Assembly (NCBI RefSeq): GCF_001412085.1
Contig: NZ_LKEV01000002.1
Span: forward strand, 310,001 to 374,000
From: Corynebacterium lowii
GTDB lineage: Bacteria; Actinomycetota; Actinomycetes; Mycobacteriales; Mycobacteriaceae
Length of the DNA stretch: 64,000 nt
Reading direction: 5' to 3'
The translations under genes and the position numbers were made by a program. Numbering within the stretch: the stretch's first letter is position 1; every line of letters starts with the position of its first letter. The notes under the pieces are model-generated. The model saw nothing but the letters and a program-made list of their open reading frames with translations. It was not told the DNA's origin and did not search any database. Below are positions 1-64,000 of this stretch, piece after piece.

Positions 1-111
1 CAATTCCTGCGACAGGAACACAATCGTGCCGACGCTGACCATATTGGGGCGGTTCAGCGTCGGTACACGCTGCGGTGCTGCCGTGCCTGAGTTTGAAATT
101 GCGCTCGTCAC
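1..111 (-). CDS. ctaE: Cytochrome c oxidase subunit III, N-terminal part (cut by window edge)
   Basis: Subunit III of the aa3-type terminal oxidase of the respiratory chain, a membrane protein. Only the first 37 codons lie in the window; the gene continues beyond position 1. The reading starts at GTG (complement of 109-111) and contains [17 protein letters not shown], the N-terminal signature of corynebacterial CtaE as I remember it. Its neighbours ctaF and ctaC encode other subunits of the same oxidase, which supports the call. No clear Shine-Dalgarno sequence is visible, so the exact start is less certain than the identity. Confidence 0.85.
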
Positions 112-518
112 GCCTATTAGTATGACTGCTCAATCCATAGAAGTCACTTCGGCTCCCCCGCCCTTTTCAGGCTCAACCGGGCCTATCTCCAGACTTTCCA
201 TCCACACCCCTCCTCCACCCCTCGCCCGCCGCCTCTCCCCGTACCCCTATCAATGCAGGTCACCGCAACAGCGAGTAGATAGAGCGAAAAGTCCTGGTAG
301 CCACACTTAACGCAAAGACCCAACCAAGCACATACCGCGGCTCCATACACAGTTCCCAGGGGAGACATAACTCACAAAAAGCGAGGCCCATTCCCCCTTC
401 GGCTCAAACTTTCGGATAACCCCCGGCACTCATCCTTTTTATCGAAGCCTCAGATTTCCGCACACAGCACCCCACCATTGCCCAGTATTCTTTTTGCTGA
501 ATTTTTCAGATAATAAAA
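112..518. other. Intergenic stretch between ctaE and ctaF with no supported gene
   Basis: About 400 bp lie between the start of ctaE and the ctaF terminator. The open frames here are short, have odd composition (proline- or glycine-rich translations) and lack ribosome binding sites, so I call none. The segment should hold the ctaE promoter, but I see no convincing -35/-10 pair. Confidence 0.5.
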
Positions 519-522
519 CAAA

Positions 523-547
523 CCTCATCGCGATTACCGCGATGAGG
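523..547 (-). terminator. Rho-independent terminator of ctaC-ctaF
   Basis: A perfect 10-bp stem (523-532 with 538-547) with a 5-nt loop. Read on the minus strand it is followed by a T-rich run (TTTGTTTTATT). It lies 24 bp past the ctaF stop, as expected for an intrinsic terminator. Confidence 0.85.
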
Positions 548-571
548 CAATTAATGGAGAAACGTAGATCT

Positions 572-1003
572 CTAGTGCTTTTCCCTTGGCTGACCGTACT
601 GGAGGCTCAACTTCGTCGTCGTGTAGATGAGAAGAACCGCACCCAACGCGATCATCCACCACTTCAGATAGATAATTCCCAAGCCCAGCACGAGGATGGC
701 GCCGGACATCGCCGCCGGCCAGATCGAACTGGGGCTAAAGAAGCCCAGGGTTCCCGCCTTATCGGCAACCTCGGCCTCCTCCCAATCCTCGGGAAGAATA
801 TCCACGCGGCGCTCAGTGAAGTGCAGGTAACCACCCAACATTGCGGTCAAGGCGGCAGAAAGAACCAATCCCACAACTCCGGCCCATTCCGTACCGTGAC
901 GGTAGCCGTCATCCTGGACGTACGTGGTGGCAAGAATGTAGATCACTGCCATGACAACCAAGAAGGCCGTCATCGCGTACATGATCTTAGTACTTGATTT
1001 CAT
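572..1003 (-). CDS. ctaF: Cytochrome c oxidase subunit IV (actinobacterial CtaF)
   Basis: Small fourth subunit of the actinobacterial aa3 oxidase, 143 residues, the usual length. Four hydrophobic segments can be read: roughly residues 8-27, 40-60, 95-113 and 115-130. The short loop after the second helix contains [15 protein letters not shown], typical of this family. It follows ctaC by 17 bp, so the two are probably one transcript ended by the hairpin at 523-547. No unusual features. Confidence 0.93.
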
Positions 1004-1020
1004 GATGCAGCTCCTGCGCC

Positions 1021-2097
1021 TTAGGCGTTGTTGTCCACGTAGTTGTCACCGTCGCGGGTATCGCGATCGGAGTTGAAGGGATGCGTGCTGGTGGCATACG
1101 GCTCTTCACCAATAGCCTTGAGGGCATCCGAGTTCGGTGCCTCCGGGTTCGCCGTACGGAAAGCCATGTACTCACGGAACTGCTCCGGGGTCACCACGCG
1201 CAGCTCAAAGTTCATCATGGCGTGGTAGGTACCGCACATCTCAGCGCAGCGGCCCACGAAGGCGCCTTCCTTTTCAATTGCCTCGACCTGGAAGGAGCGC
1301 TCCTGCTGGTTGGACTCGGGGTGAGCATAAGCGTCGCGCTTGAACAGGAACTCGGGAATCCAGAAGGAGTGCGAAACATCTCCGGAGGCAAGGCGGAACT
1401 CAACCGGCGTCTGGCTCGGGAGCACCAACACGGGAACCTCTTCCGTGGTACCCAAGGTCTCCACGGTGTTGTAGTTCAGGTAGGACATATCGCGCTTGGA
1501 CTTACCGTGAATCGGGTTATCCCCATCGGGATTCACCTGCGTCTCATCCGCCAAACGCTGACGCTCCGCATCGGTGCCCACATAGTCCTGGCCATTGGGC
1601 ATCAGATTGCCGTCCACCTCGGCGTAACCGAACTTCCAATTCCACTGGAAAGCGGTCACGTCCACGGTCACCTCGGGGTTCTTATCCAAGGCGGTGACCT
1701 TCTGTTGCGTCTGCACCGTGAAGAAGAAAATGACCATCACGATCACAACCGGCAGCGTGGTCAGCACAAGCTCCAGAGGAATGTTGTACTGAGTCTGGCG
1801 GGGGAACTCTCCCCCACCCTTCTTCTCGGCACGCTTGGCACCCCATCGGAAGATAGCGGTGAGGAACAGACCCCACATGATGATGCCGATGATCCATGCC
1901 GCAACCCATACCCAGACCCAGAAGTTGCCCATAGCGGTAGCCTCCGGGGTAATTCCCTCGGGCCAGCCCATGCGCAGCAAATGATCCACGGCTTCTGGCG
2001 GAGCAACATCACAGCCGGACAAGGCGAGACCCGCAGCGGCAACGATGCCACCCAGGGCTACCTTCCGGCCGCGGCCTGCTCGATTTCGCTGTTCCAC
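1021..2097 (-). CDS. ctaC: Cytochrome c oxidase subunit II, lipoprotein with CuA site
   Basis: Subunit II receives electrons from the bcc complex at its CuA centre and passes them to subunit I. The GTG start at 2097 follows AAGGAAAGG by 9 nt; the longer frame to 2136 lacks such a site. The N-terminus is basic with a lipobox ending LALSGC, so it should be a lipidated signal peptide. Two membrane helices follow (about 58-80 and 107-128), then the cupredoxin domain. CuA ligands are visible in [12 protein letters not shown] near the C-terminal third. An acidic insertion between the first strands is as in other actinobacterial CtaC. It leads an operon with ctaF. Confidence 0.94.
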
Positions 2098-2438
2098 GTG
2101 TGTCTGCCTTTCCTTCCACACAGCTTTTAAGAACACTGCGGTTCATTCCTAACCAGCAGGATAGCCGATGAGAGTCCTGAAACCACGCTGAACCCCTCCA
2201 CCTTTCTTCACAGCATGGTCACAGAATATCCCTATAAGAAGGGGATCCCACTGGCCCGAGGCCTTTTTTACTGGACAGCACCCTAATTCACTGTGGCATA
2301 CCCCTCACCAAAGATCCATCGAAAGTTGTCACCCGTTCGGGGACGTCGCTTAGGCTTTATGCAGTAGATGAGCACTCGTGCCATCATGATTTATAGTATT
2401 TTTTCATCTTCCCCCACTTGAAGGAGTAGACAAAGGAT
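2098..2438. promoter_or_regulatory. Divergent promoter region of ctaC and asnB
   Basis: This 341-bp gap separates two divergent genes and holds no supported ORF. For asnB a TATAGT hexamer at 2392-2397 is a reasonable -10 box, and GAAGGAG at about 2421 is its ribosome binding site. No good -35 is seen. The ctaC promoter is not obvious. Confidence 0.5.
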
Positions 2439-4361
2439 ATGTGCGGGCTTCTTGGTTTCCTGTCCGCTGATGGGAAGGCCACTGATTATGTGGATGCTGT
2501 AACTAACGCGCTTCCTTGTCAACGCCACCGCGGCCCCGACGACTCCGAATCATGGTCGGATAGCGACGTCGTTCTTGGCTTTAATCGGCTCTCGATCGTC
2601 GATCTTGAGCACTCCCACCAACCCCTGCAATGGGGCCCCGAGGACAACCCCGAGCGCTACACGCTAACTTTCAACGGGGAGATCTATAACTACGTGGAGC
2701 TGCGCGAGGAGCTTCAAGCCGCAGGCTACCACTTCCGCACCACGGGAGACTCCGAAACCATCGTGGTGGGCTACCACCACTGGGGTGCAGAGGTCGTGGA
2801 ACATCTGCGCGGCATGTTTGGTTTTGGTGTGTGGGACTCCCAGAAGCGCACTCTCTTCATCGCGAGAGATCAATTTGGCATCAAGCCCCTCTTCCTCGCC
2901 ACCACCGCGCAGGGCACTGTTTTCTCTTCCGAGAAGAAGTCCATCCTGGAGATGGCCCCCGCTCTGAATCTAGATCTCAGCCTTGACCGGCGCGCCATTG
3001 AGCACTACGTGGATCTCCAATACGTGCCCGAGCCGGAATCTCTCCATGCCCAGATCAGCCGCCTGGAATCCGGTTGCTACGCCACCATCACCCCCGGTCA
3101 AGCACCAAAGATTCAGCGGTACTTCCGCCCCGCCTTCCGCACCACGCCGGTGCCACAGGGCCGCGAACAAGATCTCTTTGACCGCATCGCGCGCGTGCTG
3201 GAAGATAGCGTGGAAAAGCATATGCGCGCCGACGTCACAGTGGGTTCCTTCCTCTCCGGCGGCATCGACTCCACGGCCATCGCTACGCTGGCCAAGCGCC
3301 ATAACCCTGATCTGCTCACCTTCACCACTGGTTTTGAGCGTGAGGGCTACTCCGAGGTAGATGTGGCAGCCGAATCCGCCGCCGCCATCGGTGCCGAGCA
3401 CATCGTTAAGATCGTCTCCCCCGAGGAATATGCCGAGGCTATTCCCAAGATCATGTGGTACTTGGACGATCCGGTAGCCGATCCTTCCCTGGTTCCCCTG
3501 TATTTTGTGGCCGCAGAGGCGCGCAAGCACGTCAAGGTGGTGCTCTCCGGTGAGGGTGCTGATGAACTCTTTGGCGGTTACACCATCTACAAGGAGCCGC
3601 TCTCCCTCGCTCCCTTTGAAAAGATCCCCTCCCCTCTTCTCAAGGGGCTACGCCGCCTTAGCGCCGTTCTTCCCGAGGGTATGAAGGGGAAGTCCCTTCT
3701 AGAGCGCGGCACGATGAGCATGGAAGAGCGCTATTACGGCAATGCGCGCTCCTTCAATTTTGAGCAGATGCAGCGAGTGATTCCGTGGGCCACCCGCGAA
3801 TGGGATCACCGGGAGGTCACGGCCCCGATCTATGCGCAATCGCGGCACATGGATCCGGTGGCGCGTATGCAGCATCTAGACCTCTTCACCTGGATGCGCG
3901 GAGATATTCTGGTCAAGGCCGATAAGATCAACATGGCGAACTCCCTGGAACTGCGCGTGCCCTTCCTGGATAAGGAAGTATTCAGCGTCGCTGAGTCCAT
4001 CCCCCATGAACTCAAGATCGCCCACGGCACCACCAAGTACGCCCTGCGCAAGGCGATGGAGCAAATCGTGCCCCCGCACGTGCTGCACCGCAAGAAGCTC
4101 GGCTTCCCGGTGCCCATGCGCCACTGGCTTGCGGGCGACGAGCTCTTTGGTTGGGCTCAAGATACCATCACGGATTCTCAGACCGACGAGATCTTTGATA
4201 AGAAGGCCGTGCTGGAAATGCTCAAGGAGCACCGCGATGGGGTTTCCGATCATTCCCGCCGCCTCTGGACGGTCCTTGCCTTCATGATCTGGCATGGGAT
4301 CTTTGTCGAGCACCGTATTGATCCCCACATCGAGCACAAGGACTATCCGGTTAATATCTAG
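2439..4361 (+). CDS. asnB: Asparagine synthetase (glutamine-hydrolysing), LtsA type
   Basis: Class B asparagine synthetase: an N-terminal Ntn-type glutaminase releases ammonia from glutamine, and a C-terminal synthetase makes an aspartyl-AMP intermediate. Cys2 of MCGLLGF is the exposed nucleophile. Residues RHRGPDD and the NGEIYNY loop complete the glutaminase pocket. The synthetase part carries the PP-loop SGGIDST (about residue 270). The length of 640 matches the corynebacterial form called ltsA, which in C. glutamicum affects lysozyme sensitivity and envelope amidation; that role here is inference from its position next to ctaC. It has a good ribosome binding site 18 bp upstream and its own terminator. 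Confidence 0.94.
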   Translation: MCGLLGFLSADGKATDYVDAVTNALPCQRHRGPDDSESWSDSDVVLGFNRLSIVDLEHSHQPLQWGPEDNPERYTLTFNGEIYNYVELREELQAAGYHFRTTGDSETIVVGYHHWGAEVVEHLRGMFGFGVWDSQKRTLFIARDQFGIKPLFLATTAQGTVFSSEKKSILEMAPALNLDLSLDRRAIEHYVDLQYVPEPESLHAQISRLESGCYATITPGQAPKIQRYFRPAFRTTPVPQGREQDLFDRIARVLEDSVEKHMRADVTVGSFLSGGIDSTAIATLAKRHNPDLLTFTTGFEREGYSEVDVAAESAAAIGAEHIVKIVSPEEYAEAIPKIMWYLDDPVADPSLVPLYFVAAEARKHVKVVLSGEGADELFGGYTIYKEPLSLAPFEKIPSPLLKGLRRLSAVLPEGMKGKSLLERGTMSMEERYYGNARSFNFEQMQRVIPWATREWDHREVTAPIYAQSRHMDPVARMQHLDLFTWMRGDILVKADKINMANSLELRVPFLDKEVFSVAESIPHELKIAHGTTKYALRKAMEQIVPPHVLHRKKLGFPVPMRHWLAGDELFGWAQDTITDSQTDEIFDKKAVLEMLKEHRDGVSDHSRRLWTVLAFMIWHGIFVEHRIDPHIEHKDYPVNI

Positions 4362-4370
4362 AAAGCACGA

Positions 4371-4396
4371 AAAAGGCGGCCACCCGGCCGCCTTTT
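4371..4396 (+). terminator. Terminator between convergent asnB and the A-type Fe-S gene
   Basis: An 11-bp stem (AAAAGGCGGCC at 4371-4381 with its complement at 4386-4396) ends in TTTT, flanked by A and T runs on both sides, so it could work in both directions. Confidence 0.85.
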
Positions 4397-4413
4397 CTCA
4401 ATTCTCCGATGGA

Positions 4414-4758
4414 TTAGTGGAACGAATCGCCACAGGCACACGAGCCACCCGCGTTGGGGTTATCAATGGTGAAGCCCTGCTGCTCGATCGTATCGGCAAA
4501 ATCAATGGTCGCCCCCATGAGGTACGGGACGGACATCTTATCCACCACCAGGCGCACGCCGCCAAACTCATCGGCCTTATCGCCGTCAAGGGTGCGATCG
4601 TCAAAGTAAAGCTGATAGCGCAGTCCAGCACAACCGCCGGGCTGCACGGCAATGCGCAGGGAAAGATCATCGCGCCCCTCTTGGTCGAGAAGCGCCTTGG
4701 CCTTGGCCGCGGCGGCGTCGGAAAGCGTTACTCCGGTGCTAGTAGAAGGTGCAGTCAT
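4414..4758 (-). CDS. erpA: A-type iron-sulfur carrier/insertion protein (HesB/IscA/ErpA family)
   Basis: Carries Fe-S clusters to target enzymes such as lipoyl synthase or respiratory proteins. The 114-residue protein shows the family's three cysteines: one in GCAGLRY near residue 45 and the pair in the C-terminal CACG. It ends DSFH. The gene is monocistronic, convergent with asnB. The gene symbol is by family; IscA or SufA would be equally valid labels from sequence alone. Confidence 0.88.
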   Translation of the reverse strand: MTAPSTSTGVTLSDAAAAKAKALLDQEGRDDLSLRIAVQPGGCAGLRYQLYFDDRTLDGDKADEFGGVRLVVDKMSVPYLMGATIDFADTIEQQGFTIDNPNAGGSCACGDSFH

Positions 4759-4935
4759 TTTCGGTGAACTCCTTGCTGCATGGACTCTCGTTGCTGCATC
4801 TGGTTTCCCACAACCCTACCCGTGGCGGTACGGGGGTGCCGGAGCACGGTCGGGAAGAGGGACGACATACCTTTTAACACACGCGATCAAGCCGGTATTC
4901 CCGCTGTGTCCCACCGTGCTTGTACAGTTGTATCC

Positions 4936-5655
4936 GTGAAATTACCGTGGCAGAACACTGACGACGCCGATACCGCTCCCGCTCAGGCCTCCGAGCCGCA
5001 GAGCGTGCCTGAAACCCATGAAGAAGGCACGCCCCTGCCCAAGGGCTATACGCCGCCCAAGGGGCGCCCTACCCCCAAGCGCAAGGAGGTAGAGATGGAG
5101 CGCGGCGTAATTCGGGGTGCCTCTATGGCTCCCACCACGCCGCAACAGCAGCGTCAGCGGCGCAAAGAACTCAAGGCTTCCATGTCCAAGGAGGAGTGGA
5201 AGGAGTACAAGCGCAAGGAGCGGGAGGAATCCCGCCGTCGTCAGCGCGAAACGCAGGCCGCGATGGATCGCGGAGAGGAACGCTACCTCTTGCCTCGTGA
5301 TAAGGGGCCGGAGCGTGCCTTCGCCCGCGATTGGGTAGATTCCCGGCGCTTTATCAATAACTGGGTGATGCCCTTTGCCCTGTTGCTTTTGCTCTCCATG
5401 TTCGTTACCAATGGAATGCCCCAGATAGCAGCGGTATTTTCCTTGGTTTCTATGGGCATCATCATTATCTTTGCTCTGGAAGGCATTATCCTCGGGCGCC
5501 GCGTGAACCGCGCTGTGCGCTCGGAGTTCCCCAATACTTCCCAAGCTGGCCTGGGGCTGGGCTTCTACGCCTATTCCCGCGCTATGCAACCGCGCCGCTG
5601 GCGTACCCCGAAGCCCCGGGTGGAGCTCGGCGCGGCGGTCGGCCGCGCGCAATAA
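4936..5655 (+). CDS. DUF3043-type membrane protein
   Basis: Conserved actinobacterial protein of unknown function, 239 residues. The GTG start at 4936 gives an N-terminus VKLPWQ typical of the family; the longer frame begins inside the promoter of the divergent Fe-S gene. The first 125 residues are charged and rich in Lys, Arg and Glu, with a long predicted helix (SKEEWKEYKRKEREESRRRQ). Two adjacent membrane segments follow (about 142-160 and 166-186), then a basic C-terminal tail. It is likely anchored in the cytoplasmic membrane with its long N-terminus inside. No catalytic motif is visible. Confidence 0.82.
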   Translation: MKLPWQNTDDADTAPAQASEPQSVPETHEEGTPLPKGYTPPKGRPTPKRKEVEMERGVIRGASMAPTTPQQQRQRRKELKASMSKEEWKEYKRKEREESRRRQRETQAAMDRGEERYLLPRDKGPERAFARDWVDSRRFINNWVMPFALLLLLSMFVTNGMPQIAAVFSLVSMGIIIIFALEGIILGRRVNRAVRSEFPNTSQAGLGLGFYAYSRAMQPRRWRTPKPRVELGAAVGRAQ

Positions 5656-5717
5656 GTTCCGCAGTAAGTTCTCAGCACAGTTAGCCCTCGTCAACGACAA
5701 AATTAGTAGAGGTCATC

Positions 5718-6722
5718 GTGGAGTTATTCAGCCCTGTCACCTCCCCCACCGGTAGCGCTGAACACCTGCCCAGGGTACTGCCACAGGACATCGCCGGGCG
5801 ATTACGCGATGTAGCCTCTTTTTTTGCCGCGGCACAGGGAGTATCGGCAACCGAGCCCCTGCGCCCCATTCGGAACAGCCGGATGATGGTTTTTTATGGC
5901 AACCGCTCCGCTACGCGGGCAAGCGTTCTCTCCACGGAACAGGCCATTAGCTTTCACCGGAAGGCCAATGAAGGAACCGGCCCCACCCATGCCTTTACCG
6001 AGGCCGTGGGAATACCCGCAACCGTCATAGATGTTCCCCCAGAGTCCTCCTTTGACCAAGCGAAGGAAATGGGTATTCAGGCCGCTGACCACCAGGCCGA
6101 TCGCGGCACGGATCTCCTCTTAGCGGCGTCGATAGGCGCCGGCGAGGACGAGGAGGCCTTAGCCCTGCTGGGATTGCTTACGGGAAGGGAACCCGTGGCG
6201 GTTCTCGGTTTTCACGGCACGGCGGATAAGCAATGGAGCAAGCGCGTCACCCTCATCCGCGATCTCATGTTCCAGGCGCGTGCCCACAAGCGTTCCGCAG
6301 TAGATCTCCTGCGCCATCACGCAAGCCCCGCGCTGGTGGCCCTGGTGAGTTTCCTCGCCCAATGCGCCGTACGACGCACCCCCATCCTGCTCGATACCAC
6401 GGTGAGCTGCGTGGCCGCCTGCTATGCGGAGGCTCTGGCTCCTGGGGCTAAGAACTGGATGCTCGCGGGGCAACTCACCCCCCACGCGGGCCATCTGATG
6501 GCTCTGCGCCACCTCGGCCTCACTCCGCTCTTTGCCCTCAATATGCCGCTGGGCATGGGCACCGGGGCCGCCACCACCGTTCCGCTGGTGCGCGCTGCCA
6601 CCTCGCTTTATGGAGAGGTGACGGGAGAAGCCCCAGCGGACGAACCGACAAGCGCCCCCTCAAACCAACCCACAGGCGAACCCGCGAACAAAACCACAGG
6701 CCAGCCCGCAGGTGATAGATAA
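5718..6722 (+). CDS. CobT-like phosphoribosyltransferase homologue with lost active-site motifs
   Basis: Resembles nicotinate-nucleotide:dimethylbenzimidazole phosphoribosyltransferase (CobT), which makes the lower-ligand riboside of cobalamin. Overall length (334) and order of segments fit. However the usual GEGTGA motif, whose Glu is the catalytic base in the characterised enzyme, reads GMGTGA here (about residues 278-283). The usual GIGNTT loop reads SIGAGED and the GRGTG segment reads GFHGTAD. No cobU or cobS lies beside it. The C-terminus ends in a repetitive Pro/Thr/Gln tail (PTSAPSNQPTGEPANK). It may have a changed function or be a relic under weak selection. Confidence 0.7.
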   Translation: MELFSPVTSPTGSAEHLPRVLPQDIAGRLRDVASFFAAAQGVSATEPLRPIRNSRMMVFYGNRSATRASVLSTEQAISFHRKANEGTGPTHAFTEAVGIPATVIDVPPESSFDQAKEMGIQAADHQADRGTDLLLAASIGAGEDEEALALLGLLTGREPVAVLGFHGTADKQWSKRVTLIRDLMFQARAHKRSAVDLLRHHASPALVALVSFLAQCAVRRTPILLDTTVSCVAACYAEALAPGAKNWMLAGQLTPHAGHLMALRHLGLTPLFALNMPLGMGTGAATTVPLVRAATSLYGEVTGEAPADEPTSAPSNQPTGEPANKTTGQPAGDR

Positions 6723-6753
6723 AGCGGCACCCCGCGCATCTCGGCGCCGCTTT
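6721..6753. terminator. Hairpin between convergent cobT-like gene and ilvE
   Basis: AAAGCGGCACC (6721-6731) pairs with GGCGCCGCTTT (6743-6753), with one mismatch, and sits exactly between two convergent stops. The flanking A and T runs are short, so it is a modest bidirectional terminator. Confidence 0.55.
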
Positions 6754-6767
6754 ACTTCGGTACCGCT

Positions 6768-7889
6768 TTATTCCGCTGCCGGCACCAGGGTGTGCATCCA
6801 CCCGTGGGTATCTTCTGCCACCCCGTGCTGAATGTCGGTGAGGCGCTGGCGCAGCTTCATCGTCACTGCTCCAGGCTCATTATTGCCCACGGTAAACTCG
6901 CCGTCATTGGATTTCACCACGCCCACGGGGGTCAGCACGGCGGCGGTACCACAGGCCAGAGTCTCCGTGAGCACGCCGGATTCCGCATCTTTGCGCCATT
7001 CTTCCTTGGAGATGAGCCGCTGCTCGGTGGCGTAGCCGAGGTCGCGGGCCACGTGGAGCAGGGAATCACGGGTCACGCCCGGCAGTAGGGAGCCGCTGAG
7101 CTTCGGGGTCACCAGGGTGACCCCCTCCGGGGAGTCCTCGGAGCCGTACACGAACATGAGATTCATGCCGCCCATTTCCTCGATGTAGTTCCGCTCGATG
7201 GCATCGAGCCACACCACTTGGTCGCAGCCTTTCTCGCTGGCCTGTGCCTGGGCGAGGAGGGAGGCGGCGTAATTTCCGGCAAACTTCGCCGCTCCCGTGC
7301 CACCCGGCGCGGCCCGCACATAATCCTCGGAAAGCCACACGCTCACCGGCTTAAGGCCGCCCTTGAAGTAGGCACCCGAGGGCGAGGCCATGAGAAGGAA
7401 GGTATAGGAAGAAGAGGGGTGCACGCCGAGGGTCTGCTCCGTGGCAAACATGAGGGGGCGCAGGTACAGCGCGGCCTCTCCCCCGGCCTCGGGAACCCAT
7501 TGCTGATCCACGTCAACGAGCACCCGCACGGCCTCCAGAAAGTCCTCCACGGGCAACTCGGGCATGGCCAGGCGACGGGCCGAATCCTGCATGCGCTGCG
7601 CATTCCGATCGGGGCGGAAGGTGGCAATAGCGCCATCCGGCATCCGATAGGCCTTCATTCCCTCAAAAATCGCCTGACCATAATGCAACACCGAGGTGGC
7701 GGGGGAAAGTTCAATCGCCCCAAAGGGCATCACACGCGCATCGTGCCAGCCGGATTCTTGATTCCAGTCGATACGCACCATATGGTCGGTAAATTGCTGG
7801 CCAAAGGCGGGGTTAGCCAGAATCTCCGCGCGGCGCTCATCGGTAACGGGGTGGGGGTTGCGTTGAACCTCAAAGGTGAGAGAAGTCAT
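6768..7889 (-). CDS. ilvE: Branched-chain amino acid aminotransferase
   Basis: Transfers the amino group between glutamate and the keto acids of valine, leucine and isoleucine; a cytoplasmic PLP enzyme. The 373-residue product starts [12 protein letters not shown] at 7889, the usual corynebacterial start; a longer frame to 8303 runs antisense through pepA and is not credible. The PLP lysine lies in [16 protein letters not shown], and the [11 protein letters not shown] segment is typical of class IV aminotransferases. It is divergent from pepA with about 70 bp between starts. Confidence 0.95.
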
Positions 7890-7962
7890 GCTCCTCACCG
7901 TACACTCCGGTTGGAAGGCGATAGGCTTATACGGTCTGCATTCTCTATTCTCAGGAGGTCTT

Positions 7963-9465
7963 ATGCTCAGCGGTTTACCTACCCGAGGTACCCTCGCCCC
8001 CGCCACCCTGGCTAAAAAGGTCCCGCAGGACACCCAGGTCATTCTCTTCCCTGTATTTTCCGGCGAAGAAGGCCCTGAGTTTCCCCTCACCGGCCCGCTG
8101 AGTTCTTCCGCCGCGCGCGCCTTGGTCGACGCCGCCGAGGCCCTCGGCTTTGAGGGTAAGAGCGATACCTGCGTGGTATTCCCCGCCCCTTCCGCTCTCA
8201 AGGAAACCCGCGCGGTAGCCCTCGTGGGGCTTGGCGACGCCGCGGAGTTCGATACCGAGGTGCTGCGCCGGGCGATGGGCTCGGCCGCCCGGCACATGCG
8301 CACCCGTGGTTCGGTTTTCGTGGCCGCAGGTGACCTCGGGGAAGGTACCTTGAAGGCGGCCGTCGAGGGCTATCTGCTGGGGTCCTATTCCTACGAGGGA
8401 CAGCGCAGCACCCCTACGCAGGAGCCGGGACCGGTGACCTTCTTGGGTTCTAGGAAGAAGGATAAGGCCGCTTTCCGGGAAGCCCTCATCAATGCCGAGG
8501 CCGTGGCCCTGGCCCGCGATCTCACCAATACCTCCGCGCGCGATCTCTACCCGGCTTCCTATGCGGATACCCTTGCTGCCCTCGCCGCCGAGCACGGCGT
8601 GGAATCGGAGATTTATGATGCCTACCGCCTTTCGGTGGAGGGATTCGGTGGTATTCTCGCCGTCGGCTCCGGCTCTCAGCGCGCCCCGCGCCTCGTGCGC
8701 CTGCACTGGGCTCCGTCAAAGGCTCATGCCTACGTGGCTCTGGTGGGCAAAGGAATCACCTTCGATACCGGCGGAATCTCCCTCAAGCCCGCCGCCAACA
8801 TGGAGGTCATGATCTCCGATATGGGTGGCTCCGCCGCCGTAGCCGCCAGCATTATTGCAGCGGCACGCCTCAATCTTGAGGTGGAGATCACCGCCTGGCT
8901 CCCGCTCGCAGAAAACATGCCCTCGGGTTCGGCCACTCGCCCCGGAGACGTCATCACGCATTACGGCGGGCTCACCTCCGAGGTGCTCAACACCGATGCG
9001 GAGGGGCGCCTCGTGCTTGCCGACGCCCTCGCTCGTGCCGGTGAGGATCACCCCGACGCCATCCTGGAAGCCTCCACGCTTACCGGAGGCCAGCTCGTTG
9101 CTCTTGGCACCCGCACCACTGGCGTGATGGGTTCGGATGAACTCCGGGATCTCGTGGCTCAGGCTGGGCGGGAAGTGGGTGAATCCGCCTGGGCCATGCC
9201 GCTTCTGGAAGAACATTCCGCGGCCCTGGCCTCCCCCGTGGCAGACATGCGCAACACTCATAATTCCCGCAATGGGCAAATGCTCTTTGCCGGTGCATAC
9301 CTGTCCCGCTTCATTCCCGAGGGAGTGGAGTGGGCGCACCTCGACGTCGCCGGGCCCGCCTGGAATGAGGGTGCCGCCTACGGTTACACGCCCCAACGAG
9401 CCACCGGAGCCCCGGTGCGGACTTTCCTGCGGGTCTTAGGGCAACTGGCTAACCCCAAGGCTTAG
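7963..9465 (+). CDS. pepA: Leucyl aminopeptidase (M17 family)
   Basis: Zinc or manganese-dependent cytosolic aminopeptidase that trims N-terminal residues from peptides. The ATG at 7963 follows AGGAGG by 5 nt. The 500-residue product carries the M17 signature NTDAEGRL near residue 345, and the metal-binding lysine in [10 protein letters not shown] near residue 265. It ends by overlapping the stop of the convergent gene at 9462 by 4 bp, so no terminator separates them. Confidence 0.95.
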
Positions 9466-9872
9466 TTCTCTCGGTTCTCTTGGCGGTTTTCCTCGTCGCG
9501 CTCTAACTGAGCGCGGCGTTGCCGCTGCTCCTCGCGCTTGCGCAAGAGGCGATCCCTTTCGATCCGCTCGCGCATGCGCTGCGGGTACCCGGTTTCCTCC
9601 ACGTCGTACACGGGGCAATCGAGGAGTTTCGCCAGCGCATCAATCCCCTTGGGGCCTCCGATGCGGCGGCGAATAAAGTCCCCCGATTCATCGACCACCA
9701 CGGCGGACATCTCATTGACAAAGGTCTCTGGTTCCACAAAGGCCTCCACGAAAGCTCGCTCCTGGGCCCACTGCCGCAATTCCTGGGCATCATCAGGGCG
9801 AATCGTCGCCCCTGGGGCGCGCGGTGGGCGCGGCCCGGCCTTTTTCTTACGGCGACCAAAAAGTTTGAACAC
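9462..9872 (-). CDS. Conserved corynebacterial protein of unknown function
   Basis: 136 residues with a basic start ([11 protein letters not shown]), a central folded-looking part (residues 28-100) and a C-terminal charged helix rich in Arg, Glu and Gln ([20 protein letters not shown]) that could form a coiled coil. No membrane segment or signal peptide is seen. It sits between pepA and sucB in the same place as a similar gene in other corynebacteria, from memory. It is convergent with pepA and overlaps its last 4 bp. Function unknown. Confidence 0.7.
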
Positions 9873-10021
9873 GGCCTACAATTGTAGGGGTACTCACTGT
9901 ATCCCGCGACACCCTCCACGCCCCTCGCCGTGAGGGCACCTCCGGTGCGCACGACTTCGGGCGGGCAGGTACGGTTATTGTATTAGAACCATCTACACGA
10001 CTATCGAGGAGTCTGACACAC

Positions 10022-11680
10022 ATGGCGTTCTCAGTAGAGATGCCCGAACTGGGCGAATCCGTTACCGAAGGCACGATCACCCAGTGGCTCAAGTCCGTGG
10101 GCGACACCGTAGAGGCTGACGAGCCCCTACTGGAAGTCTCCACCGACAAAGTAGACACCGAAGTCCCCTCCCCGACCTCCGGTGTTCTCCTCGAAATTAA
10201 GGCCGAGGAAGATGACACCGTGGACGTCGGCTCCGTCATCGCCGTGATTGGCGATGCCGATGAGGCCCCCTCTTCCTCCGCCCCGTCCGATGAAGAGGAA
10301 GATCCGGCCCAGGATTCTGATTCCACCGGAGAGGCTACCGAGGTAGCCATGCCCGAACTGGGCGAATCCGTTACCGAAGGCACGATCACCCAGTGGCTCA
10401 AGTCCGTGGGCGACACCGTAGAGGCCGACGAGCCCCTACTGGAAGTCTCCACCGACAAAGTAGACACCGAAGTCCCCTCCCCCGTGGCCGGCACCCTGCT
10501 AGAGATTCTTGCCGAAGAGGACGACACCGTCGAGGTGGGCGCCGCTATCGCCCGCATCGGTGACAAGAGCGCCTCGGCCCCCAAGCAGCCGGAGAAGAAG
10601 GACCCCGAGCCCGAGGCACCCGCCCCCAAGGAGGAGCCGAAGCAGGAAGAGCCCAAGGCCAAGGAGCCCGCTCCGAAGGCTGAGAAGAAGGAAGAGGCTC
10701 CCAAGCCCTCCGCCACCACCGGCAACCTTCCCTACGTCACCCCGCTCGTGCGCAAGCTCGCGGAGAAGCATTCCGTGAACCTCAGCGAGGTCAAGGGCAC
10801 CGGCGTGGGCGGTCGCATCCGCAAGCAGGATGTTCTCGACGCCGCCTCCGGTTCGCAGGAGACCGAGGCCGGGGCCGAGGCCACGGCGGCGTCGGCAAGC
10901 AATGCTCCCAAGGCTCCAGGCGCTGCTTCCACCAAGTCCGTGGACCCGGAGAAAGCCAAGCTGCGCGGCACCGTGCAGAAGGCCAACCGTATCCGCCAGA
11001 TCACCGCCTCCAAGACGGTGGAGGCTCTGCAAACCTCCGCGCAGCTCACGCAGGTGCAAGAGGTGGATATGACCAAGGTAGCCGTGCTGCGCAAGGCCAA
11101 TAAGCCCGCCTTCGCGGAGAAGCACGGCGCCAACCTCACCTACCTGCCCTTCTTCGCTAAGGCCGTGGTGGAGGCCCTGGTCTCGCACCCGAACGTGAAC
11201 GCCTCCTACAACGCGGAGACCAAGGAGATCACCTACCACGAGAGCGTGAACCTCTCCATCGCCGTGGATACCCCGGCTGGTCTGCTCACCCCGGTGATCC
11301 ACAACGCGCAGGATAAGACCCTGCCGGAGTTGGCTCAGGCCATCGCGGAACTCGCGGAGCGCGCCCGCAATAACAAGCTCAAGCCGAACGATCTGGTGGG
11401 TGGCACCTTCACCATCACCAATATCGGCTCGGAGGGTGCGCTGACCGATACCCCGATTCTGGTTCCGCCGCAGGCGGGCATCCTGGGCACCGGCGCCATC
11501 ACCAAGCGCCCGGTGGTGCGCACCGAGGATGGCCTCGATGTGGTCGCCATTCGCCAGATGGTGTTCCTGCCGCTGACCTACGATCACCAGTTGGTCGATG
11601 GCGCGGACGCTGGCCGCTTCCTCACCACGGTGAAGGATCGTCTGGAGACCGCCGATTTCGAGGGTGATCTGTTGCTCTAG
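10022..11680 (+). CDS. sucB: Dihydrolipoamide acyltransferase (E2) with two lipoyl domains
   Basis: E2 core of the corynebacterial pyruvate/2-oxoglutarate dehydrogenase assembly; it carries acyl groups on lipoyl-lysine and transfers them to CoA. Two lipoyl domains (about 1-80 and 106-185) each contain [12 protein letters not shown] with the lipoylated Lys. An acidic/Pro/Ala linker follows, then a peripheral subunit-binding domain (about 238-275, [20 protein letters not shown]). The catalytic domain ends with [12 protein letters not shown], the HxxxDG acyltransferase motif. The two lipoyl coding segments are almost identical in DNA. LipB and LipA, which attach and finish the lipoyl group, are encoded 5 kb downstream; aceE (E1) is at 60 kb. 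Confidence 0.94.
10040..10172 (+). repeat. Direct repeat within sucB, first copy (second copy 10349-10481)
   Basis: About 133 bp coding for the core of lipoyl domain 1 recurs at 10349-10481, offset by 309 bp (103 codons, in frame). I find only one mismatch (GAGGCTGAC versus GAGGCCGAC). Such identity even at third codon positions implies recent duplication or ongoing gene conversion between the two domains. Confidence 0.9.
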
Positions 11681-11699
11681 CATTTCCCTCCGGTGATAC

Positions 11700-11731
11700 G
11701 AGGCCCTAGCCCCATTTGGGGTTAGGGCCTC
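11700..11731 (+). terminator. Terminator of sucB
   Basis: GAGGCCCTAGCCCC pairs with GGGGTTAGGGCCTC (one G-T pair), a 14-bp stem with a 4-nt loop (ATTT), followed by GTTGTT. It separates sucB from the gcvP promoter immediately downstream. Confidence 0.85.
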
Positions 11732-11732
11732 G

Positions 11733-11760
11733 TTGTTATGCGTCTCGCAACGCCTATAAT
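11733..11760 (+). promoter_or_regulatory. Promoter of the gcvPTH-lip block
   Basis: TTGTTA (11733-11738), a 16-bp spacer and a perfect TATAAT (11755-11760). Transcription should begin near 11767, which rules out the upstream ATG at 11738 as the gcvP start and supports the TTG at 11807. Confidence 0.8.
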
Positions 11761-11806
11761 ACGGGCAGATAACTCACTTTCATTGTGGTTAAAGGAGACA
11801 CCTCAC

Positions 11807-14743
11807 TTGACGCATCTCACCCCCGTGACTGATCCTTCCTCCTATCCCGCCCGCCACCTGGGTCCAAGCAATGCCGAATCACAGGCCATGCTCAGCGCCC
11901 TGGGCTTTGATTCCCTCGAAGCGCTTATCGACGCCGCCCTCCCTCCCGCTATCCGCGCCGAGGCCTCCCCGGCCCTGCCCGCTCCCCTCTCCGAACACCA
12001 GGCGCAGGCGCGCCTACGGGAATTGGCCGATAAGAACGTGGTGCTCCACTCTCTCTACGGCCAGGGCTACTACGACACCATCACTCCGCCCGTGATCCGC
12101 CGCGGTGTGCTGGAAGATCCGGGCTGGTATACCGCCTATACCCCCTATCAGCCGGAGATCTCCCAGGGTCGATTGGAGGCGCTGCTGAACTTCCAGACCC
12201 TCGTCTCCGAACTCACGGAATTACCCATCGCCGGGGCCTCCCTGCTCGATGAGGCCAGCGCCGTGGCCGAGGCCGTGGGGCTGATGTCCCGCGCCAAGAA
12301 GAAGGGGCGCCGGGTGCTCCTCGATGCCCGCCTGCACCCCCAGGTGATCGCCGTGGCCGCAGAACGCGCCCGCGCCATCGAGTTAGAGGTAGAGGTGGAA
12401 AGCCTCAATGGCCCCATCGTGGGCGAGGATTACGTGGGCGTGGTGATCGCCTATCCCGGCACCGAGGGGGACATCATCGACCCCCGCCCCATCATCGAGG
12501 ACATACACACCCGCGGCGGCCTAGCCACCGTGGCCTGCGATCTCATGGCCCTGCAAGTGCTGGAATCTCCCGGAACCCTGGGGGCGGACATCGCGGTGGG
12601 TTCCTCTCAGCGCTTTGGCGTGCCGCTCTTCTTCGGCGGCCCGCACGCGGCCTTCATCTCCGTGACGGATAAGCTCAAGCGCCAACTCCCCGGTCGCGTG
12701 GTGGGAGTTTCCAAGGACGCCGCGGGGGCTCCCGCCTACCGCCTCGCCTTGCAGACCCGCGAGCAGCACATTCGCCGGGAAAAGGCCACTTCCAATATCT
12801 GCACCGCTCAGGCGCTTTTGGCCGTGACGGCCTCCATGTACGCGGTGTACCACGGCCCGGAGGGGTTGAAGCGGATCGCGCTCGCCATTCATCGCCGCGC
12901 GGCCCTGCTTGCCGCCGCCGTGGAGGCCGCCCCCGGCCTGGAATTGGTGCACGATACCTTCTTTGACACCCTGACGATCCGCGCGGAGAACCGCGATAAC
13001 CTCGCCCAGGCCCTTGCCCAGGCCGGGTACCTGGTGCGCCCCCTCGGCACCGATAAGATTTCCGTGGCCTTTGGTGAGTCCTCCACCGAGGAGGACGTAG
13101 CCGCCATCGCTAAAGCGCTGGGTATTTCGGCAACTCCGGGGGCGTCGGCAAGCACCGAGGAACAAGGCGAGGAAAGCGGCCTGCCGGAGAGCCTGCGCCG
13201 CCGCACGGAGACCTTGAAGCACCCGATCTTCTCCAAGATTCACTCCGAGACTCAGATGCTGCGCTACCTGCGCGAGCTCTCGGATAAGGATTTGGCGCTG
13301 GATCGCACCATGATTCCCCTGGGTTCGTGCACCATGAAGCTGAATCCCACGGCGGGCATGGAGCCGATTAGCTGGCCCGAGTTCGCTCAGATTCACCCCT
13401 TTGCCCCCGAGGAACACACGCAGGGCTGGCGCGAACTCATCGAGGAGATCGAGGGCTGGTTGGCGGAGATCACCGGCTATGCCAAGGTGTCCGTGCAGCC
13501 CAATGCAGGCTCTCAGGGTGAATTGGCCGGTCTACTGGCTATCCGGCGCTATCACGTGGCCCAGGGCGATCAGGGCCGGGATATTTGCCTGATTCCGCAG
13601 TCCGCGCACGGCACCAACGCGGCCTCGGCAACGCTAGCGAACCTGCGCGTGGTGGTGGTTGCCACGGCGGAGGACGGCTCCATCGACCTTAGCGACCTCG
13701 ATGCCAAGTTGGCCCAGCACGGCGAGCACGTGGCGGCGATTATGATTACCTACCCCTCCACCCACGGCGTCTTTGAGCCGCAGGTGCGCGAGGTATGCCA
13801 GAAGGTGCACGCCGTGGGCGGCCAGGTGTATATCGACGGCGCGAATATGAATGCGCTGGCGGGGTTGGCCCGCCCCGGCGAGTTCGGCGGCGACGTCAGC
13901 CACCTGAATCTGCATAAGACCTTCACCATTCCGCACGGCGGTGGCGGCCCCGGTGTGGGCCCGGTGGCGGTGCGCGAGCACCTGATTGACTTCCTGCCCA
14001 CTGACCCCAACGGCGTCGATCCGCTGCACCCCGCTCCCGAGGGCACCGGCGTGCCGATCACCGCCACCCGCTACGGCTCGGCCGGTGTGCTGCCGATCTC
14101 CTGGTCCTACCTCGCCATGATGGGCGGCGAAGGCCTGGAGCAGGCCACGGCGCACGCGATTCTCGGGGCCAATTACGTGGCGGCGCAGCTGCGCGATGAT
14201 TTCCCGATTCTCTACACCGGGGAGACCGGCCTGGTGGCCCACGAGTGCATCGTGGATCTGCGCCCGCTCACCGACGCCTCTGGGGTCACCGCCGCCGATG
14301 TGTGTAAGCGCCTGGTGGATTACGGCTTCCACGCCCCCACCCTGGCCTTCCCCGTGGCGGGCACCCTCATGGTGGAACCCACGGAATCGGAAAGCCAGGA
14401 GGAGTTGGATCGCTTCATCGAGGCCATGCGCTCCATCCGCCGCGAGATTCAGACCATCATTAACGGCGGCATCGCCTACGAGGATTCCGTGCTTCACCAC
14501 GCTCCCTTCACCGCCGCCAGCGTCTCCCGCAACGAGTGGCCCTATGCCTTTAGCCGGGAGGAAGCCGCCTGGCCGGTGGCTTCCCTGTACCGCGCCAAGT
14601 ACTTCCCGCCGGTGCGCCGCATCGACGAGGCCTATGGCGACCGCAACCTGGTGTGCTCTTGCCCCGCGCCGGAGGCTTTCGATTTCACCACCTCTGGTGA
14701 CGCTGCCGCTGCCACCACCCCGAACGGAGGAACCAATGTCTAA
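11807..14743 (+). CDS. gcvP: Glycine dehydrogenase (P-protein of the glycine cleavage system)
   Basis: PLP enzyme that decarboxylates glycine and loads the aminomethyl group onto lipoylated GcvH. The start is taken as TTG at 11807, 9 nt after AAAGGAG and downstream of the promoter; this gives 978 residues beginning THLTPVTDPSSYPARHLG. It is the single-chain form, with an N-terminal half and a C-terminal half. The PLP lysine lies in NLHKTFTIPHGGGGPG in the C-terminal half. Its last 8 bp overlap gcvT, so the two are translationally linked. Confidence 0.95.
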   Translation: MTHLTPVTDPSSYPARHLGPSNAESQAMLSALGFDSLEALIDAALPPAIRAEASPALPAPLSEHQAQARLRELADKNVVLHSLYGQGYYDTITPPVIRRGVLEDPGWYTAYTPYQPEISQGRLEALLNFQTLVSELTELPIAGASLLDEASAVAEAVGLMSRAKKKGRRVLLDARLHPQVIAVAAERARAIELEVEVESLNGPIVGEDYVGVVIAYPGTEGDIIDPRPIIEDIHTRGGLATVACDLMALQVLESPGTLGADIAVGSSQRFGVPLFFGGPHAAFISVTDKLKRQLPGRVVGVSKDAAGAPAYRLALQTREQHIRREKATSNICTAQALLAVTASMYAVYHGPEGLKRIALAIHRRAALLAAAVEAAPGLELVHDTFFDTLTIRAENRDNLAQALAQAGYLVRPLGTDKISVAFGESSTEEDVAAIAKALGISATPGASASTEEQGEESGLPESLRRRTETLKHPIFSKIHSETQMLRYLRELSDKDLALDRTMIPLGSCTMKLNPTAGMEPISWPEFAQIHPFAPEEHTQGWRELIEEIEGWLAEITGYAKVSVQPNAGSQGELAGLLAIRRYHVAQGDQGRDICLIPQSAHGTNAASATLANLRVVVVATAEDGSIDLSDLDAKLAQHGEHVAAIMITYPSTHGVFEPQVREVCQKVHAVGGQVYIDGANMNALAGLARPGEFGGDVSHLNLHKTFTIPHGGGGPGVGPVAVREHLIDFLPTDPNGVDPLHPAPEGTGVPITATRYGSAGVLPISWSYLAMMGGEGLEQATAHAILGANYVAAQLRDDFPILYTGETGLVAHECIVDLRPLTDASGVTAADVCKRLVDYGFHAPTLAFPVAGTLMVEPTESESQEELDRFIEAMRSIRREIQTIINGGIAYEDSVLHHAPFTAASVSRNEWPYAFSREEAAWPVASLYRAKYFPPVRRIDEAYGDRNLVCSCPAPEAFDFTTSGDAAAATTPNGGTNV

Positions 14744-15866
14744 CCCCGATTCCCTGCGCCATTCCCCGCTGCACGCCGAACACGAGGCCCTAGGCGCCTC
14801 TTTCACCCCCTTTGGCGATTGGTCCATGCCGCTGAAGTACGGCAAGGAGCTGGAAGAGCACCGCGCGGTGCGCGAGCGTGCGGGCCTCTTCGATCTCTCC
14901 CACATGGGTGAGGTGCGCGTGAGCGGCCCCCAGGCGGCCGCCTTCCTGGACTACGCGCTCATCTCTCATCTTTCCTCCATCGCCGTGGGACGCGCCAAGT
15001 ACTCCATGATCGTGCGCCCCGATGGGGGCATTATCGACGATCTCATCACCTATCGCCTGAGCGAAGAGGAGTTCCTGGTGGTGCCCAATGCCTCCAATAC
15101 CGCGGTGGTGGTAGAGGCCTTGCGCGAGCGTGCGGCGGGCTTTGAGGTCACCCTCGACGATGAATCCACGCAGACCGCGCTCATCGCGGTGCAGGGTCCG
15201 CGTGCGGAGGAGATCGTGCTCTCCCTCGTGGGTGAACAGGACCGCGAGGCCGTGCGCACGCTTAAGTACTACGCCGCTTTTTCCGCCACCGTGGCCGGTA
15301 TCCCGGACGTTCTCATCGCCCGCACCGGCTATACCGGCGAGGACGGCTTTGAGCTCTTCACTCCCAACGAGAACGCCTCGGCGCTGTGGGCCGCCGCACT
15401 GGAGGCCGGGCAGCCCCACGAGATTCAACCGGCGGGCCTGGCCGCGCGCGATTCTCTGCGCCTAGAGGCCGCCATGCCGCTCTACGGCAACGAACTCACG
15501 GAGCAGACCACGCCTATCGACGCCGGCCTGGGCGTGCTCGTCTCCGCCAAGAAGGAAGCGGACTTCGTGGGCAAGGAGGCCTTGAAAGCTGCTGCGGAGC
15601 CCACCCGGGTTCTCGTGGGGCTTGCCTCCGAGGGCAAGCGCGCGGCGCGCTCCGGCGCCACCGTGCTTTCCACCGAGGGCTCTGAAGGCTCCGAGATCGG
15701 TGTTGTCACTTCTGGCCAGCCCTCTCCCACGCTGGGCCACCCCATTGCCCTGGCCTACGTGGACCGCGCCAGCGCTACCCCCGGCGCGGAGGTGACCGTG
15801 GATATTCGCGGTAAGCACTACCCCTTCCGCATCGTGGAGACCCCGTTCTACCGGCGCTCCCGATAA
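14736..15866 (+). CDS. gcvT: Aminomethyltransferase (T-protein of the glycine cleavage system)
   Basis: Moves the C1 unit from aminomethyl-lipoyl GcvH to tetrahydrofolate and frees ammonia. The 376-residue product starts MSNPDSLRHSPLHAEHEALG; the ATG follows GGAGG by 5 nt and lies inside the gcvP end. Family landmarks: FDLSHMGEVRVSG near residue 50, the D-containing MIVRPDGGIIDDL, and a C-terminal barrel ending RGKHYPFRIVETPFYRR. It is the second gene of the gcvP-gcvT-gcvH set. Confidence 0.95.
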   Translation: MSNPDSLRHSPLHAEHEALGASFTPFGDWSMPLKYGKELEEHRAVRERAGLFDLSHMGEVRVSGPQAAAFLDYALISHLSSIAVGRAKYSMIVRPDGGIIDDLITYRLSEEEFLVVPNASNTAVVVEALRERAAGFEVTLDDESTQTALIAVQGPRAEEIVLSLVGEQDREAVRTLKYYAAFSATVAGIPDVLIARTGYTGEDGFELFTPNENASALWAAALEAGQPHEIQPAGLAARDSLRLEAAMPLYGNELTEQTTPIDAGLGVLVSAKKEADFVGKEALKAAAEPTRVLVGLASEGKRAARSGATVLSTEGSEGSEIGVVTSGQPSPTLGHPIALAYVDRASATPGAEVTVDIRGKHYPFRIVETPFYRRSR

Positions 15867-15910
15867 GATTTTTCCAACACTGCAAGCACTCACTGCTCGA
15901 AAGGAACATC

Positions 15911-16303
15911 ATGGCTACCCTTCCCGATTCTTTCTCCTACTCCGAAGAACACGAGTGGATTAACGCCGCCGCCGATGCTGCGGTGGGCTCCACCGTGCGC
16001 GTGGGCATCACCTCCGTGGCCACCGAACGCCTGGGCGAAGTAGTTTTTGCCGAGCTGCCCGAGGTGGGCGATACCGTCACCGCCGGTGAAACCTGCGGCG
16101 AGGTGGAATCCACCAAGTCCGTCTCCGATCTCTATGCTCCGGTGAGCGGCACCGTGACCGCCATCAACGAGGAAATCGAGGATAACTACGAGATCATCAA
16201 CGAGGACCCCTTCGGCGCGGGCTGGCTCTACGAGGTGGAGGTCACCGAGGTAGGCGAGTTGATGAGCGCCGCTCAGTACGCCGAGGCCAACGGCGTGGAA
16301 TAG
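15911..16303 (+). CDS. gcvH: Glycine cleavage H-protein (lipoyl carrier)
   Basis: 130-residue lipoyl carrier that shuttles the aminomethyl group between P, T and L proteins. The lipoylated Lys lies in GEVESTKSVSDLYAP (about residue 67). The ribosome binding site GAAAGGAA precedes the ATG. It is 44 bp after gcvT and 27 bp before lipB, so substrate and lipoylating enzyme are probably co-transcribed. The L-protein (lpd) is not in the window. Confidence 0.95.
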   Translation: MATLPDSFSYSEEHEWINAAADAAVGSTVRVGITSVATERLGEVVFAELPEVGDTVTAGETCGEVESTKSVSDLYAPVSGTVTAINEEIEDNYEIINEDPFGAGWLYEVEVTEVGELMSAAQYAEANGVE

Positions 16304-16330
16304 GCTCTAGGGGCTTATGATGTAGCCACT

Positions 16331-17086
16331 ATGACTGCACCTAGGAAGCCCTTTTTCCCCGCCGATCGCTCCATCCGCGCCGCGAGCGATCCCCTCAATA
16401 TTCGCCACCTCGGCGTGATGGATTATCGGGAGGCCTGGGAGCTCCAGGCCGATCTCGCGGCGCGACGCCACCGGGGGGAGGTGGGCGATACCGTGCTGGT
16501 GGTGGAGCACCCCAACGTCTACACGGCGGGTAAGCGCACGCAGCCGGAGGATCGCCCACATAATGATCTTCCGGTGATTGACGTGGATCGCGGCGGGCGC
16601 ATCACCTGGCATGGCCGCGGCCAACTGGTGCTCTATCCCCTCATTCAACTGGCCGATCCCGTGGACGTGGTGGATTACGTGCGCAGGCTGGAAGAAGCCA
16701 TCATCCAGGCCGTGCGCCAGGTGGGTGTGGAGGACGCCGGGCGTATCGACGGCCGCTCGGGGGTCTGGGTTCCCGCCTCTCACGGGAAGGCGGACCGCAA
16801 GGTAGCCGCCATTGGTATTCGCATTACTCGCGGGGTGACCATGCACGGCATTTCTCTTAACTGCTCCAATACCCTGGACTACTATCACCACATCATTCCC
16901 TGCGGGATTACCGATGCCGGGGTAACCACCCTCTCCGAGGAATTAGGCCGCGAGGTGAGCACCGAGGAGATGACCGCTCCCCTGCTCGCCGCCCTCACGG
17001 AGGCATTGGAGGGAAGGCTCGTTGTGGCCGATCATTCCTTTGGCTCCGCCCCCGACCCCACCAAGGGCTTACCCCGCAAGCGCTGA
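16331..17086 (+). CDS. lipB: Octanoyl-[acyl carrier protein]:protein octanoyltransferase
   Basis: Transfers octanoate from acyl carrier protein to lipoyl domains, the first step of endogenous lipoylation. Motifs seen: [31 protein letters not shown] with the catalytic Lys, and the nucleophilic Cys in IIPCGI (about residue 196). Length 251 is normal. It is followed by lipA after about 40 bp. Confidence 0.95.
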
Positions 17087-17127
17087 GGGTTTAACGCGGG
17101 GTGACCTTTAAAGGTAAGGTGACGAAT

Positions 17128-18180
17128 GTGACTATCGCACCTGAAGGCCGTAAGTTACTGCGCATTGAAAAGCGCAATGCGCAGACTCCCATTGAGCATA
17201 AACCGCGCTGGATCCGGAACCAGGTGAAAAACGGTCCGGAATACCAGGACATGAAAAAACGTGTCTCCGGCGCTTCCCTTAACACGGTGTGCCAGGAAGC
17301 CGGTTGCCCCAATATTCACGAGTGCTGGGAATCCCGCGAGGCCACCTTCCTCATCGGCGGAGCTAATTGCTCGCGCCGCTGCGATTTTTGCCAGATCAAC
17401 TCCGCTCGCCCCGAGCCCCTTGACGTGGACGAGCCGCGCCGCGTGGCGGAATCCGTGCGCGAGATGGGCTTGAATTACTCCACCATCACTGGCGTGACCC
17501 GCGACGATCTCGACGATGAGGGCGCCTGGCTCTACGCCGAGGTAGTTCGGCAGATCCACCAGCTCAACCCGCACACCGGCGTGGAGAATCTGGTGCCAGA
17601 CTTCTCCGGCAAGGCCGATTTGCTCCAAGAGGTCTTTGAATCCCGCCCGGAGGTCTTTGCCCACAACGTAGAGACGGTGCCGCGTATCTTCCGCCGCATC
17701 CGCCCCGCTTTCCGCTATGAGCGTTCCCTTGACGTGATCCGCCAGGCCCGCGATTTTGGCCTCATCACCAAGTCCAACCTCATCTTGGGCATGGGTGAAA
17801 CGCAGGAGGAGGTTCTTGAGGCGCTCTCCGACCTCCACGAGGCCGGTTGTGACATCATCACCATCACCCAATACCTGCGCCCCGGCCCCATGTATCACCC
17901 CATTGACCGTTGGGTGAAGCCCGAGGAGTTCGTGGAATACGCCACGGCGGCCGAGGAATTGGGCTTTGGTGCCGTTATGTCCGGCCCCTTGGTGCGCTCT
18001 TCCTATCGCGCGGGGCGTCTATACGCTCAGGCGATGGAGGCGCGCGGCCTAGAGCTCCCCGAGAACCTGAGCCACCTGGCGGAGACCTCGCAGGGTTCCA
18101 CGGCTCAGGAGGCCTCCACGCTGCTCTCCAAGTATGGACCTTCCCAGGAGACTCCGGTGGTCTCCGCGCTGGCGAACTAG
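17128..18180 (+). CDS. lipA: Lipoyl synthase (radical SAM)
   Basis: Inserts two sulfur atoms into protein-bound octanoyl groups. Both iron-sulfur motifs are present: the auxiliary [14 protein letters not shown] and the radical-SAM CSRRCDFC; the C-terminal RSSY motif reads VRSSYRAG. The start is taken at GTG 17128 ([12 protein letters not shown]), which has AAGGTG 6 nt upstream and matches family N-termini; the frame remains open to 17101. The product is 350 residues. Confidence 0.94.
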
Positions 18181-18225
18181 AGCGCACTTATCCCTTTATG
18201 TCAGCCATCCCCTATCATGAGGGGC

Positions 18226-19008
18226 ATGGCTGACCCGAAGAAACAGGCCGCAAAGGCGGCTAAAAAGGAAGAACGCGCGGCCAAGCGCGCCCGGCGCAAG
18301 CAGAATTACTCGCAGATCTGGCAGGCCTTTAATCTGCAACGCAAGCAGGATAAGGCCCTGATTCCGCTCATGCTCGCCGCCGTGGTGGGCTTGCCGCTGG
18401 TGTTCTTCCTCATTGGCATGCTCTTTAACGGCCAATGGTTCATGCTGCCCATCGGCCTACTGCTCGGCATCGTGCTGGCGATGTGGATTTTCTCCCGGCG
18501 CATTGAATCTTCCATGTACGAGCGCGCAGGCGACTCCCCCGGTGCCGCCGGGTGGGCTCTGGAAAATATGCGCAACACCGTGGGCGTGGTGTGGTTTACC
18601 AAGACCGCCGTGGGGGCCACCACTCAGATGGACGCCGTACACCGCGTGGTGGGTGTGCCCGGCATCGTGCTCGTGGGCGAGGGGGCTCGCCACCGCGTGC
18701 GCCCCATGATGGAGCAGCAGAAGAAGCGCCTGAACCGCCTCGTGGGTGGGGTACCCATCTATGAGATCTATGCCGGTGACGGCGAAGATGAGGTTCCCCT
18801 CAAGCGCCTCCAGCGCGAACTGCTCAAGCTGCCGCGCAACTACAAGAAGAACGACGTCTACCCCATCAACGCCAAAATCGAGGCGATGGATAACACCGTG
18901 GCAGGCACGCCCGCGGGAATGCCCAAGGGCCCCATGCCCAAGGGGGCCAAGGTGTCCGGTCTCAATCGCCGGGCTCGACGCTCCGCAGAGCGTTCCAACA
19001 AGGGCTAG
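18226..19008 (+). CDS. DUF4191-type membrane protein
   Basis: Conserved actinobacterial membrane protein found downstream of lipA. The N-terminus is strongly basic (KKQAAKAAKKEERAAKRARR). Two membrane helices lie at about 47-66 and 71-90, and a soluble C-terminal domain of about 160 residues ends in a Gly/Pro/Lys-rich tail. I chose ATG 18226 because TATCAT at 18213-18218 would act as a -10 box for a leaderless transcript starting there. ATG 18217 is an alternative. Function unknown; the position next to lipA is conserved and may only reflect shared transcription. Confidence 0.82.
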   Translation: MADPKKQAAKAAKKEERAAKRARRKQNYSQIWQAFNLQRKQDKALIPLMLAAVVGLPLVFFLIGMLFNGQWFMLPIGLLLGIVLAMWIFSRRIESSMYERAGDSPGAAGWALENMRNTVGVVWFTKTAVGATTQMDAVHRVVGVPGIVLVGEGARHRVRPMMEQQKKRLNRLVGGVPIYEIYAGDGEDEVPLKRLQRELLKLPRNYKKNDVYPINAKIEAMDNTVAGTPAGMPKGPMPKGAKVSGLNRRARRSAERSNKG

Positions 19009-19478
19009 GCCATAATGACGGCCGTGCCGGTGGCGCGGTCGTGCATGCCGCGGCCATCAGCATCGACGAGGGCCGCGGGGAATACCAGACCGGTCAGCAG
19101 GGTGCGCACCACGGCCCGCCAGAGGCCGACGCGCTCGGGGGCGTCGATACGCGCAATGCCCATGCCCAGCACCGCCTGGCCGGGGGTGCGGGCAAAGAGC
19201 CAGCCGCTGAGGATACCGAGCACGAGATAAAAGAGGTACGTCATGGTGCTCACCCCGCCGAGGGCGGTGGTGAACATATGCACGAAGCCCGCGAGAATCC
19301 AGGCGATTCCCCAGTCAATCGCCACTCCCCCGGCGCGGCGCGCCACGGTGCTCAGTGAGCCGGGACCGCTGCGGGGAAGGCCCAGGTTGGCCCCTGGGTA
19401 GGCGCCGGGGCCCTCCGGGCCGTCGAACTGCGAGGGGATCTGGGGGCCGTCGAGCCAGCTTCGCTTGGGATTCGCCAT
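19005..19478 (-). CDS. RDD-family membrane protein
   Basis: 157 residues. A Pro/Gly-rich cytoplasmic N-terminus (1-40) is followed by the RDD domain. The RR-D signature reads ARRAGGVAIDWGIAW, with membrane helices near 48-68, 78-97 and 118-135. The family is widespread and mostly uncharacterised, with some members linked to ion transport. Its stop overlaps the end of the convergent upstream gene by 4 bp. An AATCTA block just upstream (TAGATT on the coding strand) suggests a leaderless mRNA. Confidence 0.83.
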   Translation of the reverse strand: MANPKRSWLDGPQIPSQFDGPEGPGAYPGANLGLPRSGPGSLSTVARRAGGVAIDWGIAWILAGFVHMFTTALGGVSTMTYLFYLVLGILSGWLFARTPGQAVLGMGIARIDAPERVGLWRAVVRTLLTGLVFPAALVDADGRGMHDRATGTAVIMA

Positions 19479-19484
19479 ACGCTC

Positions 19485-19490
19485 AATCTA
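19485..19490 (-). promoter_or_regulatory. Likely -10 box of the RDD gene
   Basis: TAGATT on the minus strand ends 6 nt before the ATG at 19478, so transcription would begin at or very near the start codon. No Shine-Dalgarno sequence is present, in keeping with a leaderless message. Confidence 0.55.
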
Positions 19491-19608
19491 TCGCACGGAA
19501 CACGGTAGACTACAATGTGTTTGATGGCACGAGTTTTTGGTAGCACAATAGTTATTGGGCTACACTTCAAGCCATACCCCTAGCCGCGAGGAACCCAGGA
19601 GCAAAACC

Positions 19609-21045
19609 ATGGCTTTTACCTCACATGAAGAACTGGTCAAATATATCAAGGACGAGGGGGTTGAGTTTATTGACGTGCGCTTTACCGACGTCCCCGGCAC
19701 CGAGCAGCACTTCTCCATCCCCGCCAGCGCCCTTGATGAGGATGCCCTAGAGGAGGGCCTGGCCTTCGACGGCTCCTCCATTCGTGGTTTCACCACCATT
19801 GACGAATCGGACATGAACCTCCTGCCCGACATCGCCACGGCAAGCATCGACCCCTTCCGCCGCACCAAGACTCTGAACATGAAGTTCTTTGTGCACGACC
19901 CCTTCACCCGCGAGCCCTTCTCCCGCGACCCGCGCAACGTGGCCCGCAAGGCGGAGGAATACCTCGCCTCCACCGGAATTGCCGATACCTGTAGCTTCGG
20001 CCTGGAGGCGGAGTTCTACCTCTTCGATTCCGTGCGCTACGCCGCCGAGACCAACCACGCCTTCTACGAGGTGGACTCCAACGAGGGTTGGTGGAACCGC
20101 GGCGAGCTCGAAAACCTCGACGGCACCCCCAACACCGGCTACAAGAACCGACCCAAGGGCGGCTACTTCCCCGTGCCCCCCTACGACCAGACCGTAGAGC
20201 TGCGCGACCGCATGGTGCACACGCTTGCCGACGCCGGCTTCGAGATCGAGCGCTTCCACCGCGAGGTGGGCAGCGGCGGACAGCAGGAGATCAACTACAA
20301 GTTCAACACCCTGCTCCACGCCGCCGACGACCTCCAGACCTTCAAGTACATCATCAAGAACACCGCAGCGGCAGCGGGCAAAACGGCCACCTTCATGCCC
20401 AAGCCTCTGGCCGGGGACAACGGCTCCGGCATGCACGCCCACCAGTCGCTATGGAAGGACGGCAAGCCGCTCTTCCACGATGAGTCCGGCTACGCCGGGC
20501 TTTCCGACACCGCCCGCTACTACATCGGCGGTATCCTCCACCACGCGGGCGCGGTGCTGGCCTTCACCAACCCCACCTTGAACTCCTATCACCGCCTGGT
20601 GCCCGGCTTCGAGGCCCCCATCAACCTCGTGTACTCCCAGCGCAACCGCTCTGCGGCCGTGCGCATCCCGATCACCGGTTCCAACCCCAAGGCCAAGCGC
20701 ATCGAGTTCCGCGCTCCGGACCCCAGCGGCAACCCCTACCTGGGCCTGGCCGCCATGATGCTCGCCGGCCTCGACGGCATCAAGAACCGTATCGAGCCGC
20801 ACGCCCCCGTGGACAAGGACCTCTACGAGCTGCCTCCGGAGGAAGCCGCCTCCATCCCGCAGGCTCCGACCTCCCTGGACGCCTCCCTGCGCGCCCTGGA
20901 AGCCGATAACGAGTTCCTCACCGAGGGCGATGTGTTCACCGAGGATCTCATCGAGACCTATATTCAGTACAAGTACGATAACGAGATCGCTCCGGCGCGG
21001 TTGCGGCCGACTCCGTTGGAGTTTGAGATGTACTTTGATTGCTGA
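19609..21045 (+). CDS. glnA: Glutamine synthetase type I
   Basis: Main ammonium-assimilating enzyme, forming glutamine from glutamate, ammonia and ATP. The ATG at 19609 follows AGGAG by 7 nt, giving 478 residues. Seen: FDGSSIRGF near residue 50, the ATP-binding segment [19 protein letters not shown], and the adenylylation tyrosine in [10 protein letters not shown] (about residue 406). The latter makes it a target of GlnE, encoded at 33.8-37.0 kb. A TACAAT at 19511-19516 may be a -10 box; I found no convincing AmtR site. Confidence 0.96.
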
Positions 21046-21056
21046 GATTTAAAATC

Positions 21057-21086
21057 AAAAGCCCTGCCTTGAGCAGGGCTTTTTTG
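21057..21086 (+). terminator. Terminator of glnA
   Basis: A strong stem, AAAAGCCCTGC with GCAGGGCTTTT, with a 5-nt loop and a run of six T. A classical intrinsic terminator 12 bp after the glnA stop. Confidence 0.93.
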
Positions 21087-21253
21087 CTGTTTAAATATTT
21101 TTCTTTATCCCACCTCACCGGCACAGAGTATGAGACTTGCGCATGGGTACTGCCTCTCCCCGTACCCCCCGGTATACCCCACGAGTAACAATTTCAATAG
21201 GGATACCAATATATTTTTCATAGATACCCGGCTAACGCGAAAGGATAATCCAG

Positions 21254-21910
21254 ATGACCACCACAAAACACACGTTCGCCTGCACGATCCTCCTCATAGG
21301 TACCACATCACTCGCTGCCTGCTCTAGCACCAGCGATACCGAACCGACCACAGAGATGACTACAACCTCAGAAGCCGCCAGTGAGCAGTATCAGAGTTGT
21401 GCAGAAGCCCGCGATGCCGGCGACACACCGTTAAGCTCTGACAACCCACGCTACAACGAGTCCTTGGATCGAGATGGTGACGGTACCGCCTGCGAAAGCA
21501 GCACCGATGATAAAAGAGAAGAAGCTACCTCCGAGGCTCAAAACGTTGATTCTTCCAAGTCAGATGAACAAACTACGGAAAGCGACACCTCCAACTGGGG
21601 TACAGCCCTCCAAGAAGAAACCCTCGCTGTTTACGGCATTGACGCTTGGAACCAAATCACTGACAAATATCCCGGAGACCCCAAGGGGCACATTCTGGAC
21701 ATGCACAGCGAAGGTGACTCCCTCCTTGTGGTGACAAACCTAGACCAGAAGGCTGGCAAGGAAATTGGAGAGCAAATCGCCACTCAGATGTCCAATCAAC
21801 TCACCATTGGTAAGGAAAATAATGACCTCCCCGACGGCGCGGAGAAGGCGGACACGGTGAACGTCATGACGCTCACCGGTGATCTTATTGCTCACAAGTC
21901 TGTGAGCTAG
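21254..21910 (+). CDS. Secreted lipoprotein with Excalibur calcium-binding motif
   Basis: 218 residues. The signal peptide ends with lipobox LAAC at residues 20-23, so the mature protein should be lipid-anchored outside the membrane. A Ser/Thr-rich spacer (24-45) follows, then an Excalibur-like motif at about 47-80 with DRDGDGTACE as the Asp-rich calcium loop. The C-terminal part (115-218) is a conserved-looking domain I do not recognise. Base composition is more AT-rich than its neighbours, as for many surface proteins. No partner gene is evident. Confidence 0.82.
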   Translation: MTTTKHTFACTILLIGTTSLAACSSTSDTEPTTEMTTTSEAASEQYQSCAEARDAGDTPLSSDNPRYNESLDRDGDGTACESSTDDKREEATSEAQNVDSSKSDEQTTESDTSNWGTALQEETLAVYGIDAWNQITDKYPGDPKGHILDMHSEGDSLLVVTNLDQKAGKEIGEQIATQMSNQLTIGKENNDLPDGAEKADTVNVMTLTGDLIAHKSVS

Positions 21911-21945
21911 ATGTTCCAGGGAGCGGGCTTTGCAATATCGAATCG

Positions 21946-22686
21946 CTATGGCACAGAAAGAAACTCCTCCACCCCTTCCACCACTGCCTGCGCCATTCCC
22001 GCCCGCCCCTGAGCGCTATGCAGCACGGAAATGTCGTGGGAATCCTGCATATTGCCAAACTCAATGAGGATCTTGGGCTTGGTGGAAAGATTCAGCCCCG
22101 TGAGGTCACTGCGGGGATTGATCCCCTCGCTCCCCAGATAGTTCGAGGTAGCATATCCCTGCTCAACGAGGGCGTCGCGCACGTCGAGAGCAAGCTCCAA
22201 GGATTCCTCCGCCTTGTTCCCCGGCAGGGCGTCCTTGATCGGGGAGACATGGAACCCTCTATTCCCCTCTGCATTAATGTCCGCATGCAGGCTGAGCACC
22301 AGATCGGCCCCAGAGACATTTTCCTTCCGCGCGCGGGTATCAATGCAGTCCGCCATGCCGGTATCATCGGGGCGGCTCAGGCTCACCTGCGCTCCCAACT
22401 CCTCTAGTTGCCGCTTGAGTTCTTGACCCATCTCCCAGCTAAAGGTGTGCTCCGGCCAGCCATCCAGGGCATGAGTCCCAGGAGCCTGACAGGGCTTCCA
22501 CCCTCCCCGCCCATCGGTCACCTTGTGATAGGGCGACTGCGTAATCGCTGCATGACCCGGATCAAGGTAAATATGACGCCCCGCCAAGGGCTTTTGTTCT
22601 GCCGAGGCCATCGGGACCGCCAAGGAGATCGGAGCTAGGTTCATCGCCACGGTAAGAGCGGCCATGCCCGCACGTACTTTTCTCAT
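21946..22686 (-). CDS. Secreted N-acetylmuramoyl-L-alanine amidase (Amidase_3)
   Basis: Cleaves the bond between MurNAc and the stem peptide of peptidoglycan outside the cell. A signal peptide (about 1-28, ending SAE) precedes the catalytic domain. The zinc ligands are visible in order: His in LDPGHAA, Glu in WPEHTF, His in LSLHADIN; the catalytic Glu lies in LIEFGNM. It resembles mycobacterial Ami1 (Rv3717) in size (246 residues) and lack of a separate cell-wall-binding domain. A Cys pair (WKPCQAPG and MADCIDT) could form a disulfide. Confidence 0.88.
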   Translation of the reverse strand: MRKVRAGMAALTVAMNLAPISLAVPMASAEQKPLAGRHIYLDPGHAAITQSPYHKVTDGRGGWKPCQAPGTHALDGWPEHTFSWEMGQELKRQLEELGAQVSLSRPDDTGMADCIDTRARKENVSGADLVLSLHADINAEGNRGFHVSPIKDALPGNKAEESLELALDVRDALVEQGYATSNYLGSEGINPRSDLTGLNLSTKPKILIEFGNMQDSHDISVLHSAQGRAGMAQAVVEGVEEFLSVP

Positions 22687-23100
22687 GCACTGATCTTAAA
22701 AACCCCGAGCCCCGACAAGAAGGAAAATGTAAGTTATCTCGGCCCGAATAAAGCTGCGCCACATCCACGCGTTCTGATACAAAATATCCGCGCACTCCCA
22801 AAGAGCTTCCAAAGCACCCCAAAGCGTTCCCAGAGTGCCCCAAAATGTCTCCGGGCGCACCCACATCACACCAACATCACGGCCAAAGGATCGCTCTAAA
22901 ATAGCGGTGCGCCAAGGCTTGAGCCTGCCTAGTTTCCTCCACCTGGTGAGGCCTTCCGAAAATCAAAGCCCTTGCGCTCCCCGGACAATCCTTGGGGTCA
23001 CTCACACGCGCTCCACTTCCCGCCCAGTCACACCAACCTCCGCCGCGCGTAGAATGGCAATGCTCACAGCACTCACCGGTGCCCCGTTGTCTAAAGAGAA
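22687..23100. other. Intergenic stretch without a supported gene
   Basis: 413 bp between the divergent amidase and acetyltransferase genes. Open frames are short and lack ribosome binding sites. It contains a set of short CCCAAAG-like units spaced about 10 bp apart (22798-22845). No clear promoter pair was recognised for either gene. Confidence 0.5.
22798..22845. repeat. Five CCCAAAG-like units at about 10-bp spacing
   Basis: CCCAAAG (22798), TCCAAAG (22808), CCCAAAG (22818), CCCAGAG (22829) and CCCAAAA (22839) recur at 10, 10, 11 and 10 bp, close to one helical turn. This could give phased bending or a multi-site operator. Confidence 0.6.
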
Positions 23101-23646
23101 ATGAGGAACAGCATGCCTTCACACCGCATTGTCCAAGTACAAAGAGATCAGGTGGAAATCCTCAAAGAGATCGGCATGGAGACCTTCAACGATACCTTTG
23201 CGCAATACAATACCGAGGAAAATATGCGCGCTTTCTTTGATAGCGCCTATAACACTGAGCAATTACTCAAGGAACTCGATACCCCCAGCTCCCAATTCTT
23301 CTTCATCTACACGGAAGGAGACGCTGCGGACTCCCCCGCTGGTTACGTGAAGATCAATGTCGGGACAGCACAATCAGAACCCCGGGGCGATGATCGCCTG
23401 GAATTGGAGCGCATCTACATTCGTTCCGCGTATAAGCGCCAGGGACTCGGCAAGGCACTCTTTGAGAAGGTCCTCAGCCGGGCTGTGGAGGAAAAGAAAG
23501 ATTACGTTTGGCTAGGCGTGTGGGAGCACAATACCGCTGCCCAGAAGTTTTATGCCACCCTAGGCTTCCAGGAGGTTAGCGATCATATTTTCTACCTGGG
23601 CGATGATCCGCAGCGGGACATTATCCTCGAAAAGGATATTCGATAA
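23101..23646 (+). CDS. GNAT-family N-acetyltransferase
   Basis: Acetyl-CoA-dependent acetyltransferase of unknown substrate, about 181 residues, similar in layout to PaiA-type spermidine/spermine acetyltransferases. The CoA pyrophosphate loop reads YKRQGLGKALF (about residues 110-120), preceded by the LELERIYI strand. AAQKFYATLGF is the typical motif B. A start at ATG 23113 (MPSHRIVQ), with GAGGAA just upstream, is also possible. Monocistronic, ending at a hairpin. Confidence 0.85.
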   Translation: MRNSMPSHRIVQVQRDQVEILKEIGMETFNDTFAQYNTEENMRAFFDSAYNTEQLLKELDTPSSQFFFIYTEGDAADSPAGYVKINVGTAQSEPRGDDRLELERIYIRSAYKRQGLGKALFEKVLSRAVEEKKDYVWLGVWEHNTAAQKFYATLGFQEVSDHIFYLGDDPQRDIILEKDIR

Positions 23647-23648
23647 AA

Positions 23649-23686
23649 ATACCCGGCTACCGTGCATTTCCTACATGGTAGCCAGG
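23649..23686. terminator. Hairpin between the convergent acetyltransferase and serine protease
   Basis: TACCCGGCTACCGTG pairs with CATGGTAGCCAGGTA across a 9-nt loop, with two imperfect positions. No long T run follows, so its strength as a terminator is uncertain. Confidence 0.5.
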
Positions 23687-23724
23687 TACGTGGTTTGGCC
23701 CCAGAGTTCTGAGGGCCTTATGCC

Positions 23725-24918
23725 TTAGTTATTCTGAGCCGCAAACTTCTGCGGGTCAATCCCCTTTTCGGGAGCGGCAGGCTGGGGCTGCTGCCCAAAC
23801 TGAGCGGGGTCAATGCCCTTCTCCGGCGCCTTCGGAGCCGGCTGCTCCGCAGGAGACTGGGGCTCCTGTGCGGGCTTTTCCGTCTGCTCCGGTGCCGGAG
23901 CCTCCGGATTCTCGGTAACAGGGCTTTCCGGGGCAGGACCTTCCGTGGTGGGGGCGTCGGTAGCAGGCTTCTCGGGCGCCGGGGCCTCCGTGGTGGGAGC
24001 CGTCGGCTGCTCCGGGGAGACCGGCTGGGTCTCCTTCTTCTCCTCTGCCGGAATATCCCCCTCGGCCGCCTGAATCAGCTCCGGCATCACCGGGGCAATG
24101 TTTCCGCCGCCACCGGAGTGCAGCACGGTAATGATCTCACCGGCCAGCTGAGGGTTGCTGCTCGTGGTGGCAAAGGGTCCACCGCTGGCGCCGCCACCCA
24201 CCCAGCACTCGCGCTCGCTTTCCACGCGGCGGATCTGGCCGTTACCACCGTTGGGGTACTTGGTGTAGTTTCCTACGCACACGGACTGGGACTTACCGTT
24301 GAAAGGCGCCGGGCCGGGGTAGCCGATGAGCGATGCCTGAACTACCTCGCCTTCCTGGAGCTCCTTGTGAATACCAAAGGCACCGGTGCGATCTTGGATT
24401 TTGCGGCCCTGCTCATCCGGGGCTACTTCCAAAATCGCCACGTCCACACCCGAGGTGGCGGACACGTGCGCGTCCGTGATCTTCCAGCTCCCCAAAGGAG
24501 TGCGTTCCTCGGTATTGGTCTTTGTGCCATCGTGCGCCGGGGTGAAGATGGAGTTACCCGCAGCAATGGAATCACGGGTTGCCTGGGAGACTTCCCACTT
24601 ACCGTCCTTGAAGTCGCCCAGGCAGTGAGCAGCCGTCACCACCAGGGAACGCGAAGCACTGTCGATCACGGAACCGGTGCACAGAGAGCCACCATTGAGG
24701 ATCTGCCCCACGGCGCGAGAAGCCGCCTGCTCCGTGTAAGGAGTCTCCGCGAAGTACGCTCCCTTGTCATTGATCTCGGAGAGGTGCCCGTCCAGCACCG
24801 AGCCGGCCGGATTCGGCTGCGGCAAGCGCGAATCCTCATCGGCTGCGGCCAGGGGGACAAGATGGGCAGATGCAGCAAAAGCAGCAGTCACAGCCAGCAA
24901 GGCAGACTTCTTGACTAT
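23725..24918 (-). CDS. Secreted trypsin-like serine protease with Pro-rich tail; apparent ATA start
   Basis: Chymotrypsin-fold protease. Counting from codon 24918, the catalytic triad is His98 (VTAAHC), Asp159 (SGVDVAIL) and Ser245 (GGASGGPF), with two Cys pairs. The signal peptide is KKSALLAVTAAFAASAHLVPLAAA. From about residue 280 a Pro/Glu/Ala-rich linker runs to a C-terminal end with a twice-repeated APEKGIDPxxF unit. No ATG, GTG or TTG is usable: the only upstream one, TTG at 24960, overlaps the TATAAT promoter, while AGAAAGGA lies 6 nt before an ATA codon at 24918. I therefore place the start there. Confidence 0.82.
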   Translation of the reverse strand: MVKKSALLAVTAAFAASAHLVPLAAADEDSRLPQPNPAGSVLDGHLSEINDKGAYFAETPYTEQAASRAVGQILNGGSLCTGSVIDSASRSLVVTAAHCLGDFKDGKWEVSQATRDSIAAGNSIFTPAHDGTKTNTEERTPLGSWKITDAHVSATSGVDVAILEVAPDEQGRKIQDRTGAFGIHKELQEGEVVQASLIGYPGPAPFNGKSQSVCVGNYTKYPNGGNGQIRRVESERECWVGGGASGGPFATTSSNPQLAGEIITVLHSGGGGNIAPVMPELIQAAEGDIPAEEKKETQPVSPEQPTAPTTEAPAPEKPATDAPTTEGPAPESPVTENPEAPAPEQTEKPAQEPQSPAEQPAPKAPEKGIDPAQFGQQPQPAAPEKGIDPQKFAAQNN

Positions 24919-24959
24919 CGCAGGTCCTTTCTCAGGGAGGGCTTGTGTAGCGAGAAGCA

Positions 24960-24965
24960 ATTATA
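24960..24965 (-). promoter_or_regulatory. -10 box of the serine protease gene
   Basis: A perfect TATAAT on the minus strand. It predicts transcription from about 24953, so the 5' leader would hold the AGAAAGGA ribosome binding site at about 24925-24932. No good -35 hexamer was found. Confidence 0.65.
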
Positions 24966-25008
24966 GCAGGAAAGCACGGATTAATTGTCCATGCTTATCG
25001 ACGCCCCC

Positions 25009-25680
25009 CTACCCCTTCCGCATGGCTGTGGCCACGGGCACAGTTCCATCATTAAAGCGCACAAATTCGTGCACCGCGGCCCCTTCCAGAGCCTCGAGAA
25101 TCGTCCTTGCCACATTTTCACGGGAAGCGGTACTTCCCTTTTCCCGCCAATTATCTTCGGGATCAAGCACCTCAATGTGCCCGTCACCGGGGTCGGTGCT
25201 CAGCGTGCTCGGCCCCAAGATCGTCCAATCCAAATCGGTGCTGCGCAAGTAATCATCTGCCTGAAGTTTGGCATCTGCATAGGAGAAGAAGTCCTGATCC
25301 GCCGGTACCCCATGCTCAGGAACTGAGCCTACCCAGCTGACCATCACATAGCGCTTGATGCCCGCTTTCTCGGCAGCCTGCATCGTCCGAATAGCGGCAT
25401 CCCTATCCACCGCGTAGGTGCGCTCGGGATCTCCACCGCCCACTCCCGCAGACCACACAATCGCATCGTGCCCCTCGAAGAGTTGGGCCAAGCCTTCTAC
25501 ATCTACATTTTGTACGTCCGCCACGACGGGATTCGCTTGGGCGTCCCGCACATCTTGTTTCTGCGACTCAGAGCGAATCACCGAATCCACCTCGTAGCCT
25601 GCCTCATGCAGTATCGGAGCGGCCAGCAACGCTACCTTGCCGTGGCCCCCGATAATCATGACCTTCTTGGTGTTTGGCAT
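25009..25680 (-). CDS. NAD(P)-binding Rossmann protein (atypical SDR, YwnB/SDR_a5-like)
   Basis: 223 residues. The dinucleotide-binding loop reads MIIGGHGKVALLAAPIL at residues 8-24. The later segments DAIVWSAGVGGGDPERTYAVDRDAA and YADAKLQADDYLRST are typical of NAD(P)H-binding proteins in the NmrA/SDR_a5 group. The YxxxK of classical SDRs is represented by YADAK. The substrate is unknown; family members act as redox sensors or quinone/flavin reductases. It stands alone, 90 bp from the protease gene on the same strand. Confidence 0.85.
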   Translation of the reverse strand: MPNTKKVMIIGGHGKVALLAAPILHEAGYEVDSVIRSESQKQDVRDAQANPVVADVQNVDVEGLAQLFEGHDAIVWSAGVGGGDPERTYAVDRDAAIRTMQAAEKAGIKRYVMVSWVGSVPEHGVPADQDFFSYADAKLQADDYLRSTDLDWTILGPSTLSTDPGDGHIEVLDPEDNWREKGSTASRENVARTILEALEGAAVHEFVRFNDGTVPVATAMRKG

Positions 25681-25934
25681 CTTTCATCCCTTTCTCGTGC
25701 GATGATCTCGTTGCGTTATCCACAACAGTCACCCCCTCAGCTCTATTCCTCACACCTACCCGCGCCAGGAAAAAGCCTGCTCAGAGCCTCCACGAAAAAT
25801 AATTACTGATCTTTCCTGGGAAATTTGCTCTTCCTCTTCCCATCCTGAAAAACTGCTGCTATCTTTACTCGTGTAGCGCGTGCGTACCCCGCTTTAGCTA
25901 CCGACATGTCAATAACTATCGAGAGGAAAGATCA

Positions 25935-26168
25935 ATGAAGCTCTCCCGCAAGCTGGCCGTTTCCGTTGCCGCAGTGTCCATCGCTACCACCACCGCTGTG
26001 GCCCCCGCTATGGCTGCTGCTCCCAAGACCTACGAGGAGCAGGTTCAGCAGGCTGAGCTGACCGGCAAGCGCATCGACAACGCCAAGAAGGGCGTGGAGA
26101 CCGCTAAGGGCATCGTGGACACCCTGGGTGGCCTGAACAGCCTGTTCGGTGGCGGCAGCGAGAAGTAA
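25935..26168 (+). CDS. Small secreted amphipathic peptide
   Basis: 77 residues. A clear signal peptide (residues 1-28, ending AMAAA) leaves a mature peptide of about 49 residues. This has an acidic/Gln-rich helix (TYEEQVQQAELTGKR) followed by a Gly-rich hydrophobic end (GIVDTLGGLNSLFGGG). GAGAGGAAAG gives a strong ribosome binding site, and a strong terminator follows, so it may be highly expressed. It shares layout with the gene at 58854-59117 (NLKRK/KLSRK start, charged helix with NADKGV/NAKKGV, hydrophobic end). The pattern recalls corynebacterial PorA/PorH-size outer-layer peptides, but I do not recognise the family. Confidence 0.75.
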   Translation: MKLSRKLAVSVAAVSIATTTAVAPAMAAAPKTYEEQVQQAELTGKRIDNAKKGVETAKGIVDTLGGLNSLFGGGSEK

Positions 26169-26187
26169 TTTTCTCCCTCCCTGAATA

Positions 26188-26232
26188 AAAGATTCCCCTC
26201 TTTGGCCCAGGCCAGAGAGGGGAATCTTCTTT
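26188..26232 (+). terminator. Terminator between the small peptide and the convergent NUDIX gene
   Basis: AAAGATTCCCCTC pairs with GAGGGGAATCTT over a 14-nt loop, with further internal pairing, and is followed by CTTTC. The A run upstream makes it likely to act in both directions. Confidence 0.85.
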
Positions 26233-26763
26233 CTATCGTGGGCGCTTGTGATAGCCCATGCGGGGACGAAAACCCGCCGGATGCCGCAATTGCGCCACCG
26301 CATCCGCGCATAAGAGGCGAAAGCGCGGTTGCATGGGCGGCAGCTGGGCCACCTCAAACCACCCCACGTCCACGGACTCATCATCACCGATCACCGGCGT
26401 CTGTTCCCCCGAGACAGAAAGCCGCAGGGCCGTATCCACATAGCTCACGACGTCCCCGTTAGGATAGGTCACCGGCCCCACGGCCCCCACCCCCAACAAG
26501 ACCTCAACCTGAGCCTCCACGCCGGTTTCCTCAAGAACTTCCCGCACGGCAGCATCGTGAGGCTGCTCTCCCGGATCTACGATGCCCGTTACCGGCGTCC
26601 ATTGTCCGTCATCAGCGCGGCGGACTAATAGCACTGAGGGAGTCGCCCAGGCCGGGGCCTCCGAATCCACGTCCTTCACCACAATGGCGGTAACACCCGG
26701 CAGCCACAGTGGATCATGCCCGATCTTTTTCCTTAATTCCACAATAAAATCCGGGGTGGCCAT
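26233..26763 (-). CDS. NUDIX hydrolase
   Basis: 176 residues. The NUDIX box is complete: GIVDPGEQPHDAAVREVLEETG spans about residues 60-81 with the metal-binding REVLEE core. The family hydrolyses nucleoside diphosphates linked to another group; this gene's substrate cannot be told. The ATG at 26763 follows GAAGGCGAT. A terminator (26788-26817) lies just upstream, separating it from the next minus-strand gene, so it should have its own promoter, which I could not identify. Confidence 0.88.
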   Translation of the reverse strand: MATPDFIVELRKKIGHDPLWLPGVTAIVVKDVDSEAPAWATPSVLLVRRADDGQWTPVTGIVDPGEQPHDAAVREVLEETGVEAQVEVLLGVGAVGPVTYPNGDVVSYVDTALRLSVSGEQTPVIGDDESVDVGWFEVAQLPPMQPRFRLLCADAVAQLRHPAGFRPRMGYHKRPR

Positions 26764-26787
26764 ATCGCCTTCCTCCCTTATAGAAAG

Positions 26788-26817
26788 GCACCCCCTATCC
26801 GAAAAGATAGGGGGTGC
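26788..26817 (-). terminator. Terminator of the minus-strand LC7-associated gene
   Basis: A perfect 12-bp stem (GCACCCCCTATC with GATAGGGGGTGC) and a 6-nt loop, 11 bp past the stop at 26829. On the minus strand it is followed by CTTTCTATAA, a weak T run. Confidence 0.75.
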
Positions 26818-26828
26818 AAGACAGAGAA

Positions 26829-27245
26829 TTAGTTTCGCTCTTGGCTTTCGCGCCAGGAACGCAACCAATCACTGAACTTAAAGCCCTCCGGATCATCCGA
26901 GGGACGATCAAGAGGATCAGGATTAATCACTCGACCACCGCCGGTGTTCTCCTGCGCCTTCTTCCGCTCCGGCTTGGCCACCGGAGTAGATTTCGGCCCC
27001 GAAACCTGCCGCTTCGGCTGGTTCGATTCTGCAGGCTTTTGACCCTGCGCTTTAAAACCAGCGTTCTGTTTTACCGCCTGGCTGGGCTTGGCATAAAACT
27101 TCTGCTGTGGCGCTTGGCTAGCCGTCGTGGACTTCGCCGCCTGCTTAGCTTGCGGCTCTGCCTGACGTGCAACCGACTTCTGCGGAGAAGCGGACTGCGG
27201 CTTTACCGCTGCCGAGTTCTGTGCCCGCCCCGCCTGTGGCTTCAC
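26829..27245 (-). CDS. Low-complexity protein encoded after a Roadblock gene; 5' end uncertain
   Basis: At least 138 residues. Most of it is disordered-looking and rich in Gln, Ala, Pro, Lys and Ser; the C-terminus (about 105-138) is a more conserved-looking acidic/aromatic end (DPEGFKFSDWLRSWRESQ). The GTG at 27245 has no ribosome binding site. The frame is open upstream, in the same frame as the preceding LC7 gene and divided from it only by that gene's TGA. An ATG at 27304 in a neighbouring frame would join this one with a one-base change, which suggests an indel. It may be a partner or scaffold for the GTPase/Roadblock module. Confidence 0.6.
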   Translation of the reverse strand: MKPQAGRAQNSAAVKPQSASPQKSVARQAEPQAKQAAKSTTASQAPQQKFYAKPSQAVKQNAGFKAQGQKPAESNQPKRQVSGPKSTPVAKPERKKAQENTGGGRVINPDPLDRPSDDPEGFKFSDWLRSWRESQERN

Positions 27246-27341
27246 AGGAGAGGACGCGGAGGTACTGGTTTGCGACGAGCGCGAGGGCGCGCTTATCCGC
27301 TCATTGCTGAGACGATCGGCGCCCTCGCCCCGCCTCGCCCT

Positions 27342-27713
27342 TCAACTACGAAGAGCGTTTACGTGGCGGTTCACCACAGAACGCAGCATCGCCAGGTTGG
27401 TGCCCTGACGGGAAACAGCCACGTAGATGAACTCGGTGTTGCTCAGCAGACGGATAAGGTGCAGCTGATCCGAAAGGGTAAGCAGCATATCCTCCAGGCC
27501 GGAATCCAGGTTCAGAGCGGCGATGGTCTTGAACTTAGCCTTAACCATCTCACTGTTGTAAGCGGAGGCTACGTCAAGATCGAAGTTGTTGAGACGGGAA
27601 ATGCTGGCCAGCGACATACCGGTGTCCAGATCCACCACGGAAGCACCCAGGAAACCCTCAAGGTCACCTGCGATGTCGTTGAGCATGATATTCAGATCAG
27701 ATTGGCGGGACAT
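27342..27713 (-). CDS. Roadblock/LC7-family protein
   Basis: 123 residues. Single roadblock fold: SDLNIMLNDIAGDLEGFLGASVVDLDTGMSLA at the N-terminus matches the helix-strand opening of the LC7 family. Such proteins dimerise and act on small Ras-like GTPases (MglB acting on MglA; CvnB in Streptomyces conservons). AAAGG lies 11 nt before the ATG. It is divergent from a GTPase gene and a second LC7 gene, and is followed by a low-complexity gene in the same direction. Confidence 0.85.
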   Translation of the reverse strand: MSRQSDLNIMLNDIAGDLEGFLGASVVDLDTGMSLASISRLNNFDLDVASAYNSEMVKAKFKTIAALNLDSGLEDMLLTLSDQLHLIRLLSNTEFIYVAVSRQGTNLAMLRSVVNRHVNALRS

Positions 27714-27906
27714 GTAAAGAGAACCTTTCTTACACGTTGGAGTCTGCCATCCTCCTCCACGGGGTGCGGGGGAGGTGTCCAAGTGCCACAACATTGGTCA
27801 TTAGTGCAATCGTGGCAACGACACTATATTTACCAGAATTATCCGAAAGAATCATGTGATCCACCTGCCGCCACCCCCTTGCCCTACACCCTTAGCGGAT
27901 TCCTTA

Positions 27907-27964
27907 TAGAATACCCATGCAAAGTGACGACATTGAACCTCCTGGCTCCGCGCTGGTGCCATGA
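27907..27964 (+). promoter_or_regulatory. Promoter and possible 15-codon leader ORF before the GTPase gene
   Basis: TAGAAT (27907-27912) is a plausible -10 box. Just after it an ATG at 27917 opens a 15-codon frame (MQSDDIEPPGSALVP) whose TGA (27962-27964) overlaps an ATG at 27961. AGAAGGGA then serves the likely GTPase start at 27982. The leader could be a leaderless-translated regulatory peptide or chance. Confidence 0.4.
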
Positions 27965-27981
27965 CAACAGAAGGGAAAATC

Positions 27982-28608
27982 ATGACCCCTCGCCATCAAC
28001 TCACGAAGGATGGCTCCCCCGTGACCGGCACCGTGCATTCCTCCGGCAATACCTTCGTTGGCTCCCCTACCTCGGCCGAAGTGGTTTTTATTGGTCCCGT
28101 GGGAGTGGGAAAAACCACGGCAGTGGAAACACTTTCTAGCATTCCCACCATCAATACGGAAGCACGGCTTTCCTCCCAAGCAGACCTCTCCCCCGAGCGC
28201 ACCCCCACCAAGCAATCCACCACCGTGGGGCTCGATATTGGTCTATGGGAGCGCCCAGATGGAACTCTCGTGGGACTCTATGGCACCCCCGGTCAGGATC
28301 GCTTTGTCTCATGCCGCACTCCCATGCTGAACCCACAGGCCGGAATAGTCATCTGGCTTTATGGAGATTCCTCGGCGCTGCTTGAGGATCTCTACCACTG
28401 GCTTACCGTGGCCGGAGGTCCCGAAAGCGCCGAGAGGCTCACCGTAGCCCTCAACTATGCCACCACGGATAACCTCTCTGATGTGCAGGCCAGCCTGCGC
28501 AAGCACGGTTATCGAGGTGTGCCGGTACACCTCGTGGACCCCCGCCGTGAAGAGGAAGTGCGCCAGCTCGTTACCACCGCTATTACTCGTCAAGGAATCC
28601 CATCATGA
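27982..28608 (+). CDS. Small Ras-like GTPase of the Roadblock-associated type
   Basis: 208 residues. The P-loop reads GPVGVGKT at 38-45 and the G3 motif GTPGQDRF at 101-108 (in place of DxxG/GQE). The usual NKxD base-specificity motif is not obvious; the equivalent strand reads ALNYATTDN (about 155). This is common in the actinobacterial group that includes Rv3362c and CvnD. ATG 27982 is chosen for its AGAAGGGA; ATG 27961 is the alternative. The last 4 bp overlap the following LC7 gene, so the two are surely translated together. Confidence 0.85.
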   Translation: MTPRHQLTKDGSPVTGTVHSSGNTFVGSPTSAEVVFIGPVGVGKTTAVETLSSIPTINTEARLSSQADLSPERTPTKQSTTVGLDIGLWERPDGTLVGLYGTPGQDRFVSCRTPMLNPQAGIVIWLYGDSSALLEDLYHWLTVAGGPESAERLTVALNYATTDNLSDVQASLRKHGYRGVPVHLVDPRREEEVRQLVTTAITRQGIPS

Positions 28609-29045
28609 TTACTCCCCACTCCAAGATTCGCACTACGGATTTTGACTCCAACCCCTTAGCACAAGCGGCCATGCCTGTCCTCAAAGACATTTTTGAGGCC
28701 TTAGAAGGAGTTAATTCGATCGTGCTCGGCACGGGCGATGGCCTCCATATCTGCTCTATGGGGCTCCCCTCCGCCGTGGAGGGCGCGCAACTTGCCGCTC
28801 TTAATGCCTCTATGGCCGGTGTATCGGCCGCTCAATCGGCCCTGCTCGGGCACAACGACGAGGAAGGAGCTGGCACCATCGTGGCCATGACCTTGCCCGA
28901 TGAAAACCTGGTCATCGGTAGCGTTTCCTTCCCCGAAGTTCACGATCTTCTTTTGGGCGTTTCCGCCCGTAATTCCCAGATCGGTGTGGTGATCCAGCAG
29001 ACCAGGAAGGCCTCTAAGAGGCTTTCCAAGTGGCTGAAAAAATAG
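28605..29045 (+). CDS. Roadblock/LC7-family protein, second copy
   Basis: 146 residues. After a short N-terminal extension (1-20) the roadblock fold begins: LKDIFEALEGVNSIVLGTGDGLHICSMG. It ends in a basic helix (KASKRLSKWLKK) that could touch membrane or nucleic acid. It overlaps the GTPase gene by 4 bp (ATGA), the tightest link in the module, and is probably its direct regulator. A strong terminator follows. Confidence 0.85.
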   Translation: MITPHSKIRTTDFDSNPLAQAAMPVLKDIFEALEGVNSIVLGTGDGLHICSMGLPSAVEGAQLAALNASMAGVSAAQSALLGHNDEEGAGTIVAMTLPDENLVIGSVSFPEVHDLLLGVSARNSQIGVVIQQTRKASKRLSKWLKK

Positions 29046-29056
29046 CTTTTCTCTAA

Positions 29057-29094
29057 AGGAGGCTCCCCGGGGATTTTTCCTCGGGGAGCCTCCT
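29057..29094. terminator. Strong bidirectional terminator
   Basis: A perfect 13-bp stem (AGGAGGCTCCCCG with its complement at 29082-29094) encloses GGGATTTTTCCT, which can extend the pairing. It lies between the convergent LC7 and VOC genes. There is no long T tail. Confidence 0.75.
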
Positions 29095-29115
29095 GACTCG
29101 GGGAACCTTTGATCT

Positions 29116-29508
29116 TTACTTTGCCTCGACCAGCTGAATCAGGTTGCCGCAGGTATCATCAAGCACCGCAATAACGGCCTCGCCCACGTCCATCGGCTCC
29201 TGGCTAAAGCTCACGCCCTGTTCCTTCAATCGGCGGTATTCCCCCTCCACGCTCTCCACCTCAAATTGAGTAAAGGGCATGCCGTCACGGTAAAGCGCTT
29301 CCCGGAAGTCCCGCGCCGCAGGATGCGCTGCGGGTTCCAAAAGCAGCTCCGGCCCCTGCGATTGCTCTGGGGAACGCAAGGTTAACCAGCGATGCCCCTC
29401 CTCATCCACCACGATGTCCTTGGACACCTTAAAGCCCAAGGTATCCCGATAAAAGCGCAGGGCTTTTTCCTGGTCATCCACAAAAATGCTTATGACGCTA
29501 ATTCGCAT
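29116..29508 (-). CDS. VOC superfamily protein (glyoxalase/bleomycin resistance-like)
   Basis: 130 residues with two beta-alpha-beta-beta-beta units: the first (MRISVISIFVDDQEKALRFYRDTLGF) and the second ending AVIAVLDDTCGNLIQLVE. The family coordinates a metal and handles small electrophiles or aromatic substrates; the substrate here is unknown. A start 6 bp after the thrC stop suggests co-transcription with thrC. Confidence 0.85.
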   Translation of the reverse strand: MRISVISIFVDDQEKALRFYRDTLGFKVSKDIVVDEEGHRWLTLRSPEQSQGPELLLEPAAHPAARDFREALYRDGMPFTQFEVESVEGEYRRLKEQGVSFSQEPMDVGEAVIAVLDDTCGNLIQLVEAK

Positions 29509-29513
29509 GCCTA

Positions 29514-30956
29514 TTATCCTTCCTCATCCGCACCGTGCTCAGCGATAATCTTTTTAACCGCTTCCGCATCATTGGGCACCTCACGAACATGCCGCGGCGC
29601 CTCCATGATGCCCGCAAAACGCTCCGGGATGGCAGGCAATTCCCCTATCGCCTCACGGATGGTATCGGCAAACTTCACAGGAAGCGCGGTTTCGAGGCAC
29701 ACGATGGGGCCGGTAATTTCTTCCCGCCAGCGGCGCGCCACCACCAAGCCATCAGCGGTATGCGGGTCAATCAAGATTCCCAGGCGCCGATAAAGGTCCC
29801 CAATCTCCTGCACACGATCCTGGTGGGTGGAAGAGCCCGAGGCGAAACCAAACTGCTCCGCTACGCGCGGGAATGATTCATCCTCAGCCAGGCTAAAACC
29901 GCCCTCCTTGACCTGCACGCCAAAGAGTTCTTGCGTGCGAGCGGCATCGCGGCCCAGGAGATCAAAGATAAAGCGCTCAAAGTTAGAGGCTCGGGAAATA
30001 TCCATCGAGGGGCTCGACGTCTCCTGGGTTTCCGCCGAAGAACGCACTCTGTACTCCCCGGTGCGGAAGAACTCATCGAGCACATTATTTTCATTCGTGG
30101 CTACGATAAGGCGGTCAATCGGAAGCCCCATCTGGCGAGCGATATGCCCCGCGCAAATATCCCCGAAGTTACCCGTGGGCACGCAGAAACTTACCTTCTG
30201 GCTGTTATCCTCAGTAACCTTCACCCAGCAGGAAATATAGTAAACCACCTGCGCCATCAAGCGGGCCCAGTTAATTGAGTTCACTGCCCCAATGTGGTGG
30301 CGGCTCTTGAAGTCTGCATCGGCAGAAATCGCCTTGACCACGTCCTGACAATCATCAAAGACTCCGTTGAGCGCCATGTTCACGATATTGGCGTCATCCA
30401 GCCCAAACATCTGTGCTTGTTGGAAAGGCGTCATGCGTCCGGCGGGGGTGAGCATAAAAACGCTAATGCGCTCACGGCCGCGCATGGCATACTCCGCCGA
30501 AGAGCCCGTGTCCCCGGAGGTAGCGCCCACGATATTCAAGGGTTGATCCCGGCGCGCCAGCTCATATTCAAAGAGTTCGCCCAATAATTGCATGGCCATG
30601 TCTTTAAAGGCCGCCGTGGGTCCCTGGGAAAGATGACCAAGGTAGAGATCATCTTCCACGGAACTGACCGGAACGATCTGTTCATCGTCGAATATCGGAG
30701 TGCGGTAGGCCCTTGCGGCAATGGCCTCAATATCCGCAGCAGGAATATCATCAATAAAAAGCTTTAATACCTCGGCGGCCAAGGCCGCGTAACCCTGGCC
30801 TGCCAAAACATTGCGGAACCTCTCTAGATCCCCCTCCCCCAGGTGAGGATAGGTCTCGGGGAGGTAAAGGCCGCCGTCGGGAGCCAAACCCCCGAGAAGA
30901 ATGTCAGTGAAGCGTGCGGGAGCCGCGGTGGCGTCGCGAGTAGAGATGTAGCGCAT
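29514..30956 (-). CDS. thrC: Threonine synthase
   Basis: PLP enzyme that converts O-phosphohomoserine to threonine. The 480-residue product begins MRYISTRDATAAPARFTDILLGGLAPDGGLYLPE, the family N-terminus. The PLP lysine is in GPTAAFKDMAMQLLGE (about residue 117) and the phosphate-binding loop is GATSGDTGSSAEYA. The longer open frame to 31019 runs into the promoter of the divergent MFS gene. It is likely to share a transcript with the small VOC gene downstream. Confidence 0.95.
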   Translation of the reverse strand: MRYISTRDATAAPARFTDILLGGLAPDGGLYLPETYPHLGEGDLERFRNVLAGQGYAALAAEVLKLFIDDIPAADIEAIAARAYRTPIFDDEQIVPVSSVEDDLYLGHLSQGPTAAFKDMAMQLLGELFEYELARRDQPLNIVGATSGDTGSSAEYAMRGRERISVFMLTPAGRMTPFQQAQMFGLDDANIVNMALNGVFDDCQDVVKAISADADFKSRHHIGAVNSINWARLMAQVVYYISCWVKVTEDNSQKVSFCVPTGNFGDICAGHIARQMGLPIDRLIVATNENNVLDEFFRTGEYRVRSSAETQETSSPSMDISRASNFERFIFDLLGRDAARTQELFGVQVKEGGFSLAEDESFPRVAEQFGFASGSSTHQDRVQEIGDLYRRLGILIDPHTADGLVVARRWREEITGPIVCLETALPVKFADTIREAIGELPAIPERFAGIMEAPRHVREVPNDAEAVKKIIAEHGADEEG

Positions 30957-31036
30957 AGCAGCCAAGTCTAGCCTGCCACCCCTCGCGCTAGGGGCGCATA
31001 CGGCATCTACTATTCCCAAGAGTAGAGTGCCTTGCC

Positions 31037-32332
31037 GTGACTGCGCCGCAACCTACATCACCCGAAAGGCTTTCCCGGCAAGCCCTCCTCGTCTGGGCCA
31101 GCGCCGTGTGCGTTTATATCGTGGCGATCACCGGACGCACCTCCTTTGGCGTGGCTGGCACGGAGGCCATGAGCAGGTTTGATGTCAGCGCGGGCCGCAT
31201 AGCCGTATTTACCTCGGTTCAGGTGGGCGTATACGCACTCGTCCAGATTCCCACGGGGATCGCCATTGATCGCTATGGCCCGCGGCGATTGCTCGCCCTG
31301 GGTGCTCTCATCATGGCCGTTGGGCAGATAACGCTCGCGCTCACGACGTCGTATCCCGTGGCTCTGCTCGCCCGCGTGCTCATTGGAGCCGGAGACGCTA
31401 CCGCTTTCCTCTCCGCCATGCGGATTCTTCCCTATTGGTTCCCCCTGCGGCGCGCACCCCTTTTTGCTCAACTCACCGGTTCCCTGGGACAAATAGGGCA
31501 ATTCCTTTCTGCGGTACCTTTTCTCGCGCTCCTTCACGGAATGGGTTGGACTCCTGCCTTTCTCAGCCTGGGTGCCTTGGGGGTGCTCGTGGCTCTTCTC
31601 GCCTGGATCGCTGTGATTGACGCCCCCTCGGCGCCCTCCGCCCCGCCGCAGAGCGGATCTCCTTCTTCCCTCGCTAACACGCTGCGGCGCGTGACTACTT
31701 CACCGGTGTGTTGGTTGGGGTTCTTCACTCACTGGACGGGCATCGCCGCGCAAGTTACGTTCACCCTGCTCTGAGGCATGCCTCTGCTCACCCTTGGCAT
31801 GGGATTGAGTTCTCCCACCGCCGGGCTCGTGCTTACTTTTAATACCGCCGTCATGATTGCGGTCGGCCCTCTCCACGGAATCCTATCCTCGCGGCTAGAC
31901 GCCCGGCGCGATCGAATTGTTCTCCTAGGCGGGCTCTTAACGTTGTGCTCATGGGTGTTGTTCTTTTTCCCATCGCACCCGCGCGGGGTCATGGCGGCCA
32001 TCGGAATGAACTTCCTTCTTGGGCTTATCACTCCCACTTCTAATTACGGCTTTGATTACGTACGCGAGCGCATGGAACGATCTACCGTGGCCACGGGAAC
32101 CGGCCTGGCAAATATGGGAGGGTTCATCGCGGGAATGATCGCGGGGCAGACCACGGGGTTCCTCTTAGACCAGCATTCCGACGGCGCGGCACTACAGTGG
32201 GATGATTTTCGCTTTGCCTGGGTGGGAGTCACGGCCACCGTAGCCGTGGGAGTTATAGGTTTACTAGTGAGTAGTTTCTACGTGAGACGCACAGCCTCCA
32301 TGCGCATAGTGAATACCACGGACGATAGCTAA
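31037..32332 (+). pseudogene. MFS transporter gene interrupted by an in-frame TGA
   Basis: The frame encodes a 12-helix major facilitator (sugar-phosphate/nitrate-type antiporter look). Residues 1-245 cover the first half with the loop DRYGPRRLLALG, and 184 further residues after a stop cover the second half. The TGA (31772-31774) and the second half are in the same frame with no bases missing: FTLL-stop-GMPLLTLGMG. A TGG codon (Trp) there would restore a protein of about 431 residues. The start is GTG 31037, divergent from thrC by 80 bp. It is either a real nonsense mutation or a base-call error. Confidence 0.85.
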
Positions 32333-32583
32333 TTCACGGTGGCATAGGGAACATTTGATTCCTGAACAGGGGTTCCTGGAACCATTCCTAGATCCTCGCT
32401 CAGCTGCTGCCACGTAGCCATTTGTTTATGGAAAGGAACTGCGTATTCCCGATGCCACTCTTCTATGGTTACGGAGGATTCCTGGGCGTTTTCCGTACGG
32501 GGGATAAAAACCACCGCACCCGCGATTATCCCCGCCACGATCATTCCAGCGAGTCCGCTCCACAGAATTGCTTTTGTTCGCAT
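32329..32583 (-). CDS. Small membrane-anchored protein
   Basis: 84 residues. One N-terminal membrane segment (about residues 5-27, LWSGLAGMIVAGIIAGAVVF) is followed by an extracytoplasmic domain of about 55 residues with EEWHREYAVPFHKQMATWQQ. The ATG at 32583 is 9 nt after AAGGTGG. Its last codons overlap the end of the MFS gene by 4 bp. I do not recognise it. Confidence 0.7.
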   Translation of the reverse strand: MRTKAILWSGLAGMIVAGIIAGAVVFIPRTENAQESSVTIEEWHREYAVPFHKQMATWQQLSEDLGMVPGTPVQESNVPYATVN

Positions 32584-32678
32584 AAAAATAACCACCTTCC
32601 GTAGCCACTACCGATGACGTTACGAGGTGTATCTCCCAATAAGGTTCTCAATCCCTGGCACAAGGATAAGAAAAACCC

Positions 32679-32942
32679 TCAACGACGCGGTGGCTCCTGG
32701 CGGCCAGTTAAAATATCAATCACGCTGCGCACGGCGGCCTCGCCCACACCGCTCGTTTCCGTGCGGGGCTCCCCCTGGGCAGCACGGCGTAGCCCGTGTG
32801 CCCGCACGTGCAGCACCTACTCGTGCGTATCGACGTCGATAGCACTGCTACTTTCCGCTCCGGCGCTGCGTGCCGCCGCCACCAGGGCTTCAAGATCGCC
32901 CAGGGTAGCTCCGTGAAGATCTAGAGAAAGATGCAAAGCCAT
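32679..32942 (-). pseudogene. Conserved small protein gene with an internal TAG
   Basis: ATG 32942 follows GAAGGAG by 6 nt and opens MALHLSLDLHGATLGDLEALV, an N-terminus I remember from a corynebacterial family of about 90 residues. After 41 codons a TAG (32817-32819) interrupts. The frame then continues for 45 codons (VLHVRAHGLRRAAQGE to GEAAVRSVIDILTGRQEPPRR) to a normal TGA. The second half reads as sensible protein, so one base change is the simplest account. Function unknown. Confidence 0.75.
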
Positions 32943-32992
32943 CACGCACTCCTTCGGGTTAAGGATGACCTACTGCAAACTCTAGACTAAAC

Positions 32993-33685
32993 CTATTTTT
33001 CTCCACGCTCCAAGCCCGCAAAAACGTTCATGTTGAGCACAAAGGCCTCCGTGGCTTCTTCCAGTAGCGTCTGCCGTTCTGCGGGGTTTAGGCGCATGGC
33101 ATCGAGGTTTTTGCGATAGTTGTCCTTGTAGGGCTTGAGCTTGGCGATCCCCTCAAAGCGATAAAATTGCAGCGCCTCCGGGGCAATGCCATAATTCCGG
33201 CGCATCATCGTAGCAATCACCTGGCCACCCGATAGGTCACCGAGGCATCGCACGTAGTGGTGAGCGATCAAGCGGATCTCATCGCGTTCATCGCGGATGC
33301 GTTGCAACCGCTCCACATATTCAACCGTGGCGGGAATCGGCGTTACATTAGCGCGCCACTGCCGGGTACCCTCCTCGGCAGCTCCCTCACCATAGAATTG
33401 CCGATGCAAGTAGGCTATGTCGCTTTCCAATGCGGCAGTTCTATCCAAAGCCTCATCCACGATGAGGCCAGCCCGTTCCCCGTGGCTCACGCAATGGGCT
33501 GCCTCCTCCAAAGCGGAGTAGAAGAACCACGCCTGTTCTTGGAGCCGGAGGAAATCGTGGGCACTGAGTTTCCCGTCCAACAAATCCGTCATAAAGGTGG
33601 ATTCTTCCGCCCGCTCGTGTGCGGTGGCGGTAAAGGCCTTTAGGTCCGCAGCCAGGCTACTGCTAGGGAGGATTGCACTGGTCAT
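32993..33685 (-). CDS. hmuO: Heme oxygenase
   Basis: Opens heme to biliverdin, CO and iron, letting the cell use host heme iron; a cytoplasmic all-helical enzyme. The 230-residue protein has the proximal His in TATAHERAEESTFM (residue 23) and the Gly-rich distal helix GDLSGGQVI (about 149-157), both close to C. diphtheriae HmuO. A DtxR-like operator lies 65 bp upstream, so expression should rise in low iron. The heme uptake genes are not in this window. Confidence 0.95.
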   Translation of the reverse strand: MTSAILPSSSLAADLKAFTATAHERAEESTFMTDLLDGKLSAHDFLRLQEQAWFFYSALEEAAHCVSHGERAGLIVDEALDRTAALESDIAYLHRQFYGEGAAEEGTRQWRANVTPIPATVEYVERLQRIRDERDEIRLIAHHYVRCLGDLSGGQVIATMMRRNYGIAPEALQFYRFEGIAKLKPYKDNYRKNLDAMRLNPAERQTLLEEATEAFVLNMNVFAGLERGEK

Positions 33686-33749
33686 ATCCGTTCCCCTTCC
33701 TCATCCGTGGTGAGCTGTGTAACAACTCAAGAACACCTCTGAGGATAAT

Positions 33750-33768
33750 TTAGGGTAACCATACCTAA
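33750..33768 (-). promoter_or_regulatory. DtxR-type iron box upstream of hmuO
   Basis: TTAGGGTAACCATACCTAA is a near-perfect 19-bp interrupted palindrome matching the known DtxR operator form TTAGGTTAGSCTAACCTAA at most positions. It lies between the hmuO start and the glnE stop, where it can only sensibly serve hmuO. Confidence 0.85.
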
Positions 33769-33791
33769 AATCCTTCTTTTGGTTGATCTTT

Positions 33792-36700
33792 CTACCGCAT
33801 AGACGTTTCCCCCCAGAACACCTGATCCACCACGCGCCGCGCCCTACGGGTTTTCCTCAAATAGTGTTCCAAAAAGTTCTGGTACTGGCTAGGATCCCAA
33901 CCCGCCGCTCCCGCCACCTGGGCAAGCTGTGGACCAGGCTGCGGAATCTGATCCGTGCGCTTACCGCGCACCAAGACCAAAGCGTTGCGCACATTAGTAG
34001 CCTCTAACCACGCCTCCCGCAGGATGCGCACCTGCTCAACGGGGATAATCTGCTCCACTTCCAGCACGTCGAGAACGTCGAGGGTAGAGGTATTGTGCAG
34101 AGCCGGATGCTCATGGGCGTGCATCATCGTGAGCAGCTGCACCGTCCACTCAATATCCGTTAGTGCCCCTCGGCCTAGCTTCGTGTGCGTATTGCGATCG
34201 GCTCCGCGCGGCAGGCGCTCCTCATCCACGCGCGCTTTCATACGCCGCACCTCCCTGATCGTGGAGGCCGAGATCCCCTCGCTGGGATAACGGAAACTAT
34301 CAATCATGTGCAAGAAGTCCGTGCCAACGGCCCTATCACCGGCTACCACCGTGGCTCGCAAGAGCGCTTGGGTTTCCCAGACCTCCCCCCACGTGGAGTA
34401 ATAGCGCCGATACGACTCGATGGATCGCACCACCGCGCCGCTGCGCCCCTCGGGGCGCAGACCCAGATCAACCTCCAATGGAGGATCGCCCGAGGGCTTA
34501 GCCAGACGCGTGCGCATAGATTCGCACACCCCTGCCGCCCAGCGCAGCGCCTCATGCTCCTCATATCCCGGCTGCGGCTCCGCCACGAACATCACATCGG
34601 CATCCGAGCCAAACCCCAACTCCGCACCACCGAGGCGCCCCATACCAATTACCGCAATACGCGCCGGAGGACCCTGCTCCTCTCCTTCTTGTTCTGCCTG
34701 GCTGTGGCGTATCTCCGCTTGGAGGGCAGCCTCTAGTACCGCATTCCATACCATCGACAGCCCACGGCACACCGAACGCACATCCATCATCCCCAGCAAA
34801 TCTGCCGAGGCCAATCGCGCCAATTCCGCCCGGCGCAGGGAGCGCGCCACCGCAATCGCCTTATCCGGAGTCTTATGCCTATTCGCCGCCGCGACCAAGG
34901 AAGATGAGACCGTTCCCGGAGCCTTATCCAGAAGTTTTGGCCCGCTAGCGCCATCGCCCAGTGACTTCACGAACTCCGGCGCGGAAATGATGAGATCCGC
35001 AGTATAAGGGGAAGAGCCCAAAATCATCATGAGGCGTTGCCCCACGACACCCTCATCGCGCAGAAGGCGCAAAAACCAACTGCGCTCATAAGCGGCATCC
35101 GATAATTTTCGGTAATTGAGTAGGCCGGCATCGGGGTCTGCCGTCTGCGAGAGCCAATCCATCAACGTGGGCAAAAGCATGGCCTGAATCTTGGATTTAC
35201 GGCTATTCCCCGAGGCCAAGGCCGTGAGATGCTCAAAAGCACGATCGGGAAAACGATAGCCCAAGGCGGCCAGCTGTAACTTAGCAGCATCGGGAGAGAG
35301 CTTAAGCGTATCTACCGTCATATTCACCACTGAGTTCAACAGCGGCCGGTAGAACAACTTAGAGTGCAATTCCAAAATGAGAAAACGCACGCGGCGCAGA
35401 ATCGTCCGCAGGTTATCCACGGAGGATTTTCCGTCTTGAGCGGCATACCCCGATGTCAAAGCCAAGCGGGACATCGCCACTCGATCATCTTCGGCGGGAA
35501 GCGTATGAGTACGCCGCAAACGATAAAGCTGCAATCTATGCTCTAGCAATCGCAGAAACTCATAGGCATCAATAAGACCTTGGCCATCCTCACGTCCGAT
35601 TGCCCCCGCCGTTACCAAGGCCCGCAGCGCTCCCACCGTAGCCGGTACCCGCAGAGATTCATCGGAACGGCCATGCACCAATTGCAGAAGTTGCACGGCA
35701 AACTCCACATCCCGCAATCCACCGCGGCCGAGTTTCAGTTCCCGATCCCGCATGTCCTCCGGAACGTTATCCAGCACGCGACGTCGCATAGCCTGCACAT
35801 CCTCCACAAAGGATTCCCGCTGGCTAGCACCCCACACCAAAGGATCAAGGACTTCACGATAGCGCTGACCCAAGGGCATATAACCCGTTTGCGCACGAGC
35901 CTTTAATAAGGCCTGGAACTCCCAGGTTTCCGCCCACCGCTGGTAGTAAGTGAGATGAGATTCCACGGTACGCACCAGCGCCCCAGAGCGCCCTTCAGGG
36001 CGTAAATTGGCATCCACCTCAAAGAAAGATCGGGAACCAATGCGCGCACATTCTCCGGCAACACGGGTTATCCGCGGAGTCACGGTGCTGCCGACGAAGA
36101 TGACGTCCACATCGGAGATATAATTCAACTCTCGCGCGCCGCACTTCCCCAATGCGATAACGGCCAGTCGAGCATCCAAAGGAGAATCTCCGTAGACGTT
36201 ATTAACGGCAATGGCCAAACTAGCCGTGAGAGCGGCATCTGCGAGATCGGATAGGGACTCCGTAATTTGCTCGAAAGGTACCGTTTCAAGGCCCTCCTGT
36301 CGCTTCGTGGAGGGATACGTGCCAGCAAGGTCATGTGCGGCAATGCGCATGAGGAAAAGCCGGTAAGCCTCCTTTAAACGACGTTGGGCATCTCCATCTG
36401 CCACGCGGGCTCGATAGGTGCCGGCCACGCTTCTATCTGTACAAGCGGGATCGGGAGCATGTTTTTCCGCGGGGGCTCCTTCCCCGCCGTTTTCTTTTTC
36501 AGGTTGTTCTTGCTCCGCATCGCCGCTCTCCAGATCATCTTTCGCCAGATCACCCCCCTCCCGTTCGCCCTCCTCGGCAAAAATCGCGGGCACCGCGTCA
36601 ACGACTTCTAGCAACCCCTTCATCATTTCCACGCGCGTGGGGAGTTCCTTAGTCAATTCCCTCCACGATTCCGGATGAGCCGCCAGTTCATCTCCCAGGG

Positions 36701-36986
36701 CCGCCGATCCCCCCACCAATGCCATCACCCGAATGCGGAAAGCATGATCTTCCCGCAGCACCCGCTGAAACTCTGCGGATTGCCCCTTTTCCTCCAAGCC
36801 CCCATGCAGACGCACCAATACGTTTAGAGCTTGATCGGGGTCTCCGCACCCAGCAAGGGCCCACAACACATCTACTGACTCGGCGGTATCCCAGCCCAAA
36901 AGATGAATGTCCTCCGCCGCACGAGGTCCACCCAACCCTAATACCGCTGGAGTGGGAATGGAGGCGCGTTTACCCGATAACGTCAT
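33792..36986 (-). CDS. glnE: Glutamine synthetase adenylyltransferase/deadenylase
   Basis: Bifunctional enzyme that attaches AMP to, and removes it from, glutamine synthetase. At 1064 residues it is full length. Two nucleotidyltransferase centres are visible: the N-terminal one at about 290 (ELNYISDVDVIFVG), linked to AMP removal in the family, and the C-terminal one near 795 (ELGFGSDADVMFVAE), linked to AMP addition. An acidic stretch rich in Glu, Asp and Lys at about 145-185 is an unusual low-complexity insert. The ATG at 36986 follows AGCAGGAAAA. It lies 25 bp after glnA2 and is probably in its operon. Confidence 0.94.
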   Translation of the reverse strand: MTLSGKRASIPTPAVLGLGGPRAAEDIHLLGWDTAESVDVLWALAGCGDPDQALNVLVRLHGGLEEKGQSAEFQRVLREDHAFRIRVMALVGGSAALGDELAAHPESWRELTKELPTRVEMMKGLLEVVDAVPAIFAEEGEREGGDLAKDDLESGDAEQEQPEKENGGEGAPAEKHAPDPACTDRSVAGTYRARVADGDAQRRLKEAYRLFLMRIAAHDLAGTYPSTKRQEGLETVPFEQITESLSDLADAALTASLAIAVNNVYGDSPLDARLAVIALGKCGARELNYISDVDVIFVGSTVTPRITRVAGECARIGSRSFFEVDANLRPEGRSGALVRTVESHLTYYQRWAETWEFQALLKARAQTGYMPLGQRYREVLDPLVWGASQRESFVEDVQAMRRRVLDNVPEDMRDRELKLGRGGLRDVEFAVQLLQLVHGRSDESLRVPATVGALRALVTAGAIGREDGQGLIDAYEFLRLLEHRLQLYRLRRTHTLPAEDDRVAMSRLALTSGYAAQDGKSSVDNLRTILRRVRFLILELHSKLFYRPLLNSVVNMTVDTLKLSPDAAKLQLAALGYRFPDRAFEHLTALASGNSRKSKIQAMLLPTLMDWLSQTADPDAGLLNYRKLSDAAYERSWFLRLLRDEGVVGQRLMMILGSSPYTADLIISAPEFVKSLGDGASGPKLLDKAPGTVSSSLVAAANRHKTPDKAIAVARSLRRAELARLASADLLGMMDVRSVCRGLSMVWNAVLEAALQAEIRHSQAEQEGEEQGPPARIAVIGMGRLGGAELGFGSDADVMFVAEPQPGYEEHEALRWAAGVCESMRTRLAKPSGDPPLEVDLGLRPEGRSGAVVRSIESYRRYYSTWGEVWETQALLRATVVAGDRAVGTDFLHMIDSFRYPSEGISASTIREVRRMKARVDEERLPRGADRNTHTKLGRGALTDIEWTVQLLTMMHAHEHPALHNTSTLDVLDVLEVEQIIPVEQVRILREAWLEATNVRNALVLVRGKRTDQIPQPGPQLAQVAGAAGWDPSQYQNFLEHYLRKTRRARRVVDQVFWGETSMR

Positions 36987-37011
36987 ACCGTTTTCCTGCT
37001 TTCTCACGGGC

Positions 37012-38355
37012 CTAGTAATTGAGGTTATGGCGCAATTCCCAAGGGGTGATCTGCTCTTGATAGTCATGCCACTCACGCCATTTGGACCTCAAGAAAAACT
37101 CATATACGCGCTCCCCTAGAATCTCCGCCATCAGCTCCGATTCCTCCAAGCGATGAAGGGCCTGGTCGAGGCTGGAAGGAAGATCAACGTACCCCATTGC
37201 GCGCCGCTCCCGGCGGGTGAGCTGAGAAATGTTGTCCTCTGCCGGTTCACCCAGCTCGTACCCTTCGCGTATGCCCTTCAAGCCCGCGCCCAGCAATACC
37301 GCATACGAGAGGTAGGGGTTGCACCCACTGTCCACGCTGCGCACCTCCACGCGGCGCGATTCCGCTTTAGTGAGGCGATACGTGGGAACTCGCACCATCG
37401 CAGAGCGATTGGATACCCCCCAGGTGGCTGCGGTGGGAGCCTCATCGCCAAAGATAATTCTCTTATAAGAATTAGCCCACTGATTCGTCACCGCAGTTAT
37501 TTCCGGAGCATGCTTTAGGATACCCGCGATGAACTGCTTGGCCGTCTCAGAAAGCGAATATTCAGCGTCGGGGTCATGGAACGCATTACTATCCCCCTCG
37601 AATAGGGAGATATGGCTGTGCATGGCCGAGCCAGCCCACTGCTGGAAGGGCTTAGGCATGAAGGTCGCCTGAGCGCCATTATGCAGGGCTACCTGCTTCA
37701 TCAAATAGCGGAAGGTCATAATGCTATCCGCCATCGGCAGAGCCTCGGCATGGCGCAAGTCAATCTCCTGCTGGCCGGGCGCCGTTTCATGGTGGGAAAA
37801 CTCCGTGGCGATCCCCACCGCCTCTAGGGCCTGCATGGCCTGACGGCGGAACTTCGGGGTGTCGTTATGCGTGGATTGATCGAAGTATCCGCCATTATCG
37901 GTGGGTTTTGGCTTGGGATCCTCCCCTTCCTTAGCCGAGTTCGTGTGGAGGTAAAACTCAATCTCCGGAGCAATCATGCACGTAAACCCCTCATCGGCGG
38001 CCTGTTGCATCTGCCGCCGCAGCACCTGACGAGGGTCGTTCCACGAGGGCTGTCCATCGGGCATAGAAATGTCACAGAACATTCGCGCCGTCTGCACCTC
38101 AGCGCCTTCATCGAAAGGCAAGATCTGGAAGGTGGAAGGGTCGGGAAGCGCAATGGTATCGGCTTCCGAGATCCGCGAGAATCCCTCAATCGCAGAGCCA
38201 TCAAACCCTACTCCCTCCTCAAAAGCGCTCTCTAGCTCAGAGGGGGACATCATGACGGACTTGAGGTATCCCAGAATATCCGTGAACCACAGGCGAATGA
38301 ACTTAATATCGCGCTCTTCCACGGTGCGCAGCACGAACTCTTGTTGACTGTTCAT
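37012..38355 (-). CDS. glnA2: Glutamine synthetase-like protein (GlnA2, GSI-alpha)
   Basis: 447 residues, shorter than GlnA, with no adenylylation tyrosine motif of the LYxLPPE kind. Seen: FDGSAIEGFSRI, the ATP-site segment FMPKPFQQWAGSAMHSHIS and NRSAMVRVPTYR. In other actinobacteria GlnA2 is a secondary enzyme of uncertain substrate (glutamine or polyamine/gamma-glutamyl compounds); I cannot choose here. It is the first gene of glnA2-glnE. Confidence 0.9.
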   Translation of the reverse strand: MNSQQEFVLRTVEERDIKFIRLWFTDILGYLKSVMMSPSELESAFEEGVGFDGSAIEGFSRISEADTIALPDPSTFQILPFDEGAEVQTARMFCDISMPDGQPSWNDPRQVLRRQMQQAADEGFTCMIAPEIEFYLHTNSAKEGEDPKPKPTDNGGYFDQSTHNDTPKFRRQAMQALEAVGIATEFSHHETAPGQQEIDLRHAEALPMADSIMTFRYLMKQVALHNGAQATFMPKPFQQWAGSAMHSHISLFEGDSNAFHDPDAEYSLSETAKQFIAGILKHAPEITAVTNQWANSYKRIIFGDEAPTAATWGVSNRSAMVRVPTYRLTKAESRRVEVRSVDSGCNPYLSYAVLLGAGLKGIREGYELGEPAEDNISQLTRRERRAMGYVDLPSSLDQALHRLEESELMAEILGERVYEFFLRSKWREWHDYQEQITPWELRHNLNY

Positions 38356-38544
38356 GCCACCACCTTAGCCACGAACACGGACCCCGGCCCCACATTCGTA
38401 CCAGCGGGGGTAAGGCGTCTATCGGATCGTCACTGCCTAGCAAGGTTAAGAGATCATATTTTCGAACAGTTGGGGGTAGAGACGCCACGGCCATGCCCTA
38501 AATTTTCCAAACAACAAGATCAGAACGATAGAAGGGGTATAGCC

Positions 38545-39057
38545 ATGAACGGCAAAACGCAGGGAAGGGAATATATTTTCGATAAAGATTGCACCCCCAC
38601 CCGCATCCATCTCCGACCTCCGTGGGTACGCCATCAGTTCTTCCTCTTACAGGTAGTAGCAGCTGCCCAAGGTGGTCAGGCCTTCTTGATCGACCAACGC
38701 GGTATCGCCCTACTTGGTTCGCCGCACCATGACCATGCGCGTACCCTTACGCTCTTCCATTGTCTCAACCAGCACCAACAGCACATTCTCTACTCCAATC
38801 CCCTCCCTTCCCGTCACCGCGCTTATCGCCCGAGTTTTATGCTCGGCTATGCGCACCACCTGGCCCAGGCCCTCCCACTCACGCAGACGTGTCCCCTCCC
38901 GCTACGCCCCCCGCACCCTCCGGGGTACCGCGACGGCATGATCGCCGCCAGCAACATGCTCGCCACGCCTCGGGCTACCCTGGTAGGCAAGCCATTGCCC
39001 TCAGAATCAAGCAGCGCAGATACGAAGGAGCATCATGAGCACCGATCAATTTCTTGA
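38545..39057 (+). CDS. Hypothetical protein overlapping the CYTH/CHAD gene
   Basis: 170 residues from ATG 38545, which follows AGAAGGGG by 8 nt. The first 75 residues look like folded protein (REYIFDKDCTPTRIHLRPPW, FFLLQVVAAAQGGQAFLIDQRGIALLG) with natural codon use; the remainder is rich in His, Pro and Leu. Its end overlaps the next gene by 23 bp in another frame. I do not recognise the family. It is more likely real than the alternative frames, but the C-terminal part is doubtful. Confidence 0.55.
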   Translation: MNGKTQGREYIFDKDCTPTRIHLRPPWVRHQFFLLQVVAAAQGGQAFLIDQRGIALLGSPHHDHARTLTLFHCLNQHQQHILYSNPLPSRHRAYRPSFMLGYAHHLAQALPLTQTCPLPLRPPHPPGYRDGMIAASNMLATPRATLVGKPLPSESSSADTKEHHEHRSIS

Positions 39058-40660
39058 GGTAGAAACCAAGTACTCCGTGGATAACGATGCCGCGATACCG
39101 AATCTCACCAGGATTCTTAATGTGCACTCTGCGGCGGCAGCTCAGGATTACGAGCTCTCCGCTATTTATTACGACACGCAGGATTTACGCCTTACCCGAG
39201 CGAAGATGACCTTGCGGCGGCGCACCGGGGGCAAAGATGACGGCTGGCACCTCAAACTCCCCGATACTGGCAGCGGGCGCATGGAGATTAGTGCACCTCT
39301 TGCCCCGGAAGATAAAACGACGGACGGCGCAACCGTACCGGAAGAGTTACTGAGCCAGGTGCGAGCCATCGTGCGCGGACACCGGCTCGTTCCCATCGCC
39401 CAGGTAGATAATTTTCGCTCAGAATCCACTCTGAAAGCAGAAGATGGCAGTGCCGTAGCGGACTTCTGTGATGATCGTGTTACCGCGTGGTCTCTCCTCC
39501 CCGGCGCTTCTCCCGAGCAACGCCAATGGCGGGAGTGGGAACTAGAGCTCACGGGCTCCCTCGCCAATACCAAGTTAGGAAGGCAGATACTCGAATCTGC
39601 CGATGAACAGCTCACCACCGTGGGCGCGGTAGATTCTCACTCCCCCTCTAAACTCCTCACCGCTTTAGGGGAAAGTTTTGAGCTCGCCCCCACTCCGCCC
39701 ACCCCTATTTCTTTCCGCAAGTACGATGATCGCGATGAAGCCTTTGCCGGGGTCTTGCATGCCATGATCGCCACCCGAGATTCTCTCGTAGAGCAGGATC
39801 CCGGTGCCCGGCGCGGGGATCACCGCTCGGTGCTCACTATGCTCAACGCAATCCGGGATCTCCGCAGCGTGCTCACTATGTTTATTGAGCTCTTTGACCA
39901 CGAACGGTGGGATAATCGCATTGCCACGGCTTCTTCCATCGAGGAAGAGCTCAAGCAATTGACCCTCGTTTTGCATCGGGCTTGCGATGCCGATGCCGTG
40001 GCCCAGCAAGTTCATCATCTCCTCGAAACCGATCCCACGGGATTAGTAGATCAACAGGCCCATCAGCGTCTCCAACACGATGTGGATTCACGCAAGCAGC
40101 GCGCCTATTACCGGGTGGTTGCCGCCCTGGAATCGGAGCGCTATCTTTCCATGCTCGATGCGCTTGATGAGTTCCTGGCCGATCCGCCGCTGCCAGGGCG
40201 CATGGAGCGGCGTAAAGCCACGGCCATCATCGTCAGAGCCGTGAAACGCGCTTACGTTGATTTCAAAACTCTGCGTAGTTCGGCCCTGGAAGTCTTTGAC
40301 GACCCCGAGGTCACCGAGGCCGAATATGAGGAACACCTTTCTCAAATGCACAAGGTGGCCGAGCGGCTCCGTACTGTCTCTCGCGTGGCCTTGGAGTTCA
40401 CACCCTATGACTCCGCACGACTCTCGCAGGAGTCCAAGAAACTGGTGGGTGTTCTCCTGGAGGCACAGTATTCAATATCCGTATGCGAGCTGATCCTTCG
40501 GCGCGCGCGTCAAGCTGCAAACCGCGGTGAAGATACCTTCTCCTACGGTCTCCTCTATCAAGCGGAAAGGGAGCGTTCCAGGAAAGTTCTGCGCGCCATA
40601 GATCAGCGCCATCGTTCCGTGAAGTCCAGCTACAAGCGCTTTAAACGATCCATCGCCTAG
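39035..40660 (+). CDS. CYTH-CHAD domain protein
   Basis: 541 residues. The N-terminal CYTH domain carries the ExExK metal/triphosphate motif EVETKY at residues 8-13, then paired charged strands (KMTLRRRTGG, HLKLPDTG, DNFRSESTL). From about residue 225 the CHAD domain follows, an all-helical part with conserved His/Arg (VHHLLETD, DVDSRKQRAYYR). The family is tied to polyphosphate or triphosphate binding. The gene overlaps the preceding hypothetical gene. Confidence 0.9.
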   Translation: MSTDQFLEVETKYSVDNDAAIPNLTRILNVHSAAAAQDYELSAIYYDTQDLRLTRAKMTLRRRTGGKDDGWHLKLPDTGSGRMEISAPLAPEDKTTDGATVPEELLSQVRAIVRGHRLVPIAQVDNFRSESTLKAEDGSAVADFCDDRVTAWSLLPGASPEQRQWREWELELTGSLANTKLGRQILESADEQLTTVGAVDSHSPSKLLTALGESFELAPTPPTPISFRKYDDRDEAFAGVLHAMIATRDSLVEQDPGARRGDHRSVLTMLNAIRDLRSVLTMFIELFDHERWDNRIATASSIEEELKQLTLVLHRACDADAVAQQVHHLLETDPTGLVDQQAHQRLQHDVDSRKQRAYYRVVAALESERYLSMLDALDEFLADPPLPGRMERRKATAIIVRAVKRAYVDFKTLRSSALEVFDDPEVTEAEYEEHLSQMHKVAERLRTVSRVALEFTPYDSARLSQESKKLVGVLLEAQYSISVCELILRRARQAANRGEDTFSYGLLYQAERERSRKVLRAIDQRHRSVKSSYKRFKRSIA

Positions 40661-40705
40661 GCGATATTTTCACGGACACCGCCACAGAAAAACCGAGGCA
40701 GCCGA

Positions 40706-40888
40706 CTAGTCCCAATCCTCATCCTGAACATCATAGGCGCTGTTGCGCTTAGCAGCGGTCTCCAAGGCCTGCTCGGCTTCTTCCTTAGTGGCGTAAGGGC
40801 CCATGCGATCTTCCCATGAGCCCTGAACCCCTTGGGTTACCTTCCCCGTGGTGGGATGATAAAACCACTGTGCCTCGGTATTCTCCAT
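40706..40888 (-). CDS. Small conserved protein (SPOR-like composition)
   Basis: 60 residues from ATG 40888: MENTEAQWFYHPTTGKVTQGVQG, then SWEDRMGPYATKEEAEQALETAAKRN. The GPYATKEEAEQAL segment resembles the strand-helix of SPOR-type repeats, and the family is common in corynebacteria as I recall. An upstream GGGATAAGGG may serve as ribosome binding site. Acidic C-terminus (DVQDEDWD). Function unknown. Confidence 0.75.
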   Translation of the reverse strand: MENTEAQWFYHPTTGKVTQGVQGSWEDRMGPYATKEEAEQALETAAKRNSAYDVQDEDWD

Positions 40889-40934
40889 AGCCCTTATCCC
40901 TGCCTTCTTCTCATCGGTTTCCACCGCTTGGTGT

Positions 40935-40982
40935 GCATCCGCGCGCGTCCGCATGTATCCGTACACGTATCCACGCGTATCC
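40935..40982. repeat. Five short (G)YATCC-type units at 10-12 bp spacing
   Basis: GCATCC, GCGTCC, GTATCC, GTATCC and GTATCC end at 40940, 40950, 40960, 40972 and 40982. They lie in the 118-bp gap between two divergent genes and could form a phased operator upstream of the GHMP gene. Confidence 0.55.
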
Positions 40983-41006
40983 ACCGCGAGATTACCGCAA
41001 CATAGA

Positions 41007-42329
41007 ATGTCCCTGTTCACCACTTCCGCATCGTCAGGAGTTATTGCGATCGTGCCGCAACCCACCGCTTCTTCCGTCGCAGACCGCGCCCGCGCTATGC
41101 ACCAGGCTTTTTTTGGGGTTCTCCCTTCCCACATTGCTCAGGCTCCGGGCACATGGTGTGTTCTAGGAGAACAGACCGATGATTTCGGTGGAATCGTGGT
41201 GCTTTCCCGTTTAGATATTGCCACTGCGGTTGTCTTAAGCCCCCGCGATCCGGGCGACACCCACCAAGGCACCCCGGGCACCCCAGACACCCCGGCTATT
41301 CACCTGCGCGGTTCCTTCCCCGGCATAGAGCTTCCCGAGCTCAGCTCCGATATTCACGGCGCGCGCTCCGCGCAATCCTTCAAGGACCCCCAAGAGAGTG
41401 AGTCCTCCACACCCCAGTACCTCATACGCCGCGCCGCTCTCCTTATATCAACGCTCATTCAACGCCAGATGCTCAGCCGAGATACCCCCGGTTTTAATAT
41501 CACCGTGTGCTCGGACATCCCCCTCGAATCCGGGCTCGGCGCCCTTCATTCCTTCGATGCCGCTCTCGGGCTCGCCCTTTACCCAGAAGCACACTCACTA
41601 GACGATCCTCCGGCGCGGGCACGCCTGGCGGCCGTGTGCTCTCACGTCGCCTCTGCCTTCCCCGATTCTTCTCCTCTGCGCGCCCGGCATACTGCTGCGC
41701 TGCGTTCTACCTCGGGTTCCATCTGCGTGGTGGACTACGCAGATGGCTCGGTCACCACCACCCCGGCGCTCTTGGAGGCCGATACCGTGGCCTTCGCGGT
41801 GGGCAACACTGACCTTCCTCGCACCCATAGCGACGAGCCGACCGTCACCATGAGAGCAAACCTCATCAACCAAGCGTCTCATGCCTTCGGCGCGGAACAC
41901 CTGCGCTCGCTCCCCCACGCCACTCCCAGGGTTCTTGATTGGTTGAAGGCCGTTCACGATGTCCACGGCCCCCAGGGCTACCCCACGGTGGAGGAGGCTG
42001 CCACATGGCTGGCCTTCTGGGAAGAGGAAACACAGCGTTCCCGCACGCTGGTGTCCTTGTTGCGGGGGCGACGTCGCTCGGAGGTGGCGAGCCTGCTGCA
42101 AGAATCCGCAACGGCCCTGAGTACCACGTACTCTCCGCACACAGATGAGCTCGTCGCGCTGTGCCGTAGCCACGGTGCCTATAGTGCGCGGCCTGCCTGC
42201 GTGACTTCTTCCGGGTGGGTCACCGCCCTGGTTCCCGCTGCCAAGGCCACCGCGTTCCAGGAAGCACTAGAAGAAGCAGAGTATTCCGTGATCGCGCTGC
42301 TCCCTGGGGAGGTGGCCCAGGCCCAATAA
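41007..42329 (+). CDS. GHMP-family protein related to galactokinase, with altered catalytic residues
   Basis: 440 residues. The layout is that of galactokinase: APGTWCVLGEQTDDFGG (46-62) corresponds to APGRVNLIGEHTDYNGG, SDIPLESGLGALHSF (about 169-183) to the Gly/Ser-rich phosphate loop, and a C-terminal ACVTSSGWVTALVP strand is kept. Yet the Arg of APGR is Thr, the His of GEHTD is Gln, and the catalytic Asp of the usual GIMDQ segment seems to be His (RARHTAAL, about 228). It is unlikely to phosphorylate galactose. No other gal genes are near. The start is uncertain: ATG 41007 has no ribosome binding site and may be leaderless. Confidence 0.75.
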   Translation: MSLFTTSASSGVIAIVPQPTASSVADRARAMHQAFFGVLPSHIAQAPGTWCVLGEQTDDFGGIVVLSRLDIATAVVLSPRDPGDTHQGTPGTPDTPAIHLRGSFPGIELPELSSDIHGARSAQSFKDPQESESSTPQYLIRRAALLISTLIQRQMLSRDTPGFNITVCSDIPLESGLGALHSFDAALGLALYPEAHSLDDPPARARLAAVCSHVASAFPDSSPLRARHTAALRSTSGSICVVDYADGSVTTTPALLEADTVAFAVGNTDLPRTHSDEPTVTMRANLINQASHAFGAEHLRSLPHATPRVLDWLKAVHDVHGPQGYPTVEEAATWLAFWEEETQRSRTLVSLLRGRRRSEVASLLQESATALSTTYSPHTDELVALCRSHGAYSARPACVTSSGWVTALVPAAKATAFQEALEEAEYSVIALLPGEVAQAQ

Positions 42330-42334
42330 AAGAG

Positions 42335-42755
42335 GCGAATGAGTCGATCTATGAGCCGGATTCTGTTCCGCCCACCATCGGTGGGCGGCGGTGAACATCC
42401 ATCTGGGTCGATCATCGCTGATCGCCTCAAGCAGCTACCTGCGAACTCGGGCGGGCAGCCCTCAAACATTCGCTCCCGGCGCACACAGGGGTGCGCCTCG
42501 TTGCCTTGCTCCCGGTGGGGTTTACCTGGCCGGGATAGTCACCTACCCCGCCGGTGCGCTCTTACCGCACCCTTTCACCCTCACTCGCGCTCACGGCGCG
42601 GGCGGTCTACTTTCTGTTGCACTTTCCCGCGGGTCGCCCCGGGTTGCCGTTAGCAACCACCGTGCCCTGTGGAGTCCGGACTTTCCTCGGTGTTCCGCCT
42701 GGCCACATACGTGGTTGGTTCGGAGTGCCGCGTTCACCCGATCGGCTCATTCGCG
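42335..42755 (-). ncRNA. rnpB: RNase P RNA, type A
   Basis: Catalytic RNA that removes 5' leaders from tRNA precursors. On the minus strand the universal GAGGAAAGTCCGGACTCC core is present near the 5' end (about 42670-42690). The 5' GCGAATGAGCCGATC and 3' GATCGACTCATTCGC ends pair to form P1, fixing the boundaries to within a few bases. The length of about 420 nt suits a high-GC actinobacterium. It sits between the GHMP gene and the RNase H gene, its usual place in corynebacteria. Confidence 0.93.
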
Positions 42756-42762
42756 GCTTTTA

Positions 42763-42792
42763 AGATTACCCCCGGCCCCGGCGCGAGTACAA
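42763..42792 (-). promoter_or_regulatory. Promoter of rnpB
   Basis: On the minus strand TTGTAC (42787-42792), an 18-bp GC-rich spacer and TAATCT (42763-42768) lie just upstream of the RNA 5' end, with a start expected near 42756. Confidence 0.75.
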
Positions 42793-42830
42793 CGCCGACG
42801 CCGCGCAGAGCACAGCACACAGGCAACCTA

Positions 42831-43958
42831 CTACTGCCCGATGTTGATTCCTCGCACCACGCCGCGCTCCCCCATGAACTCCACCACGGAGACCGAGGCA
42901 ATATCCAGGAAAATCCCCCGGAAACATTCGGGGCCACCGCCGAGGGCCTGGCGCAGGAGGGACTTAATGGGGTTCACGTGGCTGACCAGCACCAGCGTGG
43001 CACCCTCGTGGTCTTTCACCAACCGCTCGCGCAGGGCACTCACCCGACGGTGAAGTTCGTCCAACGATTCCCCTCCCGGAGGGGCCACGGCGGTATCTTC
43101 CAACCACGCGGCGTGCTCTGCGGGGTAGGCGTCCCGCACCTGGGAGAACTCTTTGCCGTCCCAATCGCCAAAGTTCAGCTCGATAAGATCGGCCTCTACT
43201 TTCACGGCCGCGCCGATGGATTGCGCCACCGCTTGTGCCGTGTGGCGGGCGCGCCGCAGCGGGGAGGACAGCACAACAGCCTCCCTCGAGGAAACCAATC
43301 CCTGAACCAACTGCGCCGCGCGCTCCGCTTGAGCGGTTCCGATAGAGGTCAAGTCCGGATCGCTATGCCCGGAGTAGCAGCCGCGCACCGTGTGCTCGGT
43401 CTGGCCGTGACGCACCAGAATGAGCCGAGTAACCGGCGCTCCCTCGGGATTGAGCACCCGAGTGGGGCTAAACGAGGCCTCGCCGACGGTCTCCGCAGCA
43501 GCGACCTCAGCAGAGCCAGAAGTATCTTTCACCAACCCCGGCTTGGCCCCGGCCGCCGCGGCGTCCATCGCCACGTTGGAGAGTTCATCGGCCTTCTTGT
43601 TCTTCTCGCGCGGCACCCACTGGAAGGTCACGGAGTCAAAGGAGGCCATGATGTCCCTGGCGCGCAGGGCGAGTTTCTGCATGTCCGGGTGCTTGATCTT
43701 CCAGCGCCCGGTCATCTGTTCCACCACGAGTTTGGAGTCCATGTACACGGCCACCTCGGTGGCCCCGTAATCACGCGCAGCCTCTAGCCCGGTAATGAGC
43801 CCGTAGTACTCGGCCACGTTATTGGTAGCAGAGGTGCCCACCACATAAGCCTGCTCGCGCAGGATGGTGGTGCGGGTGGCGTCGTAAAGCACACTGCCGG
43901 AGCCCGCGATGCCGGGGTTGCCGCGCGAGCCGCCGTCGGCCTCGATGCAGACCTTCAT
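42831..43958 (-). CDS. Fused RNase HI-like / histidine phosphatase protein
   Basis: 375 residues with two domains, like mycobacterial Rv2228c. The N-terminal RNase H domain (1-135) has the acidic set in EADGGSRGNPG, NNVAEYYGL, VYMDSKLVVEQ and KKADELSN; it cuts RNA in RNA-DNA hybrids. The linker runs to about 170. The C-terminal histidine phosphatase domain starts LILVRHGQTEHT and has a second His in VLVSHVNPI; the family relative has alpha-ribazole or acid phosphatase activity. The ATG overlaps the preceding zinc-ribbon gene's stop by 1 bp. Confidence 0.92.
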   Translation of the reverse strand: MKVCIEADGGSRGNPGIAGSGSVLYDATRTTILREQAYVVGTSATNNVAEYYGLITGLEAARDYGATEVAVYMDSKLVVEQMTGRWKIKHPDMQKLALRARDIMASFDSVTFQWVPREKNKKADELSNVAMDAAAAGAKPGLVKDTSGSAEVAAAETVGEASFSPTRVLNPEGAPVTRLILVRHGQTEHTVRGCYSGHSDPDLTSIGTAQAERAAQLVQGLVSSREAVVLSSPLRRARHTAQAVAQSIGAAVKVEADLIELNFGDWDGKEFSQVRDAYPAEHAAWLEDTAVAPPGGESLDELHRRVSALRERLVKDHEGATLVLVSHVNPIKSLLRQALGGGPECFRGIFLDIASVSVVEFMGERGVVRGINIGQ

Positions 43959-44671
43959 TAGGACCCCTGCCGCACCAGGTAGGAGCCGCAGTTGGGGCAC
44001 TGGGGCAGATCATCGGCAGGGGCGAGATTAATGGCGGAACGGTCGGCGGCGGGCAGCACGATGAAACAGCCGCCACAGGAACGCCCGTTGAAGGCGGCCG
44101 CGCCCACGCCGTTTTCCTCGCGCTGGCGCTGGTATTCGGCCACGATCTCCGCGCCCAGTTCTTCTTCGAGGGCGCTTATGCGCGCCTGAGTATCGCCTGT
44201 CTCCTCCCCGGACGCAGCAACAGCTTGCTCGGCTACCTCGATCTGCTTGTTGAGGTTGGCGAGTTTCTCCGCGTGCACGTCACTATTGGCGCGCAGGGCG
44301 TGAATCTCATTATGGGCCTCTTGGAGTTCGCTCATCAGGTCCGCGATGCGGGACTTCGCGGAATAGAGATCGTGTTCGAGGTCGCGGCGTCGCTCGCGGT
44401 CCTCGGTGGCCCCGAGTTCGCGCTTGTCCTCGCGCTCGCGCTTGCGCAGTTTGCGCTCGTCCTCCTGGATACGCAGGATTTCCACCTCCATGTCATCCAC
44501 CGCCATACGGGCGCTGGCGGCGGCGCTGTGCAGGCGCTTGCGCTCGGCAAGCAGGCGCTCCAACTCTTCCGCCTCGGGGCCACGGGCGGGACGCGAGCCG
44601 GCCACCTCCGCGGAGCGTTGCAGGGTGGATAGTTCCAGCAGGGCGCGTTGTGCGGAGTTACTGAGCTTCAT
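43958..44671 (-). CDS. Coiled-coil zinc-ribbon protein (DUF164/CdsZ-like)
   Basis: 237 residues. About residues 30-175 form a long coiled coil rich in Glu, Arg and Leu, and the C-terminus is a four-Cys zinc ribbon (SCGGCFIVL and CPNCGSYL). Such proteins occur beside nif3-type and rnh genes throughout actinobacteria. They are thought to act as RNA- or DNA-binding adaptors, but the function is open. It sits 11 bp after the Nif3 gene and 1 bp into the RNase H gene, so the three form one operon. Confidence 0.88.
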   Translation of the reverse strand: MKLSNSAQRALLELSTLQRSAEVAGSRPARGPEAEELERLLAERKRLHSAAASARMAVDDMEVEILRIQEDERKLRKREREDKRELGATEDRERRRDLEHDLYSAKSRIADLMSELQEAHNEIHALRANSDVHAEKLANLNKQIEVAEQAVAASGEETGDTQARISALEEELGAEIVAEYQRQREENGVGAAAFNGRSCGGCFIVLPAADRSAINLAPADDLPQCPNCGSYLVRQGS

Positions 44672-44682
44672 GTCTTTCCTTT

Positions 44683-45507
44683 TTACCCGCGCGGGTGGGC
44701 GGAGATGGTCCAGGGGTCGGTGCGAATGTCAATGACCTCGGTATCCAGCCCCGTTTGCTTGGCGACGATCTCCGCGGCCTGGGACGTCCACGGAAACTCA
44801 CTGGCCCAGTGGGCGGTGTCGATCACGGCGGGCCCGCCCGCGCGCAGGTACTCGTCCACGGGGTGATGGCGCAGGTCAGAGGTGACATAGACATCCACAC
44901 CGAGGTCGCGCACGGCGTCGAGAAAGCTATCACCGGAACCGGAGGAAACCGCCACGGTGCGCACCATCTGCTCCGGGTCGCCGGTGGCGCGCACGCCCCA
45001 CGCGGTTTCAGGGAGGGCGTCAGCCACCTGCTGCACGAAGTCGCCCAGGCGCATGGGGGCGGGCAACTCTCCCACCCGGCCCAGGCCGGTGGCCTCATTG
45101 AGGGGCTGGAAGGTGGGGTCGGTGGGCTTGATGGGGCGGCCTGGGGTAATGCCCACCAGTTGCGCCAGGCGATCGTTCACGCCAGGGCGGGCGGAATCAG
45201 CGTTGGTATGCGCGGCTATGAGTGCCACGCCGCCGGTGATGAGCGTATGCAGCACCTTGCCTTTGGGGGTGTCGGCGGCCACGCTGTGCACCCCGCGCAA
45301 CAGCAGCGGGTGGTGCACCGCGAGCATCTGCGCGCCGATCTCCACCGCGCGCTGCGCCACCGCCAGGGTGCAATCCAGAGCAAAGGCCACCTTGGTCACC
45401 GGGGCCTGCGGATCACCGCAAATGAGGCCCACCTGATCCCAACTCTCCGCGAGTTCCGGCGGATAAGCCTCCTCTATAACCTCGCGCACGCGCGCTACGG
45501 TATTCAC
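44683..45507 (-). CDS. Nif3-like dinuclear metal protein (NIF3/DUF34)
   Basis: 274 residues from GTG 45507, preceded by AAAGGGG at 7 nt. Metal ligands are visible in VHHPLLLRG (His-His, about residue 66), AHTNADSA (His, about 98) and the C-terminal DTAHWASE. The family is universal, often linked to GTP cyclohydrolase I-like folding and metal insertion, but its reaction is unsettled. It is the first gene of an operon with the zinc-ribbon and RNase H genes. Confidence 0.88.
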   Translation of the reverse strand: MNTVARVREVIEEAYPPELAESWDQVGLICGDPQAPVTKVAFALDCTLAVAQRAVEIGAQMLAVHHPLLLRGVHSVAADTPKGKVLHTLITGGVALIAAHTNADSARPGVNDRLAQLVGITPGRPIKPTDPTFQPLNEATGLGRVGELPAPMRLGDFVQQVADALPETAWGVRATGDPEQMVRTVAVSSGSGDSFLDAVRDLGVDVYVTSDLRHHPVDEYLRAGGPAVIDTAHWASEFPWTSQAAEIVAKQTGLDTEVIDIRTDPWTISAHPRG

Positions 45508-45607
45508 TGCTGTGCCCCTTTCTTTTCTGCTGCAATCCCCCATAGTTTAGGTAATTTCTGCCAAACTAGAGAACAGCCTTTTCCCCTACCGCGATTGGGA
45601 GTTTTTT

Positions 45608-46087
45608 ATGGCCCAGCACCTGCACATTGATTGCGTATGCACCGGCAATATCTGCCGCTCGCCGATGGCCGAGGCACTACTGCGCGACGCCGCCCTCGAC
45701 GCCGGATTGGCCGACCGCCTCACGATTACCTCCTGCGGGCTCGGAGGCTGGCATGAGGGCAACCCCGCCGACCCGCGCACCCTGGCCGAACTTTCCGCCC
45801 ACGGGCACGACGGCTCGAACTTGCGCGCCAGTATCTTTGGCCCCGCCGACGCCCAGGCCGATCTCCTGCTTGCCCTGGATACCGGACACCGCTCCCGGCT
45901 CATCGTGGAACACGGCGTGCCCGCCGAGCGCGTGCGCCTGCTGCGCAGCTTCGACCCCGACTCCCCGCCCAAGTCCTCCGTGGCCGACCCCTACTACGGC
46001 GGCCAAGAGGGGTTCCGCACCTGCTACTCGCAGATCAGTGCGGCACTCGACGGCATCCTTGATTGGGCGCGCGCCCGCCTGGACTAG
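45608..46087 (+). CDS. ptpA: Low-molecular-weight protein-tyrosine phosphatase
   Basis: 159 residues. The phosphatase loop reads CTGNICRS (residues 11-18), with the catalytic Cys and Arg, and the general acid Asp is in VADPYYGG (about 126). The start ATG 45608 has no strong Shine-Dalgarno sequence. It is a cytoplasmic phosphatase; the M. tuberculosis relative PtpA is secreted and acts on host proteins, which I do not infer here. It is followed closely by the SURF1 gene. Confidence 0.92.
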   Translation: MAQHLHIDCVCTGNICRSPMAEALLRDAALDAGLADRLTITSCGLGGWHEGNPADPRTLAELSAHGHDGSNLRASIFGPADAQADLLLALDTGHRSRLIVEHGVPAERVRLLRSFDPDSPPKSSVADPYYGGQEGFRTCYSQISAALDGILDWARARLD

Positions 46088-46097
46088 GCTCGATAGG

Positions 46098-47138
46098 GTG
46101 AGCAGCACGACGGTCCAAGAACGCTACGGAAACCAGCGCCACCGCCCCACCTGGCGGACCTTCCTCAAACCGGGGTGGATCATCGCCGCCCTGCTGATCG
46201 TGGTGTTCTCCTACTTTGCCTTTACTTTCCTGGCGCCCTGGCAGCTCAACAAGGACTCCGACATCGTAGAGCGCAACGAGCGCATCACCACCGCCTTTGA
46301 GCACGAGCCCCTGCCCATCGGGGAGGTATTCACCGACGGCACTATCGACGCCGCCCAGGAATGGCAGCGCGTGAGCCTCACCGGGCGTTACCTCCCCGAG
46401 GACGAGGTGGTGCTGCGCATGAGGGCCAGCGAATCCGGGCCGGCGGTGCAGGTGTTGACGCCTTTTGTGTCGTCCTCTGACGGTGTTACTTACTTGGTGA
46501 ACCGTGGCTTTGAGCCTGCCACGGGGGCCGGGGTGCCAGATTATGTGGCCGCACCCACGGGTGAGGTGAGCATTGTGGCCGTGGCCCGGCTCGACGAGGT
46601 GGAGCCCGATAGGCAGCCGATGGAGGAACAGGGGTACCTCCAGGTGTACGGGATTAATACCGAGCAGATTAGCGAGGCCACGGGGGTGGATCTGGCACGA
46701 GACTACCTGCAACTGACCGAGGGGCAGGCCGGTGAGGTGGCCGCCATGCCGATACCGAAGCTGGACCGGGGATCGCACCTCTCCTATGGGTTGCAGTGGA
46801 TCGCCTTTGGCGTCATGGCCCCGCTGGGGCTGGGGTACTTTGTGTACGCCGAGATGCGCGAGCGGCGGCGGGCTAAGGAGGAGGAAGCGGAGATGATGGG
46901 GGGTGGGGTTGGTGCTGTTCGAGGTGGTTCTGGTGGTGAGGGGGCTGGTGATGCTGAGGGGGCTCCGGGTGGCACTTCCGCTTCTGGGAATGCTGACGTT
47001 GAGGGGGTTGCTGCTGGGACTACCACACCTGTGCGGCGGCTCTCCCGGAGGGAGAAGCGCAAGCGCTTTCAGGAGGAACTGTGGGATGAGGGGGAAGGTG
47101 ACGGGCCTGGGAGGTTGGAGGGGAGGTATGGGGGTTAG
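46098..47138 (+). CDS. SURF1-family cytochrome oxidase biogenesis protein
   Basis: 346 residues from GTG 46098, 10 bp after ptpA. Two membrane helices enclose a large outer domain: the first at about 24-46 (PGWIIAALLIVVFSYFAFTFLAPWQL) and the second at about 232-252 (LQWIAFGVMAPLGLGYFVYAE). The SURF1 landmarks WQLNKDSD and YLVNRGF are present. After the second helix comes a basic stretch, then a Gly/Ala-rich tail of about 60 residues ending RREKRKRFQEELWDEGEG. The last 200 bp have a different base pattern. SURF1 helps assemble the aa3 oxidase encoded at 0-2.1 kb. Confidence 0.88.
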   Translation: MSSTTVQERYGNQRHRPTWRTFLKPGWIIAALLIVVFSYFAFTFLAPWQLNKDSDIVERNERITTAFEHEPLPIGEVFTDGTIDAAQEWQRVSLTGRYLPEDEVVLRMRASESGPAVQVLTPFVSSSDGVTYLVNRGFEPATGAGVPDYVAAPTGEVSIVAVARLDEVEPDRQPMEEQGYLQVYGINTEQISEATGVDLARDYLQLTEGQAGEVAAMPIPKLDRGSHLSYGLQWIAFGVMAPLGLGYFVYAEMRERRRAKEEEAEMMGGGVGAVRGGSGGEGAGDAEGAPGGTSASGNADVEGVAAGTTTPVRRLSRREKRKRFQEELWDEGEGDGPGRLEGRYGG

Positions 47139-47231
47139 TAAGGACTACCCCTCATTTCCTCCCGTTTCTCCAACAATGAGACCTCACCATAGCTAAAGTC
47201 ATATACACCATCTCCCGCAGAAGGAAGATCA

Positions 47232-47939
47232 TGCCTGCGTTGAATCTACATCAAATCGAGTCTCGAGTCGAAAATTTGGGAAACCGTGACGCTACCCGCG
47301 AGTTTAGGGCTATACGACAGTGCAGCTTCAGTCAAGTTTCTCGCGCAGGTCAACTACTACCGTTTCTTCGGATATTTCCAATACTGGCAGGATGACCCAG
47401 CTCGGGGCGACAACCAGTCCTTCAAAAGCACCTCATTCGAGACCATTTGTGCTCTCTATTACGCCGAGCAAGAGCCTGTGACTGTCTGCGATGAACTGTT
47501 ACACCCCCTTGACGTTCTCCTTCGCGCCCGATTCGCTTATGCTTGTGGTCGCAGTGTAGGGGAAACAGGGATGTTTGCACACGATGTGGGCTTTATGCAA
47601 TCGCCCATGCCGATGCTGAACGTGTCGAAGAATATGCGCTTTCTAACCTTGATCGCAGTAAAGAAGCATTCGTCGCTCACTACCGCGGTGACATCAAGCA
47701 AGGATGCACCTACAAACCTGAAACCTACGACCGCATGTCGGTTTGAGTCGCCGTGGAAACATGCTCTTTGATAATCTGTCGCGTCTTATCGAAGCTTCGA
47801 GCGATTCTGGGAGGGTGTCTGGTGGTTGTGTACGGGGTGACCCCGTACACAACCACCAGACACCCTCGCGGAGGTCGAGACCGAGTTTTGGAGCCAGCAG
47901 CAGGCCTCAGCGATACTGGAAACTATGGAAAACGCCTAG
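47232..47939 (+). pseudogene. Decayed Abi_2-like (abortive infection) gene
   Basis: Fragments in different frames read as one Abi family protein in order: ALNLHQIESRVENLG (from 47235), FLAQVNYYRFFGYFQYWQ (about 47340), ETICALYYAEQEPVTVCDELLHPL (about 47430), HADAERVEEYALSNLDRSKE (about 47600) and FDNLSRLIEASSDSG (about 47765). The tail EVETEFWSQQQASAILETMENA ends at TAG 47937-47939. At least three frameshifts separate these pieces, and a perfect inverted repeat sits between the last two. The intact family gives phage resistance by growth arrest; this copy cannot make a full protein. Confidence 0.65.
47811..47867. repeat. Perfect 28-bp inverted repeat with a single-base centre
   Basis: Positions 47811-47838 are the exact reverse complement of 47840-47867, centred on G47839; the bases flanking the arms no longer pair. 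It lies inside the decayed Abi gene. It could be the fused ends of a lost insertion sequence or a protein-binding palindrome. No target-site duplication is visible next to it. Confidence 0.95.
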
Positions 47940-48097
47940 GAAGGAAACCCGACACGCTCTCATAGTGACCCCTTGGGTGACCGACCCAGCACCAACCAGG
48001 CTTTCACTGCATTGTCTGGCGCAAACCCATCTACCCCTTCAACACGAAACAACAAGCGGCGAACAACGTCCGGAACCATCAAGAAAAAGGTGTAACA

Positions 48098-50020
48098 ATG
48101 AAGTTCCTACAAGAACTCGAAGGCGTGCTCAAAAGCGATGAACGTTTCGTTACCCAAGACGGCCAACTACTCAAACCACGAATCCAGGATGCGGTCAGAC
48201 AGCTCGACTCACAGCTGATCCGCTATCTCATGACATCACCAGTACTGAAAGAACACTTCTTCAAAGACGTCGACGGCGTGACTATCTTCGACCAAGAGAA
48301 ATTCATGTGGGTCGTCAACTCCAAAGAATTCCTGCCCGACAGCTACACCAGTTACCGAAACAAAATCGGCCTCTCCACCAACGACCACGACCTCCTCACC
48401 TCCTCAAACGAAGTCTCCCTCGTGTGGCCATACAAAGACTGCGTACTTGAAGGCAGTCAAGACAAAGAAGACGAAAAACGCGACGAAATCTTCTACAACG
48501 AAACCCTCGCCCCAGACGAAGTCGGCAGATTACTGGCCCCGAAAGCATTCTGTAACGCAGCCCGCTACACCGAAGACGGATCGACGCCAGTGTCCGAGTT
48601 CAATCCTGACGATAACCTCATCATCAAAGGCAACAACCTCCTGGCTCTAAGCTCACTGATTGAACGCTACGAGGGGCAAGTCAAATGTATCTACATCGAC
48701 CCGCCATATTACTTCAAGAAACGGCGTGGCGAAGACACGTTTTCTTATAATTCAGATTTTCATTTGTCTACGTGGCTGACATTCATGAAAGTTCGTCTCG
48801 AGATGGCGAAACGATTACTTATCGCCGGTGGCGTCATTTGGATCAGTATCGGCGAGGACGGGATGCATTATCTTAAAGTTTTAGCTGACGACATTTTTGG
48901 TCCTGAACACTTTGTAGCAACTGTTCCGAGGCGAACCAGATCTGGAAAGTCTGACGTGTCGTTTAACATGTCACAGGATTTCGATTGGGTACTCCTTTAT
49001 GCAAATTCTTCCGCCTCAGAACAGCCCGTAGGGCGGTCTGTGGAGCGGAAATACTATGAGACGGAAGACTATCCTGGACGTCCCTGGAGAATCGCAGATT
49101 TAAAGAAGCAAACCACAGCATCGGCACGTCCGAATTCTTATTTCACGATGGTAGATCCAAAGACAGGCAAGGAGTATCCCGCATCTAAAAACAGGACTTG
49201 GGCTATTACAAAAGATACTTTTCAGAAACATTACGATGCTGGATACATAGTTTTCCCTGATGACTATGACTTCCTGGACATATCTGGACCTGTTGCAAGA
49301 AAATTCAAGGTTCAAGACGATAGTAGTGGAAGGCTTTCAGCTGTTCTATCTGATTTCTTGATCGGAGATTTCCTGAAAGCTGTGCTCGGCGGAAGCAAAA
49401 ATGCGAAAGGAAACCAGCAAATAGGTGACTTGTTTTCGCGAGATGCATTCAGCTTTGCAAAGCCAGAGGAACTACTCGAGGCGATTATCTCAGTATCAAC
49501 TTCACCTGGTGATTTTGTTCTTGATTTTTTCGCTGGTTCTGGGACGACTGCGGCTGTCGCCCACAAGATGGAACGCTGCTACATCGGGGGCGAGCAGATG
49601 GACTATATCGATGAAGTTACTGTCCCTCGGTTGGAGAAGGTTATCGCCGGCGAGCAGGGCGGCGTCTCGAAGACTCAGAAATGGGAAGGTGGTGGTTCAT
49701 TCGTCTACGTCGAGCTCGCTGAACAGGGAGAGGAGTTGATGAGTGAGTTGCAGGACGCGATGACCACAGATGCGGTTCAGCGAGTTCTGGATCGAGCGAC
49801 TGAGAGCGGTTTGCTGAGGCCGTCTGTTCTTCCTGATCAAATAACGTCCGCCTGCACGGAGTTTGAGCAGCTTCCGCTGGAGGATCAGAAGAGGATTGTG
49901 GCCGAGTTGTTAGACAAGAACCGGCTGTACGTCAACGCTTCGGAGATCGAGGATGCCGACTTCGGTTTATCGGAAGCTGACATCGCGTTCACGAAGTCCT
50001 TCTACCAGAAGGGCGAATAA
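48098..50020 (+). CDS. mod: Type III restriction-modification methyltransferase (Mod), beta class
   Basis: Adenine-N6 methyltransferase that also recognises the DNA target for the Res partner. 640 residues. The catalytic DPPY is at 201-204 and the SAM-binding DFFAGSGTT at 476-484; DPPY before FxG marks the beta class typical of type III Mod. The region between them (about 205-475) is the target recognition part and is clearly AT-richer than the flanks, as if exchanged. AAAAGGTG lies 6 nt before the ATG. The stop overlaps the res start by one base (TAATG), a normal type III arrangement. It looks intact. Confidence 0.93.
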   Translation: MKFLQELEGVLKSDERFVTQDGQLLKPRIQDAVRQLDSQLIRYLMTSPVLKEHFFKDVDGVTIFDQEKFMWVVNSKEFLPDSYTSYRNKIGLSTNDHDLLTSSNEVSLVWPYKDCVLEGSQDKEDEKRDEIFYNETLAPDEVGRLLAPKAFCNAARYTEDGSTPVSEFNPDDNLIIKGNNLLALSSLIERYEGQVKCIYIDPPYYFKKRRGEDTFSYNSDFHLSTWLTFMKVRLEMAKRLLIAGGVIWISIGEDGMHYLKVLADDIFGPEHFVATVPRRTRSGKSDVSFNMSQDFDWVLLYANSSASEQPVGRSVERKYYETEDYPGRPWRIADLKKQTTASARPNSYFTMVDPKTGKEYPASKNRTWAITKDTFQKHYDAGYIVFPDDYDFLDISGPVARKFKVQDDSSGRLSAVLSDFLIGDFLKAVLGGSKNAKGNQQIGDLFSRDAFSFAKPEELLEAIISVSTSPGDFVLDFFAGSGTTAAVAHKMERCYIGGEQMDYIDEVTVPRLEKVIAGEQGGVSKTQKWEGGGSFVYVELAEQGEELMSELQDAMTTDAVQRVLDRATESGLLRPSVLPDQITSACTEFEQLPLEDQKRIVAELLDKNRLYVNASEIEDADFGLSEADIAFTKSFYQKGE

Positions 50021-52023
50021 TGAGCGTCCCCACTACCAAAGACATGTTCCTGTTCCAGCAACTCGACTTGTTTTATAAATTCGGGACGCGACACGAGCCG
50101 CCTGCACACATAAAGCAGAATCTCGCTCCGCAGATCGAGCTGCGTGAGTACCAGGAGCATGCGTTCTCAAATATGCTCGAGTATTTGAGCAATGACAAGT
50201 TGCCGAAGAACCGTCAGACTCATCTCCTCTATCACATGGCGACGGGCTCAGGTAAGACCGTGATGATGGCTGGCCTTATCCTGCATTACTATTCGCTCGG
50301 CTACCGCAATTTCCTGTTCTTCGTGAACCAAACGAATATCATCGAGAAGACTAAAGCTAACTTCTTGGACTCGTCCTCAGCGAAATATCTTTTCGCGGAG
50401 TCTATCGAGATCGACGGCATACGAGTTCCCATCAACGAGGTCAGCAACTTTGCTGCCACCGACCCGAACGCAATTAACCTCTGCTTCTCGACGACCCAAA
50501 AGCTCCATCTGGATTTTCTTGATCCGAAGGAAAACGCGCTCACAAGTGATGACTTTGAGGATGCTCCTGTGGTGATGATTTCTGACGAGTCACATCACGT
50601 GAATACGCGAACCAAGAAGGCAACAAAAGCTGAGGATGAGGAGGACCGCTCGTGGGAGTACACGGTCAACTCAGCTTTCCTGGGTAACCGGGATAATGTG
50701 CTCCTTGAGTTCACGGCAACTGTTGATCTGCGTGACCGCAACATTCTGCAGAAGTACAGAGATAAGATCGTCTTTGACTACCCCCTGGCATGTTTCCGTG
50801 AGTCTGGGTTCACGAAGGACTTCCAGAACTTCCAGTCTGTCCTCAATCCGTGGGAAAGAACTCTTCAAGCTCTTGTCTTGTCGGAGTATCGTCGCGCGCT
50901 GTTTGCAGACGGTGGCGTCTACTCAAGACCAGTAGTGTTGTTGAAATCACAACGAATTGATGACTCGAAAGCGTTCTACGGTGAATTCTTTAAACGACTC
51001 CAACGACTCACCGAGAGCGAGATCCTCGAGATGGCCACCGATGGCCTGATGAAACAGGCGATCGGGTACTTCTATGAGAAGGATCCGAGCCTGCGCTCCC
51101 TGCGTTCAAGTATCCAGCAAGGATTCGCTGAAGAGAACGCCATTATCATGAATGGCTCGACTGACAACTCGACTGAGAAGCAGCTGGCGGTGAACTCGCT
51201 CGAAGAGCATTCCAACCCGTATCGGATAATCTTCACAGTGGACATGCTCAATGAAGGCTGGGACGTACTCAATCTCTATGACATCGTCCGCCTCTATGAA
51301 ACACGTCAGGGAGGAAAAGCAGGAAAGCCCGGAGCGTACACAATCAAAGAAGCACAATTGATCGGCCGTGGGGCACGATATTTTCCGTTCCTACTCGACA
51401 ACGAGGCAATCGATCGCGATCAGGCAGACAAATCTGTCCGCAAATACGATCACGACCTTGACAGCCCAAATCGGCTCCTTGAAACCCTGCTCTACCACTC
51501 CAAACAGGACTCTAAGTACATCACCGAGCTACGCCTCGCGCTACGTGAAACAGGCTTGCTTCCCGACGAAGTCACCGAAGTCACCTACGAACTCAAACCC
51601 TCATTCAAACAGACAGAGTTCTATCACAACGCGATGGTGTTCAGCAACAACCGCGAGGAAGTCACCCGCGAGGAAGTCACCCAATTGGATAACCGAGTAA
51701 AGTCGGCTATCTACCAACTTGATGTCCGCCACGCGCCCTCACAACTCGTGAGCCTCTTCGGAACAGACACCGAGCAAACAAAACTATCCGAGAACCCGAA
51801 AGTGTATACGATCCGCCGCAAGATCAACGACATGCCGCTGAATGTGGTGTTAGGGTCGTTGGCGTGCAACGACGCGCTGCGCTTCGAGGTACTCAAACAC
51901 TATTTCCCCCACCTCAACTCAATCCGCGAGTTTATTACGTCAGCGGACTATCTCGGAGAAACTGAGATCACCTTCCAAAGCGACACCGAAAACCTCACTG
52001 CGGCTAATCTGCGGCAGGTCTGA
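50020..52023 (+). CDS. res: Type III restriction Res subunit, helicase part (frameshifted before the nuclease)
   Basis: ATP-dependent helicase/translocase of the type III enzyme. 667 residues: Walker A ATGSGKT at 74-80, Walker B DESHH at 189-193, and helicase motif VI IGRGARYF at about 447. The frame stops at TGA 52021-52023. Just there the correct continuation GLNKVFRAVANYM runs in the -1 frame and holds the endonuclease domain (next entry). An intact Res would be about 880 residues, so a one-base deletion near 52010-52020 is likely. The helicase part alone should not cut DNA. Confidence 0.88.
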   Translation: MSVPTTKDMFLFQQLDLFYKFGTRHEPPAHIKQNLAPQIELREYQEHAFSNMLEYLSNDKLPKNRQTHLLYHMATGSGKTVMMAGLILHYYSLGYRNFLFFVNQTNIIEKTKANFLDSSSAKYLFAESIEIDGIRVPINEVSNFAATDPNAINLCFSTTQKLHLDFLDPKENALTSDDFEDAPVVMISDESHHVNTRTKKATKAEDEEDRSWEYTVNSAFLGNRDNVLLEFTATVDLRDRNILQKYRDKIVFDYPLACFRESGFTKDFQNFQSVLNPWERTLQALVLSEYRRALFADGGVYSRPVVLLKSQRIDDSKAFYGEFFKRLQRLTESEILEMATDGLMKQAIGYFYEKDPSLRSLRSSIQQGFAEENAIIMNGSTDNSTEKQLAVNSLEEHSNPYRIIFTVDMLNEGWDVLNLYDIVRLYETRQGGKAGKPGAYTIKEAQLIGRGARYFPFLLDNEAIDRDQADKSVRKYDHDLDSPNRLLETLLYHSKQDSKYITELRLALRETGLLPDEVTEVTYELKPSFKQTEFYHNAMVFSNNREEVTREEVTQLDNRVKSAIYQLDVRHAPSQLVSLFGTDTEQTKLSENPKVYTIRRKINDMPLNVVLGSLACNDALRFEVLKHYFPHLNSIREFITSADYLGETEITFQSDTENLTAANLRQV

Positions 52024-52028
52024 ACAAA

Positions 52029-52655
52029 GTGTTCCGAGCCGTTGCCAACTATATGGCTGGCATCAAGGTCACCTACCGAGGCACGTACCAGTTCGAAGCC
52101 AAACGATTGAACGAGGTACTACGAAACAAGCGTCTACAGATTGCGAACCCGGTTGAGGGTGGGATCGGCACCAGCCAATGCAGCGATCCTGATTCCAGTC
52201 GTCGCGTTAACCTTGACACCGCCGAATGGTATGTCTACAACGACAACTACGGCACTAGCGAAGAGAAGTCCTTTGTCAAATACTTCTCGACCGTTATCGA
52301 CGACCTTAAAGAACAGTATGAGAAGGTTTACCTGGTGCGCAACGAGCAGCTCGCACCGCTAGCCATTTACTCGTTTGAGACCGGCGAGCGATTCGAACCT
52401 GACTTCCTCCTCTTCTTGTGCAAGAAGGGTCAGCCCTACCAACAGCAACAGATCTACGTGGAGCCGAAGGGTACGCACCTGCTCGAAACCGACAAGTGGA
52501 AGGAAGAATTCTTACTCTCCATCAAGCAGAACGCGATCCCGCACACCGTCTACGTCGACAACACCGACTACCGCATCATCGGCCTACCGTTCTACAACCA
52601 GGAAAACCGCATTTCCGAATTCAGGGAAGCGCTCAAAACCTCAACAGGCATCTGA
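52029..52655 (+). CDS. Type III Res C-terminal endonuclease domain, separated by frameshift
   Basis: 208 residues from GTG 52029. The PD-(D/E)XK nuclease core is complete: Asp125 in ERFEPDFLLFL, and Glu145 and Lys147 in IYVEPKG. The reading frame is -1 relative to the helicase part and open a few codons upstream (GLNK) with no suitable start there. It could be made as a separate protein by re-initiation after the TGA 5 bp upstream, but there is no ribosome binding site. The most likely reading is a broken res gene. Confidence 0.8.
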   Translation: MFRAVANYMAGIKVTYRGTYQFEAKRLNEVLRNKRLQIANPVEGGIGTSQCSDPDSSRRVNLDTAEWYVYNDNYGTSEEKSFVKYFSTVIDDLKEQYEKVYLVRNEQLAPLAIYSFETGERFEPDFLLFLCKKGQPYQQQQIYVEPKGTHLLETDKWKEEFLLSIKQNAIPHTVYVDNTDYRIIGLPFYNQENRISEFREALKTSTGI

Positions 52656-52933
52656 CAGATAGAGCCTGGAAACGTGACAGTCTGACCGTTAACGACGCCC
52701 TCGACTGTTACCCTCCTGACTGCGCTCCTGCAAGAAAGGAGCAGCCGGAGATTACGCGAGCCAATAATGCTGCGGTTAGCTGCTGACTCGCTATTATTGC
52801 GCGCGAAATCCTGACTGGTTCACTGCATCACGGAAGTCGGGCGAGACTTCGGGGAATCAGCTTCAAACATGCATGGCAACCCAACGCTCAAGCCGTTGTT
52901 TCCGCGCAAAGCTGCCGGTCTTAGCGGACATCT
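52656..52933. other. Decayed DNA downstream of res
   Basis: No supported gene. Open frames are short and interrupted, and translations show no recognisable domain, apart from a possible lead-in to the methylase remnant (frame reading KLPVLADIYAR near 52905). AGGAGC at 52737 has no gene after it. It looks like a deletion scar between two restriction loci. Confidence 0.5.
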
Positions 52934-53315
52934 ATGCTCGACGGTGACACATCTCGAACCGAGCTCTTGTATCCATCTCGTGACCACTTGTGCGATCCCG
53001 CTTGCGGTAATGGAAACTTCCTTGTTATTGCATATAAAGAGCTACGCCGACTGGAACACAAGATTCTAGAGCGGCTAGCTGGCCTAGACCAGAAACACAG
53101 CACTCTATTCACAGACTCCTGCATCAATATCGAGAACTTCTACGGCATAGAGATCGACGATCTTTACCGTAGAGGTAGCAATCCTCTCCATGTGGATCGC
53201 AAAGCATCAGATGAACGTTAAGTTCAAAGATAAGTTTGGCGTAACAATCCCCCTCAAAGAATCTGGACAAGTACGCGCAGGGAACGCTAACTGCATCGAC
53301 TGGAACGAAGTCTAA
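52934..53315 (+). pseudogene. Remnant of an MmeI-like N6-adenine methyltransferase/restriction enzyme
   Basis: The first frame reads HLCDPACGNGNFLVIAYKEL and INIENFYGIEIDDLY, the SAM-binding motif I region of MmeI-type single-chain (type IIG) enzymes. After a shift near 53170 the next frame continues EVAILSMWIAKHQMN and IPLKESGQVRAGNANCIDWNEV, the next conserved stretch, ending at TAA 53313. N-terminal nuclease, NPPF motif and target-recognition parts are all missing, so this is a fragment of perhaps one eighth of the gene. Confidence 0.75.
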
Positions 53316-53438
53316 CCCAATAATGGGAAAGATGAAATCTATCTGATCACCAATGACATCATTAACGTGACCTTCGATCGGCAACAGCAATGCCTCGTCG
53401 AGGCCGATACCAGGGAACCTGTCTAAAAGCGCTTCCCC
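53316..53438. other. Short decayed tail of the restriction island
   Basis: A frame reading IYLITNDIINVTFDRQQQCLVEADTREPV to a TAA near 53424 looks like the C-terminal end of some lost protein, source unknown. It abuts the stop of the convergent nuclease gene. Confidence 0.4.
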
Positions 53439-54002
53439 TCACCGATCCACATGCCTCGCCCTCCGCTCTGGGTCGCGGCGAGCTCTCCAAGGCGTATGCG
53501 GGTTAGGAGCCAGCGTCGAGGTCACCCAGGTCTTACTCAACCCTATGGTCTTTCCAACTTTGCGTATCTCATCGGTCAGCGGGCTCAAGAGCCCATGAAT
53601 CTGCTTTTCTTTGCGCCCCGCGTCCTTCACCTCTATATGCAGTGCAAGGTGAATCGCCTTAGCGGCCCGACATCTCACGGCAAACTCCTTGGCCTCAGAA
53701 TCTGCCTTCGCTCGCTCCAGTGAATAGAGCAGCGCCATCGTTCCTGCGGCCTTCTGTCCCAGGATCACCGGTAATTCCTGCGGCTGCTGAGCATCGGGGT
53801 AAGTGTAGTCTTTCATCTCAATTAGCCACAGATCTCTCTCATGGAGGGCCACCACGTCCACTCCTTTGAGCCCCACCCCACCGGCTGCCTTACGATATTG
53901 GGGCCACTCATCAAACACCGCTACCGCCCAATCGCGTGGAAAAGAAAAGAACGTACCATCAACGTTGACCTCACCACTCCCCCGCTGCTTCACCCCTACC
54001 AC
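53439..54002 (-). CDS. PD-(D/E)XK-like nuclease partner of the AAA ATPase
   Basis: 187 residues from GTG 54002. The core reads KGVDVVALHERDLWLIEMKDY: Asp49, then Glu62 and Lys64, the D-(E)xK pattern of the restriction-like fold, with a following helix (RAKADSEAKEFAVRCRAAKA). The C-terminus is basic (PWRARRDPERRARH). The start overlaps the ATPase stop by 7 bp, so the two are made together. No signal or membrane part. I do not recognise a named family; a DNA- or RNA-cutting effector is inference from motif and context. Confidence 0.7.
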   Translation of the reverse strand: MVGVKQRGSGEVNVDGTFFSFPRDWAVAVFDEWPQYRKAAGGVGLKGVDVVALHERDLWLIEMKDYTYPDAQQPQELPVILGQKAAGTMALLYSLERAKADSEAKEFAVRCRAAKAIHLALHIEVKDAGRKEKQIHGLLSPLTDEIRKVGKTIGLSKTWVTSTLAPNPHTPWRARRDPERRARHVDR

Positions 54003-55045
54003 CCCAAATACCGCTGTGCTTGCTCGGATTCCGCCCTGAGTGCAGCCACGTAGTCCAGCTCATCGAGGTCATCAACGGCCTGGGCCTGCACAGCAGCCAT
54101 CGCAGCGCTTTCCTCCGTGGTTTGCACTCGACTGAGTCCCACATAGCGCGGATTGATCCCTTCCCCCAACATCTGCAATTCGCGTAGAAGGAACATGCTG
54201 TGTGTGGCCACAAAAACCTGGGCTCCCGCACCAGCAAGGTGCACCAGTACTGTGGCTATCGCTCGTTGGGAGGCTGGGTTCAGATTCGCCTCCGGTTCGT
54301 CCCAGAAGAGGTACCCGCCTTGGAGCAGCACTCCATTGGCGATGAGCCGAGCGATCATCGCGACCTTGCGCTGCCCCTCCGCCAGAAGAGGTGCCTCCAG
54401 TGTTCCGATTCCCGGCTGGTGTAAATAAAAGTGTCCGTTGTTCTCCGTTACCGTTCCTTCCTGCAACAGGCCTGAGAAGGAATCCAGCATCTCATTGGCC
54501 TGCTGCGCCCTGGGGCCACGTAAGGCGGGGCGCAGCAGCAACTCCACGGTATCGCGCCAGGTCTCATCAAAGCCCGTCTCGTAACTATCAAAGAGCCCCA
54601 GGAAGCTGGCCGAGAGCGAGAGCAATTCTTGCGGGGGTAGATACACCGGTTCATCATCAAGCGAGCGCTCGGGAACACTCCCTACTGCCACTTCGCGCTT
54701 GGCGTGCGAGCCAAAAGTGAACTCCAAGGGCACTTCTATTTCCGCAAAGGTCAGCCCGACCTTTGCGCTTACCCGCCCCCGGGTTCTGCGGGTTAGTCGC
54801 CCCAGGTTATCGGGGCGTAGCGTCCCCATCAGCTTGGTGGCAAGGCTGGGATTGAGCTCTTTCTTGGTCAAGGCCTCGGTGTCTCGCAGTACCTTCGTGC
54901 TGGAGTACATGGCCTTGAGCAGTTGAGACTTCCCCGTTGCGTTATCCCCCACGATCACGTTCAGTCCGGGCGACCACGTCACGTCGATCTCCTCAAAAGG
55001 GCCAAAAGCTGCAAGCCTGAGCCGTGAAATGGGGTGCTTCGCCAT
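53996..55045 (-). CDS. AAA family ATPase (OLD/AAA_15-like)
   Basis: 349 residues from ATG 55045 (MAKHPISRLRLAAFGPFEEI); ATG 55054 or 55057 is possible. Walker A GDNATGKS at 33-40, an ABC-like signature region LLAEGQRKVAMIA (about 220-232), Walker B LFWDEPEANLNP (about 245-256) and a following H-loop-like VATHSMFLLREL. This is the ABC-type ATPase head seen in OLD, RecF and many phage-defence ATPases, with no TOPRIM domain. It overlaps the nuclease gene downstream. Together with the restriction remnants next door it looks like a two-gene defence operon. Confidence 0.85.
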   Translation of the reverse strand: MAKHPISRLRLAAFGPFEEIDVTWSPGLNVIVGDNATGKSQLLKAMYSSTKVLRDTEALTKKELNPSLATKLMGTLRPDNLGRLTRRTRGRVSAKVGLTFAEIEVPLEFTFGSHAKREVAVGSVPERSLDDEPVYLPPQELLSLSASFLGLFDSYETGFDETWRDTVELLLRPALRGPRAQQANEMLDSFSGLLQEGTVTENNGHFYLHQPGIGTLEAPLLAEGQRKVAMIARLIANGVLLQGGYLFWDEPEANLNPASQRAIATVLVHLAGAGAQVFVATHSMFLLRELQMLGEGINPRYVGLSRVQTTEESAAMAAVQAQAVDDLDELDYVAALRAESEQAQRYLGW

Positions 55046-55119
55046 GCGTACCATCATAAAACACCCCACTCCCACCCCGCCTTCCCCAAGCACCCCCCCA
55101 AACAAGCACGCAGAACCCC

Positions 55120-55851
55120 TCACCCACCCGCCGCCAGATACTCCAAAATCGCCTTCACCCTGCGGTTCTCCTCCGCGGGTGAGAGCCGCAGCTTGCTGAA
55201 GATGTTGGATACGTGCTTGGCCACCGCCGCCGAGGAGAGCACCAAACACTGCGCGATCTCCCTGTTGGATTGCCCGCGGCTCATCAGTTCCAGCACTTCC
55301 CGCTCCCTCGGGGTGAGTTCCCCCAACCCACTGCGCCCGGAGGCCATGAGCGCGCTGGCCACGGTGGGGTCAATCACCGTGCCGCCCTGGGCCACCACGG
55401 CCAGGGAGTTCAGAAAGTCCGCTACCTCGGATACTCGATCCTTGAGCAGGTACCCCGTCCCGCTCGTGGCATGGGCAAAGAGTTCCACCGCGTAGGCCGG
55501 GGCCACGTATTGGCTCAACACCATCACTGCCAGGTCCGGGTGCTCTGCGCGCAGCCGCACGGCGGCTTTGAGGCCATCGTCGGCCATGTTTGGGGGCATG
55601 CGCACGTCGGTAATCAGCACATCTGGCAAACTCCCCTGCACGGCAAAGGCCCCCATCACCTCCATGAGTTCCCCGCTATCGGCGGCCTGCCCCACGATGC
55701 GGTGGCCTCGGCGTTCCAGGAGTGCAGCTACTCCCTCCCGCAGCAGGGCGGAATCATCGGCAATCACCACCGAGAGCCCAACCCCAGCACCACTAGCGGC
55801 CAAGCCTCCACCAAAGCCACCAGCAAAACCCACCCCAGAACCCTTCCTCAT
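55120..55851 (-). CDS. NarL/LuxR-family response regulator
   Basis: 243 residues. An unusual Gly/Ala-rich start (about 1-25) precedes the receiver domain: acidic pocket VVIADD, phosphoacceptor Asp in VLITDVRMP (about 80), and Lys in YLLKDRVSE. The C-terminal LuxR-type HTH reads LTPREREVLELMSRGQSNREIAQCL with a recognition helix SSAAVAKHVSNIFSKL. The ATG overlaps the kinase stop (ATGA), so it is paired with that kinase. The divergent ABC exporter is its likely target. Confidence 0.92.
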   Translation of the reverse strand: MRKGSGVGFAGGFGGGLAASGAGVGLSVVIADDSALLREGVAALLERRGHRIVGQAADSGELMEVMGAFAVQGSLPDVLITDVRMPPNMADDGLKAAVRLRAEHPDLAVMVLSQYVAPAYAVELFAHATSGTGYLLKDRVSEVADFLNSLAVVAQGGTVIDPTVASALMASGRSGLGELTPREREVLELMSRGQSNREIAQCLVLSSAAVAKHVSNIFSKLRLSPAEENRRVKAILEYLAAGG

Positions 55852-56546
55852 AGCGCAACCCCGCTCTCCCCTCGCTCCAACAACAACGGAATCGCACACC
55901 CCACCCGCGTGGGCCCACCGGCCGGAGAGGTCAAGCGCAGCTCCCCACCAAAGGCCACCAGCCGCTCCCTCATCCCCACCAGCCCATGCCCGGCGCGCAA
56001 CGTAGCCCCGCCAGGCCCTTCGTCCACCACGGTGATCCGCAGGGCGGCGTCGGCAGCCAAAAGCACGCTCACCTCGGCCCCCGGCGCGTGCTTGGCGGCG
56101 TTGGTGAGCGCCTCGGCGGTAAAGAAGTACCCGGCGGCGAGCACGCTGGGCGAAAGCTCCGGCAGTTCGTGCGGGGTGTGTACGCTCACGTGCGGACCGT
56201 AGCTAGCGGCGATGTCGCGCACGGCGGCGGCGAGCCCGTGGTCGCTGAGCACCTGGGGGTGTACTCCGCGCACGGTGGCGCGCAGGGCGGCAAGGCCGGC
56301 GTCGAGGTCTGCTTTGGCGGCGCGCAGCAGGTCAAAGGTCTGCCCCTGGGCGTCGAGGGTGGCTTCCCCGAGCTTGATGGAGGCCGCCACGAGGTACTGC
56401 TGGGTGCCGTCGTGGAGGTCGCGCTCGATGCGCTGGCGCTCAACCTCGTAGGCGTCGGCAATGGCGCGGCGCGAGGCCGTGAGTTCCGCGATGGTTTGCG
56501 CCTGGCGTTGCTCGTGGCTTAGGCCCTGGCGCCGGGTACGTTTCAT
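55848..56546 (-). CDS. NarL-type sensor histidine kinase lacking a membrane sensor domain
   Basis: 232 residues. The HisKA_3 box is RIERDLHDGTQQYLVAASIKLGEA with the phosphorylated His, and the ATPase domain has ALTNAAKHAPGA (N box), VDEGPGG and GHGLVGMRERL (G boxes). The N-terminus is only about 30 residues of charged helix, with no membrane helix; most relatives have four to six. Upstream codons in this frame give no membrane segment either. It may sense an internal signal or be coupled to the ABC transporter encoded divergently. Confidence 0.88.
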   Translation of the reverse strand: MKRTRRQGLSHEQRQAQTIAELTASRRAIADAYEVERQRIERDLHDGTQQYLVAASIKLGEATLDAQGQTFDLLRAAKADLDAGLAALRATVRGVHPQVLSDHGLAAAVRDIAASYGPHVSVHTPHELPELSPSVLAAGYFFTAEALTNAAKHAPGAEVSVLLAADAALRITVVDEGPGGATLRAGHGLVGMRERLVAFGGELRLTSPAGGPTRVGCAIPLLLERGESGVAL

Positions 56547-56664
56547 TCTGCGCACACACCCACGATACGAGCCCCAAACCCGCGCAGCAGGGCCGGGGGT
56601 AGTGCTGGCACTACCATCAAGATCATCGCTGGCACCATGTACTTGCGCGCCGCGCCCGGCTGAA

Positions 56665-57360
56665 ATGAACACCATGACACATTCATTGCAACTTCACGAC
56701 ATCACCAAGAGCTTCGGCGCCCAGCCGGTGCTCTCGGGCATATCGCTCACCATCAACCCCGGCGAGACCGTGGCCGTGATGGGCCCCTCGGGTTCCGGCA
56801 AATCCACGCTGCTGCACTGCATGTCCGGCGTACTCACCCCCACCCACGGCACGGTGCGCTTTGGGGATGCGGAACTTTCCTCGCTTTCCGACGCCGCCCG
56901 CTCCCGCCTGCGCCTGCACCACTTCGGCTTTGTGTTCCAGGACGGCCAATTGCTCCCTGAGCTGAGCAACCTAGAAAACATCGCCCTGCCCGCCATCCTC
57001 AACGGCACCAGCCGCTCCAAGGCCCGCAAGAAGGCCCAAAGCCTGCTGGATCAACTGGGCCTGGGCGATCTCGCTTTGCGACGCCCCGGTGACGTCTCCG
57101 GCGGCCAAGCCCAGCGCGTGGCGATCGCCCGTGCGCTGTGCGCCGAGCCTTCCCTCATCTTTGCCGATGAGCCCACCGGCGCGCTCGACCAGAGCACCGG
57201 GCACGAGGTCATGCAGATGCTCAGCACCCTAGCCAAGCGCTCGGGCGCCAGCCTGGTGATGGTCACTCACGACGCCCAGGTGGCTCAGTGGATGGAGCGG
57301 CGCATCGAGATCCGCGACGGCATCATTCACGACGACCGCCTGCTGCGAGGTGCCCGATGA
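56665..57360 (+). CDS. ABC transporter ATP-binding protein (MacB/LolD type)
   Basis: 231 residues. Walker A GPSGSGKST (about 43-51), Q-loop FVFQDGQLLPELSNLENI, signature VSGGQAQRVAIARAL, Walker B LIFADEPTGALD and switch His VTHDAQ. This subgroup powers FtsX-like permeases that remove peptides or lipoproteins rather than importing. Start ATG 56665 or 56674. The stop overlaps the permease start (ATGA). It is divergent from the two-component genes, which likely control it. Confidence 0.93.
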   Translation: MNTMTHSLQLHDITKSFGAQPVLSGISLTINPGETVAVMGPSGSGKSTLLHCMSGVLTPTHGTVRFGDAELSSLSDAARSRLRLHHFGFVFQDGQLLPELSNLENIALPAILNGTSRSKARKKAQSLLDQLGLGDLALRRPGDVSGGQAQRVAIARALCAEPSLIFADEPTGALDQSTGHEVMQMLSTLAKRSGASLVMVTHDAQVAQWMERRIEIRDGIIHDDRLLRGAR

Positions 57361-58763
57361 ACTCCGCCCAACTCGTCTTTGACCTGCACAAGGCCAGCAC
57401 CCGGGCGCGCACCGGCACCGGGGTGGTCAGCCTCATCGCCATTTTTAGCCTCACGGTGAGCGCCACGGTGGCCTTCCTCGTGGCCGGGGGAACCTGGATG
57501 TTCTACCAGCGCTCCCTCCACCCGGAACAGGCCTCCGCCTTCGTACAGGAGCAGCAAGCTACCAACGAGTTCTACCTCATCACATGGTTCTACCTGGCGG
57601 TCTTTGCCTGCGCCTTCATCCTCCCCGCGCTCTTCGGGCTCACCGCCCAGGCCGCCGTGCTGGGGGCGTCGGGAAGGGAGCGCCGCCTGGCCACCCTGCG
57701 CCTCATCGGGCTTTCCTCCCGGCAGGTCACCCGCATGACCATCGTGGAAACCGGCTTCCAGGCCCTCGTGGGCATCACCCTGGGCCTGGGTCTCAGCTTT
57801 TTGCTCGCGCCGTTTTTTACCCGGCTTTCCTTCCAGGAGCGCGCCATTGCTCTCAATGAGATTTTGTTGCCCTGGTGGGGTTACCTCCTCGTAGCGGCGA
57901 TCCTCTTCCTGCTCGCCCTGGGGGCTGCTTTTGTGGGCATGCAGCGGGTGCGGGTGAGTCCCCTGGGGGTGGCCCGGCGCGAGATGCCCGCCGCATTGAA
58001 GCGCTGGCGATTTTATCTCTTCATCGCCATCTTTGTGGCTACCGTTGTGGCGCTGCGTTTGATTAACATCTCTTCTTCCGACGTCGCTTCCATCATCGGC
58101 GTCATATCTTTCCTTCTCATCGTGTTCATGGCGATCAACCTCGTTTCCCCCTATATCCTCCAGGTATGCGCCTATCTCTTCGCCTATCTGCCCGGTAACG
58201 CGCATCTGGTGGCCTGCCGCCGCATCTCCAGCAACGCTCGCCTGGCTTGGAAGCGCAGTTCCGCCATCGCCTTCTTTGGTTTCCTCATCGGCTACGTCAT
58301 GGTCAGCCCCCTGGCCAGCGATGGACTCACCGAGCTCTATAAGGAGGAGCAGGAGGTGGGTATTTTCTTTAGTGATGTCAGCGTGGGAATCCTGCTCACC
58401 CTGGGATTCGGCTTCACCATCACCACCGTGTCCGTCTTCTTAGGCCAGGCCAGCGAGGTCTTTGCCTCCGCCGACCTCACGCGTTCCTTGCAACTCATGG
58501 GCGTACGACGTCGCTTCTTTAGCTCCGTAGCACTCATCGAGATCATGCTGCCCATCGTCATCGTGAGTCTCTTCGGTTTCCTCTGCGGTGCCCCGGTGGG
58601 TCTGGTCATGCTCACAGTACAGGCGGAAGTAAATATCCCCGCCCGCCTCGGCTTCGCCCTGAGCCTACTCGGCGCGGGCTGGCTGGTTACCTTCCTCGCC
58701 GTACTCGCCGTGGAGCCTCTGCGCTCCCGCGTACTGGCCACATGGCGGCGTAAGAACGACTAA
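57357..58763 (+). CDS. FtsX-like ABC transporter permease
   Basis: 468 residues with about eight membrane helices: one near 25-45, then 78-100, 128-150, 175-195, 224-240, 246-266, 330-345 and 415-455. The segment after the second helix (ASGRERRLATLRLIGLSSRQVTRM) is the typical coupling region of FtsX permeases, repeated in weaker form in the second half (LTRSLQLMGVRRRFF). The pair probably exports or detoxifies an antimicrobial peptide or lipid, by analogy with BceAB-like systems. That is inference. Confidence 0.9.
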   Translation: MNSAQLVFDLHKASTRARTGTGVVSLIAIFSLTVSATVAFLVAGGTWMFYQRSLHPEQASAFVQEQQATNEFYLITWFYLAVFACAFILPALFGLTAQAAVLGASGRERRLATLRLIGLSSRQVTRMTIVETGFQALVGITLGLGLSFLLAPFFTRLSFQERAIALNEILLPWWGYLLVAAILFLLALGAAFVGMQRVRVSPLGVARREMPAALKRWRFYLFIAIFVATVVALRLINISSSDVASIIGVISFLLIVFMAINLVSPYILQVCAYLFAYLPGNAHLVACRRISSNARLAWKRSSAIAFFGFLIGYVMVSPLASDGLTELYKEEQEVGIFFSDVSVGILLTLGFGFTITTVSVFLGQASEVFASADLTRSLQLMGVRRRFFSSVALIEIMLPIVIVSLFGFLCGAPVGLVMLTVQAEVNIPARLGFALSLLGAGWLVTFLAVLAVEPLRSRVLATWRRKND

Positions 58764-58768
58764 AACGA

Positions 58769-58813
58769 AAACCCCTTTCTTCCTGGTGTTTACTTCCAGG
58801 AAGAAAGGGGTTT
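58769..58813. terminator. Strong bidirectional terminator
   Basis: A perfect 18-bp stem (AAACCCCTTTCTTCCTGG at 58769-58786 with its complement at 58796-58813) and a 9-nt loop, between the permease gene and the convergent small secreted peptide gene. Confidence 0.88.
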
Positions 58814-58853
58814 CCGTGCTGTATGGATAAGGCTGTATGAATCAGCTTGAGAA

Positions 58854-59117
58854 TTAGCCGACGAAGCGAGCCACGGTGTCAGCGATGGTCTTAACGACCT
58901 TGGCGAAGATGTCCACGCCCTTATCGGCGTTCTCCAGGCGCTGCTTCTGAGCCTCGGCCTCATCCTTGGCGGAGTTGGAGGGGGCCACTACTTCCTGCTG
59001 GCCGTAAGCAGGACGATCCTGGCCCACAACGGTCTCAGCGGTGGCGGGGGCGATCGCAGCGGTAGCGGCGATGGCGATGGTGGCGGCAGAAACGGCAAAC
59101 TTGCGCTTCAGGTTCAT
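58854..59117 (-). CDS. Small secreted amphipathic peptide, second type
   Basis: 87 residues. A signal peptide (1-27, AIAPATAE) leaves about 60 residues: a Gln/Pro-rich linker (QDRPAYGQQEVVAPSN), a charged helix (KDEAEAQKQRLENADKGV) and a hydrophobic amphipathic end (DIFAKVVKTIADTVARFVG). GAAGGGA lies 7 nt before the ATG. It resembles the product at 25935-26168 in plan, but similarity beyond the signal peptide and NADKGV/NAKKGV is weak. Size and amphipathic end suggest a cell-envelope or membrane-active peptide; no family is recognised. Confidence 0.75.
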   Translation of the reverse strand: MNLKRKFAVSAATIAIAATAAIAPATAETVVGQDRPAYGQQEVVAPSNSAKDEAEAQKQRLENADKGVDIFAKVVKTIADTVARFVG

Positions 59118-59307
59118 GATGGTTCCCTTCAGATTCGGTCAAGACTGGTACGGAATATCCACCTTTTAGCGGATATTCCTCTCTTGTGCGGATAACAATA
59201 GGGGATATGGCAACATTGCGCGAGGGTACGAAAGTACCTTCTTTTTGGAGCGTGGGGATCGGAAGTATCGAAAAGGCTTCTTAAGGTGAGGAAACCCCCG
59301 CACACGC

Positions 59308-59344
59308 AAAACTCCCAAGCCCTATAACTAAGGCCCGGGAGTTT
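59308..59344 (-). terminator. Terminator of tRNA-Val
   Basis: AAACTCCC (59308-59315) pairs with GGGAGTTT (59337-59344), with GGCC/GCC pairing inside; on the minus strand it ends in TTTT. It lies 7 bp downstream of the tRNA 3' end. Confidence 0.7.
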
Positions 59345-59350
59345 CCTTGT

Positions 59351-59422
59351 GCGTCCTGACGGGCTCGAACCGCCGACCTGCTGGGTGTAAACCAGCTGCT
59401 CTCCCAACTGAGCTAAAGACGC
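59351..59422 (-). tRNA. tRNA-Val (UAC anticodon)
   Basis: 72 nt fold as a full cloverleaf on the minus strand: acceptor GCGTCTT/AGGACGC, D-arm GCTCAGTTGGGAGAGC, anticodon stem GCTGG/CCAGC around loop TTTACAC (anticodon TAC, reading GUA), and T-arm with TTCGAGC. The 3' CCA is not encoded. It stands alone and is not next to an integrated element in this window. Confidence 0.95.
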
Positions 59423-59476
59423 TTAAGCCTGTGCTACTAACCAGCGCAGGCAGCCCGATTACTATAACACAGGCGA

Positions 59477-59908
59477 TTACTTTCGCGTAGAACCGCGCTG
59501 TACCAGGCACGATCCTTGCCATTGCCCCAGCCGCTCGGCCTTAGTTTGCACCAAACCGGATAGCTGAGCCGATTCCGCGATCACGCCGGGTTCAATCGTC
59601 CCGGAGCGCCCCGCCCCTGGGGTCAGCAACCACACGCGGCCGTTATCGGCCAGGGGGCGCACAGCATCGACGAGACCATCAACGAGGTCTCCGTCCTCTT
59701 CTCTCCACCACAGCAGCACGACATCGCAAATATCGTCCGTATCCTCATCGAGCAACGCCGCGTCGAGGAAGTCCTCGACGGACTCGGAGATAGCGCTATC
59801 GCAATCCTCGTCCCAGCCCACTTCTTGAACGACGTCGCCATGCTGAATACCAAGGCGCTGTGCATAGTCCTGGACGTCTTTGTTCATAACGTCCGGAGCG
59901 TCCACCAC
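59477..59908 (-). CDS. DUF3052-type conserved actinobacterial protein
   Basis: 143 residues from GTG 59908, which follows GGGAGGA by 8 nt. A longer frame to 59995 has no better start. The core reads LGIQHGDVVQEVGWDEDCDS and DEDTDDICDVVLLWWREEDGDL, very acidic, followed by a beta-rich part (RVWLLTPGAGRSG). The family is found next to aceE in mycolic-acid actinobacteria and its role is unknown. It is divergent from aceE. Confidence 0.85.
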   Translation of the reverse strand: MVDAPDVMNKDVQDYAQRLGIQHGDVVQEVGWDEDCDSAISESVEDFLDAALLDEDTDDICDVVLLWWREEDGDLVDGLVDAVRPLADNGRVWLLTPGAGRSGTIEPGVIAESAQLSGLVQTKAERLGQWQGSCLVQRGSTRK

Positions 59909-60169
59909 TGTGATGATCCTCCCGTTCCTGCTCCCCGGTGGTACGCCACCAGCCATGTGCGTGGCACGTCCCCGGGCACAATTTTCTCTTTGCAAGCAGG
60001 ATACAGCCTTCCGCGCATTTTCTCCTTATTTTCAGCCCCGATCCCGGTGTAACGCACACCCCGGCTTATCACTACACTTGGTGAAGGTGCGCGTGGTAGT
60101 TCGCATGTGAGGAAAACCCAGGCGCGAACCCCGCCCGTCTATACCTGAACAACCCCAGGAGGTTCACCT

Positions 60170-62908
60170 ATGGCTGAGGGCAATCTCAGCGGCAAGCCCA
60201 CGGAGGACACCAACTTCGCCCTCATTCGCGATGGCGTAGCGTCCTACCTGAATGACTCTGATCCAGAGGAAACCCGAGAGTGGATGGACTCGCTCGATGG
60301 GCTGCTGGATAGCTCTAGCTCCGATCGTGCGCGATACCTCATGCTCCGTCTCTTGGAGCGGGCGTCGGCAAAGCGCGTTCAGCTCCCCCCGCTCCTGTCC
60401 ACGGACTTCGTGAACACCATCCCCACCTCCTCCGAGCCAGAGTTCCCCGGCGATGAGGAGATTGAGAAGCGCTACCGCCGCTGGATTCGCTGGAACGCCG
60501 CCATCATGGTGCACCGCGCCCAGCGCCCCGGCATCGGCGTGGGCGGGCACATTTCCACCTACGCGGGTGCCGCCCCGCTCTACGAGGTGGGCTTCAACCA
60601 CTTCTTCCGCGGCAAGGATCACCCCGGCGGCGGCGATCAGGTGTTCTTCCAGGGCCACGCCTCCCCCGGCATGTACGCCCGCGCCTTCATGGAGGGTCGC
60701 CTCACCGAGGATGACCTCGACGGCTTCCGCCAGGAAGTCTCCCGCGAGCAGGGCGGCCTGCCCAGCTACCCGCACCCGCACGGGATGAAGGACTTTTGGG
60801 AGTTCCCCACCGTCTCGATGGGCCTGGGCCCGATGGACGCGATCTACCAGGCACGCTTCAACCGCTACCTGCACAATCGCGGCATCAAGGACACCTCCGA
60901 CCAGCACGTGTGGGCCTTCCTGGGCGATGGCGAGATGGACGAGCCGGAGTCCCGCGGTCTGCTCCAGCAGGCGGCGCTGAACAACCTGGATAACCTCACC
61001 TTCGTGGTGAACTGCAACTTGCAGCGCCTGGATGGCCCGGTACGCGGCAATACGCAGATCATTCAGGAGCTGGAATCCTTCTTCCGCGGTGCCGGCTGGT
61101 CCGTCATCAAGGTCGTGTGGGGCCGCGAGTGGGATGCGCTGCTGGAAAAGGACAAGGACGGCGCGCTCGTGGAGATCATGAACAACACGCCGGACGGTGA
61201 TTACCAGACCTTCAAGGCTAACGACGGCGCGTACGTGCGCGAGCACTTCTTTGGCCGCGATCCGCGCACCGCCAAGCTGGTGGAGGACATGACGGACGAC
61301 GAGATCTGGGCACTGCGCCGCGGCGGTCACGATTACCGTAAGATCTACGCCGCCTACAAGCGCGCCCTGGAGACCAAGGATCGCCCCACCGTGATCCTGG
61401 CGCACACCATTAAGGGCTACGGCCTGGGCCATAACTTCGAGGGCCGCAACGCCACCCACCAGATGAAGAAGCTCACGCTGGAAGATCTCAAGCTCTTCCG
61501 CGATAAGCAGGGTATTCCCATCTCTGATGAGGAATTGGAGAAGGACCCCTACCTGCCCCCGTACTTCCACCCCGGCGAGGATTCCCCGGAGATCAAGTAC
61601 ATGAAGGAACGCCGCCGCGAACTCGGCGGTTACCTGCCGGAGCGCCGCGAGAACTACGAGCCGGTTGAGGTTCCGAGCATCGACAAGCTGCGCTCCGTGC
61701 GCAAGGGTTCCGGCAAGCAGACCGTGGCCACCACGATGGCCATTGTGCGTACCTTCAAGGAACTCATGCGCGATAAGGGATTGAAGGACCGCCTGGTGCC
61801 CATCATCCCCGATGAGGCCCGCACCTTCGGCATGGACTCCTGGTTCCCCACCATGAAGATCTACAACCCGCATGGCCAGAACTACGTACCGGTGGACCAC
61901 GATCTCATGCTCTCCTACCGCGAGGCTACCGACGGCCACATCCTCCACGAGGGCATTAACGAAGCCGGTTCGATGGCCTCCTTCATCGCCGCCGGTACCA
62001 GCTACGCCACCCAGGGCGTAGCCATGATTCCGCTGTACATCTTCTACTCGATGTTCGGCTTCCAGCGCACGGGTGATTCCATCTGGGCGGCCGCCGACCA
62101 GATGGCCCGCGGCTTCCTGCTGGGCGCCACCGCCGGGCGCACCACGCTCACCGGCGAGGGCTTGCAGCACATGGACGGCCACTCGCAGATCATCGCCTCC
62201 ACCAACCCCGGCGTGGTGAGCTACGATCCCGCCTTTGCCTACGAGGTGGCCCACCTGGTACGCGAGGGTATTGATCGCATGTACGGACCCGACCGTGGCG
62301 AGGACGTGATCTACTACCTCACCATCTACAACGAGCCCATCTCCCAGCCCGCCGAGCCGGAGGATCTGGACGTCGAAGGCCTACACAAGGGCATCTACCT
62401 CTATGATCGCGGCTCTCAGGGCAGCCACGAGGCCTCCATCTTGGCCTCCGGCATCGGCATGCAGGCCGCCCTGCGCGCCCAGGAGATTCTGGCCGAGGAT
62501 TACGACGTGCGTGCCTCGATCTTCTCCGTGACCTCCTGGGTGGAACTGGCCCGCGAGGGCGCCAAGCTCAACAAGGAGGCCCTGCGCCACCCCGGCAAGG
62601 AACTCCCCGAGCCCTTTGCCACCACGCAGCTCAAGAAGGCTGCGGGACCGTACGTGGCGGTCTCCGACTATGCCTCGGACCTTCAGGAGCAGATTCGCGC
62701 CTACGTGCCCGGCGAGTACATCGTGCTGGGTGCCGATGGCTTCGGCTTCTCTGATACCCGCCCGGCCGCCCGCCGTCACTTCAACATCGACGCGGAATCC
62801 GTGGCCGTGGCGGTGCTGATCGGCCTGGCCCGCGAGGGCAAGATTGATATGCAGGTGGCTGCCGACGCCGCCGAGCGTTTCCACTTGGACGATCCCACCA
62901 AGGCCTAA
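60170..62908 (+). CDS. aceE: Pyruvate dehydrogenase E1 component (homodimeric type)
   Basis: Thiamine diphosphate enzyme that decarboxylates pyruvate and passes the acetyl group to lipoyl-E2 (sucB at 10 kb). 912 residues. The ThDP/metal motif [12 protein letters not shown] ends [12 protein letters not shown] (about 258-285); [13 protein letters not shown] and HTIKGYGLG follow. The ATG follows AGGAGGT by 4 nt. It is monocistronic with its own terminator. The upstream 260 bp contain the start of the divergent DUF3052 gene; no regulator site was recognised. Confidence 0.96.
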
Positions 62909-62923
62909 ACGCCGCTCTCCGAT

Positions 62924-62967
62924 AACCGGGTGCTGCCTCTCCCAGCGAGGGGCAGCACCCGGTTTTT
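62924..62967 (+). terminator. Terminator of aceE
   Basis: AACCGGGTGCTGCC pairs with GGCAGCACCCGGTT over a loop of about 12 nt, followed by a run of T. It starts 16 bp after the aceE stop. Confidence 0.92.
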
Positions 62968-63008
62968 CTTATGCCGCTACAATCGCCCCCAGGATTCAAG
63001 GAGGAAGC

Positions 63009-63311
63009 ATGGGCAATCTGGCCGATCAGCTGGCCGCCAAGTTTGCGGTATCAGAGGAGAAAGAACAAGAGCAACCGGAGGGCACCCTGGCCCGGCTGGC
63101 CCTCATCATCGCGGACGTCACCGGGATTGAGGCCCAGGAGATCACCGCTGGGACCCCCCTGCGCGAGGGGCTTGGCACCACCTCCCTTGACCTCGTGACC
63201 ATTACCGTGCGCACCGAGGAAACCTTCGGAGTGCCCCTGGAGAGCCGCACCGTGGCCGATTTTGACACCGTGGGGGACGTGGTGGAGTTCCTGGATAACA
63301 CCTCGGCCTAA
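63009..63311 (+). CDS. acpM: Acyl carrier protein (AcpM-like)
   Basis: 100 residues. The prosthetic-group Ser lies in GLGTTSLDLVTITVRTEE (usual form DSLxxxE; here Thr replaces the Asp before Ser). The four-helix plan is otherwise standard, with a short N-terminal extension and a central acidic helix. AAGGAGG gives a good ribosome binding site, and TACAAT at 62978-62983 may be a -10 box. It is likely the carrier for type I/II fatty acid or mycolate precursors; the exact assignment is by position after aceE. Confidence 0.85.
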   Translation: MGNLADQLAAKFAVSEEKEQEQPEGTLARLALIIADVTGIEAQEITAGTPLREGLGTTSLDLVTITVRTEETFGVPLESRTVADFDTVGDVVEFLDNTSA

Positions 63312-63332
63312 AAAGAGAGCACAATAGGGGGT

Positions 63333-64000
63333 ATGACTGCCCAGATTTCCTACCTCTCTGACATGGACGGCGTGCTCATCAAAGAGGGCGAGATGATCCC
63401 CGGCGCGGATCGCTTCCTCCACGCCCTCTACGAGAACGACATTAACTTCATGGTTCTCACCAACAACTCCATCCATACCCCCCGCGATCTCTCCGCTCGG
63501 CTGCGCAGCACCGGGCTGGATATTCCCGCAGAGAGGATCTGGACCTCCGCCTCCGCCACGGCACACTTCCTCAAGAGCCAGGAGGAGGAAGGCACCGCCT
63601 ACGTGATCGGGGAATCCGGGCTCACCACCGGCCTGCACGAGGCCGGGTGGATTCTCACCGACACCGATCCCGAGTTCGTGGTGCTGGGAGAAACCCGCAC
63701 CTATTCCTTCGAGGCGATCACCACCGCCATCAACCTCATCCTGGGCGGGGCGCGCTTCATCTGCACCAACCCGGACGTCACCGGGCCTGCTCCTCAGGGT
63801 TTGCTGCCCGCTACCGGCTCCGTGGCCGCGCTGATTACCGCCGCCACGGGTCAGGAGCCCTACTACGTGGGCAAGCCCAATCCCGTGATGATGCGCTCGG
63901 CGCTGAATACCATCGGCGCGCACTCGGAGCGCACCGTGATGATCGGTGACCGCATGGATACCGATATGAAGTCCGGCCTAGAGGCCGGTATGCGCACCAT
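63333..64000 (+). CDS. HAD-IIA family phosphatase (NagD-like), cut by window edge
   Basis: 222 codons are visible and the gene runs off the window. The HAD motif I is DMDGVL (residues 10-15), motif II is LTNNS (about 42-46), and the C-terminal Lys and Asp pair appear in GKPNPVMM and MIGDRMDTD. NagD-type enzymes dephosphorylate nucleotides or sugars. CACAAT at 63320-63325 lies 7 bp before the ATG and suggests a leaderless message, as a Shine-Dalgarno sequence at usual distance is absent. Confidence 0.9.
   Translation, partial: MTAQISYLSDMDGVLIKEGEMIPGADRFLHALYENDINFMVLTNNSIHTPRDLSARLRSTGLDIPAERIWTSASATAHFLKSQEEEGTAYVIGESGLTTGLHEAGWILTDTDPEFVVLGETRTYSFEAITTAINLILGGARFICTNPDVTGPAPQGLLPATGSVAALITAATGQEPYYVGKPNPVMMRSALNTIGAHSERTVMIGDRMDTDMKSGLEAGMRT

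Follow-up and report, generated by a model that had tools for sequence, protein, structure and literature searches.

A 77-residue open reading frame of Corynebacterium lowii, gene A (25935-26168, forward strand), appears from its sequence to encode a small peptide of an undescribed family that is restricted to Corynebacterium and whose members bear marks of strong expression. The gene lies in a 64,000-nucleotide stretch of contig NZ_LKEV01000002.1 (positions 310,001 to 374,000), which at its full length is the window to which plain coordinates refer here. The explanation that we prefer, and on which our confidence is about evenly divided, is that the family members are Sec-exported helical peptides that serve the outer envelope as structural components or channels, PorA/PorH-like but unrelated to PorA and PorH in sequence.

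The reading frame of gene A is supported by dN/dS, codon bias and the family profile. It is preceded, 4 bases 5' of its ATG, by a ribosome-binding site, GAGAGGAAAG, read in the sequence (25921-25930, forward strand). Its first 27 codons (25935-26015) encode an N-terminus, MKLSRKLAVSVAAVSIATTTAVAPAMA followed by A, that by eye resembles a Sec signal peptide, and a cut after AMA, also placed by eye, leaves a mature peptide of 50 residues (26016-26165). Hairpin scanning and folding place a terminator hairpin with an 18 bp stem and a 4-nt loop 3' of the gene (26189-26228, forward strand); one such site was found vs. 0.6 expected in shuffles, and the 80-nt stretch at the terminator folds at -38.3 kcal/mol (z -5.5 vs. 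200 shuffles), with a T tail that is broken (CTTTCT). These features agree with the proposal of a first-pass annotation that this is a deliberately made small exported peptide. Alignment of five upstream regions points to a possible extended -10 element, TGC-TATCTT (25857-25865, forward strand), and GCTGCTATCTTTA is kept 5' of all five gene A orthologues, with TATGTT in one; an E. coli-type promoter scan detected no promoter site upstream of gene A, and no Rfam element was detected at 25700-26300 at the gathering threshold. The 5' leader of gene A, GACATGTC...GAGAGG (25903-25926, forward strand), is common to copies A and C of the family: a genome-wide search with the pattern GACATGTCN{8,20}GARAGG gave exactly two matches in the 2.35-Mb C. 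lowii genome, 5' of these two copies, and the form GACATGTC-(N10)-GARAGG occurs at window 25903-25926 (copy A) and G000:C7:13503-13526 (copy C). The palindrome in this leader may be a regulatory site or merely an inherited leader.

Codon usage and divergence point in the same direction. On a CAI-like index with three ribosomal-protein genes of relatives and the window's glnA as reference, gene A scores 0.73, near the top of the 34 uncurated window ORFs, each at least 200 aa long, that served as codon background (median 0.42, maximum 0.735), bearing out the earlier remark that the gene looks highly expressed; the other C. lowii copies score 0.71 (B), 0.78 (C) and only 0.52 (D). Across five gene A orthologues (C. 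lowii, C. mastitidis, C. sp. zg-331, C. oculi and one further species), dN/dS is 0.10-0.30 in ten of ten pairs, which argues that gene A is more than a chance ORF, and dS is 0.16-0.31, vs. 0.53-2.05 for four neighboring genes (12 comparisons). The low dS and the CAI-like index of 0.73 together indicate strong codon bias in gene A, as expected for high expression, and are consistent with an abundant product. We conclude that the product of gene A is, judging by its codons, apparently highly expressed. In all five species gene A has an NAD(P)H-binding gene on one side and a NUDIX gene on the other, identities that Pfam supports for the two neighbors in the window. Beyond the NUDIX gene, at 27342-29045, short roadblock-like proteins surround a small GTPase-like gene (by eye) in an arrangement that is kept in relatives and that we take to resemble a conservon-type module.

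The window contains a second member, B (58854-59117, reverse strand; 87 aa), which the first-pass annotation had picked out as a peptide of the same plan. When group B is left out of the profile, A and B are still the only two of 928 window ORFs that it selects (E 7e-28 and 2e-5; next 1.3), and the mature part of B scores 21.2 bits against this independent profile, vs. at most 6.7 bits for 2000 shuffles. We conclude that B is a true, divergent homologue of A. A hairpin lies between B and a convergent permease-like gene (58770-58812; arms 58770-58786 and 58796-58812, read by eye); it is absent from the terminator scan, in which loops stop at 8 nt.

A search across corynebacteria had been set beforehand, with a lack of homologues as the outcome that would count against the family. 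It returned 37 loci, spread over 20 of 242 Corynebacterium genomes (profiles A2 and A3, weak rows dropped), and a second profile round added no genome besides one weak row, also dropped. The dropped rows comprise two identical ORFs of genome G002 (E 0.002), in which no signal peptide was seen and which were lost in the second profile round, and a weak match in genome G039 (E 0.013). Among 301 genomes sampled across the wider taxonomic family, six had a match, of which four are Corynebacterium genomes already known and two are weak matches outside Corynebacterium (E 0.006 and 0.007), dropped. The earlier suggestion of an undescribed group is upheld by library searches: neither A nor B has a match above chance in Pfam, NCBIfam, PHROGs or PADLOC, the NCBIfam, PHROGs and PADLOC matches at E 0.01-0.8 being taken as chance. 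A single match among solved structures was likewise judged chance. A literature search, mostly outside subscription journals, listed no paper recognizable as being about the family or its motif.

Most carriers have one copy, and a few have several. The C. lowii genome (2.35 Mb, 11 contigs) has four paralogues, A and B in the window, C on contig 7 and D on contig 5; copy number is 3-5 in five species and one in each of the other 15 genomes. C. mastitidis, C. oculi and C. yonathiae are among the carriers with a species name. Protein statistics were computed on 36 sequences, with the copy of G136, which resembles that of G125, excluded and the copy of G239 taken from record L018; the tree was computed on 35 sequences, with the out-of-frame copy of G200 also excluded. 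In this tree (support values not shown) each of copies A to E forms one orthologue group, which suggests that the duplications are older than these species. Copies A, B, C and E are isolated amid housekeeping-type genes; here and below, gene neighborhoods rest on a custom ORF picker and on naming by eye, except where Pfam or NCBIfam is cited. The copy C proteins (L086 8538-8861 and its orthologues) carry a C-terminal Cys after an acidic tail in all five species, possibly permitting a disulphide dimer. In copy C of G200 the signal-peptide region is out of frame.

The members share a plan: a signal peptide, then a linker of variable length that often contains Pro, Ala, Thr and Glu, then one conserved helix. 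A signal-peptide-like N-terminus is seen by eye in 36 of the 37 loci. The conserved helix core, QAELTGKRLDNAKKGVETAKGIVDTLGGLGGLFG, has the consensus QADLTGKRLDNAKKGVxTAKGIVDTLGGLxGLFG over 20 rows, with A21, K23 and G24 of the query row invariant. A Gly-rich end is common to many members and absent from group B. AlphaFold2 predicts mature A as one helix spanning residues 6-45 (mean pLDDT 82.5; 7-row alignment) and B, whose input began one residue beyond the by-eye cut, as a helix spanning residues 19-58 of 59 (mean pLDDT 66.6; block means 71-86 from residue 31; seven sequences). The core is without a conserved serine, and five of 36 mature forms have no Ser at all, whereas all 36 have Thr; serine is the usual site of mycoloylation. 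Mature A is neutral, with seven basic and seven acidic residues.

The amphipathic character of this helix depends on the angle at which it is assessed. In initial hydrophobic-moment tests at 100 degrees alone, A, C, D and the G182 member were not significant (p 0.09-0.29), and B was (p 0.002). After these tests, angles of 95, 100 and 105 degrees and a windowed maximum were tried. For A, with three angles tried, p was 0.013 at 105 degrees, 0.22 at 100 and 0.95 at 95; for the family mean, likewise with three angles tried, p was 0.005 at 105 degrees, 0.06 at 100 and 0.67 at 95. The period of B is nearer 100 degrees (p 0.002, vs. 0.03 at 105). A heptad repeat corresponds to 103 degrees. The first-pass annotation had described an amphipathic Gly-rich end in A. 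The Gly-rich C-terminus is there (GGLNSLFGGG), but the amphipathic part of A is the helix that precedes this tail and not the tail itself, and it is significant at 105 degrees only.

The position of one member in a relative points indirectly to the outer envelope. The interval between groEL2 and ppk2 was used to find PorACj and PorACur, which porA BLAST had not clearly shown, and the two reports describe these PorA-type channels as amphipathic helices with a heptad repeat (PMC3792995, PMC5944148). In G209 this locus has the canonical order groEL2-porH-porA-ppk2 (porH_2 E 2e-29; pora_1 E 2e-9, below the curated cut-off). In G101 the same interval holds a family member, in the orientation opposite to porH/porA, together with a 245-aa signal-less companion with GSSDFL-type repeats, and no other convincing small gene was found in the interval. 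This complete arrangement occurs in G101 only. In G144, groEL2, companion and family member follow in order with insertion-sequence-like genes between them, and the contig stops before ppk2; G188 has companion and member at another locus, separated by 2.1 kb. The window copies are not at groEL2-ppk2, and in C. lowii that interval holds TetR, amidohydrolase and monooxygenase-like genes (by eye), with no porA/porH-like ORF seen. The earlier label "envelope peptide" is plausible, and the groEL2-ppk2 position in G101 lends it indirect support.

The companion begins with MDxLLQIxExVxGPIxDLL and continues in Ser/Gly/Asp repeats (GSSDFL, SELSSGDN); examples are at G000:C1:336156-336356 (L157), L146:10509-11246, L148:8412-8789 and L147:8763-9494, and the G144 companion has no Pfam or NCBIfam match. 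The companion is itself a candidate mycoloylated envelope protein. Among 242 genomes its model matches 30, which include 13 of the 20 with the family vs. 17 of the 222 without it (Fisher 5e-9, uncorrected for descent). Of the 13 genomes with both, three have companion and member close together, at 1.1, 4.4 and 2.1 kb in G101, G144 and G188, respectively, and the other ten have them far apart or on other contigs. The 17 companion genomes without the family, together with the ten unlinked pairs, indicate that companion and family are not obligate partners. The companion is absent from a divergent subfamily (G020, G116, G182 and G183), in which three of four genomes have PorB or PorH, and also from G021, G194 and G224.

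Recognizable porins are scarce in genomes that carry the family. At E 0.001, PorB (PF11565) is present in 108 and PorH (NF033938) in 80 of 242 genomes, with 48 passing the curated cut-off for PorH; these cross-genome counts cover PorB and PorH only, and the PorH model may miss divergent PorH. PorB or PorH occurs in three of 20 family genomes vs. 123 of 222 others (Fisher 7e-4, uncorrected for descent) and in one of 30 companion genomes vs. 125 of 212 others (Fisher 2e-9, uncorrected for descent); PorB alone is matched in two of the 20 family genomes, and 17 of the 20 are without recognizable PorB and PorH. The C. lowii genome has no match to the Pfam and NCBIfam models of PorB and PorH. When the family genomes are collapsed to eight sequence groups, PorB or PorH is present in one of eight and the companion in four of eight. 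We conclude that the anticorrelation with PorB/PorH is confounded by descent (one of eight groups; P 0.07 for PorB).

The proximity of companion and member in three genomes (less than 4.5 kb) and the near-heptad period would also fit a soluble or wall-bound coiled-coil adaptor that pairs, outside the membrane, with the companion or with a CAP-domain protein, a CAP-domain gene lying 5' of copy C in four species (a fifth keeps a remnant) and 5' of copy D in C. lowii. However, C. lowii has about seven copies of such CAP genes, the regions of A and B have no CAP match, and the pairs beside C and D may be one segmental duplication; we consider this adaptor role unlikely. Genes for CAP-domain secreted proteins are at L020:1743-2288, L087:12024-12482 and L149:793-1398, and a CAP-like gene that is 29% identical and on the opposite strand adjoins the C. 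yonathiae-type member. A secreted antimicrobial or competition peptide, that is, a Sec-exported, unmodified, bacteriocin-like helix acting on other bacteria, would account for the small size, the signal peptide, the helix and the Gly-rich end, and copy D lies beside an integrase in a C. mastitidis region that has other small secreted-looking peptides and a cytosine methyltransferase gene (by eye). Mature A is, however, neutral, the paralogue groups track species as in vertical inheritance, and by eye no conserved modification, immunity, transport or export gene lies beside copies A, B, C and E; the lack of an immunity or export gene beside these isolated copies makes an antimicrobial role less likely, and we judge it distinctly improbable. 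Corynaridin, a linaridin bacteriocin, was considered and set aside.

The integrases raise the further prospect of mobile-element cargo, a lysogenic-conversion or surface-exclusion gene spread by integration. In C. mastitidis a tyrosine integrase (L122 13351-14442; Pfam E 3e-18) comes directly 3' of copy D, the integrase 3' of copy D in C. lowii matches only in pieces, a 49% identical integrase lies 3' of the G125 member, and in C. oculi copy C is followed, after 1.4 kb, by an endolysin-like amidase gene (by eye). The integrases beside copy D and the G125 member suggest that one branch of the family travels, or has travelled, with an integrative element. For the family at large, we give this reading very little credence: the regions of A, B, C and E have no match to the copy D integrase, and the C. 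mastitidis A protein, the one member searched, has no match at E 0.1 in 50,697 phage and 72,556 plasmid records, so that for copy A mobile cargo is unlikely. The copy D region (L122:14552-18529; L087:11400-15083) has more small secreted-looking peptides, with a divergent one upstream in both species and a tandem pair in C. lowii. An attachment site inside the copy D gene was considered and set aside: blastn against 20 kb of C. mastitidis, 60 kb of G200, 40 kb of C. oculi and two C. lowii stretches of about 19 kb recovers the region itself, its orthologues and paralogues and hairpins, without a clear second end of the gene. With C. mastitidis, C. oculi and C. yonathiae among the carriers and the peptides predicted to be helical, a host-directed amphipathic peptide of commensals of animal and human surfaces, akin to phenol-soluble modulins, might be imagined. 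Phenol-soluble modulins are leaderless, whereas the family has a signal peptide, and the moment of copy A is modest; such a role seems to us very improbable.

According to the preferred reading, an exported helical peptide of the outer envelope, the precursor would be secreted through Sec and processed to a mature peptide of about 50-110 residues, consisting of the variable linker and the one conserved amphipathic helix, with a Gly-rich hydrophobic end in many members. The exported helix would self-associate through near-heptad spacing, with small residues at the interface, and would bind in or on the mycomembrane or cell wall. For the family peptides we infer secretion, helix assembly, envelope location and any pore alike. 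The arrangement would parallel PorA, PorH and ProtX by a different export route, the signal peptide replacing the signal-less route. Small helical corynebacterial porins are proposed to form helix rings, and for PorH and ProtX a linkage to the cell wall is reported in a preprint (PMC12632848). A bolder version, which we regard as doubtful, is that the family supplies a second, unrelated, Sec-dependent set of small-helix channels or scaffolds, in which duplicated peptides and a signal-less Ser/Gly-repeat partner would take over the outer-membrane role in species without recognizable PorA/PorH and PorB. If true, Sec-routed helical peptides would provide a tractable second system. The libraries searched miss a multi-copy, apparently abundant and putatively secreted peptide family of corynebacteria that include the eye-associated species C. 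mastitidis and C. oculi.

Among known systems, PorB and PorC are secreted, alpha-helical envelope proteins of corynebacteria with a signal peptide; the Pfam model PF11565 spans 99 positions, vs. 50 residues for mature A, and neither A nor B matches this or any other Pfam model at up to E 1. The S-layer protein PS2 has a Sec signal, a disordered region and, as its mycomembrane-binding segment, a C-terminal hydrophobic/amphipathic helix of about 25 residues (PMC12021427). This plan recalls that of the family, but PS2 has about 450-665 residues, a lattice domain and an invariant terminal Phe, and the family peptides have neither the lattice domain nor the Phe. PorA, PorH and ProtX are without Sec signals (PMC12632848), whereas the family has a signal peptide (by eye); most family copies, moreover, lie elsewhere than PorA/PorH and stand alone, and they have no conserved serine. 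A and B have no match to the NCBIfam porin models, although the same library recognizes PorH and PorA, and hhalign of the family with a two-row PorH alignment (one row approximate) gave nothing. The failure of the sequence tests and the presence of a signal peptide argue that the family belongs neither to PorA/PorH nor to PorB. What it shares with PorA, PorH and ProtX is its form: very small Corynebacterium helices with an amphipathic, near-heptad period.
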